Shown: in pieces, positions 1 through 64,000 of the stretch
How the letters are laid out: each line of letters opens with the position of its first letter
Numbering within the stretch: the first letter of the stretch is position 1
NCBI RefSeq assembly: GCF_001625445.1
Contig: NZ_LWHG01000032.1
Span: 62,001 to 126,000, forward strand
DNA length: 64,000 nucleotides
From: Haladaptatus sp. R4
GTDB taxonomy: Archaea > Halobacteriota > Halobacteria > Halobacteriales > Haladaptataceae
Direction: 5' to 3'
Position numbers and translations under genes: made by a program
The notes under the pieces: model-generated
What the model saw: only the letters and a program-made list of their open reading frames with translations
Told to the model about the DNA's origin: nothing
Databases searched by the model: none

Positions 1-964
1 TCGGAACGAAGGCGAGAAGGCCGAAACCGACGGCGAGGAAACCGAGCGACGGAATCGAGACGAACGCACGATTCGACACGCGGTCGGACGCCGGACCGGC
101 GACCAGCGTCGTGGCGCTGGAGAACAGCACGCTGACGGCCATCACGACGCCGCTGATCCCGGTCGCGTCGAGAAAACCGATGTGGATGCCGACCGCCGCG
201 GCGTACTCCACGACCGTCGAGAGGAGCACCCCGGCGAACAGAAATCGGACGACGAAGTTCACGAGTCCGACCGAGAGGATGCGAACGTCGGAGGTGACGA
301 TGCTCGGTATCTCGCGCAGTCCGGTGTTGGTTTCGACGGCGGGATGGAGGTCGGGCAGGACGAGGAAGGCGACGAACGCGGCGAACAATCCGGCGACGCC
401 CGCGACGAGGAAGGCCGGGGTGAACCCGTAGACGTTCGCGACGAGTCCGCCGACGACGAGTCCGGTCGGGAAACCGAGGCTCTGCCCGCCGCGCAGGTAG
501 CCCGTCCATTTGCCGCGGTTTTCCGTCGTCGTGACCTTCGTCACGGTGCTGAACGCGCCGACGAAGACGAACGCCGACCCGATTCCCCACAGCACGCGCG
601 ACCCGGCGAACGTCGTGGCGCTCACGGCGGTCGCCGTCAGCGGAAGCGCACCCGCGAGACCCTTCGTCCACGCACCCGTCAACCCGAGGACGTAGCCGAA
701 CGGCGCGAGTCCTTGCAGGACGAATCCGACGAGCATGGGTCGTCGAGTGCCGAAGCGGTCGAGGATCGTTCCGGCGGGTGTGTTCAGCAGCATTCGGGTG
801 AATCGGTTGATGGCGAGGATGATGCCGACGGTTAGTGCCGAGAAACCGAGTAGCGTGCCGAGTCGTGGCAAGGTCGGGAAGGCGACGCCGCCGCCGATGC
901 CGCCGAAGAAGACGCCCGCGATGAGGCTGAGAACGACGGTTTTCGTGTCGTGGTCGGAACTCAC
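1..964 (-). CDS. MFS transporter, C-terminus cut by window edge
   Basis: About 321 codons are visible, reading from a GTG at 964 off the left edge. The protein is very hydrophobic with repeated membrane segments. The N-terminus carries SLIAGVFFGGIGGG, and the loop after the second helix carries DRFGTRRPM, which matches the major facilitator loop motif (D-R-x-G-R-R). This suggests a proton-coupled multidrug or solute exporter in the cytoplasmic membrane; the substrate cannot be inferred. The GTG overlaps the stop of a 22-residue ORF, so translation may be coupled. No frameshift was seen in the visible part. Confidence 0.85.
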   Translation of the reverse strand, partial: MSSDHDTKTVVLSLIAGVFFGGIGGGVAFPTLPRLGTLLGFSALTVGIILAINRFTRMLLNTPAGTILDRFGTRRPMLVGFVLQGLAPFGYVLGLTGAWTKGLAGALPLTATAVSATTFAGSRVLWGIGSAFVFVGAFSTVTKVTTTENRGKWTGYLRGGQSLGFPTGLVVGGLVANVYGFTPAFLVAGVAGLFAAFVAFLVLPDLHPAVETNTGLREIPSIVTSDVRILSVGLVNFVVRFLFAGVLLSTVVEYAAAVGIHIGFLDATGISGVVMAVSVLFSSATTLVAGPASDRVSNRAFVSIPSLGFLAVGFGLLAFVP

Positions 965-1029
965 TCCGCGATCACCGTCACGTACGTCTCCGGGGTCGGT
1001 TCGTATCGGGAAAACGAATCATCGGTCAT
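961..1029 (-). CDS. 22-residue small ORF overlapping the MFS start
   Basis: ATG at 1029-1027 opens a 22-codon frame beginning MTDDSFSRYEPTPE and ending TGA at 963-961, which overlaps the GTG of the transporter (GTGA). A TTTAT element lies about 25-28 nt upstream of the ATG, as in leaderless haloarchaeal transcripts, so this ATG is probably the first codon of the mRNA. It could be a coupled leader peptide. It could also be a remnant created by an indel, although the in-frame sequence upstream of the transporter GTG gives no obvious transporter N-terminus. No family was recognised. Confidence 0.4.
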   Translation of the reverse strand: MTDDSFSRYEPTPETYVTVIAE

Positions 1030-1209
1030 ACCTAAACTGAGCCGATTGAGAGAGATAAACGGATGGTTTACGGCAGATTGGTCGGACCGATACCGTGTGG
1101 AGAATGAGGGGAGTGGACGGTGTATTCGAACACCACACCCGCGGAGTTCGTCCCCGAGGAGTCCATCCCCGAAGCATCCGTCCCCCAGAATCCATCCCCG
1201 AGAAGTCCG

Positions 1210-1569
1210 TTATCGACCGAGGATGGGGTCTTTGAGCGCGACGACTTCCGCCATGATCGCCTCGACGTTGTCGTCATCGACGCCGTTCGTTCGAAGCGCG
1301 GTTTCGAGATGTTCGCCGACGGCATCGAAGTCGGGTTCGTCGATGTCGAGATGGTCGTGTGCTTCCCGCATGTCCGCACCCGTGTACTCGACCGGACCAC
1401 CGGCAACCGCGCTGATGAACTGGATTTGATGGGCGCGTAGTTCCTGCATGTCCATTCCCTCGAAGTAGGGGACGAGTCGCTCGTCGGACAACACGTGGTC
1501 GTAGAAGTCCGTGACGACCGCTTCGACCGCATCGTGACCGCCGATTTCCTGATACACTGATTGAGACAT
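1210..1569 (-). CDS. group I truncated haemoglobin
   Basis: A 119-residue protein of normal length for the truncated (2-on-2) globins (PF01152). It shows the B-helix Phe22-Tyr23 pair (B10 Tyr), Phe36 at the CD1 position, Gln48 near the distal E7 site and the proximal haem ligand His71 in REAHDHLDI. Members bind O2 or NO and act in oxygen handling or nitrosative stress; the specific role here is not shown by the sequence. It stands alone. The promoter carries a TATA element inside a near-palindrome (1625-1642). No frameshift. ATG at 1569 is the only start giving the typical N-terminus. Confidence 0.9.
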   Translation of the reverse strand: MSQSVYQEIGGHDAVEAVVTDFYDHVLSDERLVPYFEGMDMQELRAHQIQFISAVAGGPVEYTGADMREAHDHLDIDEPDFDAVGEHLETALRTNGVDDDNVEAIMAEVVALKDPILGR

Positions 1570-1624
1570 CGTGTCGATACGATAGTCGGCGGGGATTTCG
1601 CATACGGTTGATCACTACCATACT

Positions 1625-1642
1625 CGGGTTTATTTAAGCCCG
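1625..1642 (-). promoter_or_regulatory. palindromic TATA region of the haemoglobin gene
   Basis: CGGGTTTATTTAAGCCCG is an 8-bp inverted repeat with one mismatch and a 2-nt centre, and the TATA-like core lies inside it. It is about 56 nt upstream of the haemoglobin ATG. A regulator bound here would block TBP. Operator function is inferred from position and symmetry only. Confidence 0.45.
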
Positions 1643-1772
1643 TGAGAACAGATGCCAAGAGGGATGTGAACGAGGGACACCGTTCACGATTCCTGGCTCA
1701 CCCCGACGGATTCGCCGATTCTCAGACCGGTGATTCACCCACGGACCGATAGTTCATCCGTCGACGGCGGTT

Positions 1773-2434
1773 TCAGGACGAGAGGATTTGGTCGAGCAGT
1801 TTCGTCTGTGCGACCGAGAGGTGTTCGAGGAACGTGGCGACCGAAATCCCGAGTTCGGTCGCGACCTCCTCGGCGGTCGCCCCCTTCGGCGATGCGAAGT
1901 ATCCCATCTCGTGGGCCGTTTCGAGCGCCTCGTACTGGCGGTCGGTGAACGCCGTACGGTCCACGAACAGCAACGACCGCTCGTCGCGGCCGCCGACCGT
2001 GTGAGCCGATTCACGGTGACGTTCCCGCAGCACGACCGCAAGTCGGTGACGACGCCGCGGAGCGTTTCGAGGTCGGGCGCGATGAACGAGAGGACGAGTC
2101 GACCGGAATCCGCCCGGAGGGTCCGAACGGGACAGCCGTGATCCGGGACGCGCTGACACGGACACTCGCCGTCGTGGGTGTACCGATACACCGATTTCGT
2201 CTCGTCGACGAACACTTCCTCGACCGCCGCCGGTTCCGCTCCGGCGTCGTCGGAGCGGTCGACCGTCAGTTCGCCGACGACTCCCGTCGCCGCCTGCTTG
2301 GCGTTGGCGTTCTGCGTGGCGTTGGCGTGTTGGTCCACGCGGACGGATTCGATTTCGAACTCCTCGCTGATCGACGAGACGGGACATCCACCCGCGTCGC
2401 TCACCGCGAGTTGGACGTGAATACCGGAGGCCAT
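1773..2434 (-). CDS. HTH_10 (Bat-type) transcription regulator, one frameshift
   Basis: The start MASGIHVQLAVSD at 2434 has a TTATTTAT box about 28 nt upstream, indicating a leaderless start. The N-terminal regulatory domain includes a Cys cluster, GECPCQRVPDHGCPVR, that could bind metal, haem or a redox signal. The C-terminal HTH_10 (PF04967) reads FTDRQYEALETAHEMGYF, then ATELGISVATFLEHLSVAQ, and ends at 1773. The two parts are in different frames, with the switch near 1990-2000. The architecture resembles DmsR-like haloarchaeal regulators as I remember them. It lies between the haemoglobin and the sensor kinase, so an oxygen or redox input is plausible but unproven. Confidence 0.8.
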
Positions 2435-2468
2435 AGCTAAACCTATCCCCCGCCGACGGATAAATAAC

Positions 2469-4832
2469 TCAGTACCGTCCCGCCGAGCTACTGCCTTCCG
2501 TGACGCCGCGGATTTCGAATCTGGCACCGCCGCTCGTGGAACCGACGACGTCGATTTCCCACCCGTGGGTATCGACGCACTCGGAGACGATGGTGAGTCC
2601 GTACCCCGTCCCATCGTTCACGGTGTGGCCGTAGTCGAACACCTTGGACCGTTCGCTGAACGGAATCCCCGGTCCATCGTCCTCCACGAAGAACCCGTCG
2701 GAGAGCGTCCCGACGCGTACCTCCGTTTCGGGCCCCCCGTGTTCGACCGCGTTCCGAAACAGGTTCTCGAACACCGTTTGGAGTTGGTCTTCGTCGGCCA
2801 GCACTACCGGCATCGCCTCGTCGATGTGGAGGGTCGCGTCGAACGTTTTGACGTGATGCCACGCCCGGTCGATGACGCTCGAAAGGGAGACGCTGCTCGG
2901 TTCGATGGTCGCCTCCGTGTTCTGAGCCATCCGCAACAGGTTGTGGATGATCCGCTCCATCCGGTCGTGTGCGCGCTTTACCTCCTCGAAATCGCTCTCA
3001 CGCCCGTTCAACTCGGCCTCCGTCAGGTACATCTGCGCGATGGACAGCGGATTCCGAAGGTCGTGTGAGACGATGCTTGCGAACTGCTCCAATCGGCGTT
3101 CGCGCTCCTTTCGTTTGGAGATGTCGTGGAAGTAGACCGAGAGACCCGTCTCCGACGGGTAGGCGTTTATCTCGATCCAGATACCGAGCCGTTCGTAGTT
3201 GAGTTCGAAGGTGGTCGGCGTTTGGGTCTCCATCGCGGCGTGAAACTCCTCCCACAGGAGCGTGTCGCCGGTGTCGATAAACACGTCCCAGAACCGCTTT
3301 CCGAGCACTTCGTCGGCGGACTCCGACAGAATCTCCTCCGCACGGTCGTTGACGTGCGTGAACTGCCACTCGTCGTCGAGCGCGAAAAAGGCGTCCGAGA
3401 CACGGCCGAGAATCTCGCTCAGTTCGGTTTCGAGTTCGCTCCGTCTGCGTTCGAGTTCGCGCTCCCGCTGTTTGAGTTCGGTGATGTCCTCGCCAGCCGA
3501 GATGATCCGTTCGAGTTCCCCGTCGGGACCGTACACGGGGGCGGCGCTGACGGACAGCCACAACCGTTCGCCGCTCGGCTTTTCGATGGCGATTTCCTCG
3601 TCGTGCATTGGCTCGCCCGTAGCGTGAACGCGCGCGGCCGGTGACTCCTCCGGAGGAAGGGGATCACCGGTCACATCGAAGAGACTCCACTCGTCGGCGT
3701 TCTCGCGTTCCGCGATCATTTCGTGTTCGGATAAGCCGAGGAGCTCCTGTGCTCGCCGGTTTGCGAGCCGTATCGTCCCGTCCGCATCCTGCACCGAGAT
3801 GGCGACCGGTGACGTTTCCAACAGTCGTTTGGTCTGATTTCGCTCACGTCGCAGTTGCTCCGTTCGCTCTTTCTGTTCGGTGATGTCGTCGACGGCGTAC
3901 ACGACACGACTGACCTCGTCCTCGGTATCCTCGATAGGCGAGACGTTTATCGAGAGCCATCGAAGGTCGTCGCCTTCGGGACGGAACTGACAATGAAAAT
4001 CGACCACGGATTCGCCGGTCTCGATCACCCGAATGAACGGGTCGTCTTCGAGCGGGATCGACTCGCCATTCTCGTCGTAGAGGTCCCACGACGTGGCCGT
4101 GTACTGCTTCAGTTCGGATTCATCGATTCCGAGACGGTCGGTGATCCAGGAGTTCGACCGCAAGAAGGTCCCGTCCGACGAGATGACCGAGATACCGACC
4201 GGGACGGTTTCGAGCGCCTGTTCGATCAGGTCGCGTTCCTCCTGGAGACGTTGTTTCGCCTCTCGACGTTCGGTCATGTCCCGAGTGACTTTGGTGAACC
4301 CCCTGAGGCTCCCATCGTCGTTCCAGAGGGACGTGATGACGACGTTGGCCCAGAACCGAGAACCGTCCTTCCGAACGCGATAGCCCTCGTACTCGGTGCG
4401 TCCTCGTTCGACCGCGATTTCGAGGTGGTGTTCCGGGACGCCCGCCTCCTCGTCTCCCTCGGTGTAGAACTTCGAAAAGTGCTCGCCGATGACTTCGTCG
4501 GCGGTGTATCCTTTGATCTTCTCCGCACCCCTGTTCCACGTCGCGATGTACCCGTCCGGGTCGAGCATGAAAATGGCGTACTCTTGGACTTCATCGATCA
4601 ACGACTGTAACTGCGTGTCCTCCTGTTGGAAGTCGCCCGGACGCCACCAGACGCGGGTTTCCGGGGGAATCTCCTTGGAGCGTACGACCCCCTGCTCCGC
4701 GAGTTCTTCGAGCATTGCCGCACCGACATCCGAACCGCATCCCACTTCCGTCGCAAACTCTCGTGCCGAGAACGGCTCCCCCCCATTCCCGATCCGGTCG
4801 AGGGCTTCGAGGGTTATTTTCTCGGGATTCAT
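2469..4832 (-). CDS. multi-PAS sensor histidine kinase with N-terminal winged helix
   Basis: 787 residues, uninterrupted. Residues 1-70 look like a winged helix-turn-helix ending in RVWWRP. Four PAS/PAC units follow at about 75-195, 205-320, 330-450 and 460-575. The HisKA box IVSHDLRNPL has its phospho-acceptor at His590. A HATPase domain lies at about 690-780 with the N box ENLFRNAVEH, G1 EDDGPGIP and G2 GTGYGLTIV. No membrane segment is visible, so it is probably a cytoplasmic sensor. No response regulator lies beside it. A TATA-like AAAATACTA about 27 nt before the ATG supports the start. Confidence 0.93.
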   Translation of the reverse strand: MNPEKITLEALDRIGNGGEPFSAREFATEVGCGSDVGAAMLEELAEQGVVRSKEIPPETRVWWRPGDFQQEDTQLQSLIDEVQEYAIFMLDPDGYIATWNRGAEKIKGYTADEVIGEHFSKFYTEGDEEAGVPEHHLEIAVERGRTEYEGYRVRKDGSRFWANVVITSLWNDDGSLRGFTKVTRDMTERREAKQRLQEERDLIEQALETVPVGISVISSDGTFLRSNSWITDRLGIDESELKQYTATSWDLYDENGESIPLEDDPFIRVIETGESVVDFHCQFRPEGDDLRWLSINVSPIEDTEDEVSRVVYAVDDITEQKERTEQLRRERNQTKRLLETSPVAISVQDADGTIRLANRRAQELLGLSEHEMIAERENADEWSLFDVTGDPLPPEESPAARVHATGEPMHDEEIAIEKPSGERLWLSVSAAPVYGPDGELERIISAGEDITELKQRERELERRRSELETELSEILGRVSDAFFALDDEWQFTHVNDRAEEILSESADEVLGKRFWDVFIDTGDTLLWEEFHAAMETQTPTTFELNYERLGIWIEINAYPSETGLSVYFHDISKRKERERRLEQFASIVSHDLRNPLSIAQMYLTEAELNGRESDFEEVKRAHDRMERIIHNLLRMAQNTEATIEPSSVSLSSVIDRAWHHVKTFDATLHIDEAMPVVLADEDQLQTVFENLFRNAVEHGGPETEVRVGTLSDGFFVEDDGPGIPFSERSKVFDYGHTVNDGTGYGLTIVSECVDTHGWEIDVVGSTSGGARFEIRGVTEGSSSAGRY

Positions 4833-4938
4833 ACACTTCCTCTCTGACGGACGAGCATAGTATTTTCCTTGCGGATCGCTCGACGCTTTCGTTAGAGCTC
4901 TTCCCGGCTACAAAACGCCGAATCGAGCGATCAGGGGG

Positions 4939-5786
4939 CTATCGTTCGCCCAGAAATCGCTCCGCCGTGTTCCGGAAAAGGTCCTCGTACACGGACGCCG
5001 GTAACTCGCGTTCGAGCAGTCCCCGACGCTCGTCCTCGTAGGGATACGGCACGTTCGGGAAGTCCGTGCCGAACTGCACCGATTCGGCGAGTTCGACCAG
5101 CGTCTCGTCCGAAATCCCGTCGGCGTCGAACCCCAACACGTCCGCCGAGCGGGGGGACAGCGCCATCGTCGTGTCCAGAAAGACGTTTTCGTTGTCCCGC
5201 GCGAAGTTCAGGAAGTCCCCCGTCTCGAACGTGCCCATGTGGGCCGCACACGCCCGGATTTCCGGATACGATTCGACGAACTCGGCGAACTGGTTGGCTC
5301 CAACGTGCGGACTGTCCTCGAACATCGGTGCCGTCCCCGCGTGGAACAGGATCGGTTTGTCGTACTCGGCGGCCGCCTCGAACGCTGGGTCGAGTCGGGG
5401 GTCCGCCGGGCCGCACTCCTGCACCGGACACTGGAACTTCAATCCCCTCGCACCCGCCTCGAATGCCTCGCGGACGACCGCCGCCACGTCGTCGTCGCCG
5501 TGCACCGTGGCGAACGGAATCGCCATTTCGGACTCCCTCGATTGGGTCAGTACCCACTCGTTCAACTCCCTCGCCATCCCGGGTTTGTGCGCGTACGGAA
5601 GGGCGATGTAGCGTTCGACACCCATCGCTCGAAGTCGTTCCTCCATCCGCTCCCGGTCGGTCGGATGCTCGAAGACCACCCCGCCTCTGCGGCGAGTGAC
5701 GTTCGAATCGCGGCCATCAGCTTTTGGGGCATGAGATGGACGTGGCCGTCGATGACACGGCCGTTCAGGTGGTCGGGAAGGGGCAT
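4939..5786 (-). CDS. amidohydrolase-2 family metal hydrolase/decarboxylase, one frameshift
   Basis: About 282 residues of the PF04909 TIM-barrel family. The start MPLPDHLNGRVIDGHVHL at 5786 supplies the metal-binding His-x-His. The barrel continues in a second frame after a loss near 5675-5685 (a G run; EAGW versus GVVFEHPTD). Later ligands are visible: FHAG, AHMG and the Asp in FGTDFP. Members hydrolyse or decarboxylate small cyclic or aromatic acids; the substrate is unknown. A longer open frame running upstream into the repeat island at 5.85-6.5 kb is spurious. Confidence 0.82.
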
Positions 5787-5851
5787 ACTGCGAAGTTGTC
5801 GGGGAATCGGTTTGAAGGATTGGGTCACGGAGACGACGAAAAGGAGAATTG

Positions 5852-6500
5852 AGAGGTGAATTTGGCTTTTTCGTGATTTCAACAGCGACGAAGAAGGCCC
5901 CGAAAGCCCCTAACCGTTCACTAAGAGACGTGTTTGGTGGTTTTTCGATTTCAGCAACTACTGAGAAGACTACCTCGAAAGCCCCCGCCCGCTCGCGGCC
6001 CGCACCTCTGGTGCGCCCGCGCGAGGTCTTCGTGAGTGACGCAGGAGCGAGCGAACGGCTCGTCAGAGCTATGCTCTGACGGTGGACGACTGAACGTAGT
6101 TCCCGTGAGCGGTAGCGAACGGGAGCACAGAAGAGCGAAGCTCTTCCGGAGTGAGGGAGTCGGTTGGGGAGGGCGTGGTACGGTGCGACGGCGGTGGTGT
6201 GGGTGGGATGAAAGGGGCCGTCCGTTCGCGCTTGTTGTAGTCGTCTCAGCGACCCCTCTCGGCGTGAGGTTTTCTCGTGAGCGACGTAGGAGCGAACGAG
6301 AGCAGGCAAGAGCTGCGCTCTTGCCGTGTGAGCCGAGATGTCGCTGAGCGACCGCGAACGGGCGGGGGCTTTCGGGGTCATGTTCGCAGTTGCGGAAATC
6401 ACAAAGCCATCAAACACGTCTCTACGTAGCGAACAGCCAGGGGCTTTCGAAGTCTGCTTCTCAGCAACTGCACTCACACAGTTATCAAATCCATCTGCTC
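5852..6500. repeat. inverted pair of tandem about 72-bp repeats, intergenic island
   Basis: The left arm has two head-to-tail units (about 5852-5923 and 5925-5998). The right arm has two units in reverse orientation (about 6352-6422 and 6423-6500). Shared signatures are GAGACGTGTTTG at unit starts, GATTTC followed by GCAACT in mid-unit, and CGAAAGCCCC near the ends. The two inner units match best: both begin GAGACGTGTTTG and end GAAAGCCCCCGCCCG-TTCGCGG or a close variant. No transposase, tRNA or credible protein is present. It fills the gap between the amidohydrolase and the HerA-like gene. Confidence 0.75.
6001..6352. other. cluster of five perfect hairpins with three-base loops
   Basis: Perfect stems with 3-nt loops occur at 6001-6015 (CGCACC-TCT-GGTGCG), 6062-6080 (GTCAGAGC-TAT-GCTCTGAC), 6130-6146 (GAAGAGC-GAA-GCTCTTC), 6306-6324 (GCAAGAGC-TGC-GCTCTTGC) and 6340-6352 (GTCGC-TGA-GCGAC). 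The second to fourth end similar modules that start CGTGAG (6031, 6104 and 6276) and share AGAGC/GCTCT stems. Their outer pairs differ but remain complementary. This suggests a selected structure in DNA or RNA; the function is unknown. Confidence 0.7.
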
Positions 6501-6724
6501 GTAGTGAGATGTTCGAGGGGATTTATTTCAGTAAAAACAAGCATGATTCAATATAATCCAGTCCCGCGCTGAATCGACCTTAAATCCAAAAAATTGACAG
6601 CGTGCTGGCCGTCAACGTGGAAGATTCGAAAGGCACAGAACGGGAAAACATAGACGAACCGTTTCTCACGATTCCCCCGATGCAAAAATTGAAGGATTCG
6701 CTGCCGAATCGAGAATGTAAGAGA

Positions 6725-8552
6725 ATGGACAACGAACAACAACTGCCGGTCGGTCACATCGTCGCCGACGACACCGACGTGTCGATTCCCGTCGTCGAAA
6801 TCCTGACGGGGCGCGGGTTCGTCACCGGAAAGTCAGGGTCCGGAAAGTCGAACACGGCGTCGGTCGTGGTCGAACAACTGCTCGACGCCGGATACCCCGT
6901 CGCCATCATCGACGCGGACGGCGAGTACTACGGCCTGAAGGAGGAGTACGAACTCCTCCACGTCGGTGCGGACGAGGAATGTGACATCCAAGTCGGGGCC
7001 GAGCACGCCGAGAAGGTGGCGTCGCTCGCGCTCGAACAGAACGTTCCCATCATCATCGACGTCTCCGGGTTTCTGGACGACGACGAGGCGGACGCGCTCA
7101 TCCGCGAGACGGCGCGTCACCTGTTCGCCAAGGAGAAAAAGCTCAAGAAGCCGTTCCTGCTGGTGGTCGAGGAGTGTCACGAATACATCCCGGAGGGCGG
7201 CGGCATGGGCGAGACCGGCAAGATGCTCATCAAGGTGGGCAAGCGCGGACGGAAGCACGGCCTCGGCATCATGGGCATCAGCCAGCGCCCCGCCGACGTG
7301 AAAAAGGACTTCATCACGCAGGCGAACTGGCTGGTCTGGCATCGCTTGACGTGGGAGAACGACACGAAAGTCGTCAGTCGAATCGTCGGCAGCGAGTACG
7401 GGAACGAGGTACCCAACCTCGATGCTGGAGAAGCGTTCGTCCAGACGGACTGGACCGACGGCGGGATTCGACGGGTGCAGTTCGACCGTAAGCGCACGTT
7501 CGACGCGGGTGCGACGCCCGGCCTCGACGACTTCGAGCGCCCGGAACTGAAATCCGTCAGCGACGCGCTGATGCAGGATTTGGAGGGCATCACGGAGCTT
7601 CAGGAGCAGGAACACGACCGCGTGGCCGAACTGGAGAGCCAACTGGAACGAAAACAGGCCCAAATCGCCGAGTTGGAGAACGAACTCCAGACAGCGCGGG
7701 ACGTGTCCAACGCGGCGCGGAAGATGGCCAACGCCCTCGCCCACGGCGACATCGGCGGTCCGGAGGAGTTCGAGGAGCAACTCCGCGAGAAGAACGAACG
7801 AATCCGGGAACTCGAAGCCAGACTCGAAGAACTGGAGAACGAGCGAACCGAACAGCGGTCGTTTCAGGACTGGGAGGCTAACACCGAGGACGCCGCGGAG
7901 GTCGAAGACGTCAGGGAATTCGAGGACACCAGAGAAATCGAGGGCGTCGCGGAAAGCGAAGACCCACCGAACGTCGAGCGGGATGGGGCCGAGGACGAGG
8001 AATCGGCCGCCTCCGACGATGCCGAACCGTGGCCTGTACGAAATGCCGAATCGACGGACGCCATCCCGAAGGGACGAACGACGTGGGGGAACCCGAGCGA
8101 GACGGGCATCGATCGAACCAGTCCGGACGACAAGGGGTCGATAGAGGCCTACCAACGCGAACTCAAGGAGCGCGGACGCGAACTCGGGAGCGCCGCTTCG
8201 AATCGGTCCACCCCCGAAACGTCGTCGTTGGTGGAGTTGGCGAACACCGACGCCGTCGTGGTTCGAATCGATGCCGCGCGTCGGGATTCGCTGTGCAACG
8301 AAAATCACACCTGGGACGTCGTCGCGGCGCTCGCGAAGAGTGGGCCGATGACGGTCCACGAAATCGATCGACGAGGTGGCGGCATCGATCGCGCAGATTC
8401 AGAGCCTCCTCGCGGAATTACGGAATCGCTCGCTCGTCACGCGGGACGAGGAGCGTCGATACGCGCTCGATAGAAAAGAGATGGTTTCGATCATCACCGA
8501 CCCGGACGAGCGGGCACATCACAGCGAACTCCACGCCCAGTGGCGCGATTAA
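6725..8552 (+). CDS. HerA/VirB4-like ATPase with coiled coil and C-terminal winged helix, one frameshift
   Basis: About 609 residues. Walker A GKSGSGKSNT begins at residue 35, Walker B FLLVVEECHE is at about 144-153, and the sensor region reads GISQRPADVKKDF; this matches the DUF87/HerA-type hexameric motor family. Residues about 290-400 are rich in E/Q/R heptads (coiled coil), followed by an acidic linker. Near 8367 an extra base shifts the frame; reading on gives a winged helix (SIAQIQSLLAELRNRSLVTR) ending at TAA 8550-8552. I chose ATG 6725, where MDNEQQLPVGHIVADD begins the conserved core; a GTG at 6602 would add 41 residues. No HerA nuclease partner (NurA) is adjacent. Confidence 0.85.
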
Positions 8553-8754
8553 CGCCACTCCTCGTCGATCCCGGCATCACGTTCCATGTCCACGAGGCCG
8601 CGTGGCTCCCACTCGTCCGCCGTATGGCACTGATAGAGGATTCCCGCGGCGACCGAGAGGAAGACGACCGTGATGAACAGTTCGGCGAAGAGGAAGACCC
8701 CGATCATCATGATTAACGATACGTTCCGCAGCGTGCTCTCTCTTTCGGCTTCAT
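8549..8754 (-). CDS. small single-helix membrane protein, probable frameshift
   Basis: The frame ending at 8549 encodes a membrane segment (IMMIGVFLFAELFITVVFLSVAAGILY) followed by a charged tail. The likely start is ATG 8754-8752, which overlaps the stop of the upstream gene as ATGA, but that ATG is one base out of frame. One indel near 8730 would give MKPKERESTLRNVSL. Without a correction the first in-frame ATG is at 8710. No family was recognised. The coupling suggests that it works with the protein encoded by 8751-9041. Its stop overlaps the HerA-like gene end by four bases. Confidence 0.55.
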
Positions 8755-9041
8755 TCGTCGGATGTCGCCGAGTCAGTTCCGTCGTTCCGGTCGGCAGACT
8801 CACCGGATTCGGATTCGTCGCTCGATTCGTCGTCCGGTGAGTAGAGAAAGCGAAATATACCGGCGACCATCAGTCCGACGCCGAGTGTCATCGCGGCGTA
8901 ATCGATGGTCGATTCCTCTCCGAGATAGCCGGGGAAGAGCAGAAACGCCAACCAGCAGATGCCCAGCACTGGGAGCACGAGCGCAGTAAGGCGCTTCTTG
9001 GATATTCCGATCCCCGATTTGTCGTTCGTTTGTTGAGACAC
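8751..9041 (-). CDS. small two-helix membrane protein
   Basis: 96 residues from a GTG at 9041 (MSQQTNDKSGIGISKKRL). Two hydrophobic segments, about residues 20-38 (ALVLPVLGICWLAFLLF) and 49-66 (AAMTLGVGLMVAGIFRFLY), are followed by a Ser/Asp/Glu-rich cytoplasmic-type tail. A TATA-like ACATATAAG lies about 40 nt upstream. It overlaps the next small membrane gene by four bases, so the two form an operon convergent to the HerA-like ATPase. No known family was identified. Confidence 0.7.
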   Translation of the reverse strand: MSQQTNDKSGIGISKKRLTALVLPVLGICWLAFLLFPGYLGEESTIDYAAMTLGVGLMVAGIFRFLYSPDDESSDESESGESADRNDGTDSATSDE

Positions 9042-9632
9042 CGTGATCAGCCTGTCTCGGAATTACGGCACGAATGCTTATATGTTTCTGTTATTTTGGA
9101 TAGGAGGTAATAGATCATTCAGGAGGATGCCGACATTACCGAAGATTCGTAAGAAATCAGATACAGATATTTTTCAGACAGTTGCGTGAAAGACGAGGGC
9201 TTCGTGCGCTAAGTGGCGTAGGGACGGCCGTTTCAAGCGACGGAAGTGTACTCCGCATTCCGAACGTTTTTCGCATTTCCTTTCTCTCAATACTTTCCCG
9301 ACTCGAATCAGTATCTCCATATGCTTCGTCCGGGCGTATGCAGTCTCTCCTACTCCACCGCTCGACGCGGGGGAAAGAAGAGAGACAGGAAGGGAGAAGG
9401 ACCGGGAGAAAGAGAGCAGAAAGGAGAGGAACCAAGAGAACGGAAGACGGCCGAAAGGACGAGAAATCGAAGGGGGATAGAGTAGACTGACGAGGGGGAA
9501 TTCGATAGCCCGGGCACTGACGCCACGTACCGCCCCGCCGCGTACCATGCATTCGAACCGTCCAATCGGCGACCCTTGAACGTTGCTATTTCAGTTCAAT
9601 GTTAGAGCGATATCTTATATATCTGTGCTAAT
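9042..9632. other. 590-bp intergenic stretch with a polypurine tract
   Basis: It lies between the 3' end of the asparagine-synthase-like gene and the promoter of the small membrane operon, and no convincing gene is seen. The top strand from 9369 to 9480 is about 98 purines of 112 bases (GA-rich), which could form triplex or unusual DNA. Frames through it give low-complexity K/R/E/G protein and are probably spurious. The right end (9595-9632) is AT-rich. Confidence 0.5.
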
Positions 9633-11414
9633 TTAGCGCACAGGAACACGCTGTCCAGCGGACGGACGTACCGTGTCGAGGTGCTTTTGCATCCAGAGTT
9701 CGAGCGTCGTAATGGCCGAAATCGGCTTCAAGTGGTCCGCGTGTCCGTCGAGGTGTTCGTGTTGGAGGGTCCGCACTCCATCGGCATCGAAAATCTCGCG
9801 GTCGGCGGCATCGTCGAGCAGGGAGTCCACGAACGCGCGCATCTTCGGGTCGTCTCTGTACCAGCGACCCATCCGGCACGTGTCCGGTCCCGTGGCCCGC
9901 TTTTTGAGGTTGTCCGCGACGAACCCGAGCGCGTGCAGCGCGAGCGGTGACGTCGGCGGCCGGTTCGTCCGATTGTAGGGGACGCGTGCGGAAGGACCGC
10001 CGACGCGACGGGCGACTTCGAGTTTGAGCGGCGCGACTGCGGACGGCACCCTGCCACGGGTACCGGGAATCGCCCCGATTCGATAGCGTTGGTAGGGCAT
10101 CCGGGCGACGTGGTTCATGAACTCGCCGTCGGCGAACGGCACGCGCGTCCCGGCCTGACTGCGATAGAGGCGGTTCGACCGGAAATGGGAGTCGGCGAAC
10201 AGTTCCCAGAGCGCATCGAGGGTCCGGTGTTCCCGCCGTGGCTGCGTGCTCCCTTCGACCACTCGACCGAGCGACTGCGTGGGCGAGACGTCCGACGAGA
10301 GGAGTGATCGCACCTCGGGAGGGGAGAGTTGACCCTTCTGGGCGACCAACGCGTCCACGGACGACTTGCCGGTCAGGTACGACCGATACAGCACGTCGCC
10401 GAAGAACTCCCCCTGACTGCTCCCTTCGAACAGTACGTCGACTTCCCCCGACACGTCGTTCAGGACGGGCGGGAGGTTGACGAAGAACGACCATTGGAGC
10501 ATGCCGTCCATGATGTCCACGCCGCGTTCGATGGATTCCATGAACTCGCTCGCGGAATAGTCACAGAACTGGTTGGGAACCGAAAGCGCGTCGGAGACGC
10601 GCTCGGCACCGAGGCGGTCCTCCTGCGTCGCCGAGTTGTCGTAGGTGAACGTTCGGACGGTGTCGATCTCGTCCTTCAGTGCGGCGGTAAGCGTCCTGCT
10701 GTCGAGGCCCCCGGAGAGCCAGACGCCGGTTCGACCGTCGATGGTACCCGCGACGTTGCCGACCACTCGGCGATAGCGTTCGATCGCCTCATCGACGTAG
10801 CCCTCCTGCGGGTCGATGCCGAAATCGGGCTCCCAGTAACGACGGGATTGGACGTTCCCCTCCTCGTATCGGAGGTACGATGCGGGTCGAAGCGACTGTA
10901 CGTCGTTCACGAGCGTTTTGCGGCCGAAGACGTAGCCCATGAACAGCATGTCGCTCACCGCGCGTTCGTCCACCCGCGGCGCGTGGAGTTGGGAGATGAG
11001 GGATTTGAGTTCGCTGCCGAACAGGAATCCGTCGACGGTCGAGTAGTAACAGGGCCGCGTTCCGAGTTTGTCCGTGGCGACGATGGTGGAGGAGCGGTCG
11101 GCTGCGACGAGCAGAAACGGTCCGCTGAGTTCCGGGAGGGTTCGGTCGGGATCAGCGAGCACCCGCTCGAAAATCTCGCCGTTCGAACGACCCAGTTCGT
11201 CCCGATTCGATATCACGCCGTGCAGGACGCCGACCTTCTTGCCGTCACGCCACGTCGTCCATCCGTTCGGGTCTCGGTCGCCGTGGTGAACGAGTCCGAT
11301 TCGACGGTCGCCGATCGATCGTTTCGCAGTCTCGTACCAATCCTCGTGGTCCATCGCGTCGAGCATTTCGTCGAATGCTCGATCGCTAAGGGTACCACCG
11401 GTTACGCCGGGCAT
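9633..11414 (-). CDS. asparagine synthase-like ATP pyrophosphatase
   Basis: 593 residues, no frameshift. The N-terminal half resembles the class II glutamine amidotransferase fold (GVISNRDELG, DKLGTRPCYY, FGSELKSLI) but lacks the Cys2 nucleophile: the protein begins MPGVTGG where asparagine synthetases begin MCG. The C-terminal synthetase has the PP-loop VWLSGGLDSRTLTA. It probably adenylates a carboxylate and transfers an amine without glutamine hydrolysis, or uses ammonia; haloarchaeal relatives often occur in surface-glycan loci, which is not evident here. ATG 11414 is preferred over GTG 11432 because the AATATA box at about 11440 puts transcription start near it. Confidence 0.82.
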   Translation of the reverse strand: MPGVTGGTLSDRAFDEMLDAMDHEDWYETAKRSIGDRRIGLVHHGDRDPNGWTTWRDGKKVGVLHGVISNRDELGRSNGEIFERVLADPDRTLPELSGPFLLVAADRSSTIVATDKLGTRPCYYSTVDGFLFGSELKSLISQLHAPRVDERAVSDMLFMGYVFGRKTLVNDVQSLRPASYLRYEEGNVQSRRYWEPDFGIDPQEGYVDEAIERYRRVVGNVAGTIDGRTGVWLSGGLDSRTLTAALKDEIDTVRTFTYDNSATQEDRLGAERVSDALSVPNQFCDYSASEFMESIERGVDIMDGMLQWSFFVNLPPVLNDVSGEVDVLFEGSSQGEFFGDVLYRSYLTGKSSVDALVAQKGQLSPPEVRSLLSSDVSPTQSLGRVVEGSTQPRREHRTLDALWELFADSHFRSNRLYRSQAGTRVPFADGEFMNHVARMPYQRYRIGAIPGTRGRVPSAVAPLKLEVARRVGGPSARVPYNRTNRPPTSPLALHALGFVADNLKKRATGPDTCRMGRWYRDDPKMRAFVDSLLDDAADREIFDADGVRTLQHEHLDGHADHLKPISAITTLELWMQKHLDTVRPSAGQRVPVR

Positions 11415-11628
11415 GGAGGAAACGTTCACCACTGCCTATATTGTTATGAGACGCCTTCGACCGGGTTAGGCTCGATATGAAGGAAATCGAAGGGGAGCTG
11501 AAACGAATTGGGGTGGACTACCTCGAAACGATGGGTCGAGCGACGTGGAATGGTTGGGTTGCCCTACGGTAAAAGGTTGGATCGAACTACCTCGAAGGAA
11601 GGAAGCGGACAACCTCGAACCGGGGGAG

Positions 11629-13492
11629 TCAGGCCGACTCATCGCTGAAGAACTCGGCACAGAGTTTCCGCTCCGCGGCCCGAAGGTGTTCGTGAAACGT
11701 CGAACGCGAGATGCGCATGGATTCGGCGAGTTCCTCCCCCGTCACGGGTCGCGGCCAGTCGAAAAAGCCGCTGACGTAGGCTTTCTGAAGCGAGGCCAAC
11801 TGGCGCTCCGTGAGCGAATCGGTCAGGCTCTCGATGAAATCCTGTTTGGTCTTCGCGGGACGCTCGCGGTGGCGGTAGGCCAGCAGTTCCGTTCCGGAGT
11901 ACGAATCCTTTAAGCGCTCGATGAGGCCGCGAACGTCCGCCTCCTGTGGGAACTCGACGAGAACGCGGGATTCGTCCGGCGTGGCCGATATCTCCTGCGT
12001 CTTCCCGCCGTAATCCGACATCGTGGAGACGAGCGTCCCCGCCGGGAGGACGAACTCGAAGAGGGTTTCCTCGTCCTGTTCGGCCACCAGTCGTGCGTCG
12101 AGGACGTCGTTCGCGCTCCGAGACGATGTCGAACACGTCGTCCGCGGACGCGCCCTGAATCGAGAAGAACGATACCACCGAACCGTCGTCGTGGTTCGTC
12201 GATTGCAGGTAACTGATTTCGGCGTCGGTTCGCTCCGCGATATCCACGAAGAAGAGGTCCGAACTTCGGAACGAGAACTCGGCTTCGACGACGCTGTCCG
12301 CGATGAGGATTCGACGCGTCTCGCGGGCGTTGATGGCGCTACCGATGGCGCGAGCGAGCGACTTCAGGACGTTCCTGCTCGCGCTCGTCGAACGCGTCGA
12401 TTTCGTCGCACTTACCACGAGCACGCCGTATTCCGTGTCGTGGTACGAGATGGGAAGCGCCGCGGCCGCCGCACATCCCTCGATGTCGAGGTGGGCTATC
12501 TGTAGCTCTCCGGTCTCCAGCGCCTCGTTCACGATGGGATGTTCGGGGTCCGGATCACACTCTCCCGCGACCGTCCGCACCTCCACGCCGTCGGTTCGAA
12601 CGTCGCGCTCGCCGACCCACGCGAAGGAATAGGGTTCGACCTGCGTCACCTGCGTGCAGACGGCCGTCTCGATGGCCTCGCGCGTCGGCGCTTCGACCAC
12701 CGCGCTCGTGACGTCCCCGAGCAGTCCCTCGATACGTTCGAGCAGGTGTTCGAGTTCGTCCGCCCGCTGGCGGGCGGCGAACTCCGCTCGCTTTCGCTCC
12801 GAGATGTCCGTCTGGAACCCGACGAAGTGACTGACGTCGCCCGTGTCGTCACGAATCGGCGCGATATCGACCCGATTCCAGAACTCCGTGCCGTCCTGAC
12901 GGTAGTTCAATAGCTCGACCGAAACCGGTTCCTCGTCGCGGATGGCTTCGCGCATCGTCCTGACGGGTTCCGGGTCAGACCCCTCTCCCTGCAAAAACCG
13001 ACAGTTGCGACCCAGTACCTCGTCGGAGGAGTACCCTGTCAGTTCCTCGAACGCCTCGTTGACGTACAACAGCGGTTGGTCGTCCGGTTGTGCGTCCGCG
13101 ATGGTGATGCCGACCGGGGCTTCGTTGATGGCCCGCTCCTTCAGATCGAGTTCCGCGACGACATCCTCCGTCGCGGCCTCGGACCGCTGAAAGAGCACCG
13201 TCACGCCGTCAGCGCCGGGATGAACGGTCCCCTGATATCTGGTATCGAACGTGATGTGAAACGGTTCGGGGCGGTCGTTCCGCCGCGCCGTCTTACAGTG
13301 GTCGAGAATCGTCTCACCCGCCGCCGTGGGAAGCGCCGTCGGCAACTGTTCGTCGATACCGACGCCGAGCAGTTCCCGTGCCGGGTCGTTGAGATACGTC
13401 ACCCGCCAGTCGGAATCGAGCGCGATCAGTGGATCGGAGAGTCGTTCGAGAGCCTGACTCGCCCCCACGTGCGTCTCGTCAGGAAGGTCCAT
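11629..13492 (-). CDS. LOV/PAS-GAF-HTH_10 regulator (Bat-like), one frameshift
   Basis: The first PAS-like region is at about residues 8-100. A LOV-type PAS (about 115-235) contains the flavin-adduct motif GRNCRFLQ with Cys164. A GAF domain follows at about 245-400, then the Bat-associated region, and the C-terminal HTH_10 (SLTERQLASLQKAYVSGFFD, then MRISRSTFHEHLRAAE). The frame changes near 12113 (SEREND-V continues as LVAEQDEETLFEF). The architecture is that of Bat, which controls bacterio-opsin and purple-membrane genes in Halobacterium. The intact LOV motif predicts blue-light sensing. No opsin gene lies in this window, so its target is unknown. Confidence 0.87.
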
Positions 13493-13637
13493 ACGAAGGG
13501 TAAGGGCTGACGGGAAATAGTAGTTCAGTTATCGATTCCGAGTCAGGGGTTCGTTTCGGCGGTTCCGGCCCCTCGTCTGCTCCCTTTTTGTCCCTTTTGG
13601 CACGACGCTTTTGGGGACTCGCCGCTTCAGTGAACAT

Positions 13638-13808
13638 ATGCCAACCACGGTGTCACTCACGGACGACGAAGTCAGACGGATCCTCTCGATACTTCGGGAG
13701 TACCGGATGCAGACGGGTGACGACGTCAGCGACCTCGTGGAGACGTTCGAGGAGCACGAACGGAAACCGGAAAAAGAGTACACGAACCCGGCGGACCCCG
13801 AACGGTAG
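13638..13808 (+). CDS. small hypothetical protein, 56 residues
   Basis: It starts MPTTVSLTDDEVRRIL at 13638 and ends with an acidic tail NPADPER. It is helical and highly charged, with no membrane segment or Cys. The reading is compact and uninterrupted and converges with the membrane protein gene at 13825. No family was recognised. An upstream in-frame start would add nine residues that look non-conserved in character. Confidence 0.5.
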   Translation: MPTTVSLTDDEVRRILSILREYRMQTGDDVSDLVETFEEHERKPEKEYTNPADPER

Positions 13809-13824
13809 ATAGAGTTTTGCCCGA

Positions 13825-14352
13825 CTACACCAACGTCGTCGGGCGTTTCGAGAGGTAATCGAACACCGCGCCGAGGGCGAATCCGTAGGCGAGGTGTCCG
13901 AGGAGGGTGATGACGAGGTAGACGACGAGCAACAGCCCAACGTAGCCATCGTAGAACGCGATGACGAAGCCGGTCCAGAGGACGAACCCGTACGGGAGGC
14001 CTCTGGAAGCGTAGTTCTCCCCCGGCAGATACGACCCGATAGAGACGAACAGGAGCGGCCACGTCACCATCCCGCCGCCGAGGAAGATGAGGTAGCCGAC
14101 CGCCGCCGGGTTCGATGGGAGGAGCACGTCGACGCCCGTCAACTGCGCCAACACGGCGAACGAGTTCAGGTCGAACGCTCCGAGCGTGGTTCCAACCAGC
14201 AGTATCGCGGTCATGACGGCGGTACCGACGAGACCGCCGATTGCGCCGATGAACCCGTCGGTAATGATTCCCGCGAAGGAATCGAATTCCGGTTCCACGA
14301 CCTCCTCGGCGATATCGACGTCCACGGTTGGTTGTGAGTCATTCTCTGCCAT
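13825..14352 (-). CDS. four-helix membrane protein, paralogue of 17847-18326
   Basis: 175 residues starting MAENDSQPTVDVDIAEE, a short acidic N-terminus before about four membrane helices. The C-terminal part (RGLPYGFVLW, LLLVVYLVITLLGHLAYGFALG) matches the pattern of the protein encoded at 17847-18326 (RGVMFSLLLW, LLVLYLAFSFLAHVGYGYSLG). I associate this with the haloarchaeal DUF6789 type found near terminal oxidases; that name is from memory. The two copies bracket the sirtuin, stress-protein and oxidase genes. A role in oxidase assembly or membrane organisation is conjecture. Confidence 0.75.
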   Translation of the reverse strand: MAENDSQPTVDVDIAEEVVEPEFDSFAGIITDGFIGAIGGLVGTAVMTAILLVGTTLGAFDLNSFAVLAQLTGVDVLLPSNPAAVGYLIFLGGGMVTWPLLFVSIGSYLPGENYASRGLPYGFVLWTGFVIAFYDGYVGLLLVVYLVITLLGHLAYGFALGAVFDYLSKRPTTLV

Positions 14353-14505
14353 GGATGGAGGTAGAACGTACACCGACAAAAAGCAGTACCCAAACCAGAC
14401 GGGAGATATTTCCAAAAACGAAATATTTGGCCCCAGAAGCGTCGAATCAGGTGGTTTCAGTTTCGAAGGAGTTCCCTCTACGATTTCAGTTCCAAGGGAA
14501 TTTCT

Positions 14506-15279
14506 CTACGTCACGACCCGTGCACGGAGCTCCGGAAGCACCGTCGTCACGTCTCCTCGGACGTCGAACGTCGCGCGCGGACTGAACGGCGTTCGGTCGA
14601 AGTTGACGATGGCGGTCGTCGCCCCGTTTCGGGTAGCGGTCCGCGGCAGCGACGCCGCCGGTTCGACGGTGAGCGACGACCCGATGGCGATGAACACGTC
14701 CGCTCGCCTCGCAAACTGGCGGGCGCGGCGAAGCGTCCCCTCGTCCAACCGCTCCCCGAACAGCACCACGTCCGGTTTCAACAGGCCGTCACAGTCGGTA
14801 CAGCGGGGCGGCAGTTCGCCGGAGCGCACGCGTTCTCGCACCGGAGCGGCGTCGGCCGTCCGCCCGCAGGACTCACAGACGACGCGGTGGGCGTTACCGT
14901 GCAGTTCGACCAACTCGGTGGCGTCTTGGCCGTCCGCGTGACCGTTCAGACTCTCGGCATGCAGTCCGTCCGTGTTCTGCGTGACGATGGCGTCCAACTG
15001 GCCGTTCGCCGCGAGTTCGGCGAGCGCGTCGTGTGCCTCGTTCGGTTCGACTTCGCCGCCGAACATCGTTTCGTGGAGGTCGAGGCGGTCGGTCCAAAAC
15101 GCCGCCGGGTCGGTCCGAAATCGACGGTAGTGAAAGTCCGCTTCGTCGAACTGGGTCCAAATCCCCGAATCGCTTCGAAAATCGGGAATCCCCGATGCGG
15201 TACTGGTTCCGGCACCCGTGAACGCCACGACGGTTTCGGCGTCACGAACCTGCTCCGCGAGCCGGGCGATATCGTCCAT
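14506..15279 (-). CDS. Sir2-family NAD-dependent protein deacylase
   Basis: 257 residues, complete. The Rossmann NAD motif FTGAGTSTASGIPDFR is at 20-35, TQNTDGLH at 100-107 and the catalytic His127 in VELHGNAH. The structural zinc site is Cys135/Cys138 and Cys160/Cys163. It removes acyl groups from lysines using NAD, giving nicotinamide and O-acyl-ADP-ribose; Alba-type or metabolic targets are known in archaea. The start MDDIARLAEQV was chosen because upstream codons have no sirtuin character. It is divergent from the stress-protein gene at 15505. Confidence 0.93.
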   Translation of the reverse strand: MDDIARLAEQVRDAETVVAFTGAGTSTASGIPDFRSDSGIWTQFDEADFHYRRFRTDPAAFWTDRLDLHETMFGGEVEPNEAHDALAELAANGQLDAIVTQNTDGLHAESLNGHADGQDATELVELHGNAHRVVCESCGRTADAAPVRERVRSGELPPRCTDCDGLLKPDVVLFGERLDEGTLRRARQFARRADVFIAIGSSLTVEPAASLPRTATRNGATTAIVNFDRTPFSPRATFDVRGDVTTVLPELRARVVT

Positions 15280-15504
15280 ATTCCAGAACAGCGGTGCGGG
15301 GATTGTATAGTTGTGGAAATCCACTACGGAACGTGTTGCGTGGCGGCCGTTCGAGAACCGCTCCGCGAACGAGTACGGCTGTCTCGTTCCCTCGTCTACG
15401 AAGGGAAACCGCTTTTCGTTTCGACGGGAGGAAAATATGTATCGACGGGACACATCATTTTGCCTGCCAACTCGTTTATGGTTCTTCCGATACTCGCGTT
15501 ATTT

Positions 15505-15906
15505 ATGACGAGAATCGTTGCAGGAACAGACAGCGCCGAGACGAGCGAGCGGATATGCGAGTATCTCGACGGCCGACTCCACGAGGGAGACGAGGTTCAC
15601 GCGTTGAACTCGATTCACGGCGGAAACGACGAGGAGTTAGTCCAAGAAGGGCAGGAGGCGTTGGCGGTGTTCCAAGACCGACTCGGGGACCGGTTCGATA
15701 TCGAAACGGAACAGAACACGGACGGAAGCGACCCCGCTCACGACATCCTCACCACCGCGGATGAACTCGACGCGGACGAAATCGCCATCGGCCTGAGTCA
15801 AAAGCGAAGCCCGGCCCAAAAGGTCGTGTTCGGGAGCAACACCCAGTCCGTTTTGATGCAAACCCGGCACCCGCTTATCGGAGTTCCGATGAAAGACACG
15901 AGGTAA
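15505..15906 (+). CDS. universal stress protein (UspA family)
   Basis: 133 residues with the Usp alpha/beta fold: N-terminal TRIVAGTDSAE and a C-terminal nucleotide-binding loop GLSQKRSPAQKVVFGSNTQSV followed by RHPLIGVP. A TTTATGG element about 28 nt before ATG 15505 supports this leaderless start over an upstream ATG at 15478. Usp proteins bind ATP or AMP and modulate stress survival; no partner is indicated, though it sits between the sirtuin and oxidase genes. Confidence 0.88.
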   Translation: MTRIVAGTDSAETSERICEYLDGRLHEGDEVHALNSIHGGNDEELVQEGQEALAVFQDRLGDRFDIETEQNTDGSDPAHDILTTADELDADEIAIGLSQKRSPAQKVVFGSNTQSVLMQTRHPLIGVPMKDTR

Positions 15907-16044
15907 AATGGCGGTGGCCGTTTTCACCGACTGGGAACGACCCGGTCGGTTACAAAACATCCAGCCATACGTTGGATTACGAGTCGTATCGCACCTGAAA
16001 CTACGGTTACCAGCCGAGAGATATTCGGTTACGAGAGGATTACA

Positions 16045-17794
16045 ATGAACCTGCTTGGAGAAACCGCGATCGGTGTCGGAATCGGCGTCGTGCTGCTAGC
16101 GCTCGCACTCTATTTCGGTCGCTCGATACGCATCGAAGACGTCGTCAGCGCCGGGCGAAAACCGGAGGCGAAGACGGACGGCGGCTACGCCCACGGATTC
16201 CCGTCCGGGTACGGGAAACCGACGGGCGTCATCAGATGGCTGACGACGGTGGACCACAAGGACATCGGGCTGTTGTATCTCACGTTCGGTAGCATCGCGT
16301 TCTTCTGGGGCGGTACGGACGCGATGATGATACGGACGGAACTGTTCACCCACAGCGTCGATGTGTGGGACACGGCGACGTACAACGGGCTGTTCACCAT
16401 GCACGGCCTGACGATGTTGTTCTTCTTCGCCACGCCCGTCCTGTTCGGGTTCATCAACTACTTCCTGCCGCTACTCATCGGCGCGGACGACATGGCGTTC
16501 CCGCGGTTGAACGCCGTCGCGTTCTGGATGCTTCCGGCGGCGTTCGTGTTGGTTCGCTTCGGACTCCTCTCGGACATCATCGGGCACGTGATTCAACCCG
16601 TGCTCGGGATGGCCGCTGCGAGCCCGTTCTTCCGCCTCGAACCGCCGCGAGCTGGACGATGTACACGCCGCTGGCGCGTCAGAAGCCGAACCCGATGATC
16701 AACATAATGCTGTTGGGGTTACACCTCTCCGGCATCAGCACTACGCTGGGTGCGATCAACATCATCGTGACGACGTTCACGCTTCGGGACGTGGACTGGG
16801 GTGAACTCGACATCTTCACGTGGACGGCGCTCACGCAAGCGGGCCTCATCCTGTTCGCGTTCCCCCTCCTGGGCAGCGCCATCATCATGATCCTGCTCGA
16901 CCGCGTGTTCGGGACGACGTTCTACGCGGACGGGGGGAGGTGGGCCGATGTTGTGGCAGAACCTGTTCTGGTTCTTCGGCCATCCGGAGGTGTACATCCT
17001 CGTCCTGCCGCCGATGGGGCTGATCAGCCTCATCATCCCGAAGTTCTCGGGACGGAAACTGTTCGGGTTCAAATTCGTCGTCTACTCGACGCTGGCCATC
17101 GGCGTCCTCTCGTTCGGCGTCTGGGCCCACCACATGTTCGCCACCCCGGGATGGACCCGCGCCTCCGCGCGAGCTTCATGGCCGTCTCGTTGGCAATCGC
17201 GGTGCCGAGCGCCGTCAAAACGTTCAACTGGATTTCGACGATGTGGAACGGGGACATCCGCTTGACCGCGCCGATGCTGTTCTGCGTGGGATCGATTTCG
17301 ACGTTCATCATCGGCGGCGTGACGGCGTCTTCCTCGCCGCGATTCCCGTGGACCTCATCCTCCACGACACCTACTACGTCGTCGGCCACTTCCACCTCAT
17401 CATCATGGGGTTGATTCCGTTCGGCATGTTCGCGGCGGTGTACTACTGGTTCCCCATCTTCACGGGACGGATGTACGACAGGACCCTCGCGAAGGTCCAC
17501 TTCTGGCTCACCTTCGTCGGCGTCATGATCACGTTCAACGCCTTCATCGTCCTCGGAATGATGGGGCTTCCGCGCCGGTACGCGAGTTACCCGGCCAAAT
17601 TCCAACTCCTCCAGCAGATCGCATCCTTCGGCGCGGTTCTCATCGCGCTCGGGTCGCTGGTCTGGATATGGAACATGCTCCAGTCCTACCGCAACGGCGA
17701 CATCGTCACCGACGCGGACGTGTGGAACCTCAAGAAGTACGGCATGTTCTCGAAGGAGTGGCAGTGGTTCGAGGAGCAATTGGAGTCGCGGTAG
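16045..17794 (+). CDS. haem-copper oxidase subunit I, four frameshifts
   Basis: About 583 residues, spanning the full catalytic subunit of an A-type terminal oxidase. Visible ligands are FTMHGLT (low-spin haem His), [15 protein letters not shown] (CuB His and the cross-linked Tyr), AHHMF (CuB His pair) and [11 protein letters not shown] (haem ligands). The subunit is embedded in the membrane, reduces O2 to water and pumps protons. Frame changes fall near 16650, 16940 (six G where five would restore frame), 17150 and 17325; all protein segments are conserved, so sequencing errors are likely. No subunit II gene is adjacent in this window. Confidence 0.9.
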
Positions 17795-17814
17795 TTCGCC
17801 GAGATAGGCGAGCG

Positions 17815-17827
17815 TTTTTCTATTTTT
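17815..17827 (+). terminator. T-rich archaeal terminator after the oxidase gene
   Basis: TTTTTCTATTTTT lies 20 nt after the oxidase stop, between convergent genes. Oligo-T runs terminate archaeal transcription. There is no stem-loop upstream. Confidence 0.5.
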
Positions 17828-17846
17828 AGCAGACGGGGGGGCTGGC

Positions 17847-18326
17847 TTACCGCGTGAACCGGGCGTAGAAGACGCCGAGCGAGTAACCGTAGCCGACGTG
17901 TGCGAGGAAGCTGAAGGCGAGGTAAAGGACGAGGAGTGCGGAACTTTCGAGTTGCATCCCCGTCGAACCGAACCCGAGGAAGGCCAACCACAGCAGGAGC
18001 GAAAACATGACGCCGCGAACGGCGATATCCCCGCTCCCCGGCAGGGCTTCGAACTTGTCCTCGATTGCCGCGAACACCAGTGGCCAAACGACGACGCCGA
18101 TGAAAACGAAGACGGAGAACCCGAGATAGACGTCCCCCGGCATCCTGACGAACTTCGCAATCGCGGCCGGGACGCCGAGTTTGAACCCCGATTCCGACTC
18201 CGCGGCGAGGAAGATGAACAGCATGAGAGCGGTACTCACGATTCCTGCTTTGATGGTCTGCACACCCTCCACGACGGAGGACGGGAGACCGGAATCGCTG
18301 TCGTATCCGGCGACTTCCTGTGACAT
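17847..18326 (-). CDS. four-helix membrane protein, paralogue of 13825-14352
   Basis: 159 residues starting MSQEVAGYDSDSGLP, with four predicted helices (for example TALMLFIFLAAE, FVFIGVVVWPLVFAAI, LLLWLAFLGFGSTG, LLVLYLAFSFLAHVGYG). The promoter has CCTATAAACG about 27 nt before the ATG, indicating a leaderless start. It converges on the oxidase gene with 52 bp between stops. It shares helix patterns with the protein at 13825-14352 (DUF6789-like by memory). Association with the terminal oxidase is inferred from proximity only. Confidence 0.8.
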   Translation of the reverse strand: MSQEVAGYDSDSGLPSSVVEGVQTIKAGIVSTALMLFIFLAAESESGFKLGVPAAIAKFVRMPGDVYLGFSVFVFIGVVVWPLVFAAIEDKFEALPGSGDIAVRGVMFSLLLWLAFLGFGSTGMQLESSALLVLYLAFSFLAHVGYGYSLGVFYARFTR

Positions 18327-18497
18327 AGTAACAGCGAGGACGGGAAGCCGTTTATAGGTACTCCCCCTCGTTCGGAATATACTACGGGCGACCCGCGAAA
18401 CCGCCAGCGGGAGTTCGGGTTTTCGGGGTCCGGACGAAGCGGCAAACGACACTGTTTGCCAAAAGAAGTTACCTCCTGGGCGGTTACCTCTCTCGAT

Positions 18498-19346
18498 ATG
18501 ACGCTCGAAAACGAGAGCGATACGTTCGACATCGGCGGCGAACTGACCGTCAACCGACTGGGGTACGGTGCGATGCGTCTCACGGGCGAGGACGTCATCG
18601 GTCGACCGGACGACGAGGAGGAGGCCCGACGCGTCCTCCACGAGGTCGTCTCGACGGGGACGAACTTCATCGACACCGCCGATTCCTACGGCCCGGCCGT
18701 GAGCGAGCGACTCATCGGCGAGGCGCTGTATCCCTACCCGGACGACCTCGACGTCGCCACGAAGGGCGGTCTCTGGCGGGACGACCGCGACGGCTCGTGG
18801 CCGAAATGTGGCGAACCGGGCTACATCCGCAACGCGATTCTGGGCAGTCTCGACCGGCTCAAGGTGGATACCATCGACCTCTACCAGTACCACCGACCGG
18901 ACCCCGACGTTCCCTTCGAGGACGCCGTCAACACGTTCGCGGAACTCAAAGACGAGGGGAAGGTCAACCACGTCGGGTTGAGCAACGTCTCCGTCGAGCA
19001 GTTGGAGGAAGCCCGGGACATCGTGGACGTCGCCACGGTGCAGAACCAGTACAACGTCGGCAACCGCGAATCGGAGGACGTGCTCGAAGCCTGCGAGGAG
19101 TACGACATCGGGTTCATCCCGTGGTTCCCGCTCGGCGCGGGTGACCTCGGCGACAAGGAAGAGGTGCTCGAAGACGTCGCGGACGCACACGACGCCTCCG
19201 AGCGGCAAATCGCGCTGGCGTGGTTGCTCCATCACTCGCCCGTCACGCTCCCGATTCCGGGCACGTCGAGCGTGGAGCACCTCCACGAGAACGTCGCCGC
19301 CTCGCACATCGAACTCTCGGACGACGAGATGAAACGGCTGGATTGA
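18498..19346 (+). CDS. aldo/keto reductase
   Basis: 282 residues, intact. The AKR tetrad is present as Asp59 (FIDTADSYG), Tyr64, Lys89 (ATKGG) and His132 (YQYHRPD). The NADPH-binding end is PIPGTSSVEHLHEN. It is a cytoplasmic NADPH-dependent carbonyl reductase of unknown substrate. It is shorter than many AKRs and resembles the subgroup with IDLYQYHRPDP. ATG 18498 directly precedes the acidic N-terminus; a start 42 nt upstream is less likely. Confidence 0.9.
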   Translation: MTLENESDTFDIGGELTVNRLGYGAMRLTGEDVIGRPDDEEEARRVLHEVVSTGTNFIDTADSYGPAVSERLIGEALYPYPDDLDVATKGGLWRDDRDGSWPKCGEPGYIRNAILGSLDRLKVDTIDLYQYHRPDPDVPFEDAVNTFAELKDEGKVNHVGLSNVSVEQLEEARDIVDVATVQNQYNVGNRESEDVLEACEEYDIGFIPWFPLGAGDLGDKEEVLEDVADAHDASERQIALAWLLHHSPVTLPIPGTSSVEHLHENVAASHIELSDDEMKRLD

Positions 19347-19440
19347 GGATTTACCGGGTCGAAAGGCCCAATTGGAAGTATTTTTACACATTCGAGACAA
19401 CTATATGCGGCCCGCAAATCTAGGACGATCGGTGAGTACC

Positions 19441-20852
19441 ATGTCCGACATGGAATCCCGCCGGATCGGGAACGGGGAAACTGAGGCGTTCGCAGCCGAG
19501 TTCCGAGGGGCGGTGCTCCGACCGGGGGACGCGGGATACGACGACGCACGGTCGATTTGGAACGCGATGATCGACCGCCGCCCGGCGATCATCGCTCGAT
19601 GTGCGGGCGCGGCGGACGTCATTCGTGCGGTGAACTTCGCCCGGGAACACGATTTGCTCCTCGCGGTTCGGGGAGGGGGACACAACGTCGCGGGCACGCC
19701 GTCAGCGACGACGGCCTCGTGATAGACCTCTCGCCGATGAACGCGGTTCGGGTCGATCCGGACTCGAAGACGGCGCGGGTCGAACCCGGCGTCAGAATGG
19801 CCGACGTGGACCACGAGACCGCACCGTTCGGACTCGTCGTCCCCGGCGGCGTCGTCTCCACGACCGGCCTGTCAGGGCTGACGCTCGGCGGAGGATTCGG
19901 GTGGCTCTGTCGCAAATACGGCCTCGCGCTCGACAACCTTCGGTCGGTGGATATCGTCACCGCCGACGGCCGACTACGCCACGCCAGCGAGACGGAAAAC
20001 GAAAACCTGTTCTGGGGAGTGCGAGGCGGTGGGGGCAACTTCGGGGTCGGTCACGTCTTCGAGTTCGACCTCCGCGGGATGGAACACGACGTACTCGCCG
20101 GGTTGGTCGTGTATCCCGTGGCGGACGCTCCGGACGTGCTTCGCAACTGGCGAACCGTCATCGAAGAGTCCCCGGATGACCTCTCGGTGTGGGCGAACTT
20201 CTTCACCGCACCGGCGGAGGAGTACATCCCCGAAGCGTACCACGGCGAGACCGTCGTCGCAACGATTCCGGTGTACGCGGGCGGGGTCGAAAGAGGGCGG
20301 TCCGAGGGAGAACTGATCGTTTCCCGTCTGCGGAAGTTCGGCGACCCGGTCGCGGACACCGTCGCGTTCCGGCCGTTCACCGAGTGGCAACGGGCGTTCG
20401 ACGAGGGCTACCCCGAGGGCGACCGATACTACTGGAAATCGCACAACTTCAGCGCACCCGAGGACGAGACGTTCGACGTCATCACGGAGTACGCTCGTAG
20501 CGCCCCGACGCCGGAAACGCGAATCTCGATGACCCATCTGGGCGGGGCCGTCGACCGCGTCACACCGGATTCGACCGCCTATCCCCACCGGAACGCCGAT
20601 TTCCTCGTGAACATCACGACACGGTGGACCGACCCGGCGATGGACGAGGAGTGTATCTCGTGGACGCGGGAGTTCTTCGACGCCCTCGCAGACGATGCCA
20701 CCGGCGGAACCTACGTGAACCTCATCAGCGAACGCGAAGGGGAGGAATCGATGGCGTACCGCGAGAACTACGACCGCCTCGTGGCGGTGAAAAACGAGTA
20801 CGACCCGGACAACCGGTTCCGGATGAACCAGAACGTCGAACCGACGGTTTGA
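19441..20852 (+). CDS. FAD-linked oxidase with berberine-bridge C-terminus, one frameshift
   Basis: About 470 residues of the FAD_binding_4 plus BBE architecture. AVRGGGHNVAG carries the His expected to bind FAD covalently; GLTLGGGFGWL and the C-terminal NYDRLVAVKNEYDPDNRFRMNQN are family signatures. The usual second (Cys) flavin linkage position reads VVSTTG, without Cys. A lost C near 19695 (GGC-CAC) separates the N-terminal 85 residues from the rest. The family oxidises sugars or secondary metabolites using O2; the substrate here is unknown. A CTATATG promoter element at about 19399-19405 lies upstream of ATG 19441. Confidence 0.85.
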
Positions 20853-21008
20853 GTCCACCGATTCGACGGTGTGATTCATCGATTCGACGGATCGAACGCG
20901 GAACCGATAGGGGAAGTCGGACGGGACAGGCGCAGTCGTTCCGTCCGAACACACTCGTTCCGTCCGAAGGAACCCTTATGCGCCAGCGTGTAGATGATAA
21001 CACGACGC

Positions 21009-22010
21009 ATGAAAAAACTCATCAACGAGCCATCCGCCGTGGTGGACGAGATGCTGGACGGGATGGTCGCCGCGCACCCGGACGAGGTTCGACGATTGCC
21101 GGACTCGAACGTCCTCGTTCGGAACGACGCACCGGTGGAAGGAAAGGTCGCCGTCGTGAGCGGTGGTGGAAGCGGGCACGAACCGACACACGCGGGCTAC
21201 CTCGGTCCCGGGATGCTCGACGGGGCGGCGGCGGGCGAAGTGTTCACGTCGCCGACCGCCGACGAGGTCAGCGAGATGGTACAGGCCTGTGACGGCGGCG
21301 AGGGCGTCCTCATGGTCATCAAGAACTACGAGGGCGACGTGATGAACTTCGAGACGGCGGGGGAACTAGCGGAGATGGAATCCGACGTGGAGGTCGCACA
21401 AGTCGTCGTCAACGACGACGTCGCCGTCGAGGATTCGCTGTACACCTCCGGCCGACGCGGCGTCTGTGGAACCATCTTCGTCCACAAGGTCGCGGGCGCG
21501 ATGGCCGACGAAGGCGGCGATCTGGACGAAGTCCAGCGGGTCGCCCAGAAGGTTATCGACAACGTGGCGACGATGGGAACCGCGCTCACGTCCTGCATCA
21601 CGCCCGAGAAGGGCGAACCCACCTTCGATTTGGGCGACGACGAAATCGAACTCGGCATCGGGATTCACGGCGAACCCGGCGTCGAACTCGTGGACATGAC
21701 CTCGGCCGACGACATCACCGAGCGACTGACCGAGAACGTCCTCGACGACCTCGACCTCGACTCCGGAACGGAGGTCGCGACCATCGTCAACGGGATGGGC
21801 GGAACGCCGCTGTCGGAACTGTACATCGTGAACCGGAAACTCCAGTCGATACTGGAAGACAAAGGGTTGGAGACGTGGGACGCGTGGGTCGGCGACTACA
21901 TGACCTCGCTCGACATGCAGGGCTGTTCGGTGACGGTGTTGGAACTGGACGACGAACTGAAGGAACTGCTGGCGCATCCGGTGGAAACGCCCGCGCTGAC
22001 GGTGACGTAG
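21009..22010 (+). CDS. dhaK: dihydroxyacetone kinase, DhaK substrate-binding subunit
   Basis: 333 residues. GGGSGHEPTH contains the catalytic His57, Asp110 is in NYEGD, and His220 in GIGIHGEPG forms the hemiaminal with dihydroxyacetone. DhaK binds the substrate while DhaL transfers phosphate, giving dihydroxyacetone phosphate for glycolysis. This is the PEP/PTS-dependent type, not the ATP-dependent single-chain kinase. The usual partner genes dhaL and dhaM are 2.1 kb away, beyond opposite-strand genes. ATG 21009 was chosen because KKLINEP is the conserved N-terminus. Confidence 0.96.
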   Translation: MKKLINEPSAVVDEMLDGMVAAHPDEVRRLPDSNVLVRNDAPVEGKVAVVSGGGSGHEPTHAGYLGPGMLDGAAAGEVFTSPTADEVSEMVQACDGGEGVLMVIKNYEGDVMNFETAGELAEMESDVEVAQVVVNDDVAVEDSLYTSGRRGVCGTIFVHKVAGAMADEGGDLDEVQRVAQKVIDNVATMGTALTSCITPEKGEPTFDLGDDEIELGIGIHGEPGVELVDMTSADDITERLTENVLDDLDLDSGTEVATIVNGMGGTPLSELYIVNRKLQSILEDKGLETWDAWVGDYMTSLDMQGCSVTVLELDDELKELLAHPVETPALTVT

Positions 22011-22027
22011 GCGGAAACTGATTTTTA

Positions 22028-23101
22028 TCAGTCCAACTGAATCGAGTAGAGTTTCGGCTCGTCCGTTCCGAACACGAGGTTTCCGTCGCGAACGGCGGGC
22101 GGCGACGTGATGTGACCGTCGTGTTCGTACTCGACGCGTTTTCCGCGGTTCGGATCGATGGAGAGGACGGTTCCGTCGTAACTCGTCAGAAAGAGGGTCG
22201 AACCGCGAATATCGCCCGGCGCGTTCACCCTCGGTGGAAGGTCATTCGTAGCGACGACTTCGCCAGTTTTCGGCTTGACGAGGGAAACCTGACCCTGTTT
22301 ATCCCGTTCCCACGGTTCACCCGTGACGACCGCGAGCAAATCGTCGGACACCAAACCAGCGAACGACACGACCGAACCGGGAAGCGTTCTGCTCCAGCGT
22401 TCCGTGTCGCCGTCGGGGTCGATGCAGACGAGTTCGAGACTGCCGTTTCGGTACACCGACGTCACGACGTCCGATTCGTACAGGAACGGGTGAGCCACCA
22501 TGTTCGAAAACGTCGTCCAGCGCTCTTTGCCGGAATCGAGGTCGAACAGCGCCGTTTCGAGCGACCGAGTGCCGACGACGACCTGACGTCCATCCCGATT
22601 CCACCAGCGACCGGGAACGGTGAGGTCGCCGACACGATGTATCTCGCGGTCACGAACGTCGATACGGTACACGTACGATTCGCTCGTCGTCACGAACGCG
22701 GAGCCATCGATGACGATGGGACGGGACTGGATGCTCGCGTATCCTCCGTCCGGCAGTGCTTGCGACCACCTCAACTCCCCGGACGGATGGAGCAGGACGA
22801 CGTGGTCGGTGACGGTGAGAAACGAGTCCGCGATAGGAACGGGTGGTGTGCCCGCAGCGTTCGAAAGGTTGCGCCGCGTACTCGCGACGGAGTTTCCGGA
22901 ATCCGCGGAAAGGAGACCGATTCCACCGTCATCGGTGGCAACGGCGACGTATTTGTGACCGAGATACGGTTTTTGGGCGATATAATCGCCCTCGAACGGA
23001 GCAGACCAATCGACGGAATTTCCGTTGCCACCGAGCGTACTGCAACCGGAGAGCGTCGTCGCTAAGGCGGTGGAGAGGGCCGCTCGCCTCGTCAATTCCA
23101 T
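22028..23101 (-). CDS. PQQ-like beta-propeller lipoprotein
   Basis: 357 residues. A short Tat-type signal (MELTRRAALSTALATTLSGC) has lipobox Cys20. The remainder is repeated beta-propeller blades of the PQQ_2 type, with motifs such as DLDSGKERWTT, SGELRWSQAL and DPDGDTERWSR. It is probably an outward-facing lipid-anchored scaffold (BamB-like fold) rather than an enzyme, since no quinoprotein catalytic signature is seen. It sits between dhaK and dhaL on the opposite strand; there is no evident functional link. Confidence 0.85.
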   Translation of the reverse strand: MELTRRAALSTALATTLSGCSTLGGNGNSVDWSAPFEGDYIAQKPYLGHKYVAVATDDGGIGLLSADSGNSVASTRRNLSNAAGTPPVPIADSFLTVTDHVVLLHPSGELRWSQALPDGGYASIQSRPIVIDGSAFVTTSESYVYRIDVRDREIHRVGDLTVPGRWWNRDGRQVVVGTRSLETALFDLDSGKERWTTFSNMVAHPFLYESDVVTSVYRNGSLELVCIDPDGDTERWSRTLPGSVVSFAGLVSDDLLAVVTGEPWERDKQGQVSLVKPKTGEVVATNDLPPRVNAPGDIRGSTLFLTSYDGTVLSIDPNRGKRVEYEHDGHITSPPAVRDGNLVFGTDEPKLYSIQLD

Positions 23102-23198
23102 TGGACGAGGCTCAATCAGTATCAGTAATGAGTCTTCTGTTCCGAACAAATCGCAGAAGTATCCGCACAGTATGGCGATAGATTCGGTCGAAGGTCGG

Positions 23199-23486
23199 TT
23201 ATCGTCCAAAGACACCAGCTTCGACCAACAGGAGCGCCGCTAGCGAAATCACGACGAACCAGGCTATCAAGTCAAATCCGAGGACGTTCGGAAGAGAGGA
23301 GTCGGTCAGGGATCCGACGAACCCGAGAAGAAGTGTCGATGAAAGGGGAAGTGAACGGCTTCCGACGATTACGGTAGGAGTTCCGACGTGCAGAGACGAC
23401 CCGAGAGGAGTTCCACCGAGTCGCAAGCAGGAATTGACCCGCAATCGGAACCCGTTCGGCGATAGGGGACACTGCGAGGCACTCAC
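23199..23486 (-). CDS. hypothetical small protein with C-terminal membrane segment
   Basis: A 95-codon frame from 23486; its start overlaps the stop of the zinc protein upstream (ATGA at 23483-23486). The only clear feature is a hydrophobic segment LGFDLIAWFVVISLAALLLVEAGVFG at the end. The N-terminal two thirds has no recognisable pattern. It may be real because of the coupled overlap, or an indel may have corrupted its N-terminus. Confidence 0.4.
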   Translation of the reverse strand: MSASQCPLSPNGFRLRVNSCLRLGGTPLGSSLHVGTPTVIVGSRSLPLSSTLLLGFVGSLTDSSLPNVLGFDLIAWFVVISLAALLLVEAGVFGR

Positions 23487-23839
23487 GGAGATATCAGTTC
23501 CATCTCCCAGTAGAGATGTCGTCTCGCGAGCGAGCCGAAATTATCGTGCCCACAATCGGGACACTCGAAACCATCGACGTCGTCGCGTACGATGGGGAGA
23601 ACGCACCCGCAGTCGTTTTCACAGCGGTTCCGTCGAGGTCCGTCGACGAACGACACCAACAGATCGTTTCTGTGATCTTCGAGATGTGCCGTGCCTCGGT
23701 CGTACATCCCGTCGATGGATTCGGTCTCTAACACCTCGTCGCAGAACTCACAGACGAAATGGTACGTGATCGACGTATCGTCGTGTATCTTCTCGCCACT
23801 GTGCTGGTCACTGTCGGGTCGGCGCGTTGGGACGGTCAT
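23483..23839 (-). CDS. haloarchaeal zinc-binding protein
   Basis: 118 residues, start MTVPTRRPDSDQ. Cys pairs suited to zinc are CEFC (about residue 30), CENDCGC and CPDCGHDNFG. The middle (HLEDHRNDLLVSFVDG) is acidic and hydrophilic. It looks like a small double zinc-ribbon protein, possibly nucleic-acid or protein binding. No catalytic motif. It is probably cotranscribed with the short ORF at 23199. Confidence 0.65.
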   Translation of the reverse strand: MTVPTRRPDSDQHSGEKIHDDTSITYHFVCEFCDEVLETESIDGMYDRGTAHLEDHRNDLLVSFVDGPRRNRCENDCGCVLPIVRDDVDGFECPDCGHDNFGSLARRHLYWEMELISP

Positions 23840-23974
23840 GGTAGCGTGGAGCGAGCGTGAACTGTGTGATGCGCTCCGCGTGAGTCCTTCCGTCACACGA
23901 ATAGAATGCCACTAGACTGCCGAGGAACCGCAAATGACCGGCAGTGGGCGCATAGTGTGTAATCACTCGGCCGT

Positions 23975-23993
23975 TGCACGATGAATACGTGCA
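23975..23993. promoter_or_regulatory. inverted repeat upstream of dhaL
   Basis: TGCACG-ATGAATA-CGTGCA is a perfect 6-bp inverted repeat with a 7-nt spacer, in the 276-bp gap between the divergent zinc-protein gene and dhaL. The size and symmetry suit a regulator site controlling dhaLM or the divergent gene; the binder is unknown. Confidence 0.4.
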
Positions 23994-24115
23994 TGAGATC
24001 ATAAAGATGGTGGCATGGTCTCGCACGGAGACGATGATATCTTTCTCGACTCATACCACCACGGCCCGACAGGAGCGAAGGTTTACCCCGATAGGGTGCA
24101 TGATATCAGGAAACG

Positions 24116-24859
24116 ATGGCAGACACAGCGACGGAACGTGAGGCGGTATTTTCGGCAATCGAACGGGTCGCCGAGCGCATGGCGGACGAGAAGGACTACT
24201 TGACCGACCTCGACTCGGCCATCGGCGACGCCGATCACGGGGCGAACATGAACCGCGGCTTTCAGGCCGTCCTCGAAAAAACGGACGGAATGGACGACGC
24301 TGAACCGGCCGACATCGTGAAGACGGTCGGCGTGACGCTCATCTCGGAGGTCGGCGGGGCCGCCGGACCGCTGTACGGCGGGTCGTTCATGAGCGCCAGC
24401 GCGGAACTGGCGGACGGTCTGACACCGGAAACCACGGTGGCGTTCGCCGAAGCGTTCTTGGAGAAGGTACAGGACAGGGGAGACGCGCCGGTCGGCGCGA
24501 AGACGATGGTGGACGCGCTGACGCCCGCCGTCCACACCTACAAGAAATCCATCGAGCAGGACGACCTCGAACCGGTGGAGGCGCTAACGAAGGCGGTTGA
24601 TGCCGCAGAGCGCGGCGTGAACTTCACGACGCCGATTCGCGCGCTGAAGGGCCGGGCGTCGTACCTGGGCTGGCGGTCGGTCGGGCATCAGGACCCCGGC
24701 GCGACGAGCACCCTGTTCATGCTCGAAGCGATTCAGGAGACCGCCGTTTCCCACCTCGGCGACGGCGACCTCGAAGCAGACGCGACGTCGCCGACGGTAC
24801 CGGACGAGGAAGCGACACCCGAGGCGGCCGACGGCGACGGAACGGAGGTGTCCGAATGA
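24116..24859 (+). CDS. dhaL: dihydroxyacetone kinase, DhaL ADP-binding subunit
   Basis: 247 residues. The Mg-ADP ligands Asp33, Asp38 and Asp40 are in DLDSAIGDADHGANM; GGAAGPLYGG and GRASYLGWRSVGHQDPGA are nucleotide-lid motifs. In the PTS-dependent enzyme, DhaM phosphorylates the ADP bound in DhaL, which then phosphorylates dihydroxyacetone held in DhaK. The C-terminal 35 residues are an acidic tail typical of halophiles. It overlaps dhaM by four bases (ATGA), so the two are coupled. Confidence 0.95.
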   Translation: MADTATEREAVFSAIERVAERMADEKDYLTDLDSAIGDADHGANMNRGFQAVLEKTDGMDDAEPADIVKTVGVTLISEVGGAAGPLYGGSFMSASAELADGLTPETTVAFAEAFLEKVQDRGDAPVGAKTMVDALTPAVHTYKKSIEQDDLEPVEALTKAVDAAERGVNFTTPIRALKGRASYLGWRSVGHQDPGATSTLFMLEAIQETAVSHLGDGDLEADATSPTVPDEEATPEAADGDGTEVSE

Positions 24860-25236
24860 TCGGACTCGTCGTGGTTTCGCTCAGCGAACAGGCCGCAAAC
24901 GGGATTCGGGAGGTCGCCGCCGAGATGGCGGGCGACGTTCCCATCGAGGCGGTCGGCGGCGACCCGGACGGCGGTCTGGGGACGAGCACACCCGTGATTC
25001 AGGAGGCGCTGGATTCGCTCGCCGACGAGGACGGCGTCGTCGTCCTCGTCGACCTGGGCAGTGCGGTGATGAACACCGAACTCGCCATCGAAATGGCCGA
25101 CGTCGAGGCGGAAATCGCCGACGCGCCCATTCTGGAGGGCGCGGTCAACGCGGCCGTCACGGCCAACAGTCCGAAGGCCACGGTCGAATCGGTGTTGGAG
25201 GCCGCGGAAGAAGCGGGAGAAATTTCGAAGCTGTAA
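24856..25236 (+). CDS. dhaM: DhaM phosphotransferase subunit, phospho-acceptor His replaced by Leu
   Basis: 126 residues, the EIIA-mannose-like domain alone. The fold motifs are present (VVVS at 5-8, GLGTSTPVI, VVLVDLGSAVMNTELAIEM, APILEGAVNAA). DhaM normally carries VSHS with phospho-His9; here the sequence is VSLS and codon 9 is CTC. With Leu9 the protein should not accept phosphate from HPr. The rest is intact with no frameshift. It converges on ptsI with five bases between stops. Either this is a base error, or the relay is broken or altered. Confidence 0.9.
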   Translation: MIGLVVVSLSEQAANGIREVAAEMAGDVPIEAVGGDPDGGLGTSTPVIQEALDSLADEDGVVVLVDLGSAVMNTELAIEMADVEAEIADAPILEGAVNAAVTANSPKATVESVLEAAEEAGEISKL

Positions 25237-25241
25237 GGGAT

Positions 25242-26920
25242 TTACAACAACTCGGCGACCTCTTCGCGCGTTTCGGCCGCGAGAACCCGCTCGGCGCGTT
25301 CTTCGCACCGCCTCGGTGTCGATATCCCCGACGTTCGCTTTCACGTCCGGTACGGTTATCGCGCTCATGCTGAGTTCGTCCAGGCCGAGACCGACGAGCA
25401 GTTCCGTCAGGTCGGGGTCGCCAGCCATCTCGCCGCACATGCCGACCCACGCGTCGCCCTCGTGTCCCGCCGAGACCGTCCGACGAATCGCTCGTAGGAC
25501 GGCCGGATAGCGCGGGTCGTGGAGGTCCGAGACTCGCTCGTTTTCACGCGACGCGGCCATCACGTACTGGGTGAGGTCGTTCGTCCCGATGCTCAGGAAC
25601 TCCACCCGCTCGGCGAGCGACTCGGCCATGAACACCGATCCCGGCGTCTCTATCATCACGCCGAGTTCGGGCACGTCGAACGATTCGCCTTCTTCGTCCA
25701 GTTCCTCGGCGACGGTTTCGACCCGCGCGAGCGGCCGCGTCGAGTTCTCGACGCTGGCGACGAGTGGAAACATCACGGCGAGGGTTCCCACCGAATCGTC
25801 CGCGGCCGCGCGCAGCAAGGCGCGCAGTTGGGTTTCGAACAGGTCGGAATCCGGGCCGAGCGAGCGCCGAATCCCGCGCTCGCCGAGGAACGGGTTCGCC
25901 TCGTCCGGCGCGTCGAGGTACGGAATCGGCTTGTCACCGCCGATGTCCAGCGTTCGGACGACGCACCGCTCGTCCGGGAAGGTTGCCAACGCCTCGGTGT
26001 ACACCTCGTACTGTTCGTCCTCGTCCGGCGGCGCGTCGCGGTCGAGGAACAGAAATTCGGTTCGGAACAGGCCGATGCCGTCGGCACCCTGTTCGGCCGC
26101 GACGTCGAGTTCCGCGAGCGTCCCGACGTTCGCCGCGACTTCGATTTCCTCCCCGTCCGCCGTCGAAACGTGGTCGTCGATGACGGGCGTTTCGGCGTCG
26201 GCGATTCGACGCTTCGCGTCCTCGTCGGGATCGATGACGATGACGCCGTTCTCGCCATCGACCAGGAGTTCCCGCCCGTCGCCGACCTGTGCGAGTTCGT
26301 CGCCGACGCCGACGACGGCGGGGATGCCGAGCGAGCGGGCGAAGATCGCGTTCCGAGGTTCGCCCGCCGAATATGGTCGCGAACCCGGACAGCACGTCCG
26401 GATCGAGTTGGGCCGTGTCGCTCGGCGTGAGCCGTTCCGCGACGAGTATCGATCCGTCGGGAAGGTCGCCGAGGTCCATGCGGTCGCCGTCGGTGACGAT
26501 TCGCAGGAGTCGGTCGCGCACGTCGCGCAGGTCGTCGGCCCGTTCGGACATCGAACCCTCCAGGTTCTCGAATCGGGCGATCGGGTCGGTGAACGCACGC
26601 TGGATCGCGTGCGGTGCCGGAAGGCCGTTCTCGATGGCCGCCTCGATGCCGCCGACGATTTCCGGGTCGTCCACGAACGCGCGATGCGCGTCGAAAATCT
26701 CGGCTTCGTCCTCGCCGACGCGGTCGCTCGTTCGCTTCCGCTCCCGTTCGAGCTCCTCGTGTGCGGTCGCTTGCGCGGCCTCGAACGCCGCGAGTTCTTC
26801 CTCGGGATCGACCGTCGTCGGGTCTGGCGGGTCGGGGAGGTCCGTCGCTCCGCGATACCAGACGACCCCACCGACGCCGGCGCGCGGCGTCACGCCGATT
26901 CCGGAGAGTTCGGTCGTCAC
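25242..26920 (-). CDS. ptsI: PTS enzyme I (PEP-protein phosphotransferase), two frameshifts
   Basis: About 560 residues. It autophosphorylates from PEP and passes phosphate to HPr. The start (GTG 26920, MTTELSGIGVTP) overlaps the HPr stop. The N-terminal domain ends at IFGGRTS, where the expected phospho-His codon is lost: at 26353 a single G stands between TCG and AAC, and the reading resumes in another frame as NAIFARSLGIPAVVG. The PEP-binding half is complete (GIGLFRTEFLFLDRD, MIETPGSVFM, GTNDLTQY, VGMCGEMAGDP). A second net loss near 25308 restores the C-terminus (ERAERVLAAETREEVAELL). Confidence 0.9.
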
Positions 26921-27186
26921 GCTTCCCCATCCTCCGGCGTGGTGAGCACGTCTTCCAGTGCGTCGAGGGCGTCTTCGGCGTCGTCTCCCTCCGCGACGAG
27001 TTGAACGTCATCTCCTTGGCGCGCGTTGAGCGTCGTCACCGACAGCATGCTTCGGGCGTTGACCGCGTCGCCGTCCGCGAGGGCGACGGTGATCTCCGAT
27101 TCGAACTCGTTGGCGGTCGTGACGAAGCGCGATGCTGGTCGGGCGTGCAGTCCGGCCTCGGGGACGACGGTGACAGTACGTTCCAT
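26917..27186 (-). CDS. ptsH: HPr phosphocarrier protein
   Basis: 89 residues, normal HPr length. His14 in EAGLHARPAS is the phospho-acceptor, and the regulatory region reads NARSMLSVTTLNARQGDD. It receives phosphate from enzyme I and should deliver it to DhaM, since no sugar permease is found in the window. Start MERTVTVVP at 27186; its stop overlaps the enzyme I GTG (GTGA), so the two are coupled. Confidence 0.95.
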   Translation of the reverse strand: MERTVTVVPEAGLHARPASRFVTTANEFESEITVALADGDAVNARSMLSVTTLNARQGDDVQLVAEGDDAEDALDALEDVLTTPEDGEA

Positions 27187-27226
27187 ACGGGTCATTTCCA
27201 ACGTTTGGTGTGGTACCCGCTTCATG

Positions 27227-27475
27227 CTATCGCCGCCACCGCCGTAATCCCCACTGTGCTCGCGTGTAGCCGAGACCGAACAACACGGTTCCGACGAGCA
27301 TCAGCGTCCCGCCGAGAAGCGGCTTGTTGACCGCCGTTCCGGGGGCGGAGATGGAGACGAGCACGAGACCGGAGACCAGCACGGCGAGTCCGACGAGACT
27401 CACCGGATCGAGAAACACCAGTCTGAGGTACGCTCCCGTCGAACGATCCGGGTCGTCTGAAGTCGTCACGGGCAC
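27227..27475 (-). CDS. small two-helix membrane protein in the glycerol operon
   Basis: 82 residues from a GTG at 27475, three bases after the glpF stop. Two hydrophobic stretches (PVSLVGLAVLVSGLVLVSI and LLGGTLMLVGTVLFGLGY) are followed by a basic tail RAQWGLRRWRR. It lies between glpF and ptsH, so it is probably cotranscribed. No family was recognised. A role in organising glycerol uptake is speculation. Confidence 0.65.
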   Translation of the reverse strand: MPVTTSDDPDRSTGAYLRLVFLDPVSLVGLAVLVSGLVLVSISAPGTAVNKPLLGGTLMLVGTVLFGLGYTRAQWGLRRWRR

Positions 27476-27478
27476 TCG

Positions 27479-28432
27479 TTAGCTCCCTCCCGTCGAACCT
27501 TCGTGTTCTTCATCGTGGACCGCCGGTTCCTCGGGTTCGACATCCTCGGCTTCGAGTTTGATGATGTACTTCCGAGTCAGTACGTCGTATAACCCACCGC
27601 CGATGATGCCGCCCACGATGGTCGAAACGGTTGGAACCCACCATTCACCGCGCGGACCGGGGAACGCGATGGATCCCCATCCGGCGAAGTAGCCCATGAT
27701 TCGCGGGCCGAGGTCGCGGGCCGGATTCAGCGCGGCCATGCTGATGGGCGATTCGTATTGGACGAGTGCCGCCACGAGTAGGCCGATGAGGAACGCCGCC
27801 AGCGCCGGAGAGGCGCGCGTTCCCATCGGGTTCTCGTCGTCCACGAGCGCGAAGATGACGGCGACGAGGATGGCCGTGATGACCATCTCGCTGAAGAACG
27901 CTTGCGGGAACGAGACGAGTCCCGCCGCCTGCTGTAACGAGTTGAGGTCACCGGTCTTCACACCCGCGAACGCCGGATTCGGGAAGAACGTCCAGAGCGT
28001 CATCCCCGTAATCGAACTCCCCGGTTCCCCGCGAACGACGTTGTTCGCCTGTGAGAACGAGTCGTAATATCCCGACCACGTGATGAGCAGGGTTCCGGCC
28101 GCCAGAAACGCCCCGATGATTTGGGACACGATGTAGCCGGGGACGTGTCGCCACGGGAAGTCCCGCCAGACGGCGTTGGCAATCGTCACCGCCGGGTTGA
28201 TGTGACCTTCAGAGACACCGCCGACCCAGTACACCGCAAACATCACGGCGAACCCCCACAGGATGGACACGCCGAACAGGTCGTATCCCCCCGTCAGTAT
28301 CGTGACGACGACCGCCCCGTCACCGAGCAGGACGAGGATGAACGTGCCGACGAGTTCGTTGATGTACTTCGCACGCCAGTACTCCTGGGGGCCCTGCGTT
28401 GCTGCTCCGGATTCGTCGGCCGTTTCCGACAT
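27479..28432 (-). CDS. glpF: glycerol facilitator (aquaglyceroporin)
   Basis: 317 residues, MIP family. The two half-helix signatures are HINPAVT at 78-83 and ALNPARDLGPR at 234-244; the Asp after the second NPAR marks the glycerol-conducting subgroup. Six membrane helices are followed by an acidic cytoplasmic tail. It passes glycerol through the membrane for GlpK to trap. The ATG (28432) is one base past the corrected glpK stop (28434-28436), so the pair is an operon. The reading is intact. Confidence 0.95.
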   Translation of the reverse strand: MSETADESGAATQGPQEYWRAKYINELVGTFILVLLGDGAVVVTILTGGYDLFGVSILWGFAVMFAVYWVGGVSEGHINPAVTIANAVWRDFPWRHVPGYIVSQIIGAFLAAGTLLITWSGYYDSFSQANNVVRGEPGSSITGMTLWTFFPNPAFAGVKTGDLNSLQQAAGLVSFPQAFFSEMVITAILVAVIFALVDDENPMGTRASPALAAFLIGLLVAALVQYESPISMAALNPARDLGPRIMGYFAGWGSIAFPGPRGEWWVPTVSTIVGGIIGGGLYDVLTRKYIIKLEAEDVEPEEPAVHDEEHEGSTGGS

Positions 28433-28433
28433 C

Positions 28434-29971
<1,538 letters not shown>

Positions 29972-30141
29972 CTGAATGCCCTCGTTTTGGTGCGCCGGAC
30001 TCCCCCACTCGACGACACCTCTGGGAGAGAGACGGGACGGAGAATAATGATGTTTTCCCACAGGGAGGTTTCCACGCCCGTAGCCCTGGGTTTTCACTCT
30101 CTCGCCAACCAGTCGTGAAAAATAGTCGTCAATTTCGTCGC

Positions 30142-31125
30142 TTATTCGTCTCGACCCACGTTCTCGATCCGGTCGTACTGCTCGCCCGAGAGTTCGATGT
30201 CGGCAGCGCCGACGTTCTCCTCCAGTTGGTCGGTCGTCCGCGCGCCGACGATGGGCGTACAGGAGAACTCGCGCTGTTGGATGAGCCAGCGGAGCGCGAC
30301 CTGCGCCGGGGTTGCGTCGAGTTCGTCCGCGACCGCTCGAATCTCGTCCAGAATCTCCCAGCCTTCCTCGGACATGTAGTAGTCCTCGAAGTAGTCCACG
30401 AGGTCCGCGCGCGACCGGCCGGGATGTCGCCGTCGCGTTCGTACTTGCCGGTCAGGAAGCCCGCCCGCGAGCGGCGAGTACGGACAGACCGCGATGTCCT
30501 GGTCGGCACAGACGTCGAGGTAGTCCTCCACCGGACCGCTCGCCGCCGCGTGGTACATGGGCTGAGTCACGTCGAAGCGCTCGAAGCCGTTTACGTTCGA
30601 TTTCCAGAGCGCCTTCGTGAGTTGCCACGCCGCCATCGTGGACGCGCCGAGGTAGTTCACCTTGCCCTCGTCCACGAGTTCCGTCAGCGTCGCGAGCGTC
30701 TCCTCTATCGGGGTTTCGTCGTCCCAGCGGTGAATGTAGTACACGTCGAGGTAATCCGTGCCGAGGCGGTCGAGCGTGCCCTCTATCTGGGCGCGGATGT
30801 GTTTACGCGAGAGGCCGGAATCGTTCGGTCCCGGTTCGCCCCAACCGTCGAACGGGAAGTACACCTTCGAGGCGATGACGAAGTCCTCGCGGTCGTACTC
30901 CGAGAGCCAGTCGCCGATCCACTCCTCGCTGGTGCCGTTCGGGCTACCGTAGACGTTCGCCGTGTCGATGAAGTTGATGCCGTTCTCCCACGCCGTGTCG
31001 AGCAGGTCGTGTGCTGTGTCGTAATCCGTTTCGACCGTGCCGTTCGATTCCATGGCGAATCGCCACGTCCCGAAACACAGTTCCGAGACCTTCGTGCCCG
31101 TCGAACCGAGAGTTCGATACTCCAT
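30142..31125 (-). CDS. aldo/keto reductase, two compensating frameshifts
   Basis: 327 residues with tetrad Asp54 (FIDTANVYG), Tyr59, Lys87 (ASKVYFP) and His132 (YYIHRWDD). The sequence has the K-channel beta/YghZ-like subgroup look (SEEWIGDWL, CPYSPLAGG). Between about 30425 and 30465 the frame is displaced: the local protein should read GFLTGKYERDGDIPAG, seen in the neighbouring frame. The cofactor end is PIVGARTTDQLEENV. It is a cytoplasmic NADPH reductase with no specific substrate indicated. It lies downstream of, and on the same strand as, the aldolase gene. Confidence 0.88.
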   Translation of the reverse strand: MEYRTLGSTGTKVSELCFGTWRFAMESNGTVETDYDTAHDLLDTAWENGINFIDTANVYGSPNGTSEEWIGDWLSEYDREDFVIASKVYFPFDGWGEPGPNDSGLSRKHIRAQIEGTLDRLGTDYLDVYYIHRWDDETPIEETLATLTELVDEGKVNYLGASTMAAWQLTKALWKSNVNGFERFDVTQPMYHAAASGPVEDYLDVCADQDIAVCPYSPLAGGLPDRQVRTRRRHPGRSRADLVDYFEDYYMSEEGWEILDEIRAVADELDATPAQVALRWLIQQREFSCTPIVGARTTDQLEENVGAADIELSGEQYDRIENVGRDE

Positions 31126-31245
31126 ACCACGGCGTCGTCGGGAAGGGTCCTAAAAGCCCGGAAAGCGGCTAAGTTCGGAAAGGGACGGAACGCGGATTCC
31201 GTACGTAAAACGGACCGAGCGTGGAGGGTCGCCCGGGTCGCGTCT

Positions 31246-32034
31246 TCAGGCCCCGTCGTACTCGCTCAACCAATCGCCGACTATTTCTTGAATCCCGAGG
31301 GTCGTCGTACCGATGTTCAGAATTTGATACCCGTTCCGAGCTTTTTCGTTGACATCGTCCATCCCGAAACCGAGGTTTCCCACGGGAACGCCTCGGTCGA
31401 TACCCGCCGTACGAACGGTTTCGACGGCGTCCCGTACGTCCGGATGGTCGAGTTCGCCGGGGGAGCCGACCGCGACCGAAAGGTCGAACGGGCCGACGAA
31501 AACGAACCCGAGGCCGGGAACGGCCAGAATGGAGTCGATGTTCTCGACCGCCTCGCGCGACTCAATCGTCACACCGATGAGGACCTCTGCGTCCTCGGTA
31601 GCGACGTAATCGTCCTCCCGTCCCCACCGACTCGCTCGCGGAACCGCGAGGCCGCGTTCTCCCGGTTCGCCGTCGTAGCCGAAATACGACGCTCGAACGA
31701 TATCCCGCACCTCGTCCGCTGTATCGACGTGCGAGAGGAACACGTTTCTCACACCGGCATCCAGTACCTTCCGGACGAGCGCCGGTTCCGTAACCGGAAC
31801 CCGAACTAACAGTTCCGTTCCCGTGAGCTCACTCGCGCGAAGCAACGATTCCACTGCGCCCGCATCCCACGGACTCGGTCCCGCGTGCTCGAAATCGATC
31901 CAGACGAAATCGAGTCCGAGGTCGCCGTACAGTTCGACGACCGTCGGCGCGTACGTGTCGTCGGCTATTCCGAGTACGATTTCGCCGTTTTCGAGCCGAT
32001 TTCGCAAACTAGCTGTGTCTTCTGTCTGTGTCAT
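31246..32034 (-). CDS. HpcH/HpaI-family aldolase
   Basis: 262 residues, intact. The fold of the class II aldolase/citrate lyase-like family is evident from GIADDTYAPTVVELYGDLGL, FVWIDFEHAGPS (general base region), GVTIESREAVEN (metal Glu) and FVGPFDLSVAVG (metal Asp). Members cleave 4-hydroxy-2-oxo acids to pyruvate plus an aldehyde. The aldo/keto reductase 120 bp downstream on the same strand could use an aldehyde product; this is inference. Confidence 0.87.
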   Translation of the reverse strand: MTQTEDTASLRNRLENGEIVLGIADDTYAPTVVELYGDLGLDFVWIDFEHAGPSPWDAGAVESLLRASELTGTELLVRVPVTEPALVRKVLDAGVRNVFLSHVDTADEVRDIVRASYFGYDGEPGERGLAVPRASRWGREDDYVATEDAEVLIGVTIESREAVENIDSILAVPGLGFVFVGPFDLSVAVGSPGELDHPDVRDAVETVRTAGIDRGVPVGNLGFGMDDVNEKARNGYQILNIGTTTLGIQEIVGDWLSEYDGA

Positions 32035-32203
32035 GAGTCTCCCCCCACGAGGAATCGATTACGGTGGATTCCTCGGATGTGCTTTCTCCCCCCGACCGTT
32101 TCCGTACCGCACCCGATTGTGGAGCGGCGAACCTGCTACGCTACCGGAGGTAGTATCCCTGTTGGTCAGTGATACCAAAGTACACGGTGCCGTCGACATC
32201 GCG

Positions 32204-33192
32204 CTATTCCTCGGTTGGATACTCCTTTCGCACAACGACGCCGCCGCTCGAATTCCGAACGACGACCGTATCGCCGCCGTTGTTCCAGACGGCGCTTCCC
32301 TCACCCCAGTACAGGTCCGACGCGGAATCGCTTCCGCTGCCGGTGTGGAGCGTGACCGTCGAACCGGCGGCCAGCGTCGTCCCGGTCGGCACTTCGTAGC
32401 TGTGCCCCGCCGCGTCCGAAACCGACCAACCGGAGATGTCGAGCGGTTCGTTCCCCGTATTCTTCAGGACGACGTACTCCTCGTTCGGATTCTCGTTGTC
32501 GTTTCCGGGGGCGTCCGCACGAATTTCGCTGATGGCGAGGGGGCTGGTCGTGCTCCCTCCAGTCGTCGAGGTGGCGGTTGTCGTCGTCTGCCCGCCGTCA
32601 CTCCCTCCGCTCGCACACTCCCAGAGTCCGAGACCGGTCTTTTGTGCGGCCGATTCGGCGGCGTAAAACCGCTGGCGCTTGGTGAATTCGCTGTCGTACA
32701 CCCGCGCGTAGCCCTGCTTGACCAGTTGGTAGTTGAATAGGGTGCCGTCCCCCTCGCGAATGTAGATCAGCAGTCGTCCGTAGTAGCCGCGCGGCCCTCG
32801 TTCTCGTCCAGCGTGATGGTCACCCGCGTGCCAGCGAGTTCGGTGTCGGCGAACTCGCTGGCCTTGTGGCCCCAGTCGCGCAGGCAACTCGAACCGGCGG
32901 CGTCGTCCGGAATACCCTCGAACTCCGTCGGGTCGTTTTCGGTGTGGACCTCGGGCGTATCCACGCCGAGCAATCGTCCCGTGTCCGTCGTTCCGTTCTC
33001 GTACTGGAACTTCACCGTGTCGCCGTCAACGATTCGAGTGATGGTCACCGTCCAACTGTGGGCGGACTCCGGGTTCGACCGTCCGGTCGTCGTGGACTGC
33101 TGTACGGAGGTACACCCGGCGGTCAGCACGCTCGTCCCGAGAAGGAGGAGAACGGCGAAGACGGCGAATCGGGAGGAAACGGTGAGAGACAC
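32204..33192 (-). CDS. lipoprotein thermonuclease with lamin-tail domain, one frameshift
   Basis: About 329 residues. The lipoprotein signal ends LTAGC (Cys27). The SNase domain starts TITRIVDGDTVKFQYENG and carries GVDTPEVH and, after a frame change near 32790, GRLLIYI and LVKQGYARVYDSEFTKRQRF. A Thr/Ser-rich linker leads to a C-terminal lamin-tail domain (ISEIRADAPGNDNENPNEEY, LKNTGNEPLDISGWSVSD). It is probably a cell-surface Ca-dependent nuclease that degrades external DNA or RNA as nutrient, with the lamin-tail as a surface or nucleic-acid binding module. Confidence 0.85.
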
Positions 33193-33253
33193 GACGATAT
33201 CGAGACGGGGTCGGGGGATAAAACTAGGTGAGAGAGGCGAGTGAGTTCGCGGG

Positions 33254-34104
33254 TCACTGGCTCGTCGGCAGATACGAAAGCGGACTGACGGGGCAGAACA
33301 TCGGCGCTTCGGTGAGGAGGTGGCGGAGAACGCGGACGTGTCCGGAACCGACGAGGAGGAGGAGTTTGTCGTCGTCCGGGGACATGACTCGCCAGAGGTG
33401 GTGGATCATCCGGATGTTGCGGTCGTACCAGTAGGCGAGGACGGTCGGGCTACCGAATCCCTCACCAGTAGCTCGAACCCCTTTGTCGAACATGGTGTCG
33501 TGGTTGTATCGGTTCTCCTCTTTTCTATTGATCCAGCCGAAGTATTCCGGAATCGTGGATGACGAGAGACGTTCGTCGCTCTCGCGCTGTCGGTCCTCGC
33601 TGCCCGTAAGTTCGACGTCGGTCTTTCGTCCCGAATCGATCCCGCGGTCCTCGAACGGGTCCGCCTCGGGTTCCGGCGGGTGTTCGTCTATCGCGGCAAC
33701 TCGTTCGTGGTCGAGTCGAGCCGCGAGTCGAAATGCCACCTGCACGACTTCGCTTCGGCATTCGGTCGCCGGTTCGTCGCGACGGGATGGAGTGCCGGAA
33801 ACGTCTCTTCGTGGTCGTACGCGCGTTCGCCCGACCAATACTCCCGATACCGGTCGTTGAGCACGTCGTTTCGGTCGTACGGTCGCTCGACGGTGATCAG
33901 GTCGGGGGTCCACTCCGCGATGCGAGTCACCAACTCGCGCAGTTCGGCTTGTCGGTGGGAGGCGAGCACGTCGTCGGCATCGACGTTCACCTCGTCCAAT
34001 CCGGGGTTGTCCATGTGGTAGGTGCCGAGCAACATGACTTGCACTTGTTCGGGCGTCGGTTCCGGCCATCCGTTCGGCGTCCGTCTTTCGCTGGGAGAAG
34101 CCAT
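33254..34104 (-). CDS. DUF5694-type protein, one frameshift
   Basis: About 283 residues. The N-terminus reads QVMLLGTYHMDNPGLD followed by LITVERPYDRND, and the C-terminus reads IRMIHHLWRVMSPDDDKLLLLVGSGHVRVLRHLL. The GTxHxxNPG and GxGHxxxLR motifs recall the TraB/ChaN-like fold and the DUF5694 family. The frame changes near 33785. The enzymatic role is unknown; conserved His and Glu suggest hydrolase chemistry. Start MASPSERRTP at 34104. Confidence 0.7.
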
Positions 34105-34194
34105 ACGCTCGAAAGGAACGAAACTGGAATAAATGTTTGCAGAGCATCATTTCTATAGGCTGAATTGCAGAACGCCAGTTCTATTGGAAATGTA

Positions 34195-35081
34195 TCAACT
34201 TCTGCGCTGTTGGACGACGTCCAACTCGCGGTCGAAGACGAACGTTCGGGTTTCGCCGTCCAGCGTCATCGGAACGGCGATGCGAAGCGGATCGGTCGAT
34301 TCGACCGTCGCGTTGTCCGTCGCCCGCCACGGCAGTTCCCACGGCGGCGTTTCGCGCAGGTCGATGCCGTGTTCGTAATGAAAGGCGGCGACGAGCGGGT
34401 GAGTGAGAACGACCAACTGAACCGCGCTGTTGTAGCTGTAACCACAGCGTTCGCAGTCGTAGAACAGCATCCCGACCAATCCGCTCCCTTCGAGCCAATC
34501 GGGTGCCTCGGGGTCGTCGGAGAGGTACAGCGTCGATTCTAGCTTGCCATGGCAGTTCGTGCAGATACCGAGGTCCGTCGCGTCGCCGTCATGCGAAGCC
34601 AGCGGGCGACGACGGTCGGTGCGTCCGTCGCGTCGAATCCCTCCATGACGCCCGCGGGTATTTCCGGGTCGGTAAACGCCCACTCGCAGTCGGTACAGTC
34701 GATGGTTATCCCGTGGTCACGGAAGACCGCCTCCAATCGTCCTCCGCAGTGGATGCACGCCCCATCGACGGGGACCGAACCGGCACCGAATTCGGCCGTG
34801 AGCCAACCGGAGAGAACCGCACCGACGATTCGCTCTCCCGGCGACGCGATGGCGTATCCGTCGTCCGTTTCGCGGACGAACTGCCCCGTGAGTTTTCCGA
34901 GGTGGTAGTTGAATCCGCCGGGGTCGTCAGCACCGACGCGGGAGCGCAGTTCGGAGAACTGAAGCGACCCGTCGGCGTCGTTCAATACGCGAAGGATCCG
35001 AAACCGGGTTTCGTTGCCGAGCAACCCGAAGGCCTCGTCCGGGGAGCGTCGGGTGACGATGGGGTCATCGTCTCGTGTCAT
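34195..35081 (-). CDS. winged-helix regulator with two zinc ribbons, one frameshift
   Basis: About 296 residues. N-terminal ArsR-like winged helix: LGNETRFRILRVLNDADGS, then SRVGADDPGGFNYHLGKLTG. The first zinc ribbon is CIHCGG with CTDC, and a second ribbon downstream is CTNCHG with CERCG. The frame changes near 34593 (ARWLRHDGDATD). The arrangement is a common haloarchaeal regulator type without assigned ligand. ATG 35081 was chosen at MTRDDDPIVTRRSPDE. It is divergent from the membrane protein at 35214. Confidence 0.78.
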
Positions 35082-35213
35082 ACGTATTCGTCGAAAAACG
35101 GGACCATATGCGATGTGGTTCGCGCCCCCTCCAATACTCAACATCCAAAGTTCGGAATTCGAATCGCGATTTCTCACGGAACATTTATTATCACTGGGGA
35201 ATTGTTATTAGTA

Positions 35214-35642
35214 ATGAATAAATCGGATTCGTCAGGAGTGCTGTACGGAATCGTGGGGATCGTTGGAGCATTCCTCCTGTATTGGGGTGTCGTGAGTATC
35301 ATGACGACGTCGTACGTCCCGTCCGTTACGTTCCCGTTGCTCGACCGGACGCTCACGGCAGTGGGTCAATACGTCTGGATTCCCGCGATCGGCGTCCTCC
35401 TGCTCACGGTGAGCGTGTCGCCACTCGTGTCAGTCGGTGCTCGAAGGAGTCGAATTGGGCGAGTAACGATCGGTGGCTTTGGAGTCGTTCTGCTGGGTCT
35501 CGGCGGTGCGATCACGGCACTCACCATCTCCCCGACCTGGGGATTCCTCCAGTTCTCGCCCGTCGTTCTAACCGGCGTGCTGCTGGTGGCCATCGCTTTC
35601 GGGCTTCAGGACCGAGTGTCGAAACGCGTCCACCCGGCGTAA
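35214..35642 (+). CDS. four-helix membrane protein, unknown
   Basis: 142 residues with about four hydrophobic helices (GIVGIVGAFLLYWGVVSI, YVWIPAIGVLLLTVSVSPLV, IGGFGVVLLGLGGAITAL, FSPVVLTGVLLVAIAFGL). A TTTATTA box lies 27 nt before ATG 35214, so the transcript is leaderless. No family was recognised. It is divergent from the zinc-ribbon regulator, which may control it. Confidence 0.75.
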   Translation: MNKSDSSGVLYGIVGIVGAFLLYWGVVSIMTTSYVPSVTFPLLDRTLTAVGQYVWIPAIGVLLLTVSVSPLVSVGARRSRIGRVTIGGFGVVLLGLGGAITALTISPTWGFLQFSPVVLTGVLLVAIAFGLQDRVSKRVHPA

Positions 35643-35760
35643 TTTCCTCGACGGTCCTTCGACTCGAACGGACTCGGAGTGCTCCCGTCGCGGTGGTCGC
35701 GAAAGAGTAACGGATCGGAGAAGAAGGACGTTTTATACCTCGGCGAAGAAACGAACTGGT

Positions 35761-36237
35761 ATGAGCGGGACCCCGATCGAGCGATTTCAGGAGAACGCGA
35801 CCGAAATCGCGTCGATCCTCGTTACGGGGATTTGGCTCCTCGCCTTGCTCACCGGCCAAGGATGGTGGCTGTGGGCACTATTGGGCGGTTACATCGTCGT
35901 TATTCCGATAGTCGAGTTGCTGTTCGGTGACGAAGACGAGGAGGAAGCGGCCGATGAACCGTCCTCGCGGAAACAGCGACGGCAGGAGCACAGGGAGAGA
36001 AGAAGGAACCGACGACGAGACCGGTGGGAAGACGACCCACAGGAAAACGACGATGGCACACGCGGAGCGGCGAACAACCGCGACGCCCTCGAAACGCTCA
36101 AGGACCGCTACGCACGCGGCGAACTCACCGACGAGCAGTTCGAGCGAAAACTGGAGAAACTCATGGAGAACGACACCGTGGAGGACGTCGAGGACCGATT
36201 CCGAACCGATCGGGAGCGAAACCTCGAACGCGAATGA
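35761..36237 (+). CDS. SHOCT-domain membrane protein
   Basis: 158 residues. Two hydrophobic segments (IASILVTGIWLLALLTG and WLWALLGGYIVVIPIVELLFG) are followed by an acidic then Arg-rich linker and a C-terminal SHOCT motif (ALETLKDRYARGELTDEQFERKLEKLM). TTTATA about 27 nt upstream of the ATG supports a leaderless start. SHOCT domains are thought to mediate oligomerisation; function otherwise unknown. Confidence 0.85.
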   Translation: MSGTPIERFQENATEIASILVTGIWLLALLTGQGWWLWALLGGYIVVIPIVELLFGDEDEEEAADEPSSRKQRRQEHRERRRNRRRDRWEDDPQENDDGTRGAANNRDALETLKDRYARGELTDEQFERKLEKLMENDTVEDVEDRFRTDRERNLERE

Positions 36238-36311
36238 TCGAAACCGACCCGATTTTTACTCGTCTCCCGACGCGCGAAGATTTATAACTGAAACCGGGAC
36301 AAGGTGCTCTA

Positions 36312-36439
36312 TGGACGAATGGGAGTACAAAATTGTGGAACTGTCGAACGGCGGCCTCTTCGGAGATAGCGAGAAACCGACGGAAGCGGGCCTCAACGAA
36401 CTCGGCGAACGAGGCTGGGAACTGGGGAGACAGGGGTGA
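36312..36439 (+). CDS. DUF4177-like small protein, probably truncated by frameshift
   Basis: It starts MDEWEYKIVELSNGGLFG and reaches LNELGERGWELG before a stop at 36439. DUF4177 proteins continue for another 15-20 residues after GWELV. Downstream bases up to TAA at about 36531-36533 contain SNGSLGGRPKSEANALVV in another frame, which would make a sensible C-terminus after two small indels. Function unknown; the family is found as small stand-alone proteins. Confidence 0.65.
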
Positions 36440-36539
36440 GAACTGACGGCATCGTCGACCGGGTCGAACGGGTCACTTGGCGGACGACCCAAAAGCGAGG
36501 CGAATGCGCTGGTAGTAAACGTCCGAATGAGTAACCGCG

Positions 36540-38269
36540 TCACTCCTCGACCGTCCAAGAATCGAGCGTTTCCTGCACCAGCGCCTCGCCGACTGCTCGG
36601 CCGAGAACGTCGTAACCGGCGCGTTCGGCGCGGTCGTCGGCGGACGCGATGAGCCGCGAGACGATGAACTCCGGCGTGGACCTGCCGACCGTGTCAAAGC
36701 GGGGTTGGTAGTCCACGAGCAGGTCCAACTCCTCGTCCAACCCTTCGGCGAAGATACCGTCCTTCCGGGCTTGCTCGGGGAGTGGATTCAAGTCGTCCGC
36801 GAGGTGGGTGACGAACACGCCGAGCGCGCCCCTGTCGACGGTCAAACTCACGAGACCGTGGAGGAGGTTCGCGGCGCTCCCCGGTTCGGTGATCGCTTCG
36901 AACTCGTCCACCAGCATGAGCGTCCGCCCGTCGTCAGTGAGCGGCGGGACGATGCTCCGAAGCGTGGATTCGAGCACGCCAGCGTTGAAACTGGCGTGGC
37001 GGCGATGGAAGACGATGGCGTCGGAAATCGACACCTGCGCCCGCGATGCGGGGACGGGAAGGCCCATCTGTGCCAGCAAGCCGACCTGACACAGCGTTTC
37101 GAGCAGGGTCGTCTTCCCACCGCTGTTCGCGCCGGTCAGGACGGTCACGCGGTCACCTTTCGGCGGTCCCGCGACGGCGTGGTCGCCGATGCCGTAGGTG
37201 ATGGGCTGGACGTCGCCGCTCCCCGTGGCGAGAAAGAGGTTCCGTGCGCCCTCGACGGCGAACCCGGAGTCCACGAACTCCGGACGCGTGAGGTCGAACG
37301 CGGCGGCGAAGCGGGCGAGCGACAGCGAGACCGCGAGGTCGCTCACGGCCGAAACGGCGGCGTCGATGGCATCACGGGCGGTTTCGATGTCGGATTCGAG
37401 TCGCTCGACCACAGAGGATTCGCGTTCCTCGGCCGCGGCACGGCTTTCGGCGACGAGTTCGCGGAGCGACCCGCCGACGAAGTCAGTGGCGTCGGTCGCC
37501 TCGCCCACCGTCGCGTCGCGGATTCGCTCCCCGGTTCGATGTCGGTCTCACGGGCGACGTACTCGACGTAGCTCTCGCGGAACTCGTCGGGGTTTCGAAC
37601 GTCACCTGACTGGACGGCTTCGAGCACGTCGAGGTACCCGCTTTCGAGTCGTTCGGCCGCTGCGAGCGTCTCCCGGAGGCGGTCGAGTTCCTCGTCGGCA
37701 CCCTCCGCAACCGATCCGTCGTCGAGTTTTCCGAGGGCACCCTCCGCGACTTCGAGGTCGTCCGGGTCGATTTCCGCGACGGTGGCGAACGCGCCGTCAT
37801 CGACGCCGGTTCGTTGGAGCGCCCGCGCCGTCTCGACGGCGGTTCGCTCGCTGCCGTCGTAGGCGTCGAACGAATCGAGGACGGTTTCCCGCGTCTCGTC
37901 GTCCAGTTCATCCCACGATTCCACGGCCGCCATCACGGAGTCGAGTCGTTCCTCCGCCTTCTCCCGGGATCGAACCGGGGTGAAGACGCGAATTCGGTCG
38001 CCCGCGTCGGGCGTCACGGCGTAGTCGCTGGCGAGGTCGAGCAGTGACTTGTACACCGAACGAGCATCCCGCGTGGCGAGAACGTTCATCCCCTCGCCCC
38101 CGTTGGCCTGCCGGAGGATACGTGTCGCCCGTCCTCGGGGAAGCCCCGCTTTCGTCAGTGCGCGAACGTCGCTCGATTCGATGGCGTGAATCGCCCGTTC
38201 GACGCCGAGTTCCGATGCGAGCAACTCGCTCGTCTTCGGCCCGACGCCCCAGTAATCCTCCAGCCTCAT
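36540..38269 (-). CDS. MutS-like ATPase with N-terminal helix-hairpin-helix, one frameshift
   Basis: About 577 residues. The N-terminus MRLEDYWGVGPKTSELLASELG is a helix-hairpin-helix, followed by a long helical (clamp-like) region. The C-terminal MutS domain V carries Walker A LTGANSGGKTTLL, LVDEFEAITEPG (Walker B region) and FVTHLADDL. The frame changes near 37530 in a G run (IEPG-ERIRDATVGEATD). It lacks the mismatch-recognition domain of MutS1. It is therefore a MutS5/MutS2-like structure-specific DNA ATPase, probably acting in recombination or branched-DNA processing; the exact role is not shown. Confidence 0.82.
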
Positions 38270-38350
38270 ACCTGTTGGCTGACACGGACGGGTATTAATC
38301 ATTCCCGTTTGACCGAAAGGTAGAGATAGCTCCGCGGTATTAATATTCCT

Positions 38351-41127
38351 ATGTCCCTCCATGAATCATACCCGGACACGCCACAAATCGTCTACGTTGG
38401 GCAGAGCGGACGAGTTGGACTACAGGGTGCCACGGAGCGGCGAACGAGTGCCACGAAGGTACTCGACCGACTCGATATCGACCGACTGCGTGGTCTGTGA
38501 GCATTCACCGGCGGAATACGATGCGGTGGCCGTGTTGGAGGAGGTACGCGAACGCGACACGGAGTTGCCGTTCTTCATCGTCACCGACCGACGACGGGAC
38601 GATCACGAGGGCGCTTTCGGCGGGAGTCACCGACTGTGTCAATCCCGCCCGTCCCGAGTTACTCACACACACAAGTCGAGCGCGCAATCGACGACTACCG
38701 AACCGCACAGGAGTTGGAACAGGCAACGGCGATACTCGGTGGGTTGGCGGACGCCGTCGTAGCGATAGACGAGGAGGGACGTATCCGCTACGCCAACGAC
38801 GCCCTCGAACGCGTTCTCGGGTACGACCCGACCGAAATGCTCGGGGGACAGTTGACGACGGTGATCCCGTCGGTCCTCCGGTCGACACATCGGGAATCGT
38901 TCGACCGATACGTCGAAACCGGGGAGCGACGACTCGACTGGGAGCACGTCGAAACGACTGCACGACACCGTGATGGCCACGAAGTTCCGGTACTGCTCTC
39001 GTTTCACAACGGCATGTGCGGCGGCGAGGAACTGATAACGGGCATCATCCGCGACGTATCGGAGCGCAAGGAGGTGGAGACGGAACTCGAAGCGTCACGG
39101 GAACGCTATCGGCGGTTGGTCGCCGCGAGTCCGGAGGCGGTCCTCGTCGCCGATGCCGAGACGGGTATCATCGTGGACGCCAATGGAGCGGCGGAGAAGT
39201 TGCTCGGTCGCCCTCGGAACGAGATTTGTGGGATGCACCAGTCGGAAATCCATCCGGTGGGGCGACGAGAGAAGTATCGGCAGATATTCGAGAACCACGC
39301 GGAGAGGGGAGGCATAATACGGAACGTGGATCACCTTTCGGTCGTTCGACCCGACGGCGAGAAAGTGCCGGTCGAAATCAGCGCGAACGTTTCGGAAGTC
39401 GGCGGTCGACGGCTCGTCAACGCCATTTTCAAGGACATCTCGGAGCGGAAGGCCCGCGAACGGACGCTCGAATATCTGCGCTCCGCGACGCGTCGGCTCA
39501 TGACGGCGGAGACGAAGACGGACATCTGTGAGATTGCGGTGAAAGCCGCCGGGGATAAACTCGACCTCCCCCTCTCGATGCTCCTCCTCACGAACGAGGG
39601 AGGTGATACGCTCGTTCCTGCTGCGATGACGGAGACGACCGAGACGCTACTGGACGAGGTTCCACGTTTCGAGGGGAACGATGATCCGGTGTGGTCGGCG
39701 TTCGAATCGGGTGAAGCGATCACGTTCGACGGATCGGACGACGATCTCGGGGTATGCGAAGAAGGAATGGAAGTCGAACAGGAGATCGTGATTCCGTTGG
39801 GGGCCCACGGTGTCTTCCTGCTCGGTTCCCCTTCCGCGGGACGGTTCGACGAATACGTCCGTGACTTCGCCGAGATATTGGCGACGAACGTCCGGTCGGC
39901 GCTCGACCGGGCGGAGCGCGAGGAAACGTTGGCGGCGCAGCGAGCCGAACTGGTCGAACTGAACCGGATCAACGAGGTCATCCGGGACGTGGATCGAACG
40001 CTGGTGCAGGCCACGAGCAGGGAGGAAATCGAGGAGACGGTCGTGGGGCGGTTGGCGTCGGCCGGACCGTACGAGTTCGCGTGGATCGGTGAGTACGAGA
40101 TGGGAGTCGAAACCGTCAGAGCAGTGGCGAACGCGGGGGATGATACTTACTACGAATCGGCCGACAAGAAGGCGGGACAACGGAACTGTCCGGTCGCCAA
40201 AGCGCTGCGGTCCGGGCAGACGGTGGTGGTCGAGGACGTACCGACCGATCCAGCGTTCGAATCGTGGGTGACGGAAGCGCTCGACGGCGATCAGCAATCG
40301 TTGGCGGCGCTACCGATTCGGTACGACGAAACCCAATACGGCGTCCTCGTCGTTCACGCCGACCGGGAAGGGGCGTTCGATTGCCGCGAGCAGTCGGTGC
40401 TCGTCGAACTCGGCGAAACGATCGGGATGGCTATCGCCGCGATGGAGAGCCGAAAGGCGCTCGTCTCCGACTGCGTGGTGGAAGTCGAGATGGAAGCGCC
40501 GGAGGCCGACCACTATCTCATCGATATTCCGCAGAAACTCGGGTGTACGTTCGTCTTGCAGGGAACGACGATTTCGCCGACCGGCGAAATCCTCTGTTTC
40601 GTCACGGCTTCAGGTGCGCCGCCGGAGGTCATCCGCGAGCGAACCGAGCAGTACGACGGGGTAACGGACACGCGAGTCGTCCACGAGCGCGAAGACGAGT
40701 GCATATTCGAAGTCAGCTACGACGGCCGTCGTTCGTCAAGGCGCTCGTGGACAGGGGGGCGACGCTCGGACACGTCGAAGCGGGGCCGGAGAAGGCCAGA
40801 GGAACCATCGAACTACCGAGGGACGCGGACATCAGGGGGATGGTCGAAGCGGTACAACGCATCGCGCCGACCGCTCGGGTCGTCGCCCAGCGGGAGCGGG
40901 AAAAACCCGAACCGACGGCGACGGAGTTCAGGATGCAACTCGCAGAGTCGCTGACCGACAGGCAACGGACGGCACTGGAGACGGCGTACCTCGCCGGGTT
41001 CTTCGAGTGGCCGCGAAACAGCACCGGCGAGGAAGTCGCGGAACTACTCGACGTTTCGGCACCGACGTTTCATCAGCACCTTCGACACGCCCAGTCGAAG
41101 TTGTTGAAGACGTTTTTCGACCGATAG
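38351..41127 (+). CDS. receiver-like/PAS/GAF/HTH_10 regulator, about four frameshifts
   Basis: The gene begins ATGTCCCTCC at 38351, with a TTAATATTC element just upstream. An N-terminal receiver-like domain (TPQIVYVGQSGR, YDAVAVLEEVRERDTELPFF) is broken by shifts near 38490, 38590 and 38650. Two PAS domains (ILGGLADAVVAIDEEG and LVAASPEAVLVADAETG), two GAF domains and a C-terminal HTH_10 (LTDRQRTALETAYLAGFFEW) follow, with a further shift near 40730. It is Bat-like in layout, but no LOV Cys motif is seen. The receiver lacks a confirmed phospho-Asp. Probably a cytoplasmic signal-dependent activator; targets unknown. Confidence 0.8.
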
Positions 41128-41180
41128 GCGAGACGGTACCGGCCGGAGGGACTTTCATCCCCGCCTCGGTTTGTCCCGTC

Positions 41181-42460
41181 ATGCGTCTCATTCAAGTGCT
41201 CGTTCCGGACGATTGCCGGAGCGACGTTCTCGCCGTGCTGGACGACGAGGACATCGATTACGTGCTCACACGGGAGGACGGAGATGACGACGATTCCGCG
41301 GTCGTTCAATTTCCAGTGCCGACGCAAGCGGTGGACGCCGTTCTCACGAGCCTTCGAGACGCAGGTCTGGACGAGAACGGTTACACCGTCGTCGGCAGTT
41401 TGGAGACGGCCCGAACCCCGAACATTCAGGAGTTAGAGGAACGATTCGTACGGGGGCGAGACGAGGACGACAGCATCGCGACCGAGGAGATACGGACGAA
41501 GGCGCTCGGAATGAATCCGAGTCCGCTGACGTACTACGCGATGACCGTGCTGTCGGCGATCGTCGCGACCGCCGGGTTGTTGCTCAACTCACCCGCGCTG
41601 GTCGTCGGATCGATGGTCATCGCCCCGCAGATGGGGTCCGCGATGACGACGAGCGGTCGGACTCGTCCTGAACGACCGCAACATGATACGCGACGGGTTG
41701 TCGTCGCAGGTGCTCGGACTCGCCGTGGCCATCGTCAGCGCGACGATTCGGGTGGTCGCTCAAGTCCGCGCAGTTCATCCCACCGGCCCTCAACGTGGCG
41801 ACGGTGAACCAGATAAGCCAGCGCACCTCGCCGGGATTCCTCTCGCTCGCCGTCGGTCTCTGTGCTGGCGCGGCGGGGGCGTTGGGAGTCGCAACCGCAC
41901 TGCCGGTCTCGCTCGTCGGCGTCATGATCGCGGCGGCGCTCATTCCCGCCGCCGCCGCCGTCGGCGTCGGATTGGCGTGGGGACCGCCGGTGTTGGCGTT
42001 CGGTGCGTTCGTCCTGCTGGTGGTGAACGTCGTCTCCATCAATGCCGCGTCCGGCAGCGTCCTCTGGGCGCTCGGCTACCGCCCGGAAAACGAAGGGAGT
42101 ATTCGGGATGCCGCACCGAGAATCGTCGCGGCCGCTATTTTGCTCGTCTCGTTCGTCGGCGCGGGAGCGCTGATGACCCAACAGGTCCACACCGAAAACA
42201 CGGCGAACAGGGAGGTACAGAAGATACTGGAATCGAAGCACTACGAGCAACTCGAACTCGTGGAGGTGAACGTCGAGTTCGACGACATGGGCCTCGTCGA
42301 CGACAAACAGCACGTGACGGTGCTCGTGACCAAGCCGTCCGGAAAGCGGTATCCCGGGCTGGCGAAGAAGCTCGCCGGGAAGATATCCGCCAAACTCGAC
42401 GGGAGGACGATAGTCGAACTGCAGTTCACCGAGAGCCAACAGTCGGTGGCGAGAACGTGA
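41181..42460 (+). CDS. DUF389/TIGR00341 membrane protein, two frameshifts
   Basis: About 426 residues. The N-terminal soluble domain starts MRLIQVLVPDDCRSDVLAVL. The family core KALGMNPSPLTYYAMTVLSAIVATAGLLL is followed by SPALVVGSMVIAPQMG. Frame changes near 41655 and 41755 separate the middle helices; FIPPALNVATVNQISQ to GVGLAWGPPVLAFGAFV resumes the membrane part. The C-terminal soluble domain ends QFTESQQSVART. Function unknown for the family. The last 35 bp overlap the convergent protease-like gene. Confidence 0.85.
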
Positions 42461-43571
42461 CGCCGTGGTCGGCCGTGATCCGGTAGGCGGCCGTCCCCCA
42501 GATGTAATCCTCGACGGGCCACCACGTCCGGGCGTTGTTGAGACTCGCGACGAGAACGCCATCGTCCGGCCGCTGGAGGTCGGGATGGAAACTGACGCTC
42601 CCGCTGTCGCCATCGGTAAACGAGGACCGTGACCCCCATTTCAGTTGTCCGTGTTTGCAGACGGTTCCGTACGCGCAGGTCATCCCGTCCACGGTTTGAA
42701 TCCGACCCGACGAGTAACCGGAGACGGCGGCGACCTTCTGCAGTTTCGACCGACGTGCTTTGAGGTGGGCGAGTCCCGCGCGCGTGAACTGCCCCATGAC
42801 CGCGGATGGGGAAACGCCGTGGATGGCGCTCGTCGGAAGCGCGTCGTTCACCGGGTCGATACGAACGAAGTCGTCCAATGCGTAGCCGCGTCCCACTTTG
42901 CCGACCTTTCGCCATCCGGTGCGTCCCTTGACGTAGAACGGTTCGCCGCGGTGTTGTTCGTCGTCGTCCCCGTAGAGATGGTTCGAAGTCGCGAAAAACG
43001 GCGCTCCGTCGTCGTACATCGCCGGACAGAGCGTTGCGGCGGCGTGCTTGCTCCCGCACTCGACGCTTCCGGGCACGCGGTCGTCGTCGAACGAAGCGTC
43101 GTACGTCCGGCTTTTTTCGGTCGTATCGGCCGCTTCGACGTGATTCACTTCGACGGCGACGTCGCCGATTCGTTCGGGGACGGACCCCGTCGCCTCGTCG
43201 TAGGTCACGTCCACGGCGAGGGCGGCGTTTCGTCCGCCGAACTCGCCCGGAACGACGGCGCTACCGACGATTCCGTGACGAGAAAGCAAGTCGTGGCGCT
43301 CGTGTGCGTCGAACGCGGCGCGGAGGTCCGCGAACCAATCAGCCGGAACCGTCGTCGTCAGCGGTTCGGAATCGGACCCCCGACCGTACACGAGCGGCAC
43401 TTCGTCGCGTCCGGCCGCCCGCACGTCGTCGGGCGTGAGCAGGGCGGCCATCGAGCCGAACCCTGCACCCGCGAGTGTCGTGACGAACCGTCGCCGCCCC
43501 ATCGTCCCCAGTCGTCTCCGTGGCAGCGAGCGCGTTGCTGGTCGCTGTCCGATGTCGTCGTGGTTCCCCAT
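42426..43571 (-). CDS. Tat-exported trypsin-like serine protease-like protein
   Basis: 381 residues from MGNHDDIGQRPATR. A twin-arginine region MGRRRFVTTLAGAGFGSMAALL follows a 23-residue charged extension, so it is probably exported. A candidate chymotrypsin triad is visible: His in FATSNHLYG, Asp in YALDDFVRIDP and Ser in FTDGDSGSVSF. Cys residues (ECGSKH, TLCPAM, CAYGTVCKH) may form disulfides outside the cell. Active-site spacing has not been verified structurally, so protease activity is a proposal. Start could also be the inner ATG at MGRRRF. Confidence 0.7.
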   Translation of the reverse strand: MGNHDDIGQRPATRSLPRRRLGTMGRRRFVTTLAGAGFGSMAALLTPDDVRAAGRDEVPLVYGRGSDSEPLTTTVPADWFADLRAAFDAHERHDLLSRHGIVGSAVVPGEFGGRNAALAVDVTYDEATGSVPERIGDVAVEVNHVEAADTTEKSRTYDASFDDDRVPGSVECGSKHAAATLCPAMYDDGAPFFATSNHLYGDDDEQHRGEPFYVKGRTGWRKVGKVGRGYALDDFVRIDPVNDALPTSAIHGVSPSAVMGQFTRAGLAHLKARRSKLQKVAAVSGYSSGRIQTVDGMTCAYGTVCKHGQLKWGSRSSFTDGDSGSVSFHPDLQRPDDGVLVASLNNARTWWPVEDYIWGTAAYRITADHGVTFSPPTVGSR

Positions 43572-43716
43572 CGTGTCGTTTCCCCGTTCCCGAACTCGGG
43601 TACGACGGGGGAGTACTTGAAGCTGAACCGTCAGGTTCCCCGTTCGAGCGGATGAATTATCGGTACGACGACAGTGCAGTTTTAGGGGTGCCAAAAAATG
43701 AGAACATTTACGTACC

Positions 43717-43732
43717 TTTAGGCGAGCCTAAA
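43717..43732. promoter_or_regulatory. DtxR-like iron operator 1
   Basis: TTTAGGCGAGCCTAAA is a perfect 7-2-7 palindrome ending two bases before the substrate-binding protein ATG (43735). It would cover the transcription start of a leaderless mRNA. A degenerate copy (TTTTAGGGGTGCCAAAA) lies at about 43679-43696. It resembles sites bound by DtxR/IdeR-type iron repressors in haloarchaea. Confidence 0.8.
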
Positions 43733-43734
43733 AC

Positions 43735-44940
43735 ATGGGCATGGTAGCAGACGACCCTAAGACCACGAGCCGTCGACGGTATCTGTTCGGTTGTGGCGTC
43801 GCCGGAGCGACGATCATGGCTGGCTGTCTCGGCGGCGACGAGAGTTCAGGAGCAGGAACGGACACGACGAACACTAGCGAGACGACGGGCTCGAAATCGG
43901 ACGGAACGAGCACGGAGACGACCGAGACGGAAACGTCGGAGTCGGGTCCGTACTCGGTATCGATGGAACCGGTCGGGTCGGTGAAGTTCGATTCCGTCCC
44001 GAAGAGTTGGGTCGCCAACAACGGCAGTTGGGCGGACATGGGCATCGCGCTCGGCCTCGAACCGCCGAAAGCAGTCTGGTTGACGAGTCGGTACCACACG
44101 CAGTACTACGACGAAATTCCCGGCGTCTCGATGGACAAGAGCGGGATGAAGAACCTGTACCAGGACGGCGTCAACAAGGAACTGTTCTACCAACTGGACG
44201 GCGACGTACACGTCATCGACCCGAACTTCCTGATGAACCGGTTCAAAGGATGGTCCCAGTCGGACGTCGACGAAGTCGAAAAGAACATCGGGCCGTTCTT
44301 CGGCAACAGCATCTTCTCGACCGGATACAAGTGGCACAAAGACTACACATACTACAGTCTCTACGAGGCGTTCGAAAAACTCGCCAAGGTGTTCAAGCGC
44401 ACCGACCGGTACGAGGCGTTCAAGTCCCTACACGCCGACTTCCAGTCGAACCTCGAATCGGTCGTCCCGTCGAAGAAGTCGAAACGGCCGTCGGTCGCTA
44501 TCATGTGGGCGAACGGGAACAAGCCCGAGTCGTTCTCGCCGTACCTCATCTCGGAGGGGACGAGCTTCAAACAGTGGCGCGACCTGAAGGTCCAAGACGC
44601 GTTCGCCAACACGGACGTCCGTGACTTCCACGCGACGCGCGGAGAGGTGGACTTCGAGACGCTGTTGAAGATCGATCCCGACGTGTTGCTCCTGCGCGGA
44701 CACGAGAACCAGACGAAAAAGGAGTTCCAGAACACGGTCGTCGAGTTCATGAAGAACCACAAGATCGGCAAACGGCTCACCGCCGTCAAAAACGACGACG
44801 TGTACCGTGGCGGCGGGTTGTACCAGGGCCCGATCACGAATCTCGTCCTCACCGAGCGCGCGGCAAAGCAGGTGTACGACGCCTCGGGCGACCTCTACGA
44901 CAAGAAACGGGTCGCGAGCATCGTGAAAGGTGATATGTAA
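43735..44940 (+). CDS. iron(III)/siderophore-type ABC substrate-binding lipoprotein
   Basis: 401 residues. Tat lipoprotein signal with RRRYLFGCGVAGATIMAGC (Cys31), a Thr/Ser/Glu-rich linker to about residue 70, then the FepB/BtuF-like PBP domain (VPKSWVANNGSWADMGIAL, FYQLDGDVHVIDP, FETLLKIDPDVLLLRGHENQ, VYRGGGLYQGPITN). It captures a ferric chelate outside the cell for the permease/ATPase downstream. It is separated from the permease by 340 bp with its own operator. A paralogue begins at 63447. The reading is intact. Confidence 0.9.
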   Translation: MGMVADDPKTTSRRRYLFGCGVAGATIMAGCLGGDESSGAGTDTTNTSETTGSKSDGTSTETTETETSESGPYSVSMEPVGSVKFDSVPKSWVANNGSWADMGIALGLEPPKAVWLTSRYHTQYYDEIPGVSMDKSGMKNLYQDGVNKELFYQLDGDVHVIDPNFLMNRFKGWSQSDVDEVEKNIGPFFGNSIFSTGYKWHKDYTYYSLYEAFEKLAKVFKRTDRYEAFKSLHADFQSNLESVVPSKKSKRPSVAIMWANGNKPESFSPYLISEGTSFKQWRDLKVQDAFANTDVRDFHATRGEVDFETLLKIDPDVLLLRGHENQTKKEFQNTVVEFMKNHKIGKRLTAVKNDDVYRGGGLYQGPITNLVLTERAAKQVYDASGDLYDKKRVASIVKGDM

Positions 44941-45282
44941 GCAAAGGGAAAGACGGTCGGCGACGTCCGGAGGTATATCCCAGTTCAGTGCGACGCGGGC
45001 ACGGTAGGCATCAACCGCTCGCGTCATCCCATATCATTTCGACGAGATCCCCAGTCATCACTTTTCAGTGCGAAATCGTAATCCATCGAATCGAGGATGG
45101 AGCCGTGTAACAAACCCGGAGTGGACGGTGAGAGCTCGATAGAGGCGTAATTAGCGCTCTGGGAGAAAAACCAAAGCTCTTATCGGTGTTTAGGCAGACC
45201 TAAAAGATGAACAAGAGGTGAAGCGCGAGTCGCTTCGCCGGGTAGTGACAACGATGGAAAAACCGAGTACGGGGCCGGACAC
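44941..45282. other. intergenic region before the permease
   Basis: This 342-bp gap holds the downstream end of the binding-protein transcript and, at its right end, the second iron operator (45189-45204). From 45211 onward it is open in the permease frame, so part of it is probably coding (see the permease). Nothing else recognisable. Confidence 0.5.
45189..45204. promoter_or_regulatory. DtxR-like iron operator 2
   Basis: TTTAGGCAGACCTAAA keeps the TTTAGG/CCTAAA arms, with one mismatch at the innermost pair. It ends two bases before an ATG at 45207, the same spacing as operator 1. It controls the permease/ATPase pair by inference. Confidence 0.72.
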
Positions 45283-46380
45283 ATGACAGAGGAAGTCGAG
45301 GCGACGATAGGAGAACGAATAGACGGGTCACTGGCGGGGCTCATTCTGGCGAGTATCGGAATCGTGATCGTTTCCGCGCTCGTGCAAGTCAGTTTCGGCG
45401 CGTACTCCACGACGCTTTCGCAGGCGTGGCACGCCGTGTTCAACCCGAAAGTCATCGCCGATCCCAAGGTACTCGGGGCGCTCCTGTTCGGGGGCGAGAT
45501 TCCGGACGGTACGAACTTGAGCAACACCACGACGGTCGTCTGGAGTCTGCGCCTTCCGCGAGTCCTTGTCGGAATCTTCGTCGGCGTGAACCTGGCGGTC
45601 TCGGGCGCGATTTTCCAGGCCGTCACGCGCAACGAACTGGCGAGCCCGTACATCCTCGGCGTCAGCAGCGGTGCCGGACTCGCGGTGTTGCTCACGCTCG
45701 TCGTGTTCAGCGGCCTCTCGCTGTTCCTCCCCGTGTTCGCGGCGCTCGGCGGTATCGTCGCGTTCATCATCGTCTACACCATCGCGTGGAAGGGCGGGAC
45801 GAGTCCCGTCCGACTCGTCCTCGCAGGTGTCATCGTCAGCACGGTCTTCTCGTCGCTCCAACGCGGCCTCTTCTTCTTCGCGGACAACATCGGCGTGGTA
45901 CAACAGGCCCTCGCGTGGACCACGGGGTCGCTCACGGGAACGGGCTGGGAGCAAGTTCGGATCGTTCTCATCCCGACACTGATCGTCATTCCGATTTCGC
46001 TGATCGTGTCCCGGCAGTTGAACGTCCTTCTCCTCGGCGAGCGAACCGCGCGGTCGCTCGGCATGTCGGTCGAACGGGTCCGGTTCGGACTCTCGATACT
46101 GGCGATCATCGCGGCGAGTTCCGCCATCTCGGTGGCCGGAATCGTTAGCTTCGTCGGCCTCATCGTCCCCCACGTCGTCCGGAACATCGTCGGGAGCGAT
46201 TATCGAAAGCTCATGATCGGGTGCCTGTTCGCCGGACCGGCACTGGTCGTCGCCGCCGACGTGGGGGCGCGACTCGCACTCATGCCGATCCAGATTCCGG
46301 TCGGTATCGTCACCGGACTCGTCGGCGGGCCGTACTTCCTCTATCTCATGCGGAAACAGCAGAACATGGGTGAACTCTGA
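45283..46380 (+). CDS. FecCD-type ABC permease
   Basis: 365 residues from ATG 45283 (MTEEVEATIGERIDGSLAG). About ten membrane helices with the family signatures LRLPRVLVGIFVGVNLAVSGAIFQ, NELASPYILGVSSGAGLAVL, AGIVSFVGLIVPHVVRNIVGSDYRKLM and PIQIPVGIVTGLVGGPYFLYLM. It forms the channel for a ferric chelate or cobalamin with the ATPase at 46456. The true start may be ATG 45207, two bases after operator 2: a single indel near 45210 would join it to the in-frame stretch TRGEARVASPGSDNDGK. As written, that ATG gives only MNKR. Confidence 0.93.
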   Translation: MTEEVEATIGERIDGSLAGLILASIGIVIVSALVQVSFGAYSTTLSQAWHAVFNPKVIADPKVLGALLFGGEIPDGTNLSNTTTVVWSLRLPRVLVGIFVGVNLAVSGAIFQAVTRNELASPYILGVSSGAGLAVLLTLVVFSGLSLFLPVFAALGGIVAFIIVYTIAWKGGTSPVRLVLAGVIVSTVFSSLQRGLFFFADNIGVVQQALAWTTGSLTGTGWEQVRIVLIPTLIVIPISLIVSRQLNVLLLGERTARSLGMSVERVRFGLSILAIIAASSAISVAGIVSFVGLIVPHVVRNIVGSDYRKLMIGCLFAGPALVVAADVGARLALMPIQIPVGIVTGLVGGPYFLYLMRKQQNMGEL

Positions 46381-46463
46381 TGACACACGAAGACACCACT
46401 GCCACCAACGAAGGGACGACCGGAACGGAACCGGACGCCTGCCGGAGGAATCAGAATGAGTAA
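46380..46463 (+). CDS. 27-residue coupled small ORF between permease and ATPase
   Basis: Its ATG overlaps the permease stop (TGATG) and its stop TAA (46461-46463) lies inside the ATPase coding start. The product MTHEDTTATNEGTTGTEPD is low in complexity and acidic. It may simply be a spacer that couples translation, or part of an N-terminal ATPase extension shifted by an indel. Confidence 0.3.
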   Translation: MTHEDTTATNEGTTGTEPDACRRNQNE

Positions 46464-47319
46464 ACAGCTAGACCAAACGATAAACGAGGGAACGGACGAA
46501 TCGGAGAACGAACGAACCGAAGAGCCGACGGACGAGCGCGCGAGCGAACTGTTCGGCGAGGAGTTGGCGATCGGCTATCCGACCTCCGGAATCATCGTGG
46601 AATGTAACTCCATCGTCCTCCCGGCGGGGGAGATAACCGCGCTCGTCGGCCCGAACGGGAGCGGAAAGAGCACGCTGCTGAAGGCGCTGTCCCGCGAACT
46701 GGAACCCGAAAACGGTATCGTTCGGTTGGACGGAAACGACATCCAGTCGTTCGGGACGAAGGAACTCGCACGGGAACTGGGGCTCCTTTCACAACAGAAC
46801 AAGTCGCCCGGAAGCCTGACCGTCGAGGAACTCGCATACCACGGTCGATACCCGCACCGCAAGCTCTTCGAGTCGAAGACGGAAGCGGATCACGAGGCCG
46901 TCGATACCGCACTCGAACGCGCTGGCGTCACGCATCTCAGGGACGAGGAGATGAACAGCCTCAGCGGCGGACAAAAACAGCTCGCGTGGATCGCAATGGT
47001 GCTGGCACAGGACACGGAAGTGCTGCTGTTGGACGAACCGACGACGTACCTCGACCTACGCCATCAGCTGAACGTCCTCGAAATCGTCAAAACGCTCGCC
47101 CGCGAGGAGAACCTGACCATCGGCATCGTCCTCCACGACATCTCGCAGGCCGCTCGCTACGCCGACAACCTCGTCGCCCTCCGCGACGGCGAACCCTACG
47201 ATTGGGGACCACCGGACGAAGTCGTGACGGAGGAACTACTCGCCGAGGTGTTCGGCGTCGAAGCGACGGTCGGTCTCGGACCGGAGGGACCGGTCGTGAA
47301 CCCGCAACGACCGCTCTGA
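46456..47319 (+). CDS. iron-type ABC transporter ATP-binding protein
   Basis: 287 residues. An acidic extension of about 35 residues precedes the ABC domain. Walker A GPNGSGKST is at 65-73, Q-loop LSQQNKSPG, signature LSGGQKQ at 169-175, Walker B VLLLDEPTTYLD and switch His in IVLHDISQAARYAD. The closest type is FepC/FhuC (HGRYPH after the Q loop). It powers the permease encoded just upstream. It is cotranscribed with the permease under operator 2. Confidence 0.95.
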   Translation: MSKQLDQTINEGTDESENERTEEPTDERASELFGEELAIGYPTSGIIVECNSIVLPAGEITALVGPNGSGKSTLLKALSRELEPENGIVRLDGNDIQSFGTKELARELGLLSQQNKSPGSLTVEELAYHGRYPHRKLFESKTEADHEAVDTALERAGVTHLRDEEMNSLSGGQKQLAWIAMVLAQDTEVLLLDEPTTYLDLRHQLNVLEIVKTLAREENLTIGIVLHDISQAARYADNLVALRDGEPYDWGPPDEVVTEELLAEVFGVEATVGLGPEGPVVNPQRPL

Positions 47320-47448
47320 ACGCAGCGTGGGTGAGTTCGGAGGAGTTCAATTGCAGTCCGAGTCGGGTCCATCTCCAATGACCGATTAGCTGGGGTATAT
47401 TTTTAACAGCGAGAAGATTACTGGTAGATAACAGGACGATACGAGTCC

Positions 47449-47808
47449 ATGAGCGCAGTGAAGTACGCGGACCGACTCACCGACCATCCCTTCGGCCGTC
47501 TAGTGATACTCATCGCCGGAATCACCGTCCTCGGCGCGGCACCGCTGTTCTACCCACCGTTCGGAACCGTAGTGTGGTGGTTATTCCCAACCTTGTTCGT
47601 TCTCAAGGGCGTTTGGGAACTGTACTTCCGTGGAGCGGACGGTCCATTATCGATGGCCGCCGGTTCCCTGCTCGTTCTCGGCGGTGTCAGCCGTGCGCTG
47701 TACCAACTCGTTCCGATGGACGAGTTCACCGGGACGGTAGCGAACGTCATTCCACTATTCGGAATTTTCGCCATGATGTACGTCCAGCATTACCGCGAGA
47801 ACGAGTAA
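47449..47808 (+). CDS. small membrane protein, four helices, unknown
   Basis: 119 residues, start MSAVKYADRLTDHPFGR. Hydrophobic segments are LVILIAGITVLGAAPLFY, VWWLFPTLFVLKGVWELYF, LSMAAGSLLVLGGVSRALY and VANVIPLFGIFAMMYVQHY. No motif was recognised. It stands alone after the iron transporter, with a T/A-rich promoter (TATATTTTTAAC about 50 nt upstream). Confidence 0.7.
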   Translation: MSAVKYADRLTDHPFGRLVILIAGITVLGAAPLFYPPFGTVVWWLFPTLFVLKGVWELYFRGADGPLSMAAGSLLVLGGVSRALYQLVPMDEFTGTVANVIPLFGIFAMMYVQHYRENE

Positions 47809-47902
47809 ACCACGTCGCTTTGGAGAGGCGAATCGAGGGAGCGAACGCGCCGGGAAGCCGGGAAACCCAACGGGGCGACGGATCGAGATTGGCGGCAAGT
47901 GG

Positions 47903-49613
47903 TTATCGCCCGAATTCGAAGCCGGAATCGGTAGCCGTCTCGGTCTCCTCGGTGTCCGAATGGCCGTCGCGGAGACGCCGGACGCGGGCCTCCAGTTCGG
48001 CGATGGCTTCGGTCTGATCGTCCGTCGCCGCCACGATGTTGTCCGCGGCTTCCTCCGTATCCGAAGCGTGTTCGCGTGCCGACTCCAACGTCGAGGTCAA
48101 CTCCTCGACCGTCACCGCTTGATTGTTGGTCTCCCGCGAAACCTCCGCGATTCCGTTCGCGGACTCGTCGATGGCGTTCGCGATATCTTCGAGCGCGGTT
48201 AGAACGTTCGAAATCTGGCCACTCGCGGTCGTTATCCGTTGGTGGGACTGCTCGGCGGCGACTACCGTCGAGTCGGTCTGGGTCTGGAGTCGTCGATGTT
48301 CGTCGCTATCCGTTCGGTGTGCTGGCGGGTTTCGTCCGCGAGCGACTTCACCTCGTCGGCGACGACGGCGAACCCATCGCCGTCGTCGCCGCGCGGGCCG
48401 CCTCGATATTGGCGTTCAAGGCGAGGAGGTTGGTCTGTTCGGCCACGTCGGAAATTATCTCGACCACGTCCTCGATGTCGTCCATCCGTTCGCCGAGATC
48501 GGTAACGCTATCCACGAGGTCCTCGCCGATGTCGGTGACTTCGTTGGTAGCAGTGCGGGCATCCTCGGAGGCATCGAGACCGTCGTTGGCGGCCTCACGA
48601 GCCGTCGAGGCGGCCGAATCAACCTGTTCGGCGGTAGCGGCGACCTCCTCCATGCTCGCCGAGAACGTCTGCATCTCGCCGACGCTCTGGACCAGCAGGT
48701 CGTTTTGCTCGCCGACGTTGCGAGCGATATCGTCCGCGGCGGTGACGGATCGTTCGACTGATTCGCCGAGCAAGGCCGCCTGCTGGTCGACGCGAACCAC
48801 GACGTCCTGAAGATCGTCGGCCATCTCGTTCACCTCGTCGACGACCCCGAGAAGCCGGGAATCGATGGCATCGCTGTCGGTAAAGGAAGCGCGGGCGTCG
48901 AGGTTTCCGGCCGTCAGCGCACGGAGCGTCCCCGATACCTCGTCGACCAGCGCCTCGGTCGCTTCCTGCCGTCGGCGCTCATCAGTCAGATCCTGTGCCA
49001 TCTCGATAGCGCCGATCAGTTCGCCGTTCTCGTAGAGCGGCATCACGGTAATCCGGGCGTAGCGCTCGACGTCACCGCTATGGTCGGCGACGTGGTCCTC
49101 CTTGACGTAGAGGTGCCGTGATCGGTCTGCGAGCCGTAGCCCGTAGACCTCGTCGGCCGCCTTCGGTGCGGCGAGCACCTGCTCTATCATCGTCTTCTCG
49201 GGAGTGTCGTAGAGGAGCATACCGATATCAGTCCGTTCGAACGCACGCTCAGAAGGGATGCCGGTGAGTACTTCCATTTCGTGATTCCATGCCCTGATCT
49301 TCCCCTCGGTACAGATCATGAAGGCGGCTTGAGGAATTCCGTCGAGCAACACTTGCTCATCCACGTGGAACCCCCGGGCGACCGATTCTCCAATTTCTGG
49401 GGCGTCCGAGTCCGACGATTTGTCTGGTCCGGGTTCGACCGAATCCGACGGTCTGTCGGGCACGGATTCGTCCGTATCCGACGATTCGCCCGCTTCGTCG
49501 GTGCGCGGTGTCGCAGTGACACGTCCTCCGTCGGGACGGGCAGCGTGGTTCTCGGTATCAACCACGTTCCCGCGAAGCCACGAGTAGACCCCCTGCAACC
49601 AGGCAATATTCAT
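47903..49613 (-). CDS. soluble PAS-containing transducer (MCP/Htr type), two frameshifts
   Basis: About 570 residues. It starts MNIAWLQGVYSWLRG at 49613, with AATATTTAG about 25 nt upstream (leaderless). An acidic linker of Ser-Asp-Glu repeats leads to a PAS domain (IPQAAFMICTEGKIRAWNHEME), a HAMP-like helical region (LTAGNLDARASF) and the MCP signalling coiled coil with hairpin tip [42 protein letters not shown]. Frame changes fall near 48385 and 48300; the C-terminus resumes to 47903. No transmembrane helix is seen, so it is a cytoplasmic chemotaxis or taxis receptor. Confidence 0.88.
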
Positions 49614-49825
49614 ACTCAATTCAATTATCTAAATATTCATATGTGTTTCCCCTGAGAATCGAGGGGGAAATTTCCACAGACACTGATTTTTGATTTGGTC
49701 GTCGATCTGGCCGCTATCGGCTCTGGGTCGTCGAGCAAAAATCGCGGCGATGGGTCGAAGACGGTCAGTTCCAAACTCGTGGTCCGTAACGCTTCGAAAG
49801 GATTGCCGGAGCCGAGGTCGGGTCT

Positions 49826-50935
49826 TCAGAGCGCTTGCCACGTCCGGGGCGAGTCGTTCAGGCGCTCACAGCCGTCCTCGGTGATGACGACCAAGTCCTC
49901 GATTCGGACGCCGAACTCGCCGGGGAGGTAGATGCCGGGTTCGACGCTGAACACCATTCCGGGTTCGAGTTCGAGGTCGTTGCCCTCCACAATGTACGGC
50001 CCTTCGTGTACGTCCAACCCGACGCCGTGACCCGTGCGATGGATGAACTCGTCGCCGTAGCCGTAGGACTCGATGACCTCACGAGCGGCACGGTCCACGG
50101 ATTCGGCGGTGACGCCGGATTGGGCGGCTTCGACACCCGCCTGTTCGGCTTCGAGGACGGCCCGGTGTACCTCTTCGTACCTTTCGGGCGGGTCGCCCGC
50201 GAACACGACGGTTCGGGTCTGGTCGCCGGGGTAGCCGCCAACGAACGCGCCGAAGTCGAGGACGACGGGGTCGCCGTAGCCGATTTCGCGGTCACCGTAG
50301 CCGTGGTGCGGTTTCGCGCCGTTCGGACCGGAACCGACGATGGTGTCGAAGGCGAGTTCGTCGCCCCCCGCGTCGACAGTCGGGCTTCGATCTCGGCGGC
50401 CAGTTCGGACTCCGTCATCCCGATGGCGTCCTCGCCGAGTTCCCGGATTTCGACGTGCTCGGTCCGCGACCTCGCCAGCCGTTCGGAGCGCTTCGATTTC
50501 CCCCCCGTCCTTGCGCATTCTCAGGTGGTCGAGCACTTCGCTGGCCAGTCCGAACGTCGCGTCGGGGAGGGTACGCCGGAGACCTTGGGTGAACAGCGCC
50601 CACATCCGGTCGTCCACGAGGAGGTGGCCGCCGTGGAGGCCGAACTCGTCGGCGACCGATTCCACGAGCGAGAGCGGGTCCTCGCCGTCGCTCCACGTCC
50701 GAACGTCGGAAATCCACGACTCGTCGGCTATCTGCTCGCCGTACATGTCGGGGACGACGAAAACGGGGTCGTCGTCCTCCGGGACGAAGAGGAGCAGGTG
50801 TCGTTCGCCGGGATGTTCCCGGAAGCCGGAGAGGTAAAACAGGTTCGTGCTCGGGAAAAGGACGAGGGCATCGGCGTCGGCCGCATCCAATCGCTGCTGA
50901 CACCGGCGGGTTCGTTCCGCGAAAGCGTCCGTCAT
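49826..50935 (-). CDS. M24 Xaa-Pro aminopeptidase-like, two compensating frameshifts
   Basis: About 370 residues. The N-terminal creatinase domain reads LFPSTNLFYLSGFREHPGER. The pita-bread domain has metal ligands in VVLDFGAFVGGYPGDQTRT, IHRTGHGVGLDVHEGPYI, FSVEPGIYL and FGVRIEDLVVITEDG. Between about 50370 and 50465 the frame is displaced; the local protein should read MTESELAAEIEARLSTRG in the neighbouring frame. It removes N-terminal residues before proline in the cytoplasm. Start MTDAFAERTRRCQ at 50935. Confidence 0.9.
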   Translation of the reverse strand: MTDAFAERTRRCQQRLDAADADALVLFPSTNLFYLSGFREHPGERHLLLFVPEDDDPVFVVPDMYGEQIADESWISDVRTWSDGEDPLSLVESVADEFGLHGGHLLVDDRMWALFTQGLRRTLPDATFGLASEVLDHLRMRKDGGEIEALRTAGEVADRARRNPGTRRGRHRDDGVRTGRRDRSPTVDAGGDELAFDTIVGSGPNGAKPHHGYGDREIGYGDPVVLDFGAFVGGYPGDQTRTVVFAGDPPERYEEVHRAVLEAEQAGVEAAQSGVTAESVDRAAREVIESYGYGDEFIHRTGHGVGLDVHEGPYIVEGNDLELEPGMVFSVEPGIYLPGEFGVRIEDLVVITEDGCERLNDSPRTWQAL

Positions 50936-51091
50936 GTCCCGGATATCGGAACCCGAAGCGTAAAAGTTGGTGCTCCGGGGCAATCCCGAACGGGAAGCTT
51001 CCGCTGGAAACGGGAGTGACGACGAAAAACGAATAACGAAGACCGGGACAAGGTTGCCGAATAAATCGCCGAACCGACAGACGCTCCGAAC

Positions 51092-51454
51092 CTACACTGC
51101 GTCGATTCCGCGGTTCCCGGTTCTGACCTGACAGGCGTCGAGAACCGGGAGGACGAATATCTTTCCGTCACCGGGTTCGCCGGTGTGAGCCGCTTCGCGG
51201 ATCGCTTCCACGACGTCCTCGGCGGGCGTGTCCGCGACGACGCACTCGATTTTGACCTTCTGATGGAGGTCGACGACGTACTCCTCGCCGCGCCACTGAC
51301 TTTTCGTGGCCGGTTGACTGCCGCGTCCCGAGACGTTCGTGACGGTCAGACTGGGCGCACCGGCTTCCACGAGCGCGCGCTTTACGTCCGCCAATCGGTC
51401 GGGACGAATGATCGCGACAACCATCTCGATTCCGGAATCGGCCGCGGCGGTCAT
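51092..51454 (-). CDS. glnK: PII signal protein GlnK
   Basis: 120 residues. PII signatures: [21 protein letters not shown], the T-loop region [20 protein letters not shown] and the C-terminal ATP-site [13 protein letters not shown]. It lacks the bacterial uridylylation Tyr context (EYVV is followed by D). It regulates the adjacent ammonium channel by 2-oxoglutarate and ATP/ADP. Its ATG overlaps the amt stop (ATGA), the standard amtB-glnK pairing. Confidence 0.95.
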
Positions 51455-52823
51455 TTGTGTTCACCCCCGTCCGCGATGGCGTGACCATCCGTCGCTCCCG
51501 TCGGCGAGCCACCACCGGTTTCGTCGAACGATTCGACGAACTCGGGGTAGGCCACGATGCCGTGTTCGGAGCTGTCCAGACCGGTGTGTTCGTCCTCCTC
51601 GTCCACGCGCAGGCCCACGGTGACTTCCGCGAGCTTGAACACGAGGTAGGAGGTGACGAGCGTCCAGATAGCGATGGTCAAGATGCCGACCGTCTGCATG
51701 GTGAACTGTGCGAGCGAGAAGCCGGAAACGGCAAACACCGGAATCAACCACGTACCGATCGCACCCGCGCTTCCGTGGACGCAGAACACGCCACAGACGT
51801 CATCGACTTTGAGCGTATCGACGACCCAGCGGTAGACGAGGGGCACCTGCACGCCCGCGATGGCACCGAGGGCGATTCCGCCGAACCACGTGACGTGGGG
51901 GACCGCACCCGTGACGGCCACGAGACCGGCGAGCAAGCCGTTCGCCGTGAACAGCGGGTCGGGTTTGCCTTCGAGGAACGTCGTCGCAATCGCCGCGGCG
52001 ACGGCACCCGCACCCATGCCGAGGGTGGTATTCAACGCGACGCGACCGAGCGCGCACCGGTGAAGACCAGACTACCGCTCGACGCATCGAGGACGGTCGC
52101 CTGCGTTCCGACGTTGAAACCGTACCAGCCGAACGCGAGGATGAACGTCCCGAGCATCACGAGCGTCAGCGAGTGGCCGGGGATGGGAACGCTGTTTCCC
52201 TCCTTGTCGAACCGTCCGCGGCGAGGTCCGACCATGTACGCGCCCACGAGCCCCGCGATGCCGCCGAGCATGTGAACCACGGTTGCGCCCGCGAAGTCCA
52301 TGTAACCGACGCCGTCCGCGATACCGTAAATCGATCCGACCGCCTGACCGAGGAACCCGCCGGCAGTCAGCAGACCGGCGTCGGACCACGCGAATCCCTG
52401 AATGACGGGGTAGATGACCGCCGTCAGGGCGATGGAGTAGAACAGGTACGCCTTGAACTTCAGGCGTTCCGCGACTGCCCCACTGACGATAGTCGCCGCC
52501 GTCATGGCGAACACCGCGCCGAACAGCCAACCGATCCACGAATCCGGGCTGTTGACGTAGGAGAACGCACCGGCCAGTGACAGTCCGCCGGGAGCCAGGA
52601 ACGTCGCGGCGATGGCCGCGATGCCGGACCCGACGAGGAAGTAGATGAGGACGCCGAGCGACCAGTCCATCAAGTTCTTCATGAGGACGTTCGCGACGTT
52701 CTTCGCCCGAACCTGTCCAGCCTCCAGCATGGCGAATCCGGGTTGCATGAAGAAGATGAGGAACGAGACGGTGAGTATCCAGACGTTGTTGACTCCGTCC
52801 GCGACAGTGCCGATGTCAACCAT
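51451..52823 (-). CDS. amt: ammonium transporter (Amt), one frameshift
   Basis: About 457 residues, 11 helices. Motifs: [39 protein letters not shown] (pore His), [13 protein letters not shown] and [19 protein letters not shown] (second pore His). The frame changes near 52050, in a GCGCGC run, between VFTGA and [13 protein letters not shown]. The acidic C-terminal tail is longer than in bacterial AmtB. It conducts ammonium or ammonia across the membrane under GlnK control. Start [13 protein letters not shown]. Confidence 0.93.
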
Positions 52824-52842
52824 CAGCCGTCACACTCCTCGA

Positions 52843-52858
52843 ACCCCGTTGGAGGGGT
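52843..52858 (-). promoter_or_regulatory. inverted repeat in amt leader
   Basis: ACCCC-GTTGGA-GGGGT, 20 nt upstream of the amt ATG. It can form a 5-bp G/C hairpin in the mRNA or serve as a protein site. Function inferred only. Confidence 0.35.
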
Positions 52859-53145
52859 ATCGATAACAAGATTGTTTGCCTTTTCACCCATTTTGACTGC
52901 GTTCGTAATCCAAGCCACGGTATAGAGTCGTGATTCATAAGGATATAAAATTGATCGTTTACAAGCGTCCAGTTAATCAATTCTTTGTTGACGAACAGCC
53001 ACTTTACAATCGAATATATTCCATATAAGGTTGTAAAGCGTACAGAAATAGGATGTATGTAGTGTCTAAATCGGACGAGTGTAAACATTATAAATTGACA
53101 TGTCCGAGGCCGGGAATTCGAGCCGCGCGCTATCTGTGAACGTAC

Positions 53146-53182
53146 TTCACTGTGCACAATTACATATGTTCACCGTGCACAA
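53146..53182 (+). promoter_or_regulatory. paired direct repeats upstream of nadE
   Basis: TTCACTGTGCACAA (53146-53159) and TTCACCGTGCACAA (53169-53182), start-to-start distance 23 bp, each containing the palindrome GTGCAC. Two-turn spacing suggests cooperative binding of a dimeric regulator of amt-glnK or nadE. Confidence 0.5.
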
Positions 53183-53382
53183 ACGGCGTGATTAAAGGCC
53201 CTATTACAGAATCCGAAAATATGGATTGGCACACGAGAAGTGTTTTATACTACCGTATTGTTTCGTTATTTCGTGAGCAGAAATACAAACGTGGTCAAAT
53301 ACCGCCCGAATTGCCCCCTTTGTTGTTCTAGTCCGTTTGGCAGTGTGAGCCGTCGTCCGTGTGATGTGGGGGGGATGGGAAC

Positions 53383-54211
53383 GTGACGACGTCCTATCTT
53401 CCTCCGGCGGAGATGTTGACCGACGAAAAAAACGTCTCGGCGACGTATCAGCAACTCACGCTCTTCATCGAGGAGTACGTCGAACGGTCGGGAGCCGAGG
53501 GTGTCGTCGTCGGAATGAGCGGCGGCGTCGATTCGACGTTGGCTGCGTACCTCGCGGTCGAGGCGCTCGGCTCCGACCGCGTGTTCGGACTCCTGCTCCC
53601 CTGTAACTTGACCGCCGAAGCGGGGAGTCACGATGCCCTGACCGTGGGAAGCGCTCGACATCGACTACGAGGAGATTCACCTCCAACCGCTCATTCGTGG
53701 GTTCGAAGAACTGATAAGCGGCGACGCGGAGCGCGACGATCGGGTGCAAGCGCTCGGTAACGCCATCGCACGCCTCCGGATGACCAGCACGTACTACGCG
53801 GCGAACACCCAATCCAGGCTCGTGCTCGGAACCGGCAATCGGTCGGAGCAACTGCTCGGTTACTTCACGAAACACGGAGACGGTGGGTGTGACCTCCTCC
53901 CGTTAGCGAACCTCTACAAGACGGAAGTACGCGCGCTCGCCCGGCACGTCGGACTCCCCCGGCGGATCGTCGAAAAGCCCTCGACGGCGGGACTGTGGGC
54001 CGAGCAGACCGACAAAGAGGAACTGGGTGCGTCCTACGAGCGAATCGACGCGGTCCTCCACTACGTCGTGGACAGACGCTACCGGGCGGAAACGGTCGCG
54101 GAGGAACTCGACATTCCGATAGAGACGGTCTGGGAAGTCGTCAACAGACACCTCGAAACTCACCACAAACGCCGTCTGCCAGCCACACCGGGCAGGGAAG
54201 TCACCGAATAA
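53383..54211 (+). CDS. nadE: NAD synthetase, one frameshift
   Basis: About 276 residues, the ammonia-dependent form without a glutaminase domain. The ATP pyrophosphatase loop GMSGGVDST is at 44-52, and VLGTGNRSEQLLGYFTKHGDGG plus PLANLYKTEVRALARHVG carry the NaAD-binding elements. The frame changes near 53645 (EALDIDYEEIHLQPL follows). It converts nicotinate adenine dinucleotide to NAD. Proximity to the ammonium channel is suggestive because NH3 is its substrate. Start is GTG 53383; ATG 53413 (MLTDEKN) is an alternative. Confidence 0.92.
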
Positions 54212-54323
54212 CGACCTCCCGTTCCGACGGACTGGTCGAGATTCGAAGGAGGTCAGCGATTTTACCCCGAGCGATATAATCACGGACCACGTAAGGGCTG
54301 TATGGGTGGGGACCCGAACGCAG

Positions 54324-55640
54324 ATGGCTGACGATACAGCGCTGCCGATGGAGCGGTCGCGTCTCGCGTGGTGGTTGGTCGGCGTCGTCCTTGCGATCAT
54401 CGTTCTGTTCGTCTTCTACTCGTTCGAGGGGACGTTCGTACTCGGCCTGTTCATGTACTACGCGACGCGGCCGATATACAACCGTCTCGAACACCGACTC
54501 GGTCATCCGGGACTGACCGCGTTCGCGTCGTTGATAGCGGTCGCGCTTCCCGTCGTCGTGCTCATCTCCTACGCTGTCGCCGTGAGCGCGGTCGAAGTGG
54601 CGGCGATAGCTGGCGAGTCGTTGAAGGGGTACGAGGGCGTTCTCCGGCCGTATTTCGACCTCTCATCGCTGACGGTCCATCCGCAGCGAATCGTCCATCT
54701 CCTCCAGCAGAGCCAGGGAGAGATCATGCGGTTCGGCGGGCCAGAACTGCTCAAAACGGCGGCCGACTTGGCGGCGGCGTTCGGAACCGCGCTCCTCCAG
54801 TTGTTCGTCGCGCTCGCGTTCGCCTTCTACCTGCTCCGGGACGACGACAAACTCGTCCGGTGGTTCGTGCGCGACATCGGCGGCGAACGGAGCACGGCGT
54901 ACAGCTACCTCGCTGCGGTGGACCGAAGCCTGCAAACGGTGTACTTCGGCAACATCCTGAACGCCTTCGTCGTCGGCCTCGCCGCCGCCGTGGTGTACAA
55001 CCTCGCCAACGTCTTCGCACCGCCGGGACTCGCGGTGCCGCTTCCGACGCTACTCGGCTTGCTCACCGGAATCGCTAGCCTCGTTCCGATCGTCGGGGTG
55101 AAGTTGATCTACGTGCCTATCGCGGCCTACCTCCTCGTCAAATCGCTCGACACCGGGATTCGAACCATCTGGTTCCCGGTGGCGTTCGTCGCGCTGTTCA
55201 TCATCGTCATCGACCTCGTGGCGGAAACGGTCATCCGACCATATATCACGGGACGGGAGTTGCACGTCGGGTTGATGCTGTTCGCGTACATCTTCGGGCC
55301 GTTGCTGTTCGGCTGGTACGGGCTGTTTTTCGGGCCGTTGTTGCTCGTCTTGCTGATCCAGTTCAATCGCGTCGTCCTCCCCGATTTGATACAGGGAGAA
55401 CCGCTCCCGAAACGGCACGCGACGGGTGAACCGGCCGAAAGCGGGGAGCCACGGACCGACGAGAGCGAGAAGGTGAACATGGGGACCGAATGGGAAGAAG
55501 CGGGGGAGTTGGGGAAGGACGAAACGGAGTCGGACGGTAAAACGGAATCGAATGGCGAGGAGGAGTCGGACGGCAAAACGGAATCGGGGAACGGGACCGA
55601 GGACGACGTGAACCGATCTCCCGGACGAGGGTCACCGTGA
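54324..55640 (+). CDS. AI-2E family permease
   Basis: 438 residues from MADDTALPMERSRLAWWL. Seven to eight helices in the PF01594 arrangement, including FVLGLFMYYATRPIYNRLE, LFVALAFAFYLLRDDDKLV, LPTLLGLLTGIASLVPIVGVK and LMLFAYIFGPLLFGWYGLFFGPL. Family members export AI-2 or, in other species, exchange Na+ for H+; the function here is not settled. The C-terminal 70 residues are an acidic tail with repeated ESDGKTES units, probably cytoplasmic and disordered. A GTG 18 bases upstream is possible. Confidence 0.88.
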   Translation: MADDTALPMERSRLAWWLVGVVLAIIVLFVFYSFEGTFVLGLFMYYATRPIYNRLEHRLGHPGLTAFASLIAVALPVVVLISYAVAVSAVEVAAIAGESLKGYEGVLRPYFDLSSLTVHPQRIVHLLQQSQGEIMRFGGPELLKTAADLAAAFGTALLQLFVALAFAFYLLRDDDKLVRWFVRDIGGERSTAYSYLAAVDRSLQTVYFGNILNAFVVGLAAAVVYNLANVFAPPGLAVPLPTLLGLLTGIASLVPIVGVKLIYVPIAAYLLVKSLDTGIRTIWFPVAFVALFIIVIDLVAETVIRPYITGRELHVGLMLFAYIFGPLLFGWYGLFFGPLLLVLLIQFNRVVLPDLIQGEPLPKRHATGEPAESGEPRTDESEKVNMGTEWEEAGELGKDETESDGKTESNGEEESDGKTESGNGTEDDVNRSPGRGSP

Positions 55641-55715
55641 CGAGGACGACACTACGAGTCCCACGTGAGGGACGAAAGGTGGAGATGGGAAATCTTCGGG
55701 AACGAAACCCGATGA

Positions 55716-55994
55716 TCAGTACTGTTCCTTATCGATGTCCTCCAGATGGCGCTGGATTCGGTCGAACTTATCGACCTCGACGAACGCGTACTCGGCGCCG
55801 CCGAAGAACGAATCCGGCACCTCGGAATCCGTGAGGAGCAGTTCGGGGTCCGAATCGACGTGATTCACCTTCTGGAACGGGATGACGCGGGCCAGCGGTG
55901 GGTCAGCATTAATACAGACGACCGCGTTTTCCTGCACGAGCACCGCGTCGTACTCCTGTGCCTCGTATTCGTCTACCGCGAAGACCGTGGGCAT
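55716..55994 (-). CDS. hypothetical acidic protein, 92 residues
   Basis: It starts MPTVFAVDEYEAQEYDAVLV and ends RHLEDIDKEQY. It is acidic, probably one compact domain (VVCINADPPLARVIPFQKVNHV), with no Cys-rich or membrane features. Uninterrupted. It is divergent from the gene at 56026 across 31 bp. No family was recognised. Confidence 0.65.
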   Translation of the reverse strand: MPTVFAVDEYEAQEYDAVLVQENAVVCINADPPLARVIPFQKVNHVDSDPELLLTDSEVPDSFFGGAEYAFVEVDKFDRIQRHLEDIDKEQY

Positions 55995-56025
55995 GTGTGA
56001 ATCGACGCACGGAACGATATTAAAA

Positions 56026-56313
56026 ATGAACCCGAGCGAACTCGACCGACGGCTACGCGAGCGATTCGACGCACCGGAAGGTGCACGCAGGGTCGTCGTC
56101 CGGGAAGCCCGCGACCTGTCCGATTCGGGCCGGTATCGGAAACACGCGGGCATCGAACTCACCGCGTCTGCCATCGTCGGCCATCTGGAGGACGCACCGG
56201 ACGACATGTCCCTCCCCGAGAAGTGGAACTGGTGGGTCGGGTCGCTCGAAATCGCCTACGGTGGCTACACCGAATTTCTCGTCGTTCGCTGGCAGGGAAG
56301 CGAGAATCAGTGA
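56026..56313 (+). CDS. hypothetical protein, 95 residues
   Basis: It starts MNPSELDRRLRERFDAPEGA directly after an AATATTAAAA element. It has a helical, mixed-charge N-terminus and a tryptophan-rich middle (LPEKWNWWVGSLEIAYGGYTEFLVV). The stop abuts the convergent CPBP gene with no gap. No known family; the intact frame and haloarchaeal composition support a real gene. Confidence 0.65.
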   Translation: MNPSELDRRLRERFDAPEGARRVVVREARDLSDSGRYRKHAGIELTASAIVGHLEDAPDDMSLPEKWNWWVGSLEIAYGGYTEFLVVRWQGSENQ

Positions 56314-57051
56314 CTACGGGTTGAGTTGACCCGTCACCATCAGATAGGCGAGCGCGAACTGAATCGCGTTGAACGCGCCGTGGATCAGCGCCGAGACGAC
56401 GAGGTTTTGCGTGTACTCGTAGGCCGCACCGAGGACCGGCGAGAGCACGAGCAGGATGGCGAGATAGACGAGTTTTCCCGCGCCCTGCAACGAGAAGAAA
56501 TGGACGAGCGCGAAGATCAGACTCGCCAGCGCGATGGCGGGCCACCGTCCGAACGACTCCCGGAGACGCCCCTGGACCACCCCGCGATACAGCAGTTCCT
56601 CGCCGGGTCCGATGAGCAGGAACGAGAGCGGAATCAGGAGCAAAAACACGTTCGGGTCGCGTTCCCCGATGGCCGCCAGTTCGTTCTGTGCCGACTGAAT
56701 CCCGAAGGTCGTGAGCACGAGCGACACCACGATGAGACCGCCGTAGAAGACGGCGAATCCGCCGACCGTCCACCCGAGGTCCGAGAGCGTCGGAATCCGT
56801 GCGTGAATGTAGCCGAGGCCGCGTCCCGTGTAGTGGAGATACGCCAGTGCGAACAGACCGAAGGAAACGCCCTGTCCCATGACGATCGAAACCGCGACGA
56901 GCAACGTCGGTCGGGAGAGCAGGGCGATACCGGCCGCGGAAAACAGAATCGCCGTGAACAGGACGACGATGACCGCGAACGCGTACCCTCCAAATCCCAA
57001 TCCGACTGCGGTAAACGTCGCCCGAGTCTTCGGGTTCCAGATCGCGCTCAT
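56314..57051 (-). CDS. CPBP-family intramembrane metalloprotease
   Basis: 245 residues, about eight helices. The glutamate motif GPGEELLYRGVVQ, the His motif FALVHFF and the third motif HGAFNAIQFAL are those of CPBP/Rce1-like (PF02517) proteases. It probably cleaves within or next to membrane segments; the substrates are unknown. Start MSAIWNPKTRATFTAVG at 57051. The reading is intact. Confidence 0.92.
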   Translation of the reverse strand: MSAIWNPKTRATFTAVGLGFGGYAFAVIVVLFTAILFSAAGIALLSRPTLLVAVSIVMGQGVSFGLFALAYLHYTGRGLGYIHARIPTLSDLGWTVGGFAVFYGGLIVVSLVLTTFGIQSAQNELAAIGERDPNVFLLLIPLSFLLIGPGEELLYRGVVQGRLRESFGRWPAIALASLIFALVHFFSLQGAGKLVYLAILLVLSPVLGAAYEYTQNLVVSALIHGAFNAIQFALAYLMVTGQLNP

Positions 57052-57284
57052 TCGCTCGCCTCATCGAGATTCGCGCCAGTCGCTGTCGTAATTTTCCCGT
57101 TCACCCCAAATCCTCCGCCTCGTATGTTTACTCGCAGGGTACTGGTTGTTGTGTAGAAATACTGCCAGTAACCCGGGAACGAAAACGGCGGGAATCGGTT
57201 GAGAGAGTGGGAATCGCGGTTGGAATCAAAACGGTGAGAGCGATGATATGAAAATAGGTGGCCGTCCCGACACGGCAATTCGAT

Positions 57285-59080
57285 CTACACGTGTTCGTCC
57301 AAGAAGGCTGAAATCCGCTCGAACTCCTCCACGAGGTTTTCGCGGGAGGTGGTGTGGTGGCCCTCGTCCTCGAAGATACAGGTTTCGACCGGGAGGCCCT
57401 GCTCTCGGACCTTCTCGGCGATTTGCTCGGCTTCCCCGACGGGGACGCGGGGGTCGTTCGCGCCGTGCTGGATGAACAGCGGGCAGTCGATCTTCTCGGC
57501 GTCGTGAATCGGACTGATCCGTTCGAGGAGTTCAGGGTCGTCCAGCGAACCGTACTCCTGTTCGCGGTGACTCCGTCGCCACTCGCCCGTGTTTTCGAGG
57601 AAGGTCTCGAAATCGGCGATGCCGACGAACTCGACGGCGGCGGCCCAGAGGTCCGGGTACTCCGTGATCGCCGCGAGGACCATGAACCCGCCGTAGGAGC
57701 GGCCGTAGGCGACGATTCGGTCGGGATCGACGGCGTCCTGCGCGTGGAGCCATTCGACACCGGCCTCGATGTCGGCCACCGAGTCCATGCGCTTTTCCTC
57801 GTCGTCCAGATGAGCGTAGGCCTCGCCGTAGCCCGACGAGCCACGGACGTTGGGTTCGAGAACCGCGTACCCCTGCTGGAGGAAGTACTGCTTGGTCGGG
57901 TAGAACCACGGCTGGCGCTGGTGCTGCGGGCCGCCGTGGATGTCCACGATGACGGGGGCGTGTTACCGGGTTCGGCGTTCGGCGGGAGCGTCCAGTACGC
58001 CGGAATCTCACGCCCGTCGAACGATTCGAACCGAACCGTTTCGGGTTCGAGGAACGTGTCGCGTGGGATGCCGAGCGTGCCGAAGTCGGTCCACTGCGAG
58101 ACGCTTCCGGCCTCCGGATCGAGGACGAAAACGTTCTGCGGGTCGTCGCTCCGACTCAACGTGAGTGCGCACTGCTCACCGTCGGGACCGAATCCCGCAC
58201 CGAAGAGCACGCCATCGGGGAAGTGAGGCGTCGCCGTGCGCTCGATCACATCGGCCTCGGCGTCCAGTTTGCCCGCGTGCACCTCCGAGTAGCCGTCCAC
58301 GTTGCGTGCCCAGACGACTCGACCCGTTCCACCGTGGAGCGAGAAGTGAGAAACGTCCCAGTCGCCGCCCTCCTCGACCGTCGTGAGAGTTCCATCGTCG
58401 AGGTCCAGTCTGGCGATGGCGGTCGTGTCGAAATCGTGGTTCGTCACGCAGTAGCAGTTCCCGTCGACGTCGAACCGCGCGCTGTGATACTGCGCGTCGG
58501 TGTCGTCGGTAAGTCGCCGATGCTCCCCGGTTTCGGGATCGAGCAGGAACAAGTTCTGATCGAAACTGGCGTTCGCCTTCGAGAGGGCGAGACCGGGTTC
58601 GCCCCATGCTTCGACCGTCAGAAAGCCGCCCGCCCCTTCGTGAACGAGCGTGGCCGATTCGTCGTCGCGGCCCTGCACGTACACGTCGAACGTCGATCCC
58701 TCGCGGCGGTTGGCCGTGAACGCGATTCGTTCGCCGTCCGGACTAAAGCCGCCCCACTGGTGGATGGCTTCCGGGGTCGCCGTCAGCGGCGTTTCGGTCC
58801 CCGTTTCGAGGTCGTAGCGGTACAGTTGGTCGTGTTCGTCGCTCCCGGTGTCCATGCCGAAGACGACCTCCGGGCGCGAGGGCGACGCCGAGACGAACGA
58901 GATTCGCTCGTCGTGGCTCGTCAGTCGCTTCGGGAACGAATCCGAATCGTCGAGCGACCAGACCTGGGGCGTCCCCGTCGTGTCGGCGAGGAAGACGAGC
59001 GTCCCATCGACCGCGATGGTCGGGGAACTGGCCGAGTCGATACCGAGATAGCGCGTGAGCGGATACGGCGCGGTTGGCAT
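57285..59080 (-). CDS. S9-family prolyl oligopeptidase/acylaminoacyl peptidase, one frameshift
   Basis: About 599 residues. An N-terminal WD40-like beta-propeller (GGFSPDGERIAFTANRREG and similar blades) is followed by the alpha/beta hydrolase from PVIVDIHGGPQHQ. The catalytic triad is Ser in YGRSYGGFMVL, Asp in HGANDPRVPVGEAEQ and His in EDEGHHTTSREN. A lost C near 57957 splits the two parts (PGNTPP-VIVDIHGG). It is cytoplasmic, cleaving short peptides or acylated N-termini. Start MPTAPYPLTRYLGIDS at 59080. Confidence 0.92.
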
Positions 59081-59371
59081 GCTATAGCGTGCGAAGAGGG
59101 ACGAGAAAAGGATTCGGCTCACGGTAGTTTTGATGGGTCGAAGCGGACGTGTTCGAAAATTTCGTGATTGCAGTCGTTACAATCCCAGCAGAATCAACTC
59201 CTTCGTTCGTCGCACACGGCTGAGGACGTTCGAAGTCAGCTCACCTGTAGCTACGATTACAGCAAAACCGACTTCAGATCCAACTCCTCACCACGAACGT
59301 CGGAGCAAGACCTATCGTGATTCATGACGTTCAATTGATGCGAGAACCCATCAGCGAAGTCCATCCAGCCA

Positions 59372-61219
59372 ATGTCATCGGATCTGCTCCTCGTGTCGGC
59401 GTCGATAATCGCGCTCGGAGCGGCGTCGAAACTGCTCGCGGACCGGTACGAGATTCCGAACGTGGTGTTTCTGCTGGGTTTCGGCATCCTGTTCGGACCG
59501 GCAGGGGTTGGACTCATCGACCCGACGCTGTTCGACGACTCGCTCTCGACTATCGTCTCGCTGGCGGTCGCCATCATCATCCTCGAAGGGGCGTTCACGC
59601 TGTCCGCGTCGAACGTTCGTGACCGCGCCGAAATCGACGCTGAAACTGGTGACGGGCGGGGCGGCACTGACGTTCGTCTCCCTCTGCGGCCTCGTCCACT
59701 ATCTTCTCGGCCTCCAGTGGAACCTCTCGTGTCTCATCGCCGCGCTGCTCGTGGCGACCGGACCGACCGTCATCACGCCCGTATTGAATCAAATCGAGGT
59801 TCGAGAGGGCGTCAAGACGCTACTGGAGACGGAAGGCGTTATCAACGACGTGACCGCCTCCGTGTTGGGCGCGGTCATCTTCAGCGTGGCCGCGTTGGGC
59901 TACCATCCCGACCCGTTCGGGGGGCACATGGGCGCGGACGTCATCGTGGATTTCGTGTCGAGAATCGGAACCGGCGTTCTCATCGGGATAATCACGGCCT
60001 TGCTGGCGGGATACGTCCTTCGATACCTGAGCCTGTCTCCACAGAACTCGCGGATCACCGTCATCGGGACGGCGCTGATCTCCTACGCCATCGCGGACGC
60101 GTTAGCGTCGGAAGCGGGCATCGTGACCGTGGCGGTCGCGGGGCTGATTCTGGGTACCGTGGATATCCCGTTCGAGCGGGAAATAGCGGGATTCAGCGGC
60201 GATGTCACGACCATCGTGTTGAGCGTGGTGTACATCATCTCGCGTCGCTGCTGGACTTCCGGCATCTCCTCACGCTCGGGGTGGGCGGTCTCATCGTCGT
60301 GGTTTTGGCGATGGTCGTGATTCGCCCGCTAGCGGTGTTTCTCTCGACGACCGGGACGCAGTTCACGTGGAACGAACGCACGTTCATTGCCGCGGTCGGC
60401 CCGCGCGGGATCATCCCCGCTTCGACCGCGACGCTGTTCTCGCTACAACTCGCCAACGCGGGGGTGCCGAACGCGAAGAGCGTCGTTCACGTCGTCTTCC
60501 TCGTGATTTTGGTGACCGTCGTCGTGGAGGCAGGCGGCGCGCCGCTCGCGGCCAAAACACTCGACATCATACCCATGACCGTACTCATCATCGGCGGGAG
60601 CCGAATCGGACGGGCGCTGGCGGACAGGTTGGACAAACGCGGCGAAACGCCATCATCATCGAACGCGACGGTGCGGGTTATCAACGAGTTGCGGTCGGAG
60701 GGCTACTCGGTGGTTCGCGGCAACGGAACGGACGCGGCCGTGCTCGAAGAGGCGGGGGGTGACCGCGCGAAGATGGTCAGCGCCGCGACGAGCGACGACG
60801 ACCAGAACATCCTCGCCTGCCAGACGGCACGAACCCGGTTCGGCATCGACCGACTCATCGCACAGGTGAACAAACTCGAGAACGCGGACGCCTTCTCCGA
60901 CCTCGGCGTTCAGCCGGTGACGCCGGTCACGGCGACGGTAGACATGATGGACGATCTGATCCTCCGGCCGAACTTCTACGAATGGCTGTCGGCGGTCGGC
61001 GACGAGAACGAAATCGCGGAGGTCGTCGTCAAGTCGGACGCGGCCGTCGGCGAACAGATACAGCAAATCGAACTAGAGAACGACGCCGTCATCGCACTGT
61101 TCCGCCGCGACGACGAATTCATCGTCCCGAAACCGACCCTGAGGATTCAAGAGGGCGACGTGGTGACACTTATCGGAAAGCGGGAAGCGGTCGAACGGAG
61201 CGTCGTCATGTTGGAGTAG
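59372..61219 (+). CDS. CPA-family cation/proton antiporter with TrkA domains, about four frameshifts
   Basis: About 616 residues. The membrane part starts MSSDLLLVSASIIALGAASKLL and continues through GFGILFGPAGVGLIDPTLF, VATGPTVITPVLNQIEVREG and FIAAVGPRGIIPASTATLF (Na+/H+ exchanger motifs). A cytoplasmic RCK pair follows: TVLIIGGSRIGRALADRL (Rossmann) and a TrkA-C domain ending GKREAVERSVVMLE. Frame shifts fall near 59625, 60243, 60642 and 60677. It probably exchanges Na+ or K+ for H+ and is gated by a nucleotide bound to RCK. Salt homeostasis is the expected role in a halophile. Confidence 0.88.
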   Translation: MSSDLLLVSASIIALGAASKLLADRYEIPNVVFLLGFGILFGPAGVGLIDPTLFDDSLSTIVSLAVAIIILEGAFTLSASNVRDRAEIDAETGDGRGGTDVRLPLRPRPLSSRPPVEPLVSHRRAARGDRTDRHHARIESNRGSRGRQDATGDGRRYQRRDRLRVGRGHLQRGRVGLPSRPVRGAHGRGRHRGFRVENRNRRSHRDNHGLAGGIRPSIPEPVSTELADHRHRDGADLLRHRGRVSVGSGHRDRGGRGADSGYRGYPVRAGNSGIQRRCHDHRVERGVHHLASLLDFRHLLTLGVGGLIVVVLAMVVIRPLAVFLSTTGTQFTWNERTFIAAVGPRGIIPASTATLFSLQLANAGVPNAKSVVHVVFLVILVTVVVEAGGAPLAAKTLDIIPMTVLIIGGSRIGRALADRLDKRGETPSSSNATVRVINELRSEGYSVVRGNGTDAAVLEEAGGDRAKMVSAATSDDDQNILACQTARTRFGIDRLIAQVNKLENADAFSDLGVQPVTPVTATVDMMDDLILRPNFYEWLSAVGDENEIAEVVVKSDAAVGEQIQQIELENDAVIALFRRDDEFIVPKPTLRIQEGDVVTLIGKREAVERSVVMLE

Positions 61220-61302
61220 TCGGAATCGGTCGGATTCGGATCGACCCATCGTCCCGCGTATTTTTGGTGTCGCCGTGAGACGCTACAGGTGACACAGAGA
61301 AA

Positions 61303-62318
61303 ATGGAGGACGTATCCCAGCCACCGACCGTCGAGGAGGTGAGCGAACTGCTCGACGCACGGGCGTACGACGACGTGACTGCCTGCCTGAAGCGGTTCGA
61401 AACGGCACCGGCCGACGACCGAAGAGGGCTGTCACAGGAACTCCAACGCGTCGGCGAGGAGACGCCCGACGCGCTGGCACCGGTCGTCCCGGCGCTCGTT
61501 CGATTCCTCACGGACGCGGAGCGGTCGGTTCGGTTGACGACGGCGAAGACGTTCGTCGCCGTCGCCAAGCACGAATCCGACGCCGTCGCGCTGGTCGTGC
61601 CAGCGCTCGCCGAGCGCGCGCGGACGACGAGGAGTTCTACTACGTTCGCGCTCGCTCGGCCGAGGCGCTCGGCTACGTCGCCCTCGACCACCCGGATTCG
61701 GTCACGTCGCCCGAACTGATGGCCGATCTACAGATCGGACTGTCGTTCGACGAACCGGAAGTGAAACGGAAGTTGGCGAAAGCGCTCGAACACGTCTCGC
61801 TCGGCGATCCGAATCGGCTCGCCCATCGCGTCTCGAAGCTCACCGACCACCTCGATGACGACGACGAACTCGTCCGCTACCATCTCTGCACGGCGTTGGT
61901 GGCTGTCGGCTGTGCGAAACCCGAAAAAATCGGGGAAGCGACCGACGCGCTCACGACGCGGTTGGACGACGAATGCGACCACGTTCGGGGGCGGGCCGCC
62001 GAAGCGCTGGGATTGACCGCACGCGCTGAGGATGGGTCGGTTTCGCCGGAAGCGACCTCGCGGTTGGAGGGTCGATGCGAGGACGAACCGGAGTTCGTCC
62101 GCGAGAGAGCGGCGTTCGCGCTCGATGGGATCGATGATCCCGAGGCGGTCGACGAACCGAACGGCGAAATCGGGACGCTCGATGGGGTCCGCGAGACGAC
62201 CGAGGCGGCCCTCGACGAACTCTCGTCGCCCGACGAGGAGAACGTGTGCCCGAACTGCGGACTCGCACTCCCGGACGCCGGGCCGCCGTTGTGTCCCGGC
62301 TGTGGGATGCCCCGGTGA
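61303..62318 (+). CDS. HEAT-repeat protein with C-terminal zinc ribbon, one frameshift
   Basis: About 338 residues of helical HEAT-like repeats (SVRLTTAKTFVAVAKHE, FYYVRARSAEALGYVALD, HVRGRAAEALGLTARAED, FVRERAAFALDGIDD), ending in a double-CxxC zinc ribbon CPNCGLALPDAGPPLCPGCG. The frame changes near 61620. HEAT arrays bind partner proteins; the ribbon suggests nucleic-acid or protein docking. No catalytic residues. It ends 42 bp before iron operator 3. Confidence 0.85.
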
Positions 62319-62360
62319 GCGGAACGAGAGACGTCTCGGAATCCGAAAACGCTTTACTGT

Positions 62361-62376
62361 TTTAGGCGAGCCTAAA
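62361..62376. promoter_or_regulatory. DtxR-like iron operator 3
   Basis: TTTAGGCGAGCCTAAA, identical to operator 1, ending three bases before ATG 62380. It probably controls the FAD protein downstream. Confidence 0.8.
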
Positions 62377-62379
62377 AAC

Positions 62380-62454
62380 ATGGCTCGAAACGGGAGAGAC
62401 GACGAGATCTCACGGATGGGACGGCAGAGGGCCCGATACGGTGATCATCGATGA
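62380..62454 (+). CDS. 24-residue ORF at the iron-regulated start
   Basis: ATG 62380 stands three bases after operator 3, the same position as the starts of the binding proteins, so it is probably the first codon of the mRNA. The ORF (MARNGRDDEISRMGRQRARY) ends in TGA overlapping ATG 62451 (ATGA). It is either a coupled leader or the real N-terminus of the FAD protein, broken by an indel. Confidence 0.45.
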   Translation: MARNGRDDEISRMGRQRARYGDHR

Positions 62455-63371
62455 CGGCGACCGAGGGCGGAGAACGACGTCGTCGTCGTCGGCGGCGGCC
62501 GACGGGCAGTGCCGTCGGGGTGTTCGCCGCGCGATACGGACTCGACGTCGTGGTGTTCGACCGCGGGAAATCCTCGCTCCGACGGTGCGGCCATCTGGAG
62601 AACTACCTCGGATTTCCGGCGGGTATCGACATCCAAACGTTCTACGAGTTGATGCACGACCACGTCGAGAAAGCGGGCTGTGAACTCGTATCCGATTTGG
62701 TCGAATCGGTGGAGGTAGTCGAGGAAGGGGAAGACGGGTTCGTCGTCGAAACGCAAGACGGACGCCGGATCACGAGTGATCGGGTGGTCGCCGCGACCCG
62801 CTACGGCGGCGAGTATCTCTCATCGCTGGACGACGGGTCGATGTTCGAGACGTACGAGTACGACGGCGACGAGTACGAAAAGTTCAACAGGTCGTACGCC
62901 GAGGACGACGGGACGACACAAATCGATGGCTTGTACGTCGCGGCACCCGCGGAGGCGGCGGATCGACAGACGCTCATGGCCGCCGGACGCGGTGCACGCG
63001 TCGGTATCACGCTTCTCGAAGACGTTCGGGAGGAACGCGGCTATCCCGAAACGATCGCAAGCCAGTACGATTGGATACGACGCGAGGCGGGGAGAACCGG
63101 CGAGTGGAGCGACCGTGACCGATGGCGTGAATGGTTCGCCGAGCAGACACCCGACGACTACGATCTCGACGAGGACGGGCGAACCGAACTCCGCGAGCGG
63201 GAAATCGACCGGCGGTTCGAGGCGTATCTGCCCGACGAGGAAATCGAACGTCGGCGTCGGCAGGGACACGAAACCCTCCTCGAACACATCGACGACGAAC
63301 TCATCCTCGAAGCCGCCCGCGAAATCAGGGACGAACGTGGAACCGAGGGAAGCGACGAACGAGTGGAGTGA
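62451..63371 (+). CDS. FAD/NAD(P)-binding oxidoreductase of the iron locus, N-terminal frameshifts
   Basis: About 307 residues. The N-terminus should read NDVVVVGGGPTGSAVGVFAARYGLDVVVFDRG (dinucleotide fold), but two indels near 62480 and 62507 place VVVVGGG in another frame. It continues CGHLENYLGFPAGID, EDGFVVETQDGRRIT and a distal DGLYVAAPAEAADRQTLMAAGRGARVG (FAD motif). No CxxC redox pair of thioredoxin reductase is seen. The C-terminal 100 residues are charged and helical. The iron operator suggests a ferric-siderophore reductase role; this is inference. Confidence 0.78.
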   Translation: MTATEGGERRRRRRRRPTGSAVGVFAARYGLDVVVFDRGKSSLRRCGHLENYLGFPAGIDIQTFYELMHDHVEKAGCELVSDLVESVEVVEEGEDGFVVETQDGRRITSDRVVAATRYGGEYLSSLDDGSMFETYEYDGDEYEKFNRSYAEDDGTTQIDGLYVAAPAEAADRQTLMAAGRGARVGITLLEDVREERGYPETIASQYDWIRREAGRTGEWSDRDRWREWFAEQTPDDYDLDEDGRTELREREIDRRFEAYLPDEEIERRRRQGHETLLEHIDDELILEAAREIRDERGTEGSDERVE

Positions 63372-63390
63372 CGTTTCTTTCACGGCCTCT

Positions 63391-63406
63391 TTTAGGCTAG
63401 CCTAAA
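63391..63406. promoter_or_regulatory. DtxR-like iron operator 4
   Basis: TTTAGGCTAGCCTAAA, a perfect palindrome including its centre. It lies 37 bp upstream (centre to centre) of operator 5 and 20 bp after the FAD gene stop. Confidence 0.8.
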
Positions 63407-63428
63407 AAATCGAAGTAGTTATCAGTTG

Positions 63429-63442
63429 TTAGGCTAGCCTAA
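63429..63442. promoter_or_regulatory. DtxR-like iron operator 5
   Basis: TTAGGCTAGCCTAA, a perfect palindrome ending four bases before ATG 63447. Together with operator 4 it gives the second binding-protein gene a tandem operator, suggesting tight repression when iron is plentiful. Confidence 0.8.
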
Positions 63443-63446
63443 AAAC

Positions 63447-64000
63447 ATGGCAAGAGACGGTGGAAGCCACGAAATGCCGACACGACGCGACTACGTCAAG
63501 TACGGTGGCGTCGTCATCGGCGGCGGGTTGTTGGCGGGATGTGCAAACAAAACGGAAACGGAAGCATCATCGACGACACGGACGACGACCACATCGAAGT
63601 CGTCCGACGGGTCGACGGAGACGGAAGACGAGTCCTATTCGGTTTCGATGGCACGACCGGGAAGGTCACGTTCGAGTCGGTACCCGGTCGATGGGTCGCA
63701 TACGACGGCGGTTATGCGGACATGGGCGTCGCGCTGGGGAAGGCCGATGGGATGACGGGTATCGGTAGTCCGGACCGGTACTACACCGGCGTCTACGACG
63801 AACTGCCCGGCGTGAGCGTCGACCGAAAGACGCTCGAAAAGAACGATTTCGGCAAAGCCGGGATGTCCAAAGAACTGTTCTACGAACTCGACAACGACGT
63901 GCACGTCATGGACCCGAAGATGCTCGTCAACTGGTTCGACTGGAGCGAGAAGGACGTCGAAGAGATCACGACGAAGGTCGGACCGTTCGTCGGGAACGTG
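63447..64000 (+). CDS. second iron-type ABC substrate-binding lipoprotein, frameshifted, cut by window end
   Basis: The Tat lipoprotein start RRDYVKYGGVVIGGGLLAGC (Cys32 from ATG 63447) is followed by a Thr/Ser/Glu linker. After a frame change near 63655 the PBP domain reads GKVTFESVPGRWVAYDGGYA, MGVALGKADG, VYDELPGVSVDRK and ELFYELDNDVHVMDPKMLV, parallel to the protein at 43735 throughout. It is a paralogue expected to bind a different ferric chelate. The rest, and any permease, lie beyond the window. Confidence 0.85.

Follow-up and report, generated by a model that had tools for sequence, protein, structure and literature searches.

A dispersed intergenic mosaic repeat with locally covarying hairpins in Haladaptatus sp. 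R4 and other haloarchaea

The cluster of triloop hairpins near position 6,000 of the 64,000-nucleotide stretch of Haladaptatus sp. R4 DNA analyzed here (the window) belongs to a larger repeat that lies between genes in many haloarchaea and keeps its short stems paired through changes on both sides. We give about even chances to the reading that this is a non-autonomous, haloarchaea-specific mosaic repeat of the REP/BIME kind, of which the window holds a partly decayed copy. The alternatives weighed below are a structured noncoding RNA, a chromosomal landmark without mobility, template-switch correction of quasi-palindromes and chance.

Extent and Layout of the Window Element

A preliminary description, made from the letters of the window, had taken positions 6001–6352 as the unit. 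This span is a real core, but in profile searches the whole element is larger, reaching from about 5853 to 6508, with tandem 73-nt terminal units inverted around the core. On the left, an outer copy of the unit with the motif GAAAGCCCC at 5902 (5853–5921, + strand, profile match E = 3e-14) adjoins an inner copy with CGAAAGCCCCCGCCCGCTCGCGG (5913–6002, + strand, E = 8e-23); on the right, the inner (6336–6436, E = 3e-26) and outer (6428–6508, E = 3e-18) units are inverted and lie on the − strand. On the same contig, a further copy some 27 kb distant is 99% identical to positions 6347–6422. The core contains two conserved blocks on the + strand, TCGGTTGGGGAGG (6160–6172), which is an invariant block of the family pattern, and GGTGGTGTGGGTGGGATGAAAGGGGCCGTCCGTTCGCG (6192–6230), which matches haloarchaeal megaplasmids and is common to the copies of the same genome.

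Direct reading placed the three modules where they had been described, CGTGAG beginning at 6031, 6104, and 6276, and AGAGCnnnGCTCT occurred three times in the 64-kb window, always inside the element, against an expectation of 0.05. Each module has a + strand stem of its own. The first (6031–6057) alternates short Watson–Crick segments with GA/GA, as CGT-GA-GT-GA ... GA-GC-GA-ACG, the second (6102–6123) reads CCCGT-GA-GC-GGTA-GC-GA-ACGGG, and the third (6274–6300) reads CTCGT-GA-GC-GACGTAGGA-GC-GA-ACGAG. The accompanying triloop hairpins are CGTCAGAGC-TAT-GCTCTGACG (6061–6081, 9-bp stem, loop TAT), GAAGAGC-GAA-GCTCTTC (6130–6146, seven perfect base pairs, loop GAA, with one broken pair outside), and GGCAAGAGC-TGC-GCTCTTGCC (6305–6325, 9-bp stem, loop TGC). 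The stem changes of these AGAGC-type hairpins are indeed paired: the outer stems differ and the pairing stays. Of 20 GAGCnnnGCTC hairpins at element loci in this genome, 17 have 9-bp stems, no longer and no shorter; pairing ends sharply past the ninth base pair, and the outer stems differ yet pair (CGTC/GACG, CGGA/TCCG, CGGG/CCCG, and GGCA/TGCC).

The two flanking triloop hairpins were likewise found as described. One, CGCACC-TCT-GGTGCG (6001–6015), appears by comparison with complete copies to be a remnant of the hp1-type hairpin that adjoins their centre; the other is GTCGC-TGA-GCGAC (6340–6352). Perfect triloop stems of at least 7 bp were not enriched across the whole window (10 observed, 9.1 expected), and these two short hairpins therefore mean little alone; the signal rests on the family-specific hairpins and not on triloops as such. 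The same chance-level count would suit an origin of the modules as chance GC-rich palindromes, an idea refuted by the dozens of homologues, the lack of any match in controls, and the covariation, and one that we regard as scarcely credible.

The Family in the Haladaptatus Genome

Failure to find further copies had been named as the outcome that would count against the element; dozens were found. At least 30 relatives of the window element lie elsewhere in the genome, where BLAST with the element gave 52 matches with just 14 candidate regions scored, and a covariance model of the centre and hairpin hp2 identified about 35 distinct centres. Data on copies and rearrangements were drawn from stretches of genome. 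A common order of parts emerged from 33 inspected regions. In its left half the order runs through terminal units, a local hairpin, GGCCCCTTTCAATCCACCCACACC, CCTCCCCAACCGATTC, TCATCCCTCGCGCG, hp1, and the centre, which in complete copies is GCGCGCC-GTG-CGGTTGG-loop-CCAACCG-GTGGCGCGC; the right half continues with hp2, GTGCGAGGGATGA, hp3, GAATCGGTTGGGGAGG, GGTGTGGGTGGATTGAAAGGGGCC, a local hairpin, and inverted terminal units. Inverted pairs of terminal units surround the core in many copies. The triloop modules, which had been proposed as the unit, are optional inserts in this order and thus belong to a mosaic repeat of greater size. The conserved part common to the family is a half-element of about 150 nt, GGCGCGCGC-hp2-GTGCGAGGGATGA-hp3-TCGGYTGGGGAGG, whose copies are typically 65–85% identical. 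One contig of at least 386 kb (C29) gave no centre match while other large contigs gave many; it is possibly a plasmid without the family.

The covariance model of centre and hp2 found no match in the window, so this partly decayed copy has lost its centre and hp2, the most conserved part of the element, and because of that loss it is probably an inactive relic.

Covariation, Strandedness, and Stem Design

The gap-free alignment of hp3 (43 sequences, 26 columns) was 87.2% paired, compared with 63.6% after shuffling and at most 41.5% in all slid controls, and for every one of its six pairs there were sequences with both sides changed. For hp2 (15 sequences), pairing reached 95.9%, 7 of 13 pairs were changed on both sides, and the covariation was above every slide and every shuffle (none of 500). 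Hairpin hp3 is built of 2-bp layers separated by GA/GA, which explains why its lengths are mostly 18, 26, or 34, and the CGTGAG...GCGAACG modules of the window share this alternating design. The earlier proposal of selection for structure thus holds for hp2 and hp3, which covary in independent alignments of the family, and for the triloops, which keep 9-bp stems by paired changes, but the paired changes are local only. Modeled as single-stranded DNA, the window element does fold more stably than its shuffles (z = −7.4), in a fold that uses terminal-arm pairing. We nevertheless discarded the idea that the terminal arms co-evolve as one giant long-range hairpin, because identity within elements (0.657) was no different from that between them (0.649, P = 0.29); the long inverted arms do not covary within an element, and it is for this reason that we call the paired changes local.

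Mismatches in the hp2 stems were G·T in 95 cases and A·C in 21, where composition predicts a ratio of about 1:1, and 57 loci leaned toward G·T against 11 toward A·C (P = 1e-8). This bias suggests that one of the two strands folds by itself, as RNA or single-stranded DNA. We rejected the forward-versus-reverse folding asymmetry of the whole element as proof of strandedness because it is mostly composition, which leaves the mismatch counts as the support.

The same counts bear on three alternatives. Template-switch correction of quasi-palindromes is a known mutational mechanism and could produce compensatory changes without selection on structure, and the hairpins are near-perfect and GC-rich as it would have them. 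Such correction should, however, remove G·T and A·C alike, whereas G·T is kept 4.5-fold over A·C, and the alternating 2-bp and GA/GA layers of hp3, at lengths of 18, 26, or 34, are unlike the correction of a perfect palindrome; we consider this origin very improbable. Secondly, the family could be a multicopy structured noncoding RNA, the GTGCGAGGGATGA strand being a putative transcript that folds hp2 and hp3 and acts in a ribonucleoprotein or on neighboring mRNAs. The G·T bias, the strong covariation of both hairpins, and two unpaired 13-nt blocks conserved across Halobacteria all speak for an RNA, and we hold it to be a serious but somewhat unlikely possibility in view of evidence given below. 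Thirdly, the elements may be immobile DNA landmarks that organize or insulate the chromosome as hairpins or protein-binding sites and are copied by gene conversion and duplication. A cruciform folds both strands, for which strand-biased mismatches are not expected.

Distribution across Halobacteria

Within the order, the covariance model of centre and hp2 (model R1) had matches in 32 of 146 genomes, spread over 12 of 56 genera. The exact pattern GTGCGAGGGATGA-N(8-38)-TCGGYTGGGGAGG was found in at least 120 stretches with one genome per species, and among the matches listed, all were haloarchaeal (Natrinema, Halosimplex, Natronococcus, Halococcus, Halorussus, Haladaptatus, Haloarcula, and others). 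It was present in all 17 chosen haloarchaeal genomes, at up to 26 copies and with zero matches for reversed controls. Sampling across the order gave the pattern in 11 of 53 genomes, and sampling of the rest of the phylum in none of 242. In Natrialbaceae the half-element is compact, TGCGGTGG...GCCACGATAGCAG, and is found both singly and as inverted pairs; inverted half-element pairs 100–200 nt apart occur in three genomes (G152, G153, and G159). Natrinema genomes also contain many 84–98% identical copies of another dispersed repeat, about 87 nt long (L148:2072-2158) and unrelated to the element.

No Rfam family matched at the gathering score, nor at E ≤ 1 in six copies, and no tRNA was found in the element. 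Text searches of the accessible literature for a published description returned only the SMR, PATE, and MITE work on Haloquadratum and bacterial REP work. With neither an Rfam match nor a describing paper found, the earlier suggestion of an undescribed element is probably right, and the repeat is probably a haloarchaea-specific family not described before. The lack of an Rfam match counts against a structured RNA, as does the variation in exact-pattern copies from 0 to 26 between related genomes; such uneven copy number also disfavors a landmark. The half-element had no match in viral or phage records, and plasmid carriage was essentially negative, with few plasmid matches. This near absence is unusual for an actively moving element and would fit a fixed landmark.

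Genomic Context and Turnover

The copies are intergenic and seldom lie between divergent promoters. At 67 loci with both neighboring genes called, 23 were ++, 18 were −−, 20 were convergent, and 6 were divergent. The excess of convergent over divergent pairs (20 versus 6, P = 0.009) would also suit landmarks at gene 3′ ends, whether these act in 3′-end insulation between convergent genes or as cruciform or chromatin-protein sites. Orientation relative to the neighboring genes showed no preference (codirectional 23 versus 18) and no TATA/BRE-like signal was conserved upstream in 103 loci, both of which weigh against a transcribed RNA.

Presence varies between close relatives. At one tail-to-tail junction, elements occur in two Natrinema species and in Haloterrigena salina, there as an inverted pair, and are absent in four other Natrinema, a presence/absence pattern at an orthologous site that a landmark without mobility does not readily explain. 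At the one orthologous Natrinema site examined, no clean target-site duplication was found, at most a diverged duplication at stop codons, and the extra DNA exceeds the element alone. A family member of different appearance persists at a second locus in four species of the window's genus, which indicates that some copies are old and vertically kept; such long persistence agrees with a landmark.

The window element lies between genes for an amidohydrolase (PF04909) and a HerA-like ATPase (PF01935), in a synteny breakpoint at 5826–6671: in relatives, the gene upstream of HerA is oxidase-like and the amidohydrolase adjoins a CoA-transferase. The oxidase and CoA-transferase genes are neighbors on contig C9 (L068) of the Haladaptatus genome, a layout that a reciprocal rearrangement would leave, and no element was detected there. 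With the window genes apart in relatives and the reciprocal junction elsewhere, gene order makes recombination at or near the window element likely, though not proven. A copy at a rearrangement breakpoint would also suit a landmark; on balance, such landmarks seem to us unlikely. In another rearrangement, that of the L018 locus between genomes G003 and G004, no element was found at the breakpoints.

Two features of the surroundings deserve mention. The amidohydrolase gene (4939–5789, − strand) is frameshifted at 5673–5691 relative to the intact 278-aa homologue of a relative, its N-terminal part lying in another frame than the remainder, and represents a pseudogene or an assembly error. On the other side, an A/T-rich stretch with TTTCAGTA-like words adjoins the element (6515–6600), and a run of similar CAGTAT/TTTCAGTA words lies upstream of the same HerA gene in a relative (L028:1200-1330).

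Comparison with Known Repeats

By analogy, the family most resembles bacterial REP/BIME, which is the nearest bacterial system (PMC2817692) and of which it would be the haloarchaeal counterpart. In both, short palindromes are repeated many times between genes, singly or as inverted pairs; both are mosaic and strand-asymmetric and keep away from divergent promoters. The present element differs in being larger (a half-element of about 150 nt) and multi-hairpin, in having conserved unpaired blocks, and in having been found only in Halobacteria here. No GTAG or CGTC tag was noticed by eye beside the palindrome in the family consensus. The Y1 (RAYT-type) transposase associated with REP is also missing from the picture: PF01797 had no match in the 96% complete Haladaptatus genome, while five control genomes were positive, and we accordingly rejected RAYT/IS200 mobilization in this genome. 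The accessible part of the RepRanger survey (PMC12306157) names no haloarchaeon among its archaea.

The nearest haloarchaeal systems are the SMR, PATE, and MITE of Haloquadratum (PMC3119063). The SMR of Haloquadratum walsbyi are likewise haloarchaeal and noncoding, with inverted ends without a known transposon, no clear target duplication, and no named mobilizer. They are about 80–110 bp long, commonly conserved above 95% within a type, and often inserted into PATE/IS605 elements (PMC3119063), whereas the present elements are 150–900 nt, divergent in sequence, and intergenic; near-identical copies of SMR length were not what we found. PATE share the palindromes, the single-strand logic, the noncoding character, and a target duplication that is not seen, but lack inverted terminal repeats and have palindromes related to IS605-type transposons; here, inverted 73-nt units stand at both ends, and the search for a Y1 transposase in the Haladaptatus genome revealed no IS605 link. 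MITEs are also short, noncoding, and numerous, with inverted termini as in the window's genus. The 73-nt terminal units are, in contrast, tandem and limited to some lineages, the core occurring without them elsewhere; they seem not to be tied to a transposon, and no clean target duplication was seen at the site examined.

Discussion

The half-element exists in many scattered copies, singly or as inverted pairs, with 9-bp triloop modules as optional parts and inverted 73-nt terminal units added in the window's genus. Under the REP/BIME-like reading, it would be non-autonomous and would depend on an enzyme acting in trans on a folded single strand, the substrate being either DNA left single-stranded at the replication fork or a transcript that is then reverse-transcribed. 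Copies would settle where promoters are least disturbed, and repeated copies could then serve as recombination points. The dispersed copies, the distribution, the covariation, the strand bias, the position relative to genes, the turnover in Natrinema, and the breakpoint at the window copy speak for this reading. Against it stand the missing Y1 transposase, the lack of a clean target duplication, the oversized extra DNA at the Natrinema site, the near absence from viruses and plasmids, the old, vertically kept copies, and the conserved unpaired blocks, which could have a function beyond spreading. A bolder reading, which we advance only tentatively, would make the family either a haloarchaea-wide, single-strand-acting element copied via folded RNA or single-stranded DNA (SINE- or REP-like, with a new enzyme) or a lineage-specific multicopy functional RNA built on stems of 2 bp and tandem G·A.

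Many haloarchaeal chromosomes carry this element between genes, and its stem design, with 2-bp steps, tandem G·A, and hairpins growing in 8-nt steps, is unusual. If the family is what we propose, it raises the question of which enzyme copies the element, and whether via RNA or single-stranded DNA, and the element would mark likely points of recombination in haloarchaeal genomes.

Follow-up and report, generated by a model that had tools for sequence, protein, structure and literature searches.

The closest known systems to the locus described here are those of Haladaptatus salinisoli (WP_227357033.1) and Haloferax volcanii (dhaKLM), both with a PTS-dependent DhaM (TIGR02364). As set out in a study of Hfx. 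volcanii (PMC3863723), the phosphoryl relay runs from PEP through enzyme I, HPr, DhaM and DhaL-ADP to DhaK. That study names glycerol kinase as the main enzyme phosphorylating dihydroxyacetone (DHA) in Hfx. volcanii, and a dhaKLM deletion strain still grows on DHA.

The window analysed here, a stretch of 64,000 nucleotides of contig C32 (NZ_LWHG01000032.1) in the Haladaptatus sp. R4 draft genome, holds an ordinary haloarchaeal PTS-dependent DHA kinase locus (Table 1). With dhaK placed upstream, dhaL and dhaM follow on the forward strand, and then come enzyme I, HPr, an aquaporin and glpK on the opposite strand. The run dhaL, dhaM, ptsP, HPr, MIP, glpK is annotated in the same order on plasmid NZ_CP085330.1 of H. 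salinisoli. DhaL and DhaK are separate ORFs, in contrast to the fused Dak1-Dak2 form of ATP-dependent DHA kinase, their best scores being with TIGR02365 and TIGR02363, respectively.

Table 1. Features of the DHA kinase locus of Haladaptatus sp. R4 (positions in the window).
Feature	Position	Strand	Remarks
dhaK	20994..22010	+	TIGR02363, 477.7 bits (cut-off 406.25); only Dak1 found in the genome
dhaL	24116..24859	+	TIGR02365, 221 bits (cut-off 138.3); overlaps the start of dhaM by four bases
dhaM	24856..25236	+	single-domain phosphoryl donor subunit of the EIIA-Man type; TIGR02364 and PF03610 above cut-offs
Palindrome	24876..24888		perfect 6-1-6, TTCGCT-C-AGCGAA; made perfect by base 24881 (T), not by the base of the relatives
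Codon 9 of dhaM	24880..24882	+	CTC (Leu)
ptsI/ptsP (enzyme I)	25245..26920	-	frame broken twice, near 26350 and around 25303-25311
Enzyme I active-site stretch	26348..26356	-	TSHAA in 7 of 7 congeners compared; R4 has other bases in place of the His codon and those following it, and lacks 2 bases
HPr	26917..27225	-	intact; His of the ..GLHARPAS.. motif present
MIP/aquaporin (GlpF-like)	27479..28642	-	upstream part of the ORF overlaps the 3' end of glpK
glpK	28437..30016	-	seven single-base frame breaks

The spacing of the locus varies within the genus. In R4 about 2.1 kb separate dhaK from dhaL (22011-24115), with a PQQ_2 beta-propeller gene (22028-23215, minus strand) and a small ORF in between; in seven congeners the gap measures roughly 0.1 to 1.9 kb, and neither the PQQ_2 gene nor the small ORF was found in the stretches compared. 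The region homologous to the C32 stretch is plasmid-borne in H. salinisoli and H. caseinilyticus; H. halobius has it on chromosome 2.

The dhaM ORF encodes a protein of 126 amino acids that begins with MIGLVVVSLSEQ. It matches the PTS-dependent DhaM family (108.9 bits with TIGR02364, above the cut-off of 98.25) and contains an EIIA-Man domain (PF03610, 83.2 bits against 21.4). It is linked to dhaK and dhaL, its product is 74-92% identical to the DhaM proteins of congeners, and its reading frame is unbroken. What the deposited protein lacks is the phospho-acceptor histidine, residue 9 being Leu; the original prediction, made from the sequence alone, had read codon 9 as CTC, and this reading is confirmed. 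Its statement that the gene carries no indel holds for dhaM itself but not for its partners, enzyme I and glpK, which are broken two and seven times. Likewise, the other family features that it described as intact are so in DhaM, DhaL, DhaK and HPr; the complete phosphoryl relay is not intact, with enzyme I twice out of frame. The R4 deposit thus differs from known PTS-dependent systems both in the Leu that replaces His9 and in its frame-broken enzyme I and glpK.

The known role of DhaM requires this histidine. In a protein search, DhaM matches were present in 9 of 28 genomes of the family, the window's own included, and in 141 of 391 genomes of the class. Merging 15 duplicates among the 155 loci with a match covering residue 9 left 140 distinct haloarchaeal stretches, a count that leaves out three weak matches (G379, G301 and G050). 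Twelve other loci had no match over residue 9: two of them (L129 and L167) hold a dhaM whose match stops short of this position, while the remaining ten come from parts of the window's genome, or of congeners, that lie elsewhere than dhaM. Once aligned, 139 of the 140 stretches have His at residue 9, and Leu occurs in the R4 window alone. The alignment that the original prediction called for thus finds no relative with Leu, and the R4 change goes beyond ordinary variation. Among solved structures, chains 3ct6, 3cr3 and 3b48 also carry His at the aligned place. The first two, DhaM of Lactococcus lactis, align over residues 3-118 and have His where the R4 window has Leu.

The quality of the assembly bears on this residue. 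The R4 draft (34 contigs, 4.9 Mb, longest contig 1,088,768 bp) was sequenced with the Ion PGM alone, on a 318 chip, and assembled with SPAdes 3.5 (PMC5034142); the assembly at hand comprises 4,896,694 bases in 34 contigs, of which C11 has 1,088,768. We aligned proteins of the congener G008, in a frame-aware manner, to the genomes of R4 and of a second congener, G006, in three regions: the DHA region on C32, a ribosomal region on C11 and an RNA polymerase region on C21. Gap counts from pairwise blastn were noisy, and the frame-aware alignment was used in their place. The reference ORFs from G008 were those that behaved as coding when G006 and G008 were compared, though a few are probably not genes. 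Of the 84 intact in G006, 24 are broken in R4; of the 63 intact in R4, G006 has 3 broken (sign test, p = 4.9e-5). In-frame stops in R4 ORFs were left unused as evidence, as some of these ORFs are probably not real genes.

Frame breaks are unevenly spread over the three regions, with 27 in 8,469 amino acids on C32, 6 in 8,625 on C11 and 5 in 8,716 on C21, a density four to five times as high on the C32 stretch as on the other two. The genes broken on C32 include many unrelated ones. On C21 a CCC-to-CC deletion (L180:3039; G000:C21, ~743039) interrupts the gene for RNA polymerase A' at residue 416, and both halves match the A' family. RNA polymerase A' is essential, and the organism cannot live without it. 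As the assembly breaks a gene that cannot be broken, the frame breaks of R4 are at least partly sequence errors. We read those of C32 in the same way, as errors and not as decay, because seven genuine frameshifts would not long leave glpK with changes dominated by third codon positions (see below); a plasmid-like replicon with poorer coverage might explain their number. According to PMC3623719, indels dominate the errors of the Ion PGM. The R4 assembly resembles that description in its single-base indels, several of them in short homopolymers, in unrelated genes; the change at codon 9 differs from it in being a substitution, the rarer error class.

Selection on the R4 lineage speaks to the same question. 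Relative to G006 and G008, the changes proper to R4 at codon positions 1, 2 and 3 number 8, 4 and 41 in glpK, 6, 2 and 49 in dhaK, and 5, 2 and 20 in dhaM. Pseudogene decay of the DHA region is rejected for these three genes on account of such dominance of the third position, and the system has therefore not been long decayed. Within C32, the own-lineage ratio shows no difference between broken and intact genes (0.671 and 0.601, p = 0.32).

We then asked of the substitutions whether they are in excess in R4. PMC3623719 puts substitution errors at 0.04-0.17% of bases in PGM reads, where indels outnumber them by an order of magnitude. They should mostly vanish in a consensus. At residues invariant among congeners, R4 shows 49 private changes, 5 of them radical, against 14-39 private and 1-5 radical changes in seven congeners, and by the radical changes there is no clear substitution excess in R4. 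Clustering of miscalled substitutions at frame breaks was not seen, mismatches being about as frequent near the breaks (38 of 324, 0.117) as far from them (338 of 2,985, 0.113; p = 0.85). The own-lineage share of changes at positions 1 and 2 is mildly raised in R4, as it could be on a longer branch. When own-specific amino-acid changes were regressed gene by gene on congener rates, the intercept was 0.034 (95% 0.019-0.053). We give it no weight, because the intercept of the congener control was also positive (0.014) and the set contains overlapping ORFs on opposite strands.

Elsewhere in the genome, the second dhaM that the original prediction had thought worth looking for was found neither by protein search nor as a second EIIA-Man (PF03610) domain, and a second Dak1 (DhaK) was likewise not found, although absence from a 95.85%-complete draft is not proof. 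An intact second glycerol kinase gene is present at G000:C21:191084-192589. The enzyme I of the locus is the sole one above the cut-off in the genome, and its frame breaks are probably sequence errors. By eye, an inverted repeat (GCGGGCGAA ... TTCGCCCGC) can be seen with the active-site lesion of enzyme I in its loop. It is a curious coincidence that the phospho-His codons of both enzyme I and DhaM, members of one relay, are affected. A PEP-utilising enzyme resembling enzyme I and PEP synthase, at G000:C21:666037-667223, is in two adjoining pieces, perhaps through another frame error.

We consider it probable that the Leu codon stems from a wrong base in the consensus of a draft made from Ion PGM reads alone, and that the dhaM of the organism still encodes the phospho-acceptor His. 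The known relay would then run from PEP through enzyme I and HPr to His9 of DhaM and on to DhaL-ADP, and DHA would be phosphorylated on DhaK. The original prediction had left three options, a wrong base, an inactive kinase or another protein that charges DhaL. The wrong base now has the strongest support, since the assembly rests on Ion Torrent reads alone and is demonstrably rich in errors; an inactive kinase is less likely and would take the form of a very recent mutation, and another donor is unsupported, with one EIIA-Man and one Dak1 domain found. Against the miscall count the nature of the proven R4 errors, which are mainly indels, the lack of any indel in dhaM itself, and the substitution excess that is not clear. 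A real and very recent substitution, by which R4, in nature or in culture, would carry a null dhaM allele and a dead DHA kinase, is the main rival but rather unlikely. Glycerol kinase would then phosphorylate DHA, as it mainly does in Hfx. volcanii, where dhaKLM is dispensable (PMC3863723), and R4 has the intact second glpK on C21. The rarity of substitutions among Ion Torrent errors (PMC3623719) favours such an allele too, and the disrupted active-site His codon of enzyme I would fit the loss of the same relay. However, with frame breaks spread across many unrelated genes, the lesions of the partners are poor evidence of a real loss; dhaK, dhaM and glpK bear no mark of relaxed selection on the R4 lineage, and all 139 other distinct sequences keep His at residue 9. 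Whether a miscall or a genuine null mutation, an event at precisely the codon for His9 is rare, and our weighting of error against recent mutation is a judgement rather than a computed value. It favours error because the contig is of poor quality, the site is otherwise invariant and selection on dhaK and dhaM is intact. We infer that this particular base is wrong; we do not class the deposited Leu9 protein among working PTS donors, and regard the gene as most probably a dhaM with a miscalled base.

Two other readings bear on the same codon. That DhaM-Leu9 is retained as a working protein, with DhaL-ADP recharged by ATP or by another phosphocarrier or donor, can hardly be credited. The selection on dhaK and dhaM along the R4 lineage agrees with it, but this result covers the past of the lineage, when His may have been present; moreover, one EIIA-Man and one Dak1 are found in the genome, the change is shared with no relative, and the histidine, aligned in 3ct6 and 3cr3, is needed for the known role of DhaM. 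The remaining reading concerns how the base arose, and overlaps with both the miscall and the recent mutation: base 24881 would come from a hairpin-templated change (quasi-palindrome correction), either in vivo or while the library was amplified. We think this improbable. The T at this position completes the 6-1-6 palindrome, extending the stem to 6, against 3 with any other base. On the other side, the palindrome was noticed post hoc, the 64 kb window contains 37 of the kind, with about 5% of sampled positions in such stems, and among own-specific differences the gains of a stem of at least 6 roughly balance the losses (98 vs 105, 119 vs 102 and 47 vs 68 in the three regions). Palindrome-templated change as a general process is therefore not seen in these regions, and the palindrome at codon 9 gives no more than a hint of a hairpin-related origin.

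If, as we favour, the base is wrong, anomalies read from the Ion-PGM-only R4 draft need checking before any biological inference, because even RNA polymerase A' is broken in the assembly. If Leu9 is real, the route from PEP through enzyme I, HPr, DhaM and DhaL-ADP to DhaK could not run. R4 would then be a natural DHA-kinase null, fitting the dispensability of dhaKLM in Hfx. volcanii; given that dispensability and the second glycerol kinase on C21, loss of dhaM function would be tolerated and not in itself remarkable. In the hardly credible case that Leu is real while DhaK and DhaL are still in use, with DhaL-ADP recharged by exchange for ATP or by another donor, a step in evolution from a PTS-dependent towards an ATP-dependent kinase would have been caught in one strain.
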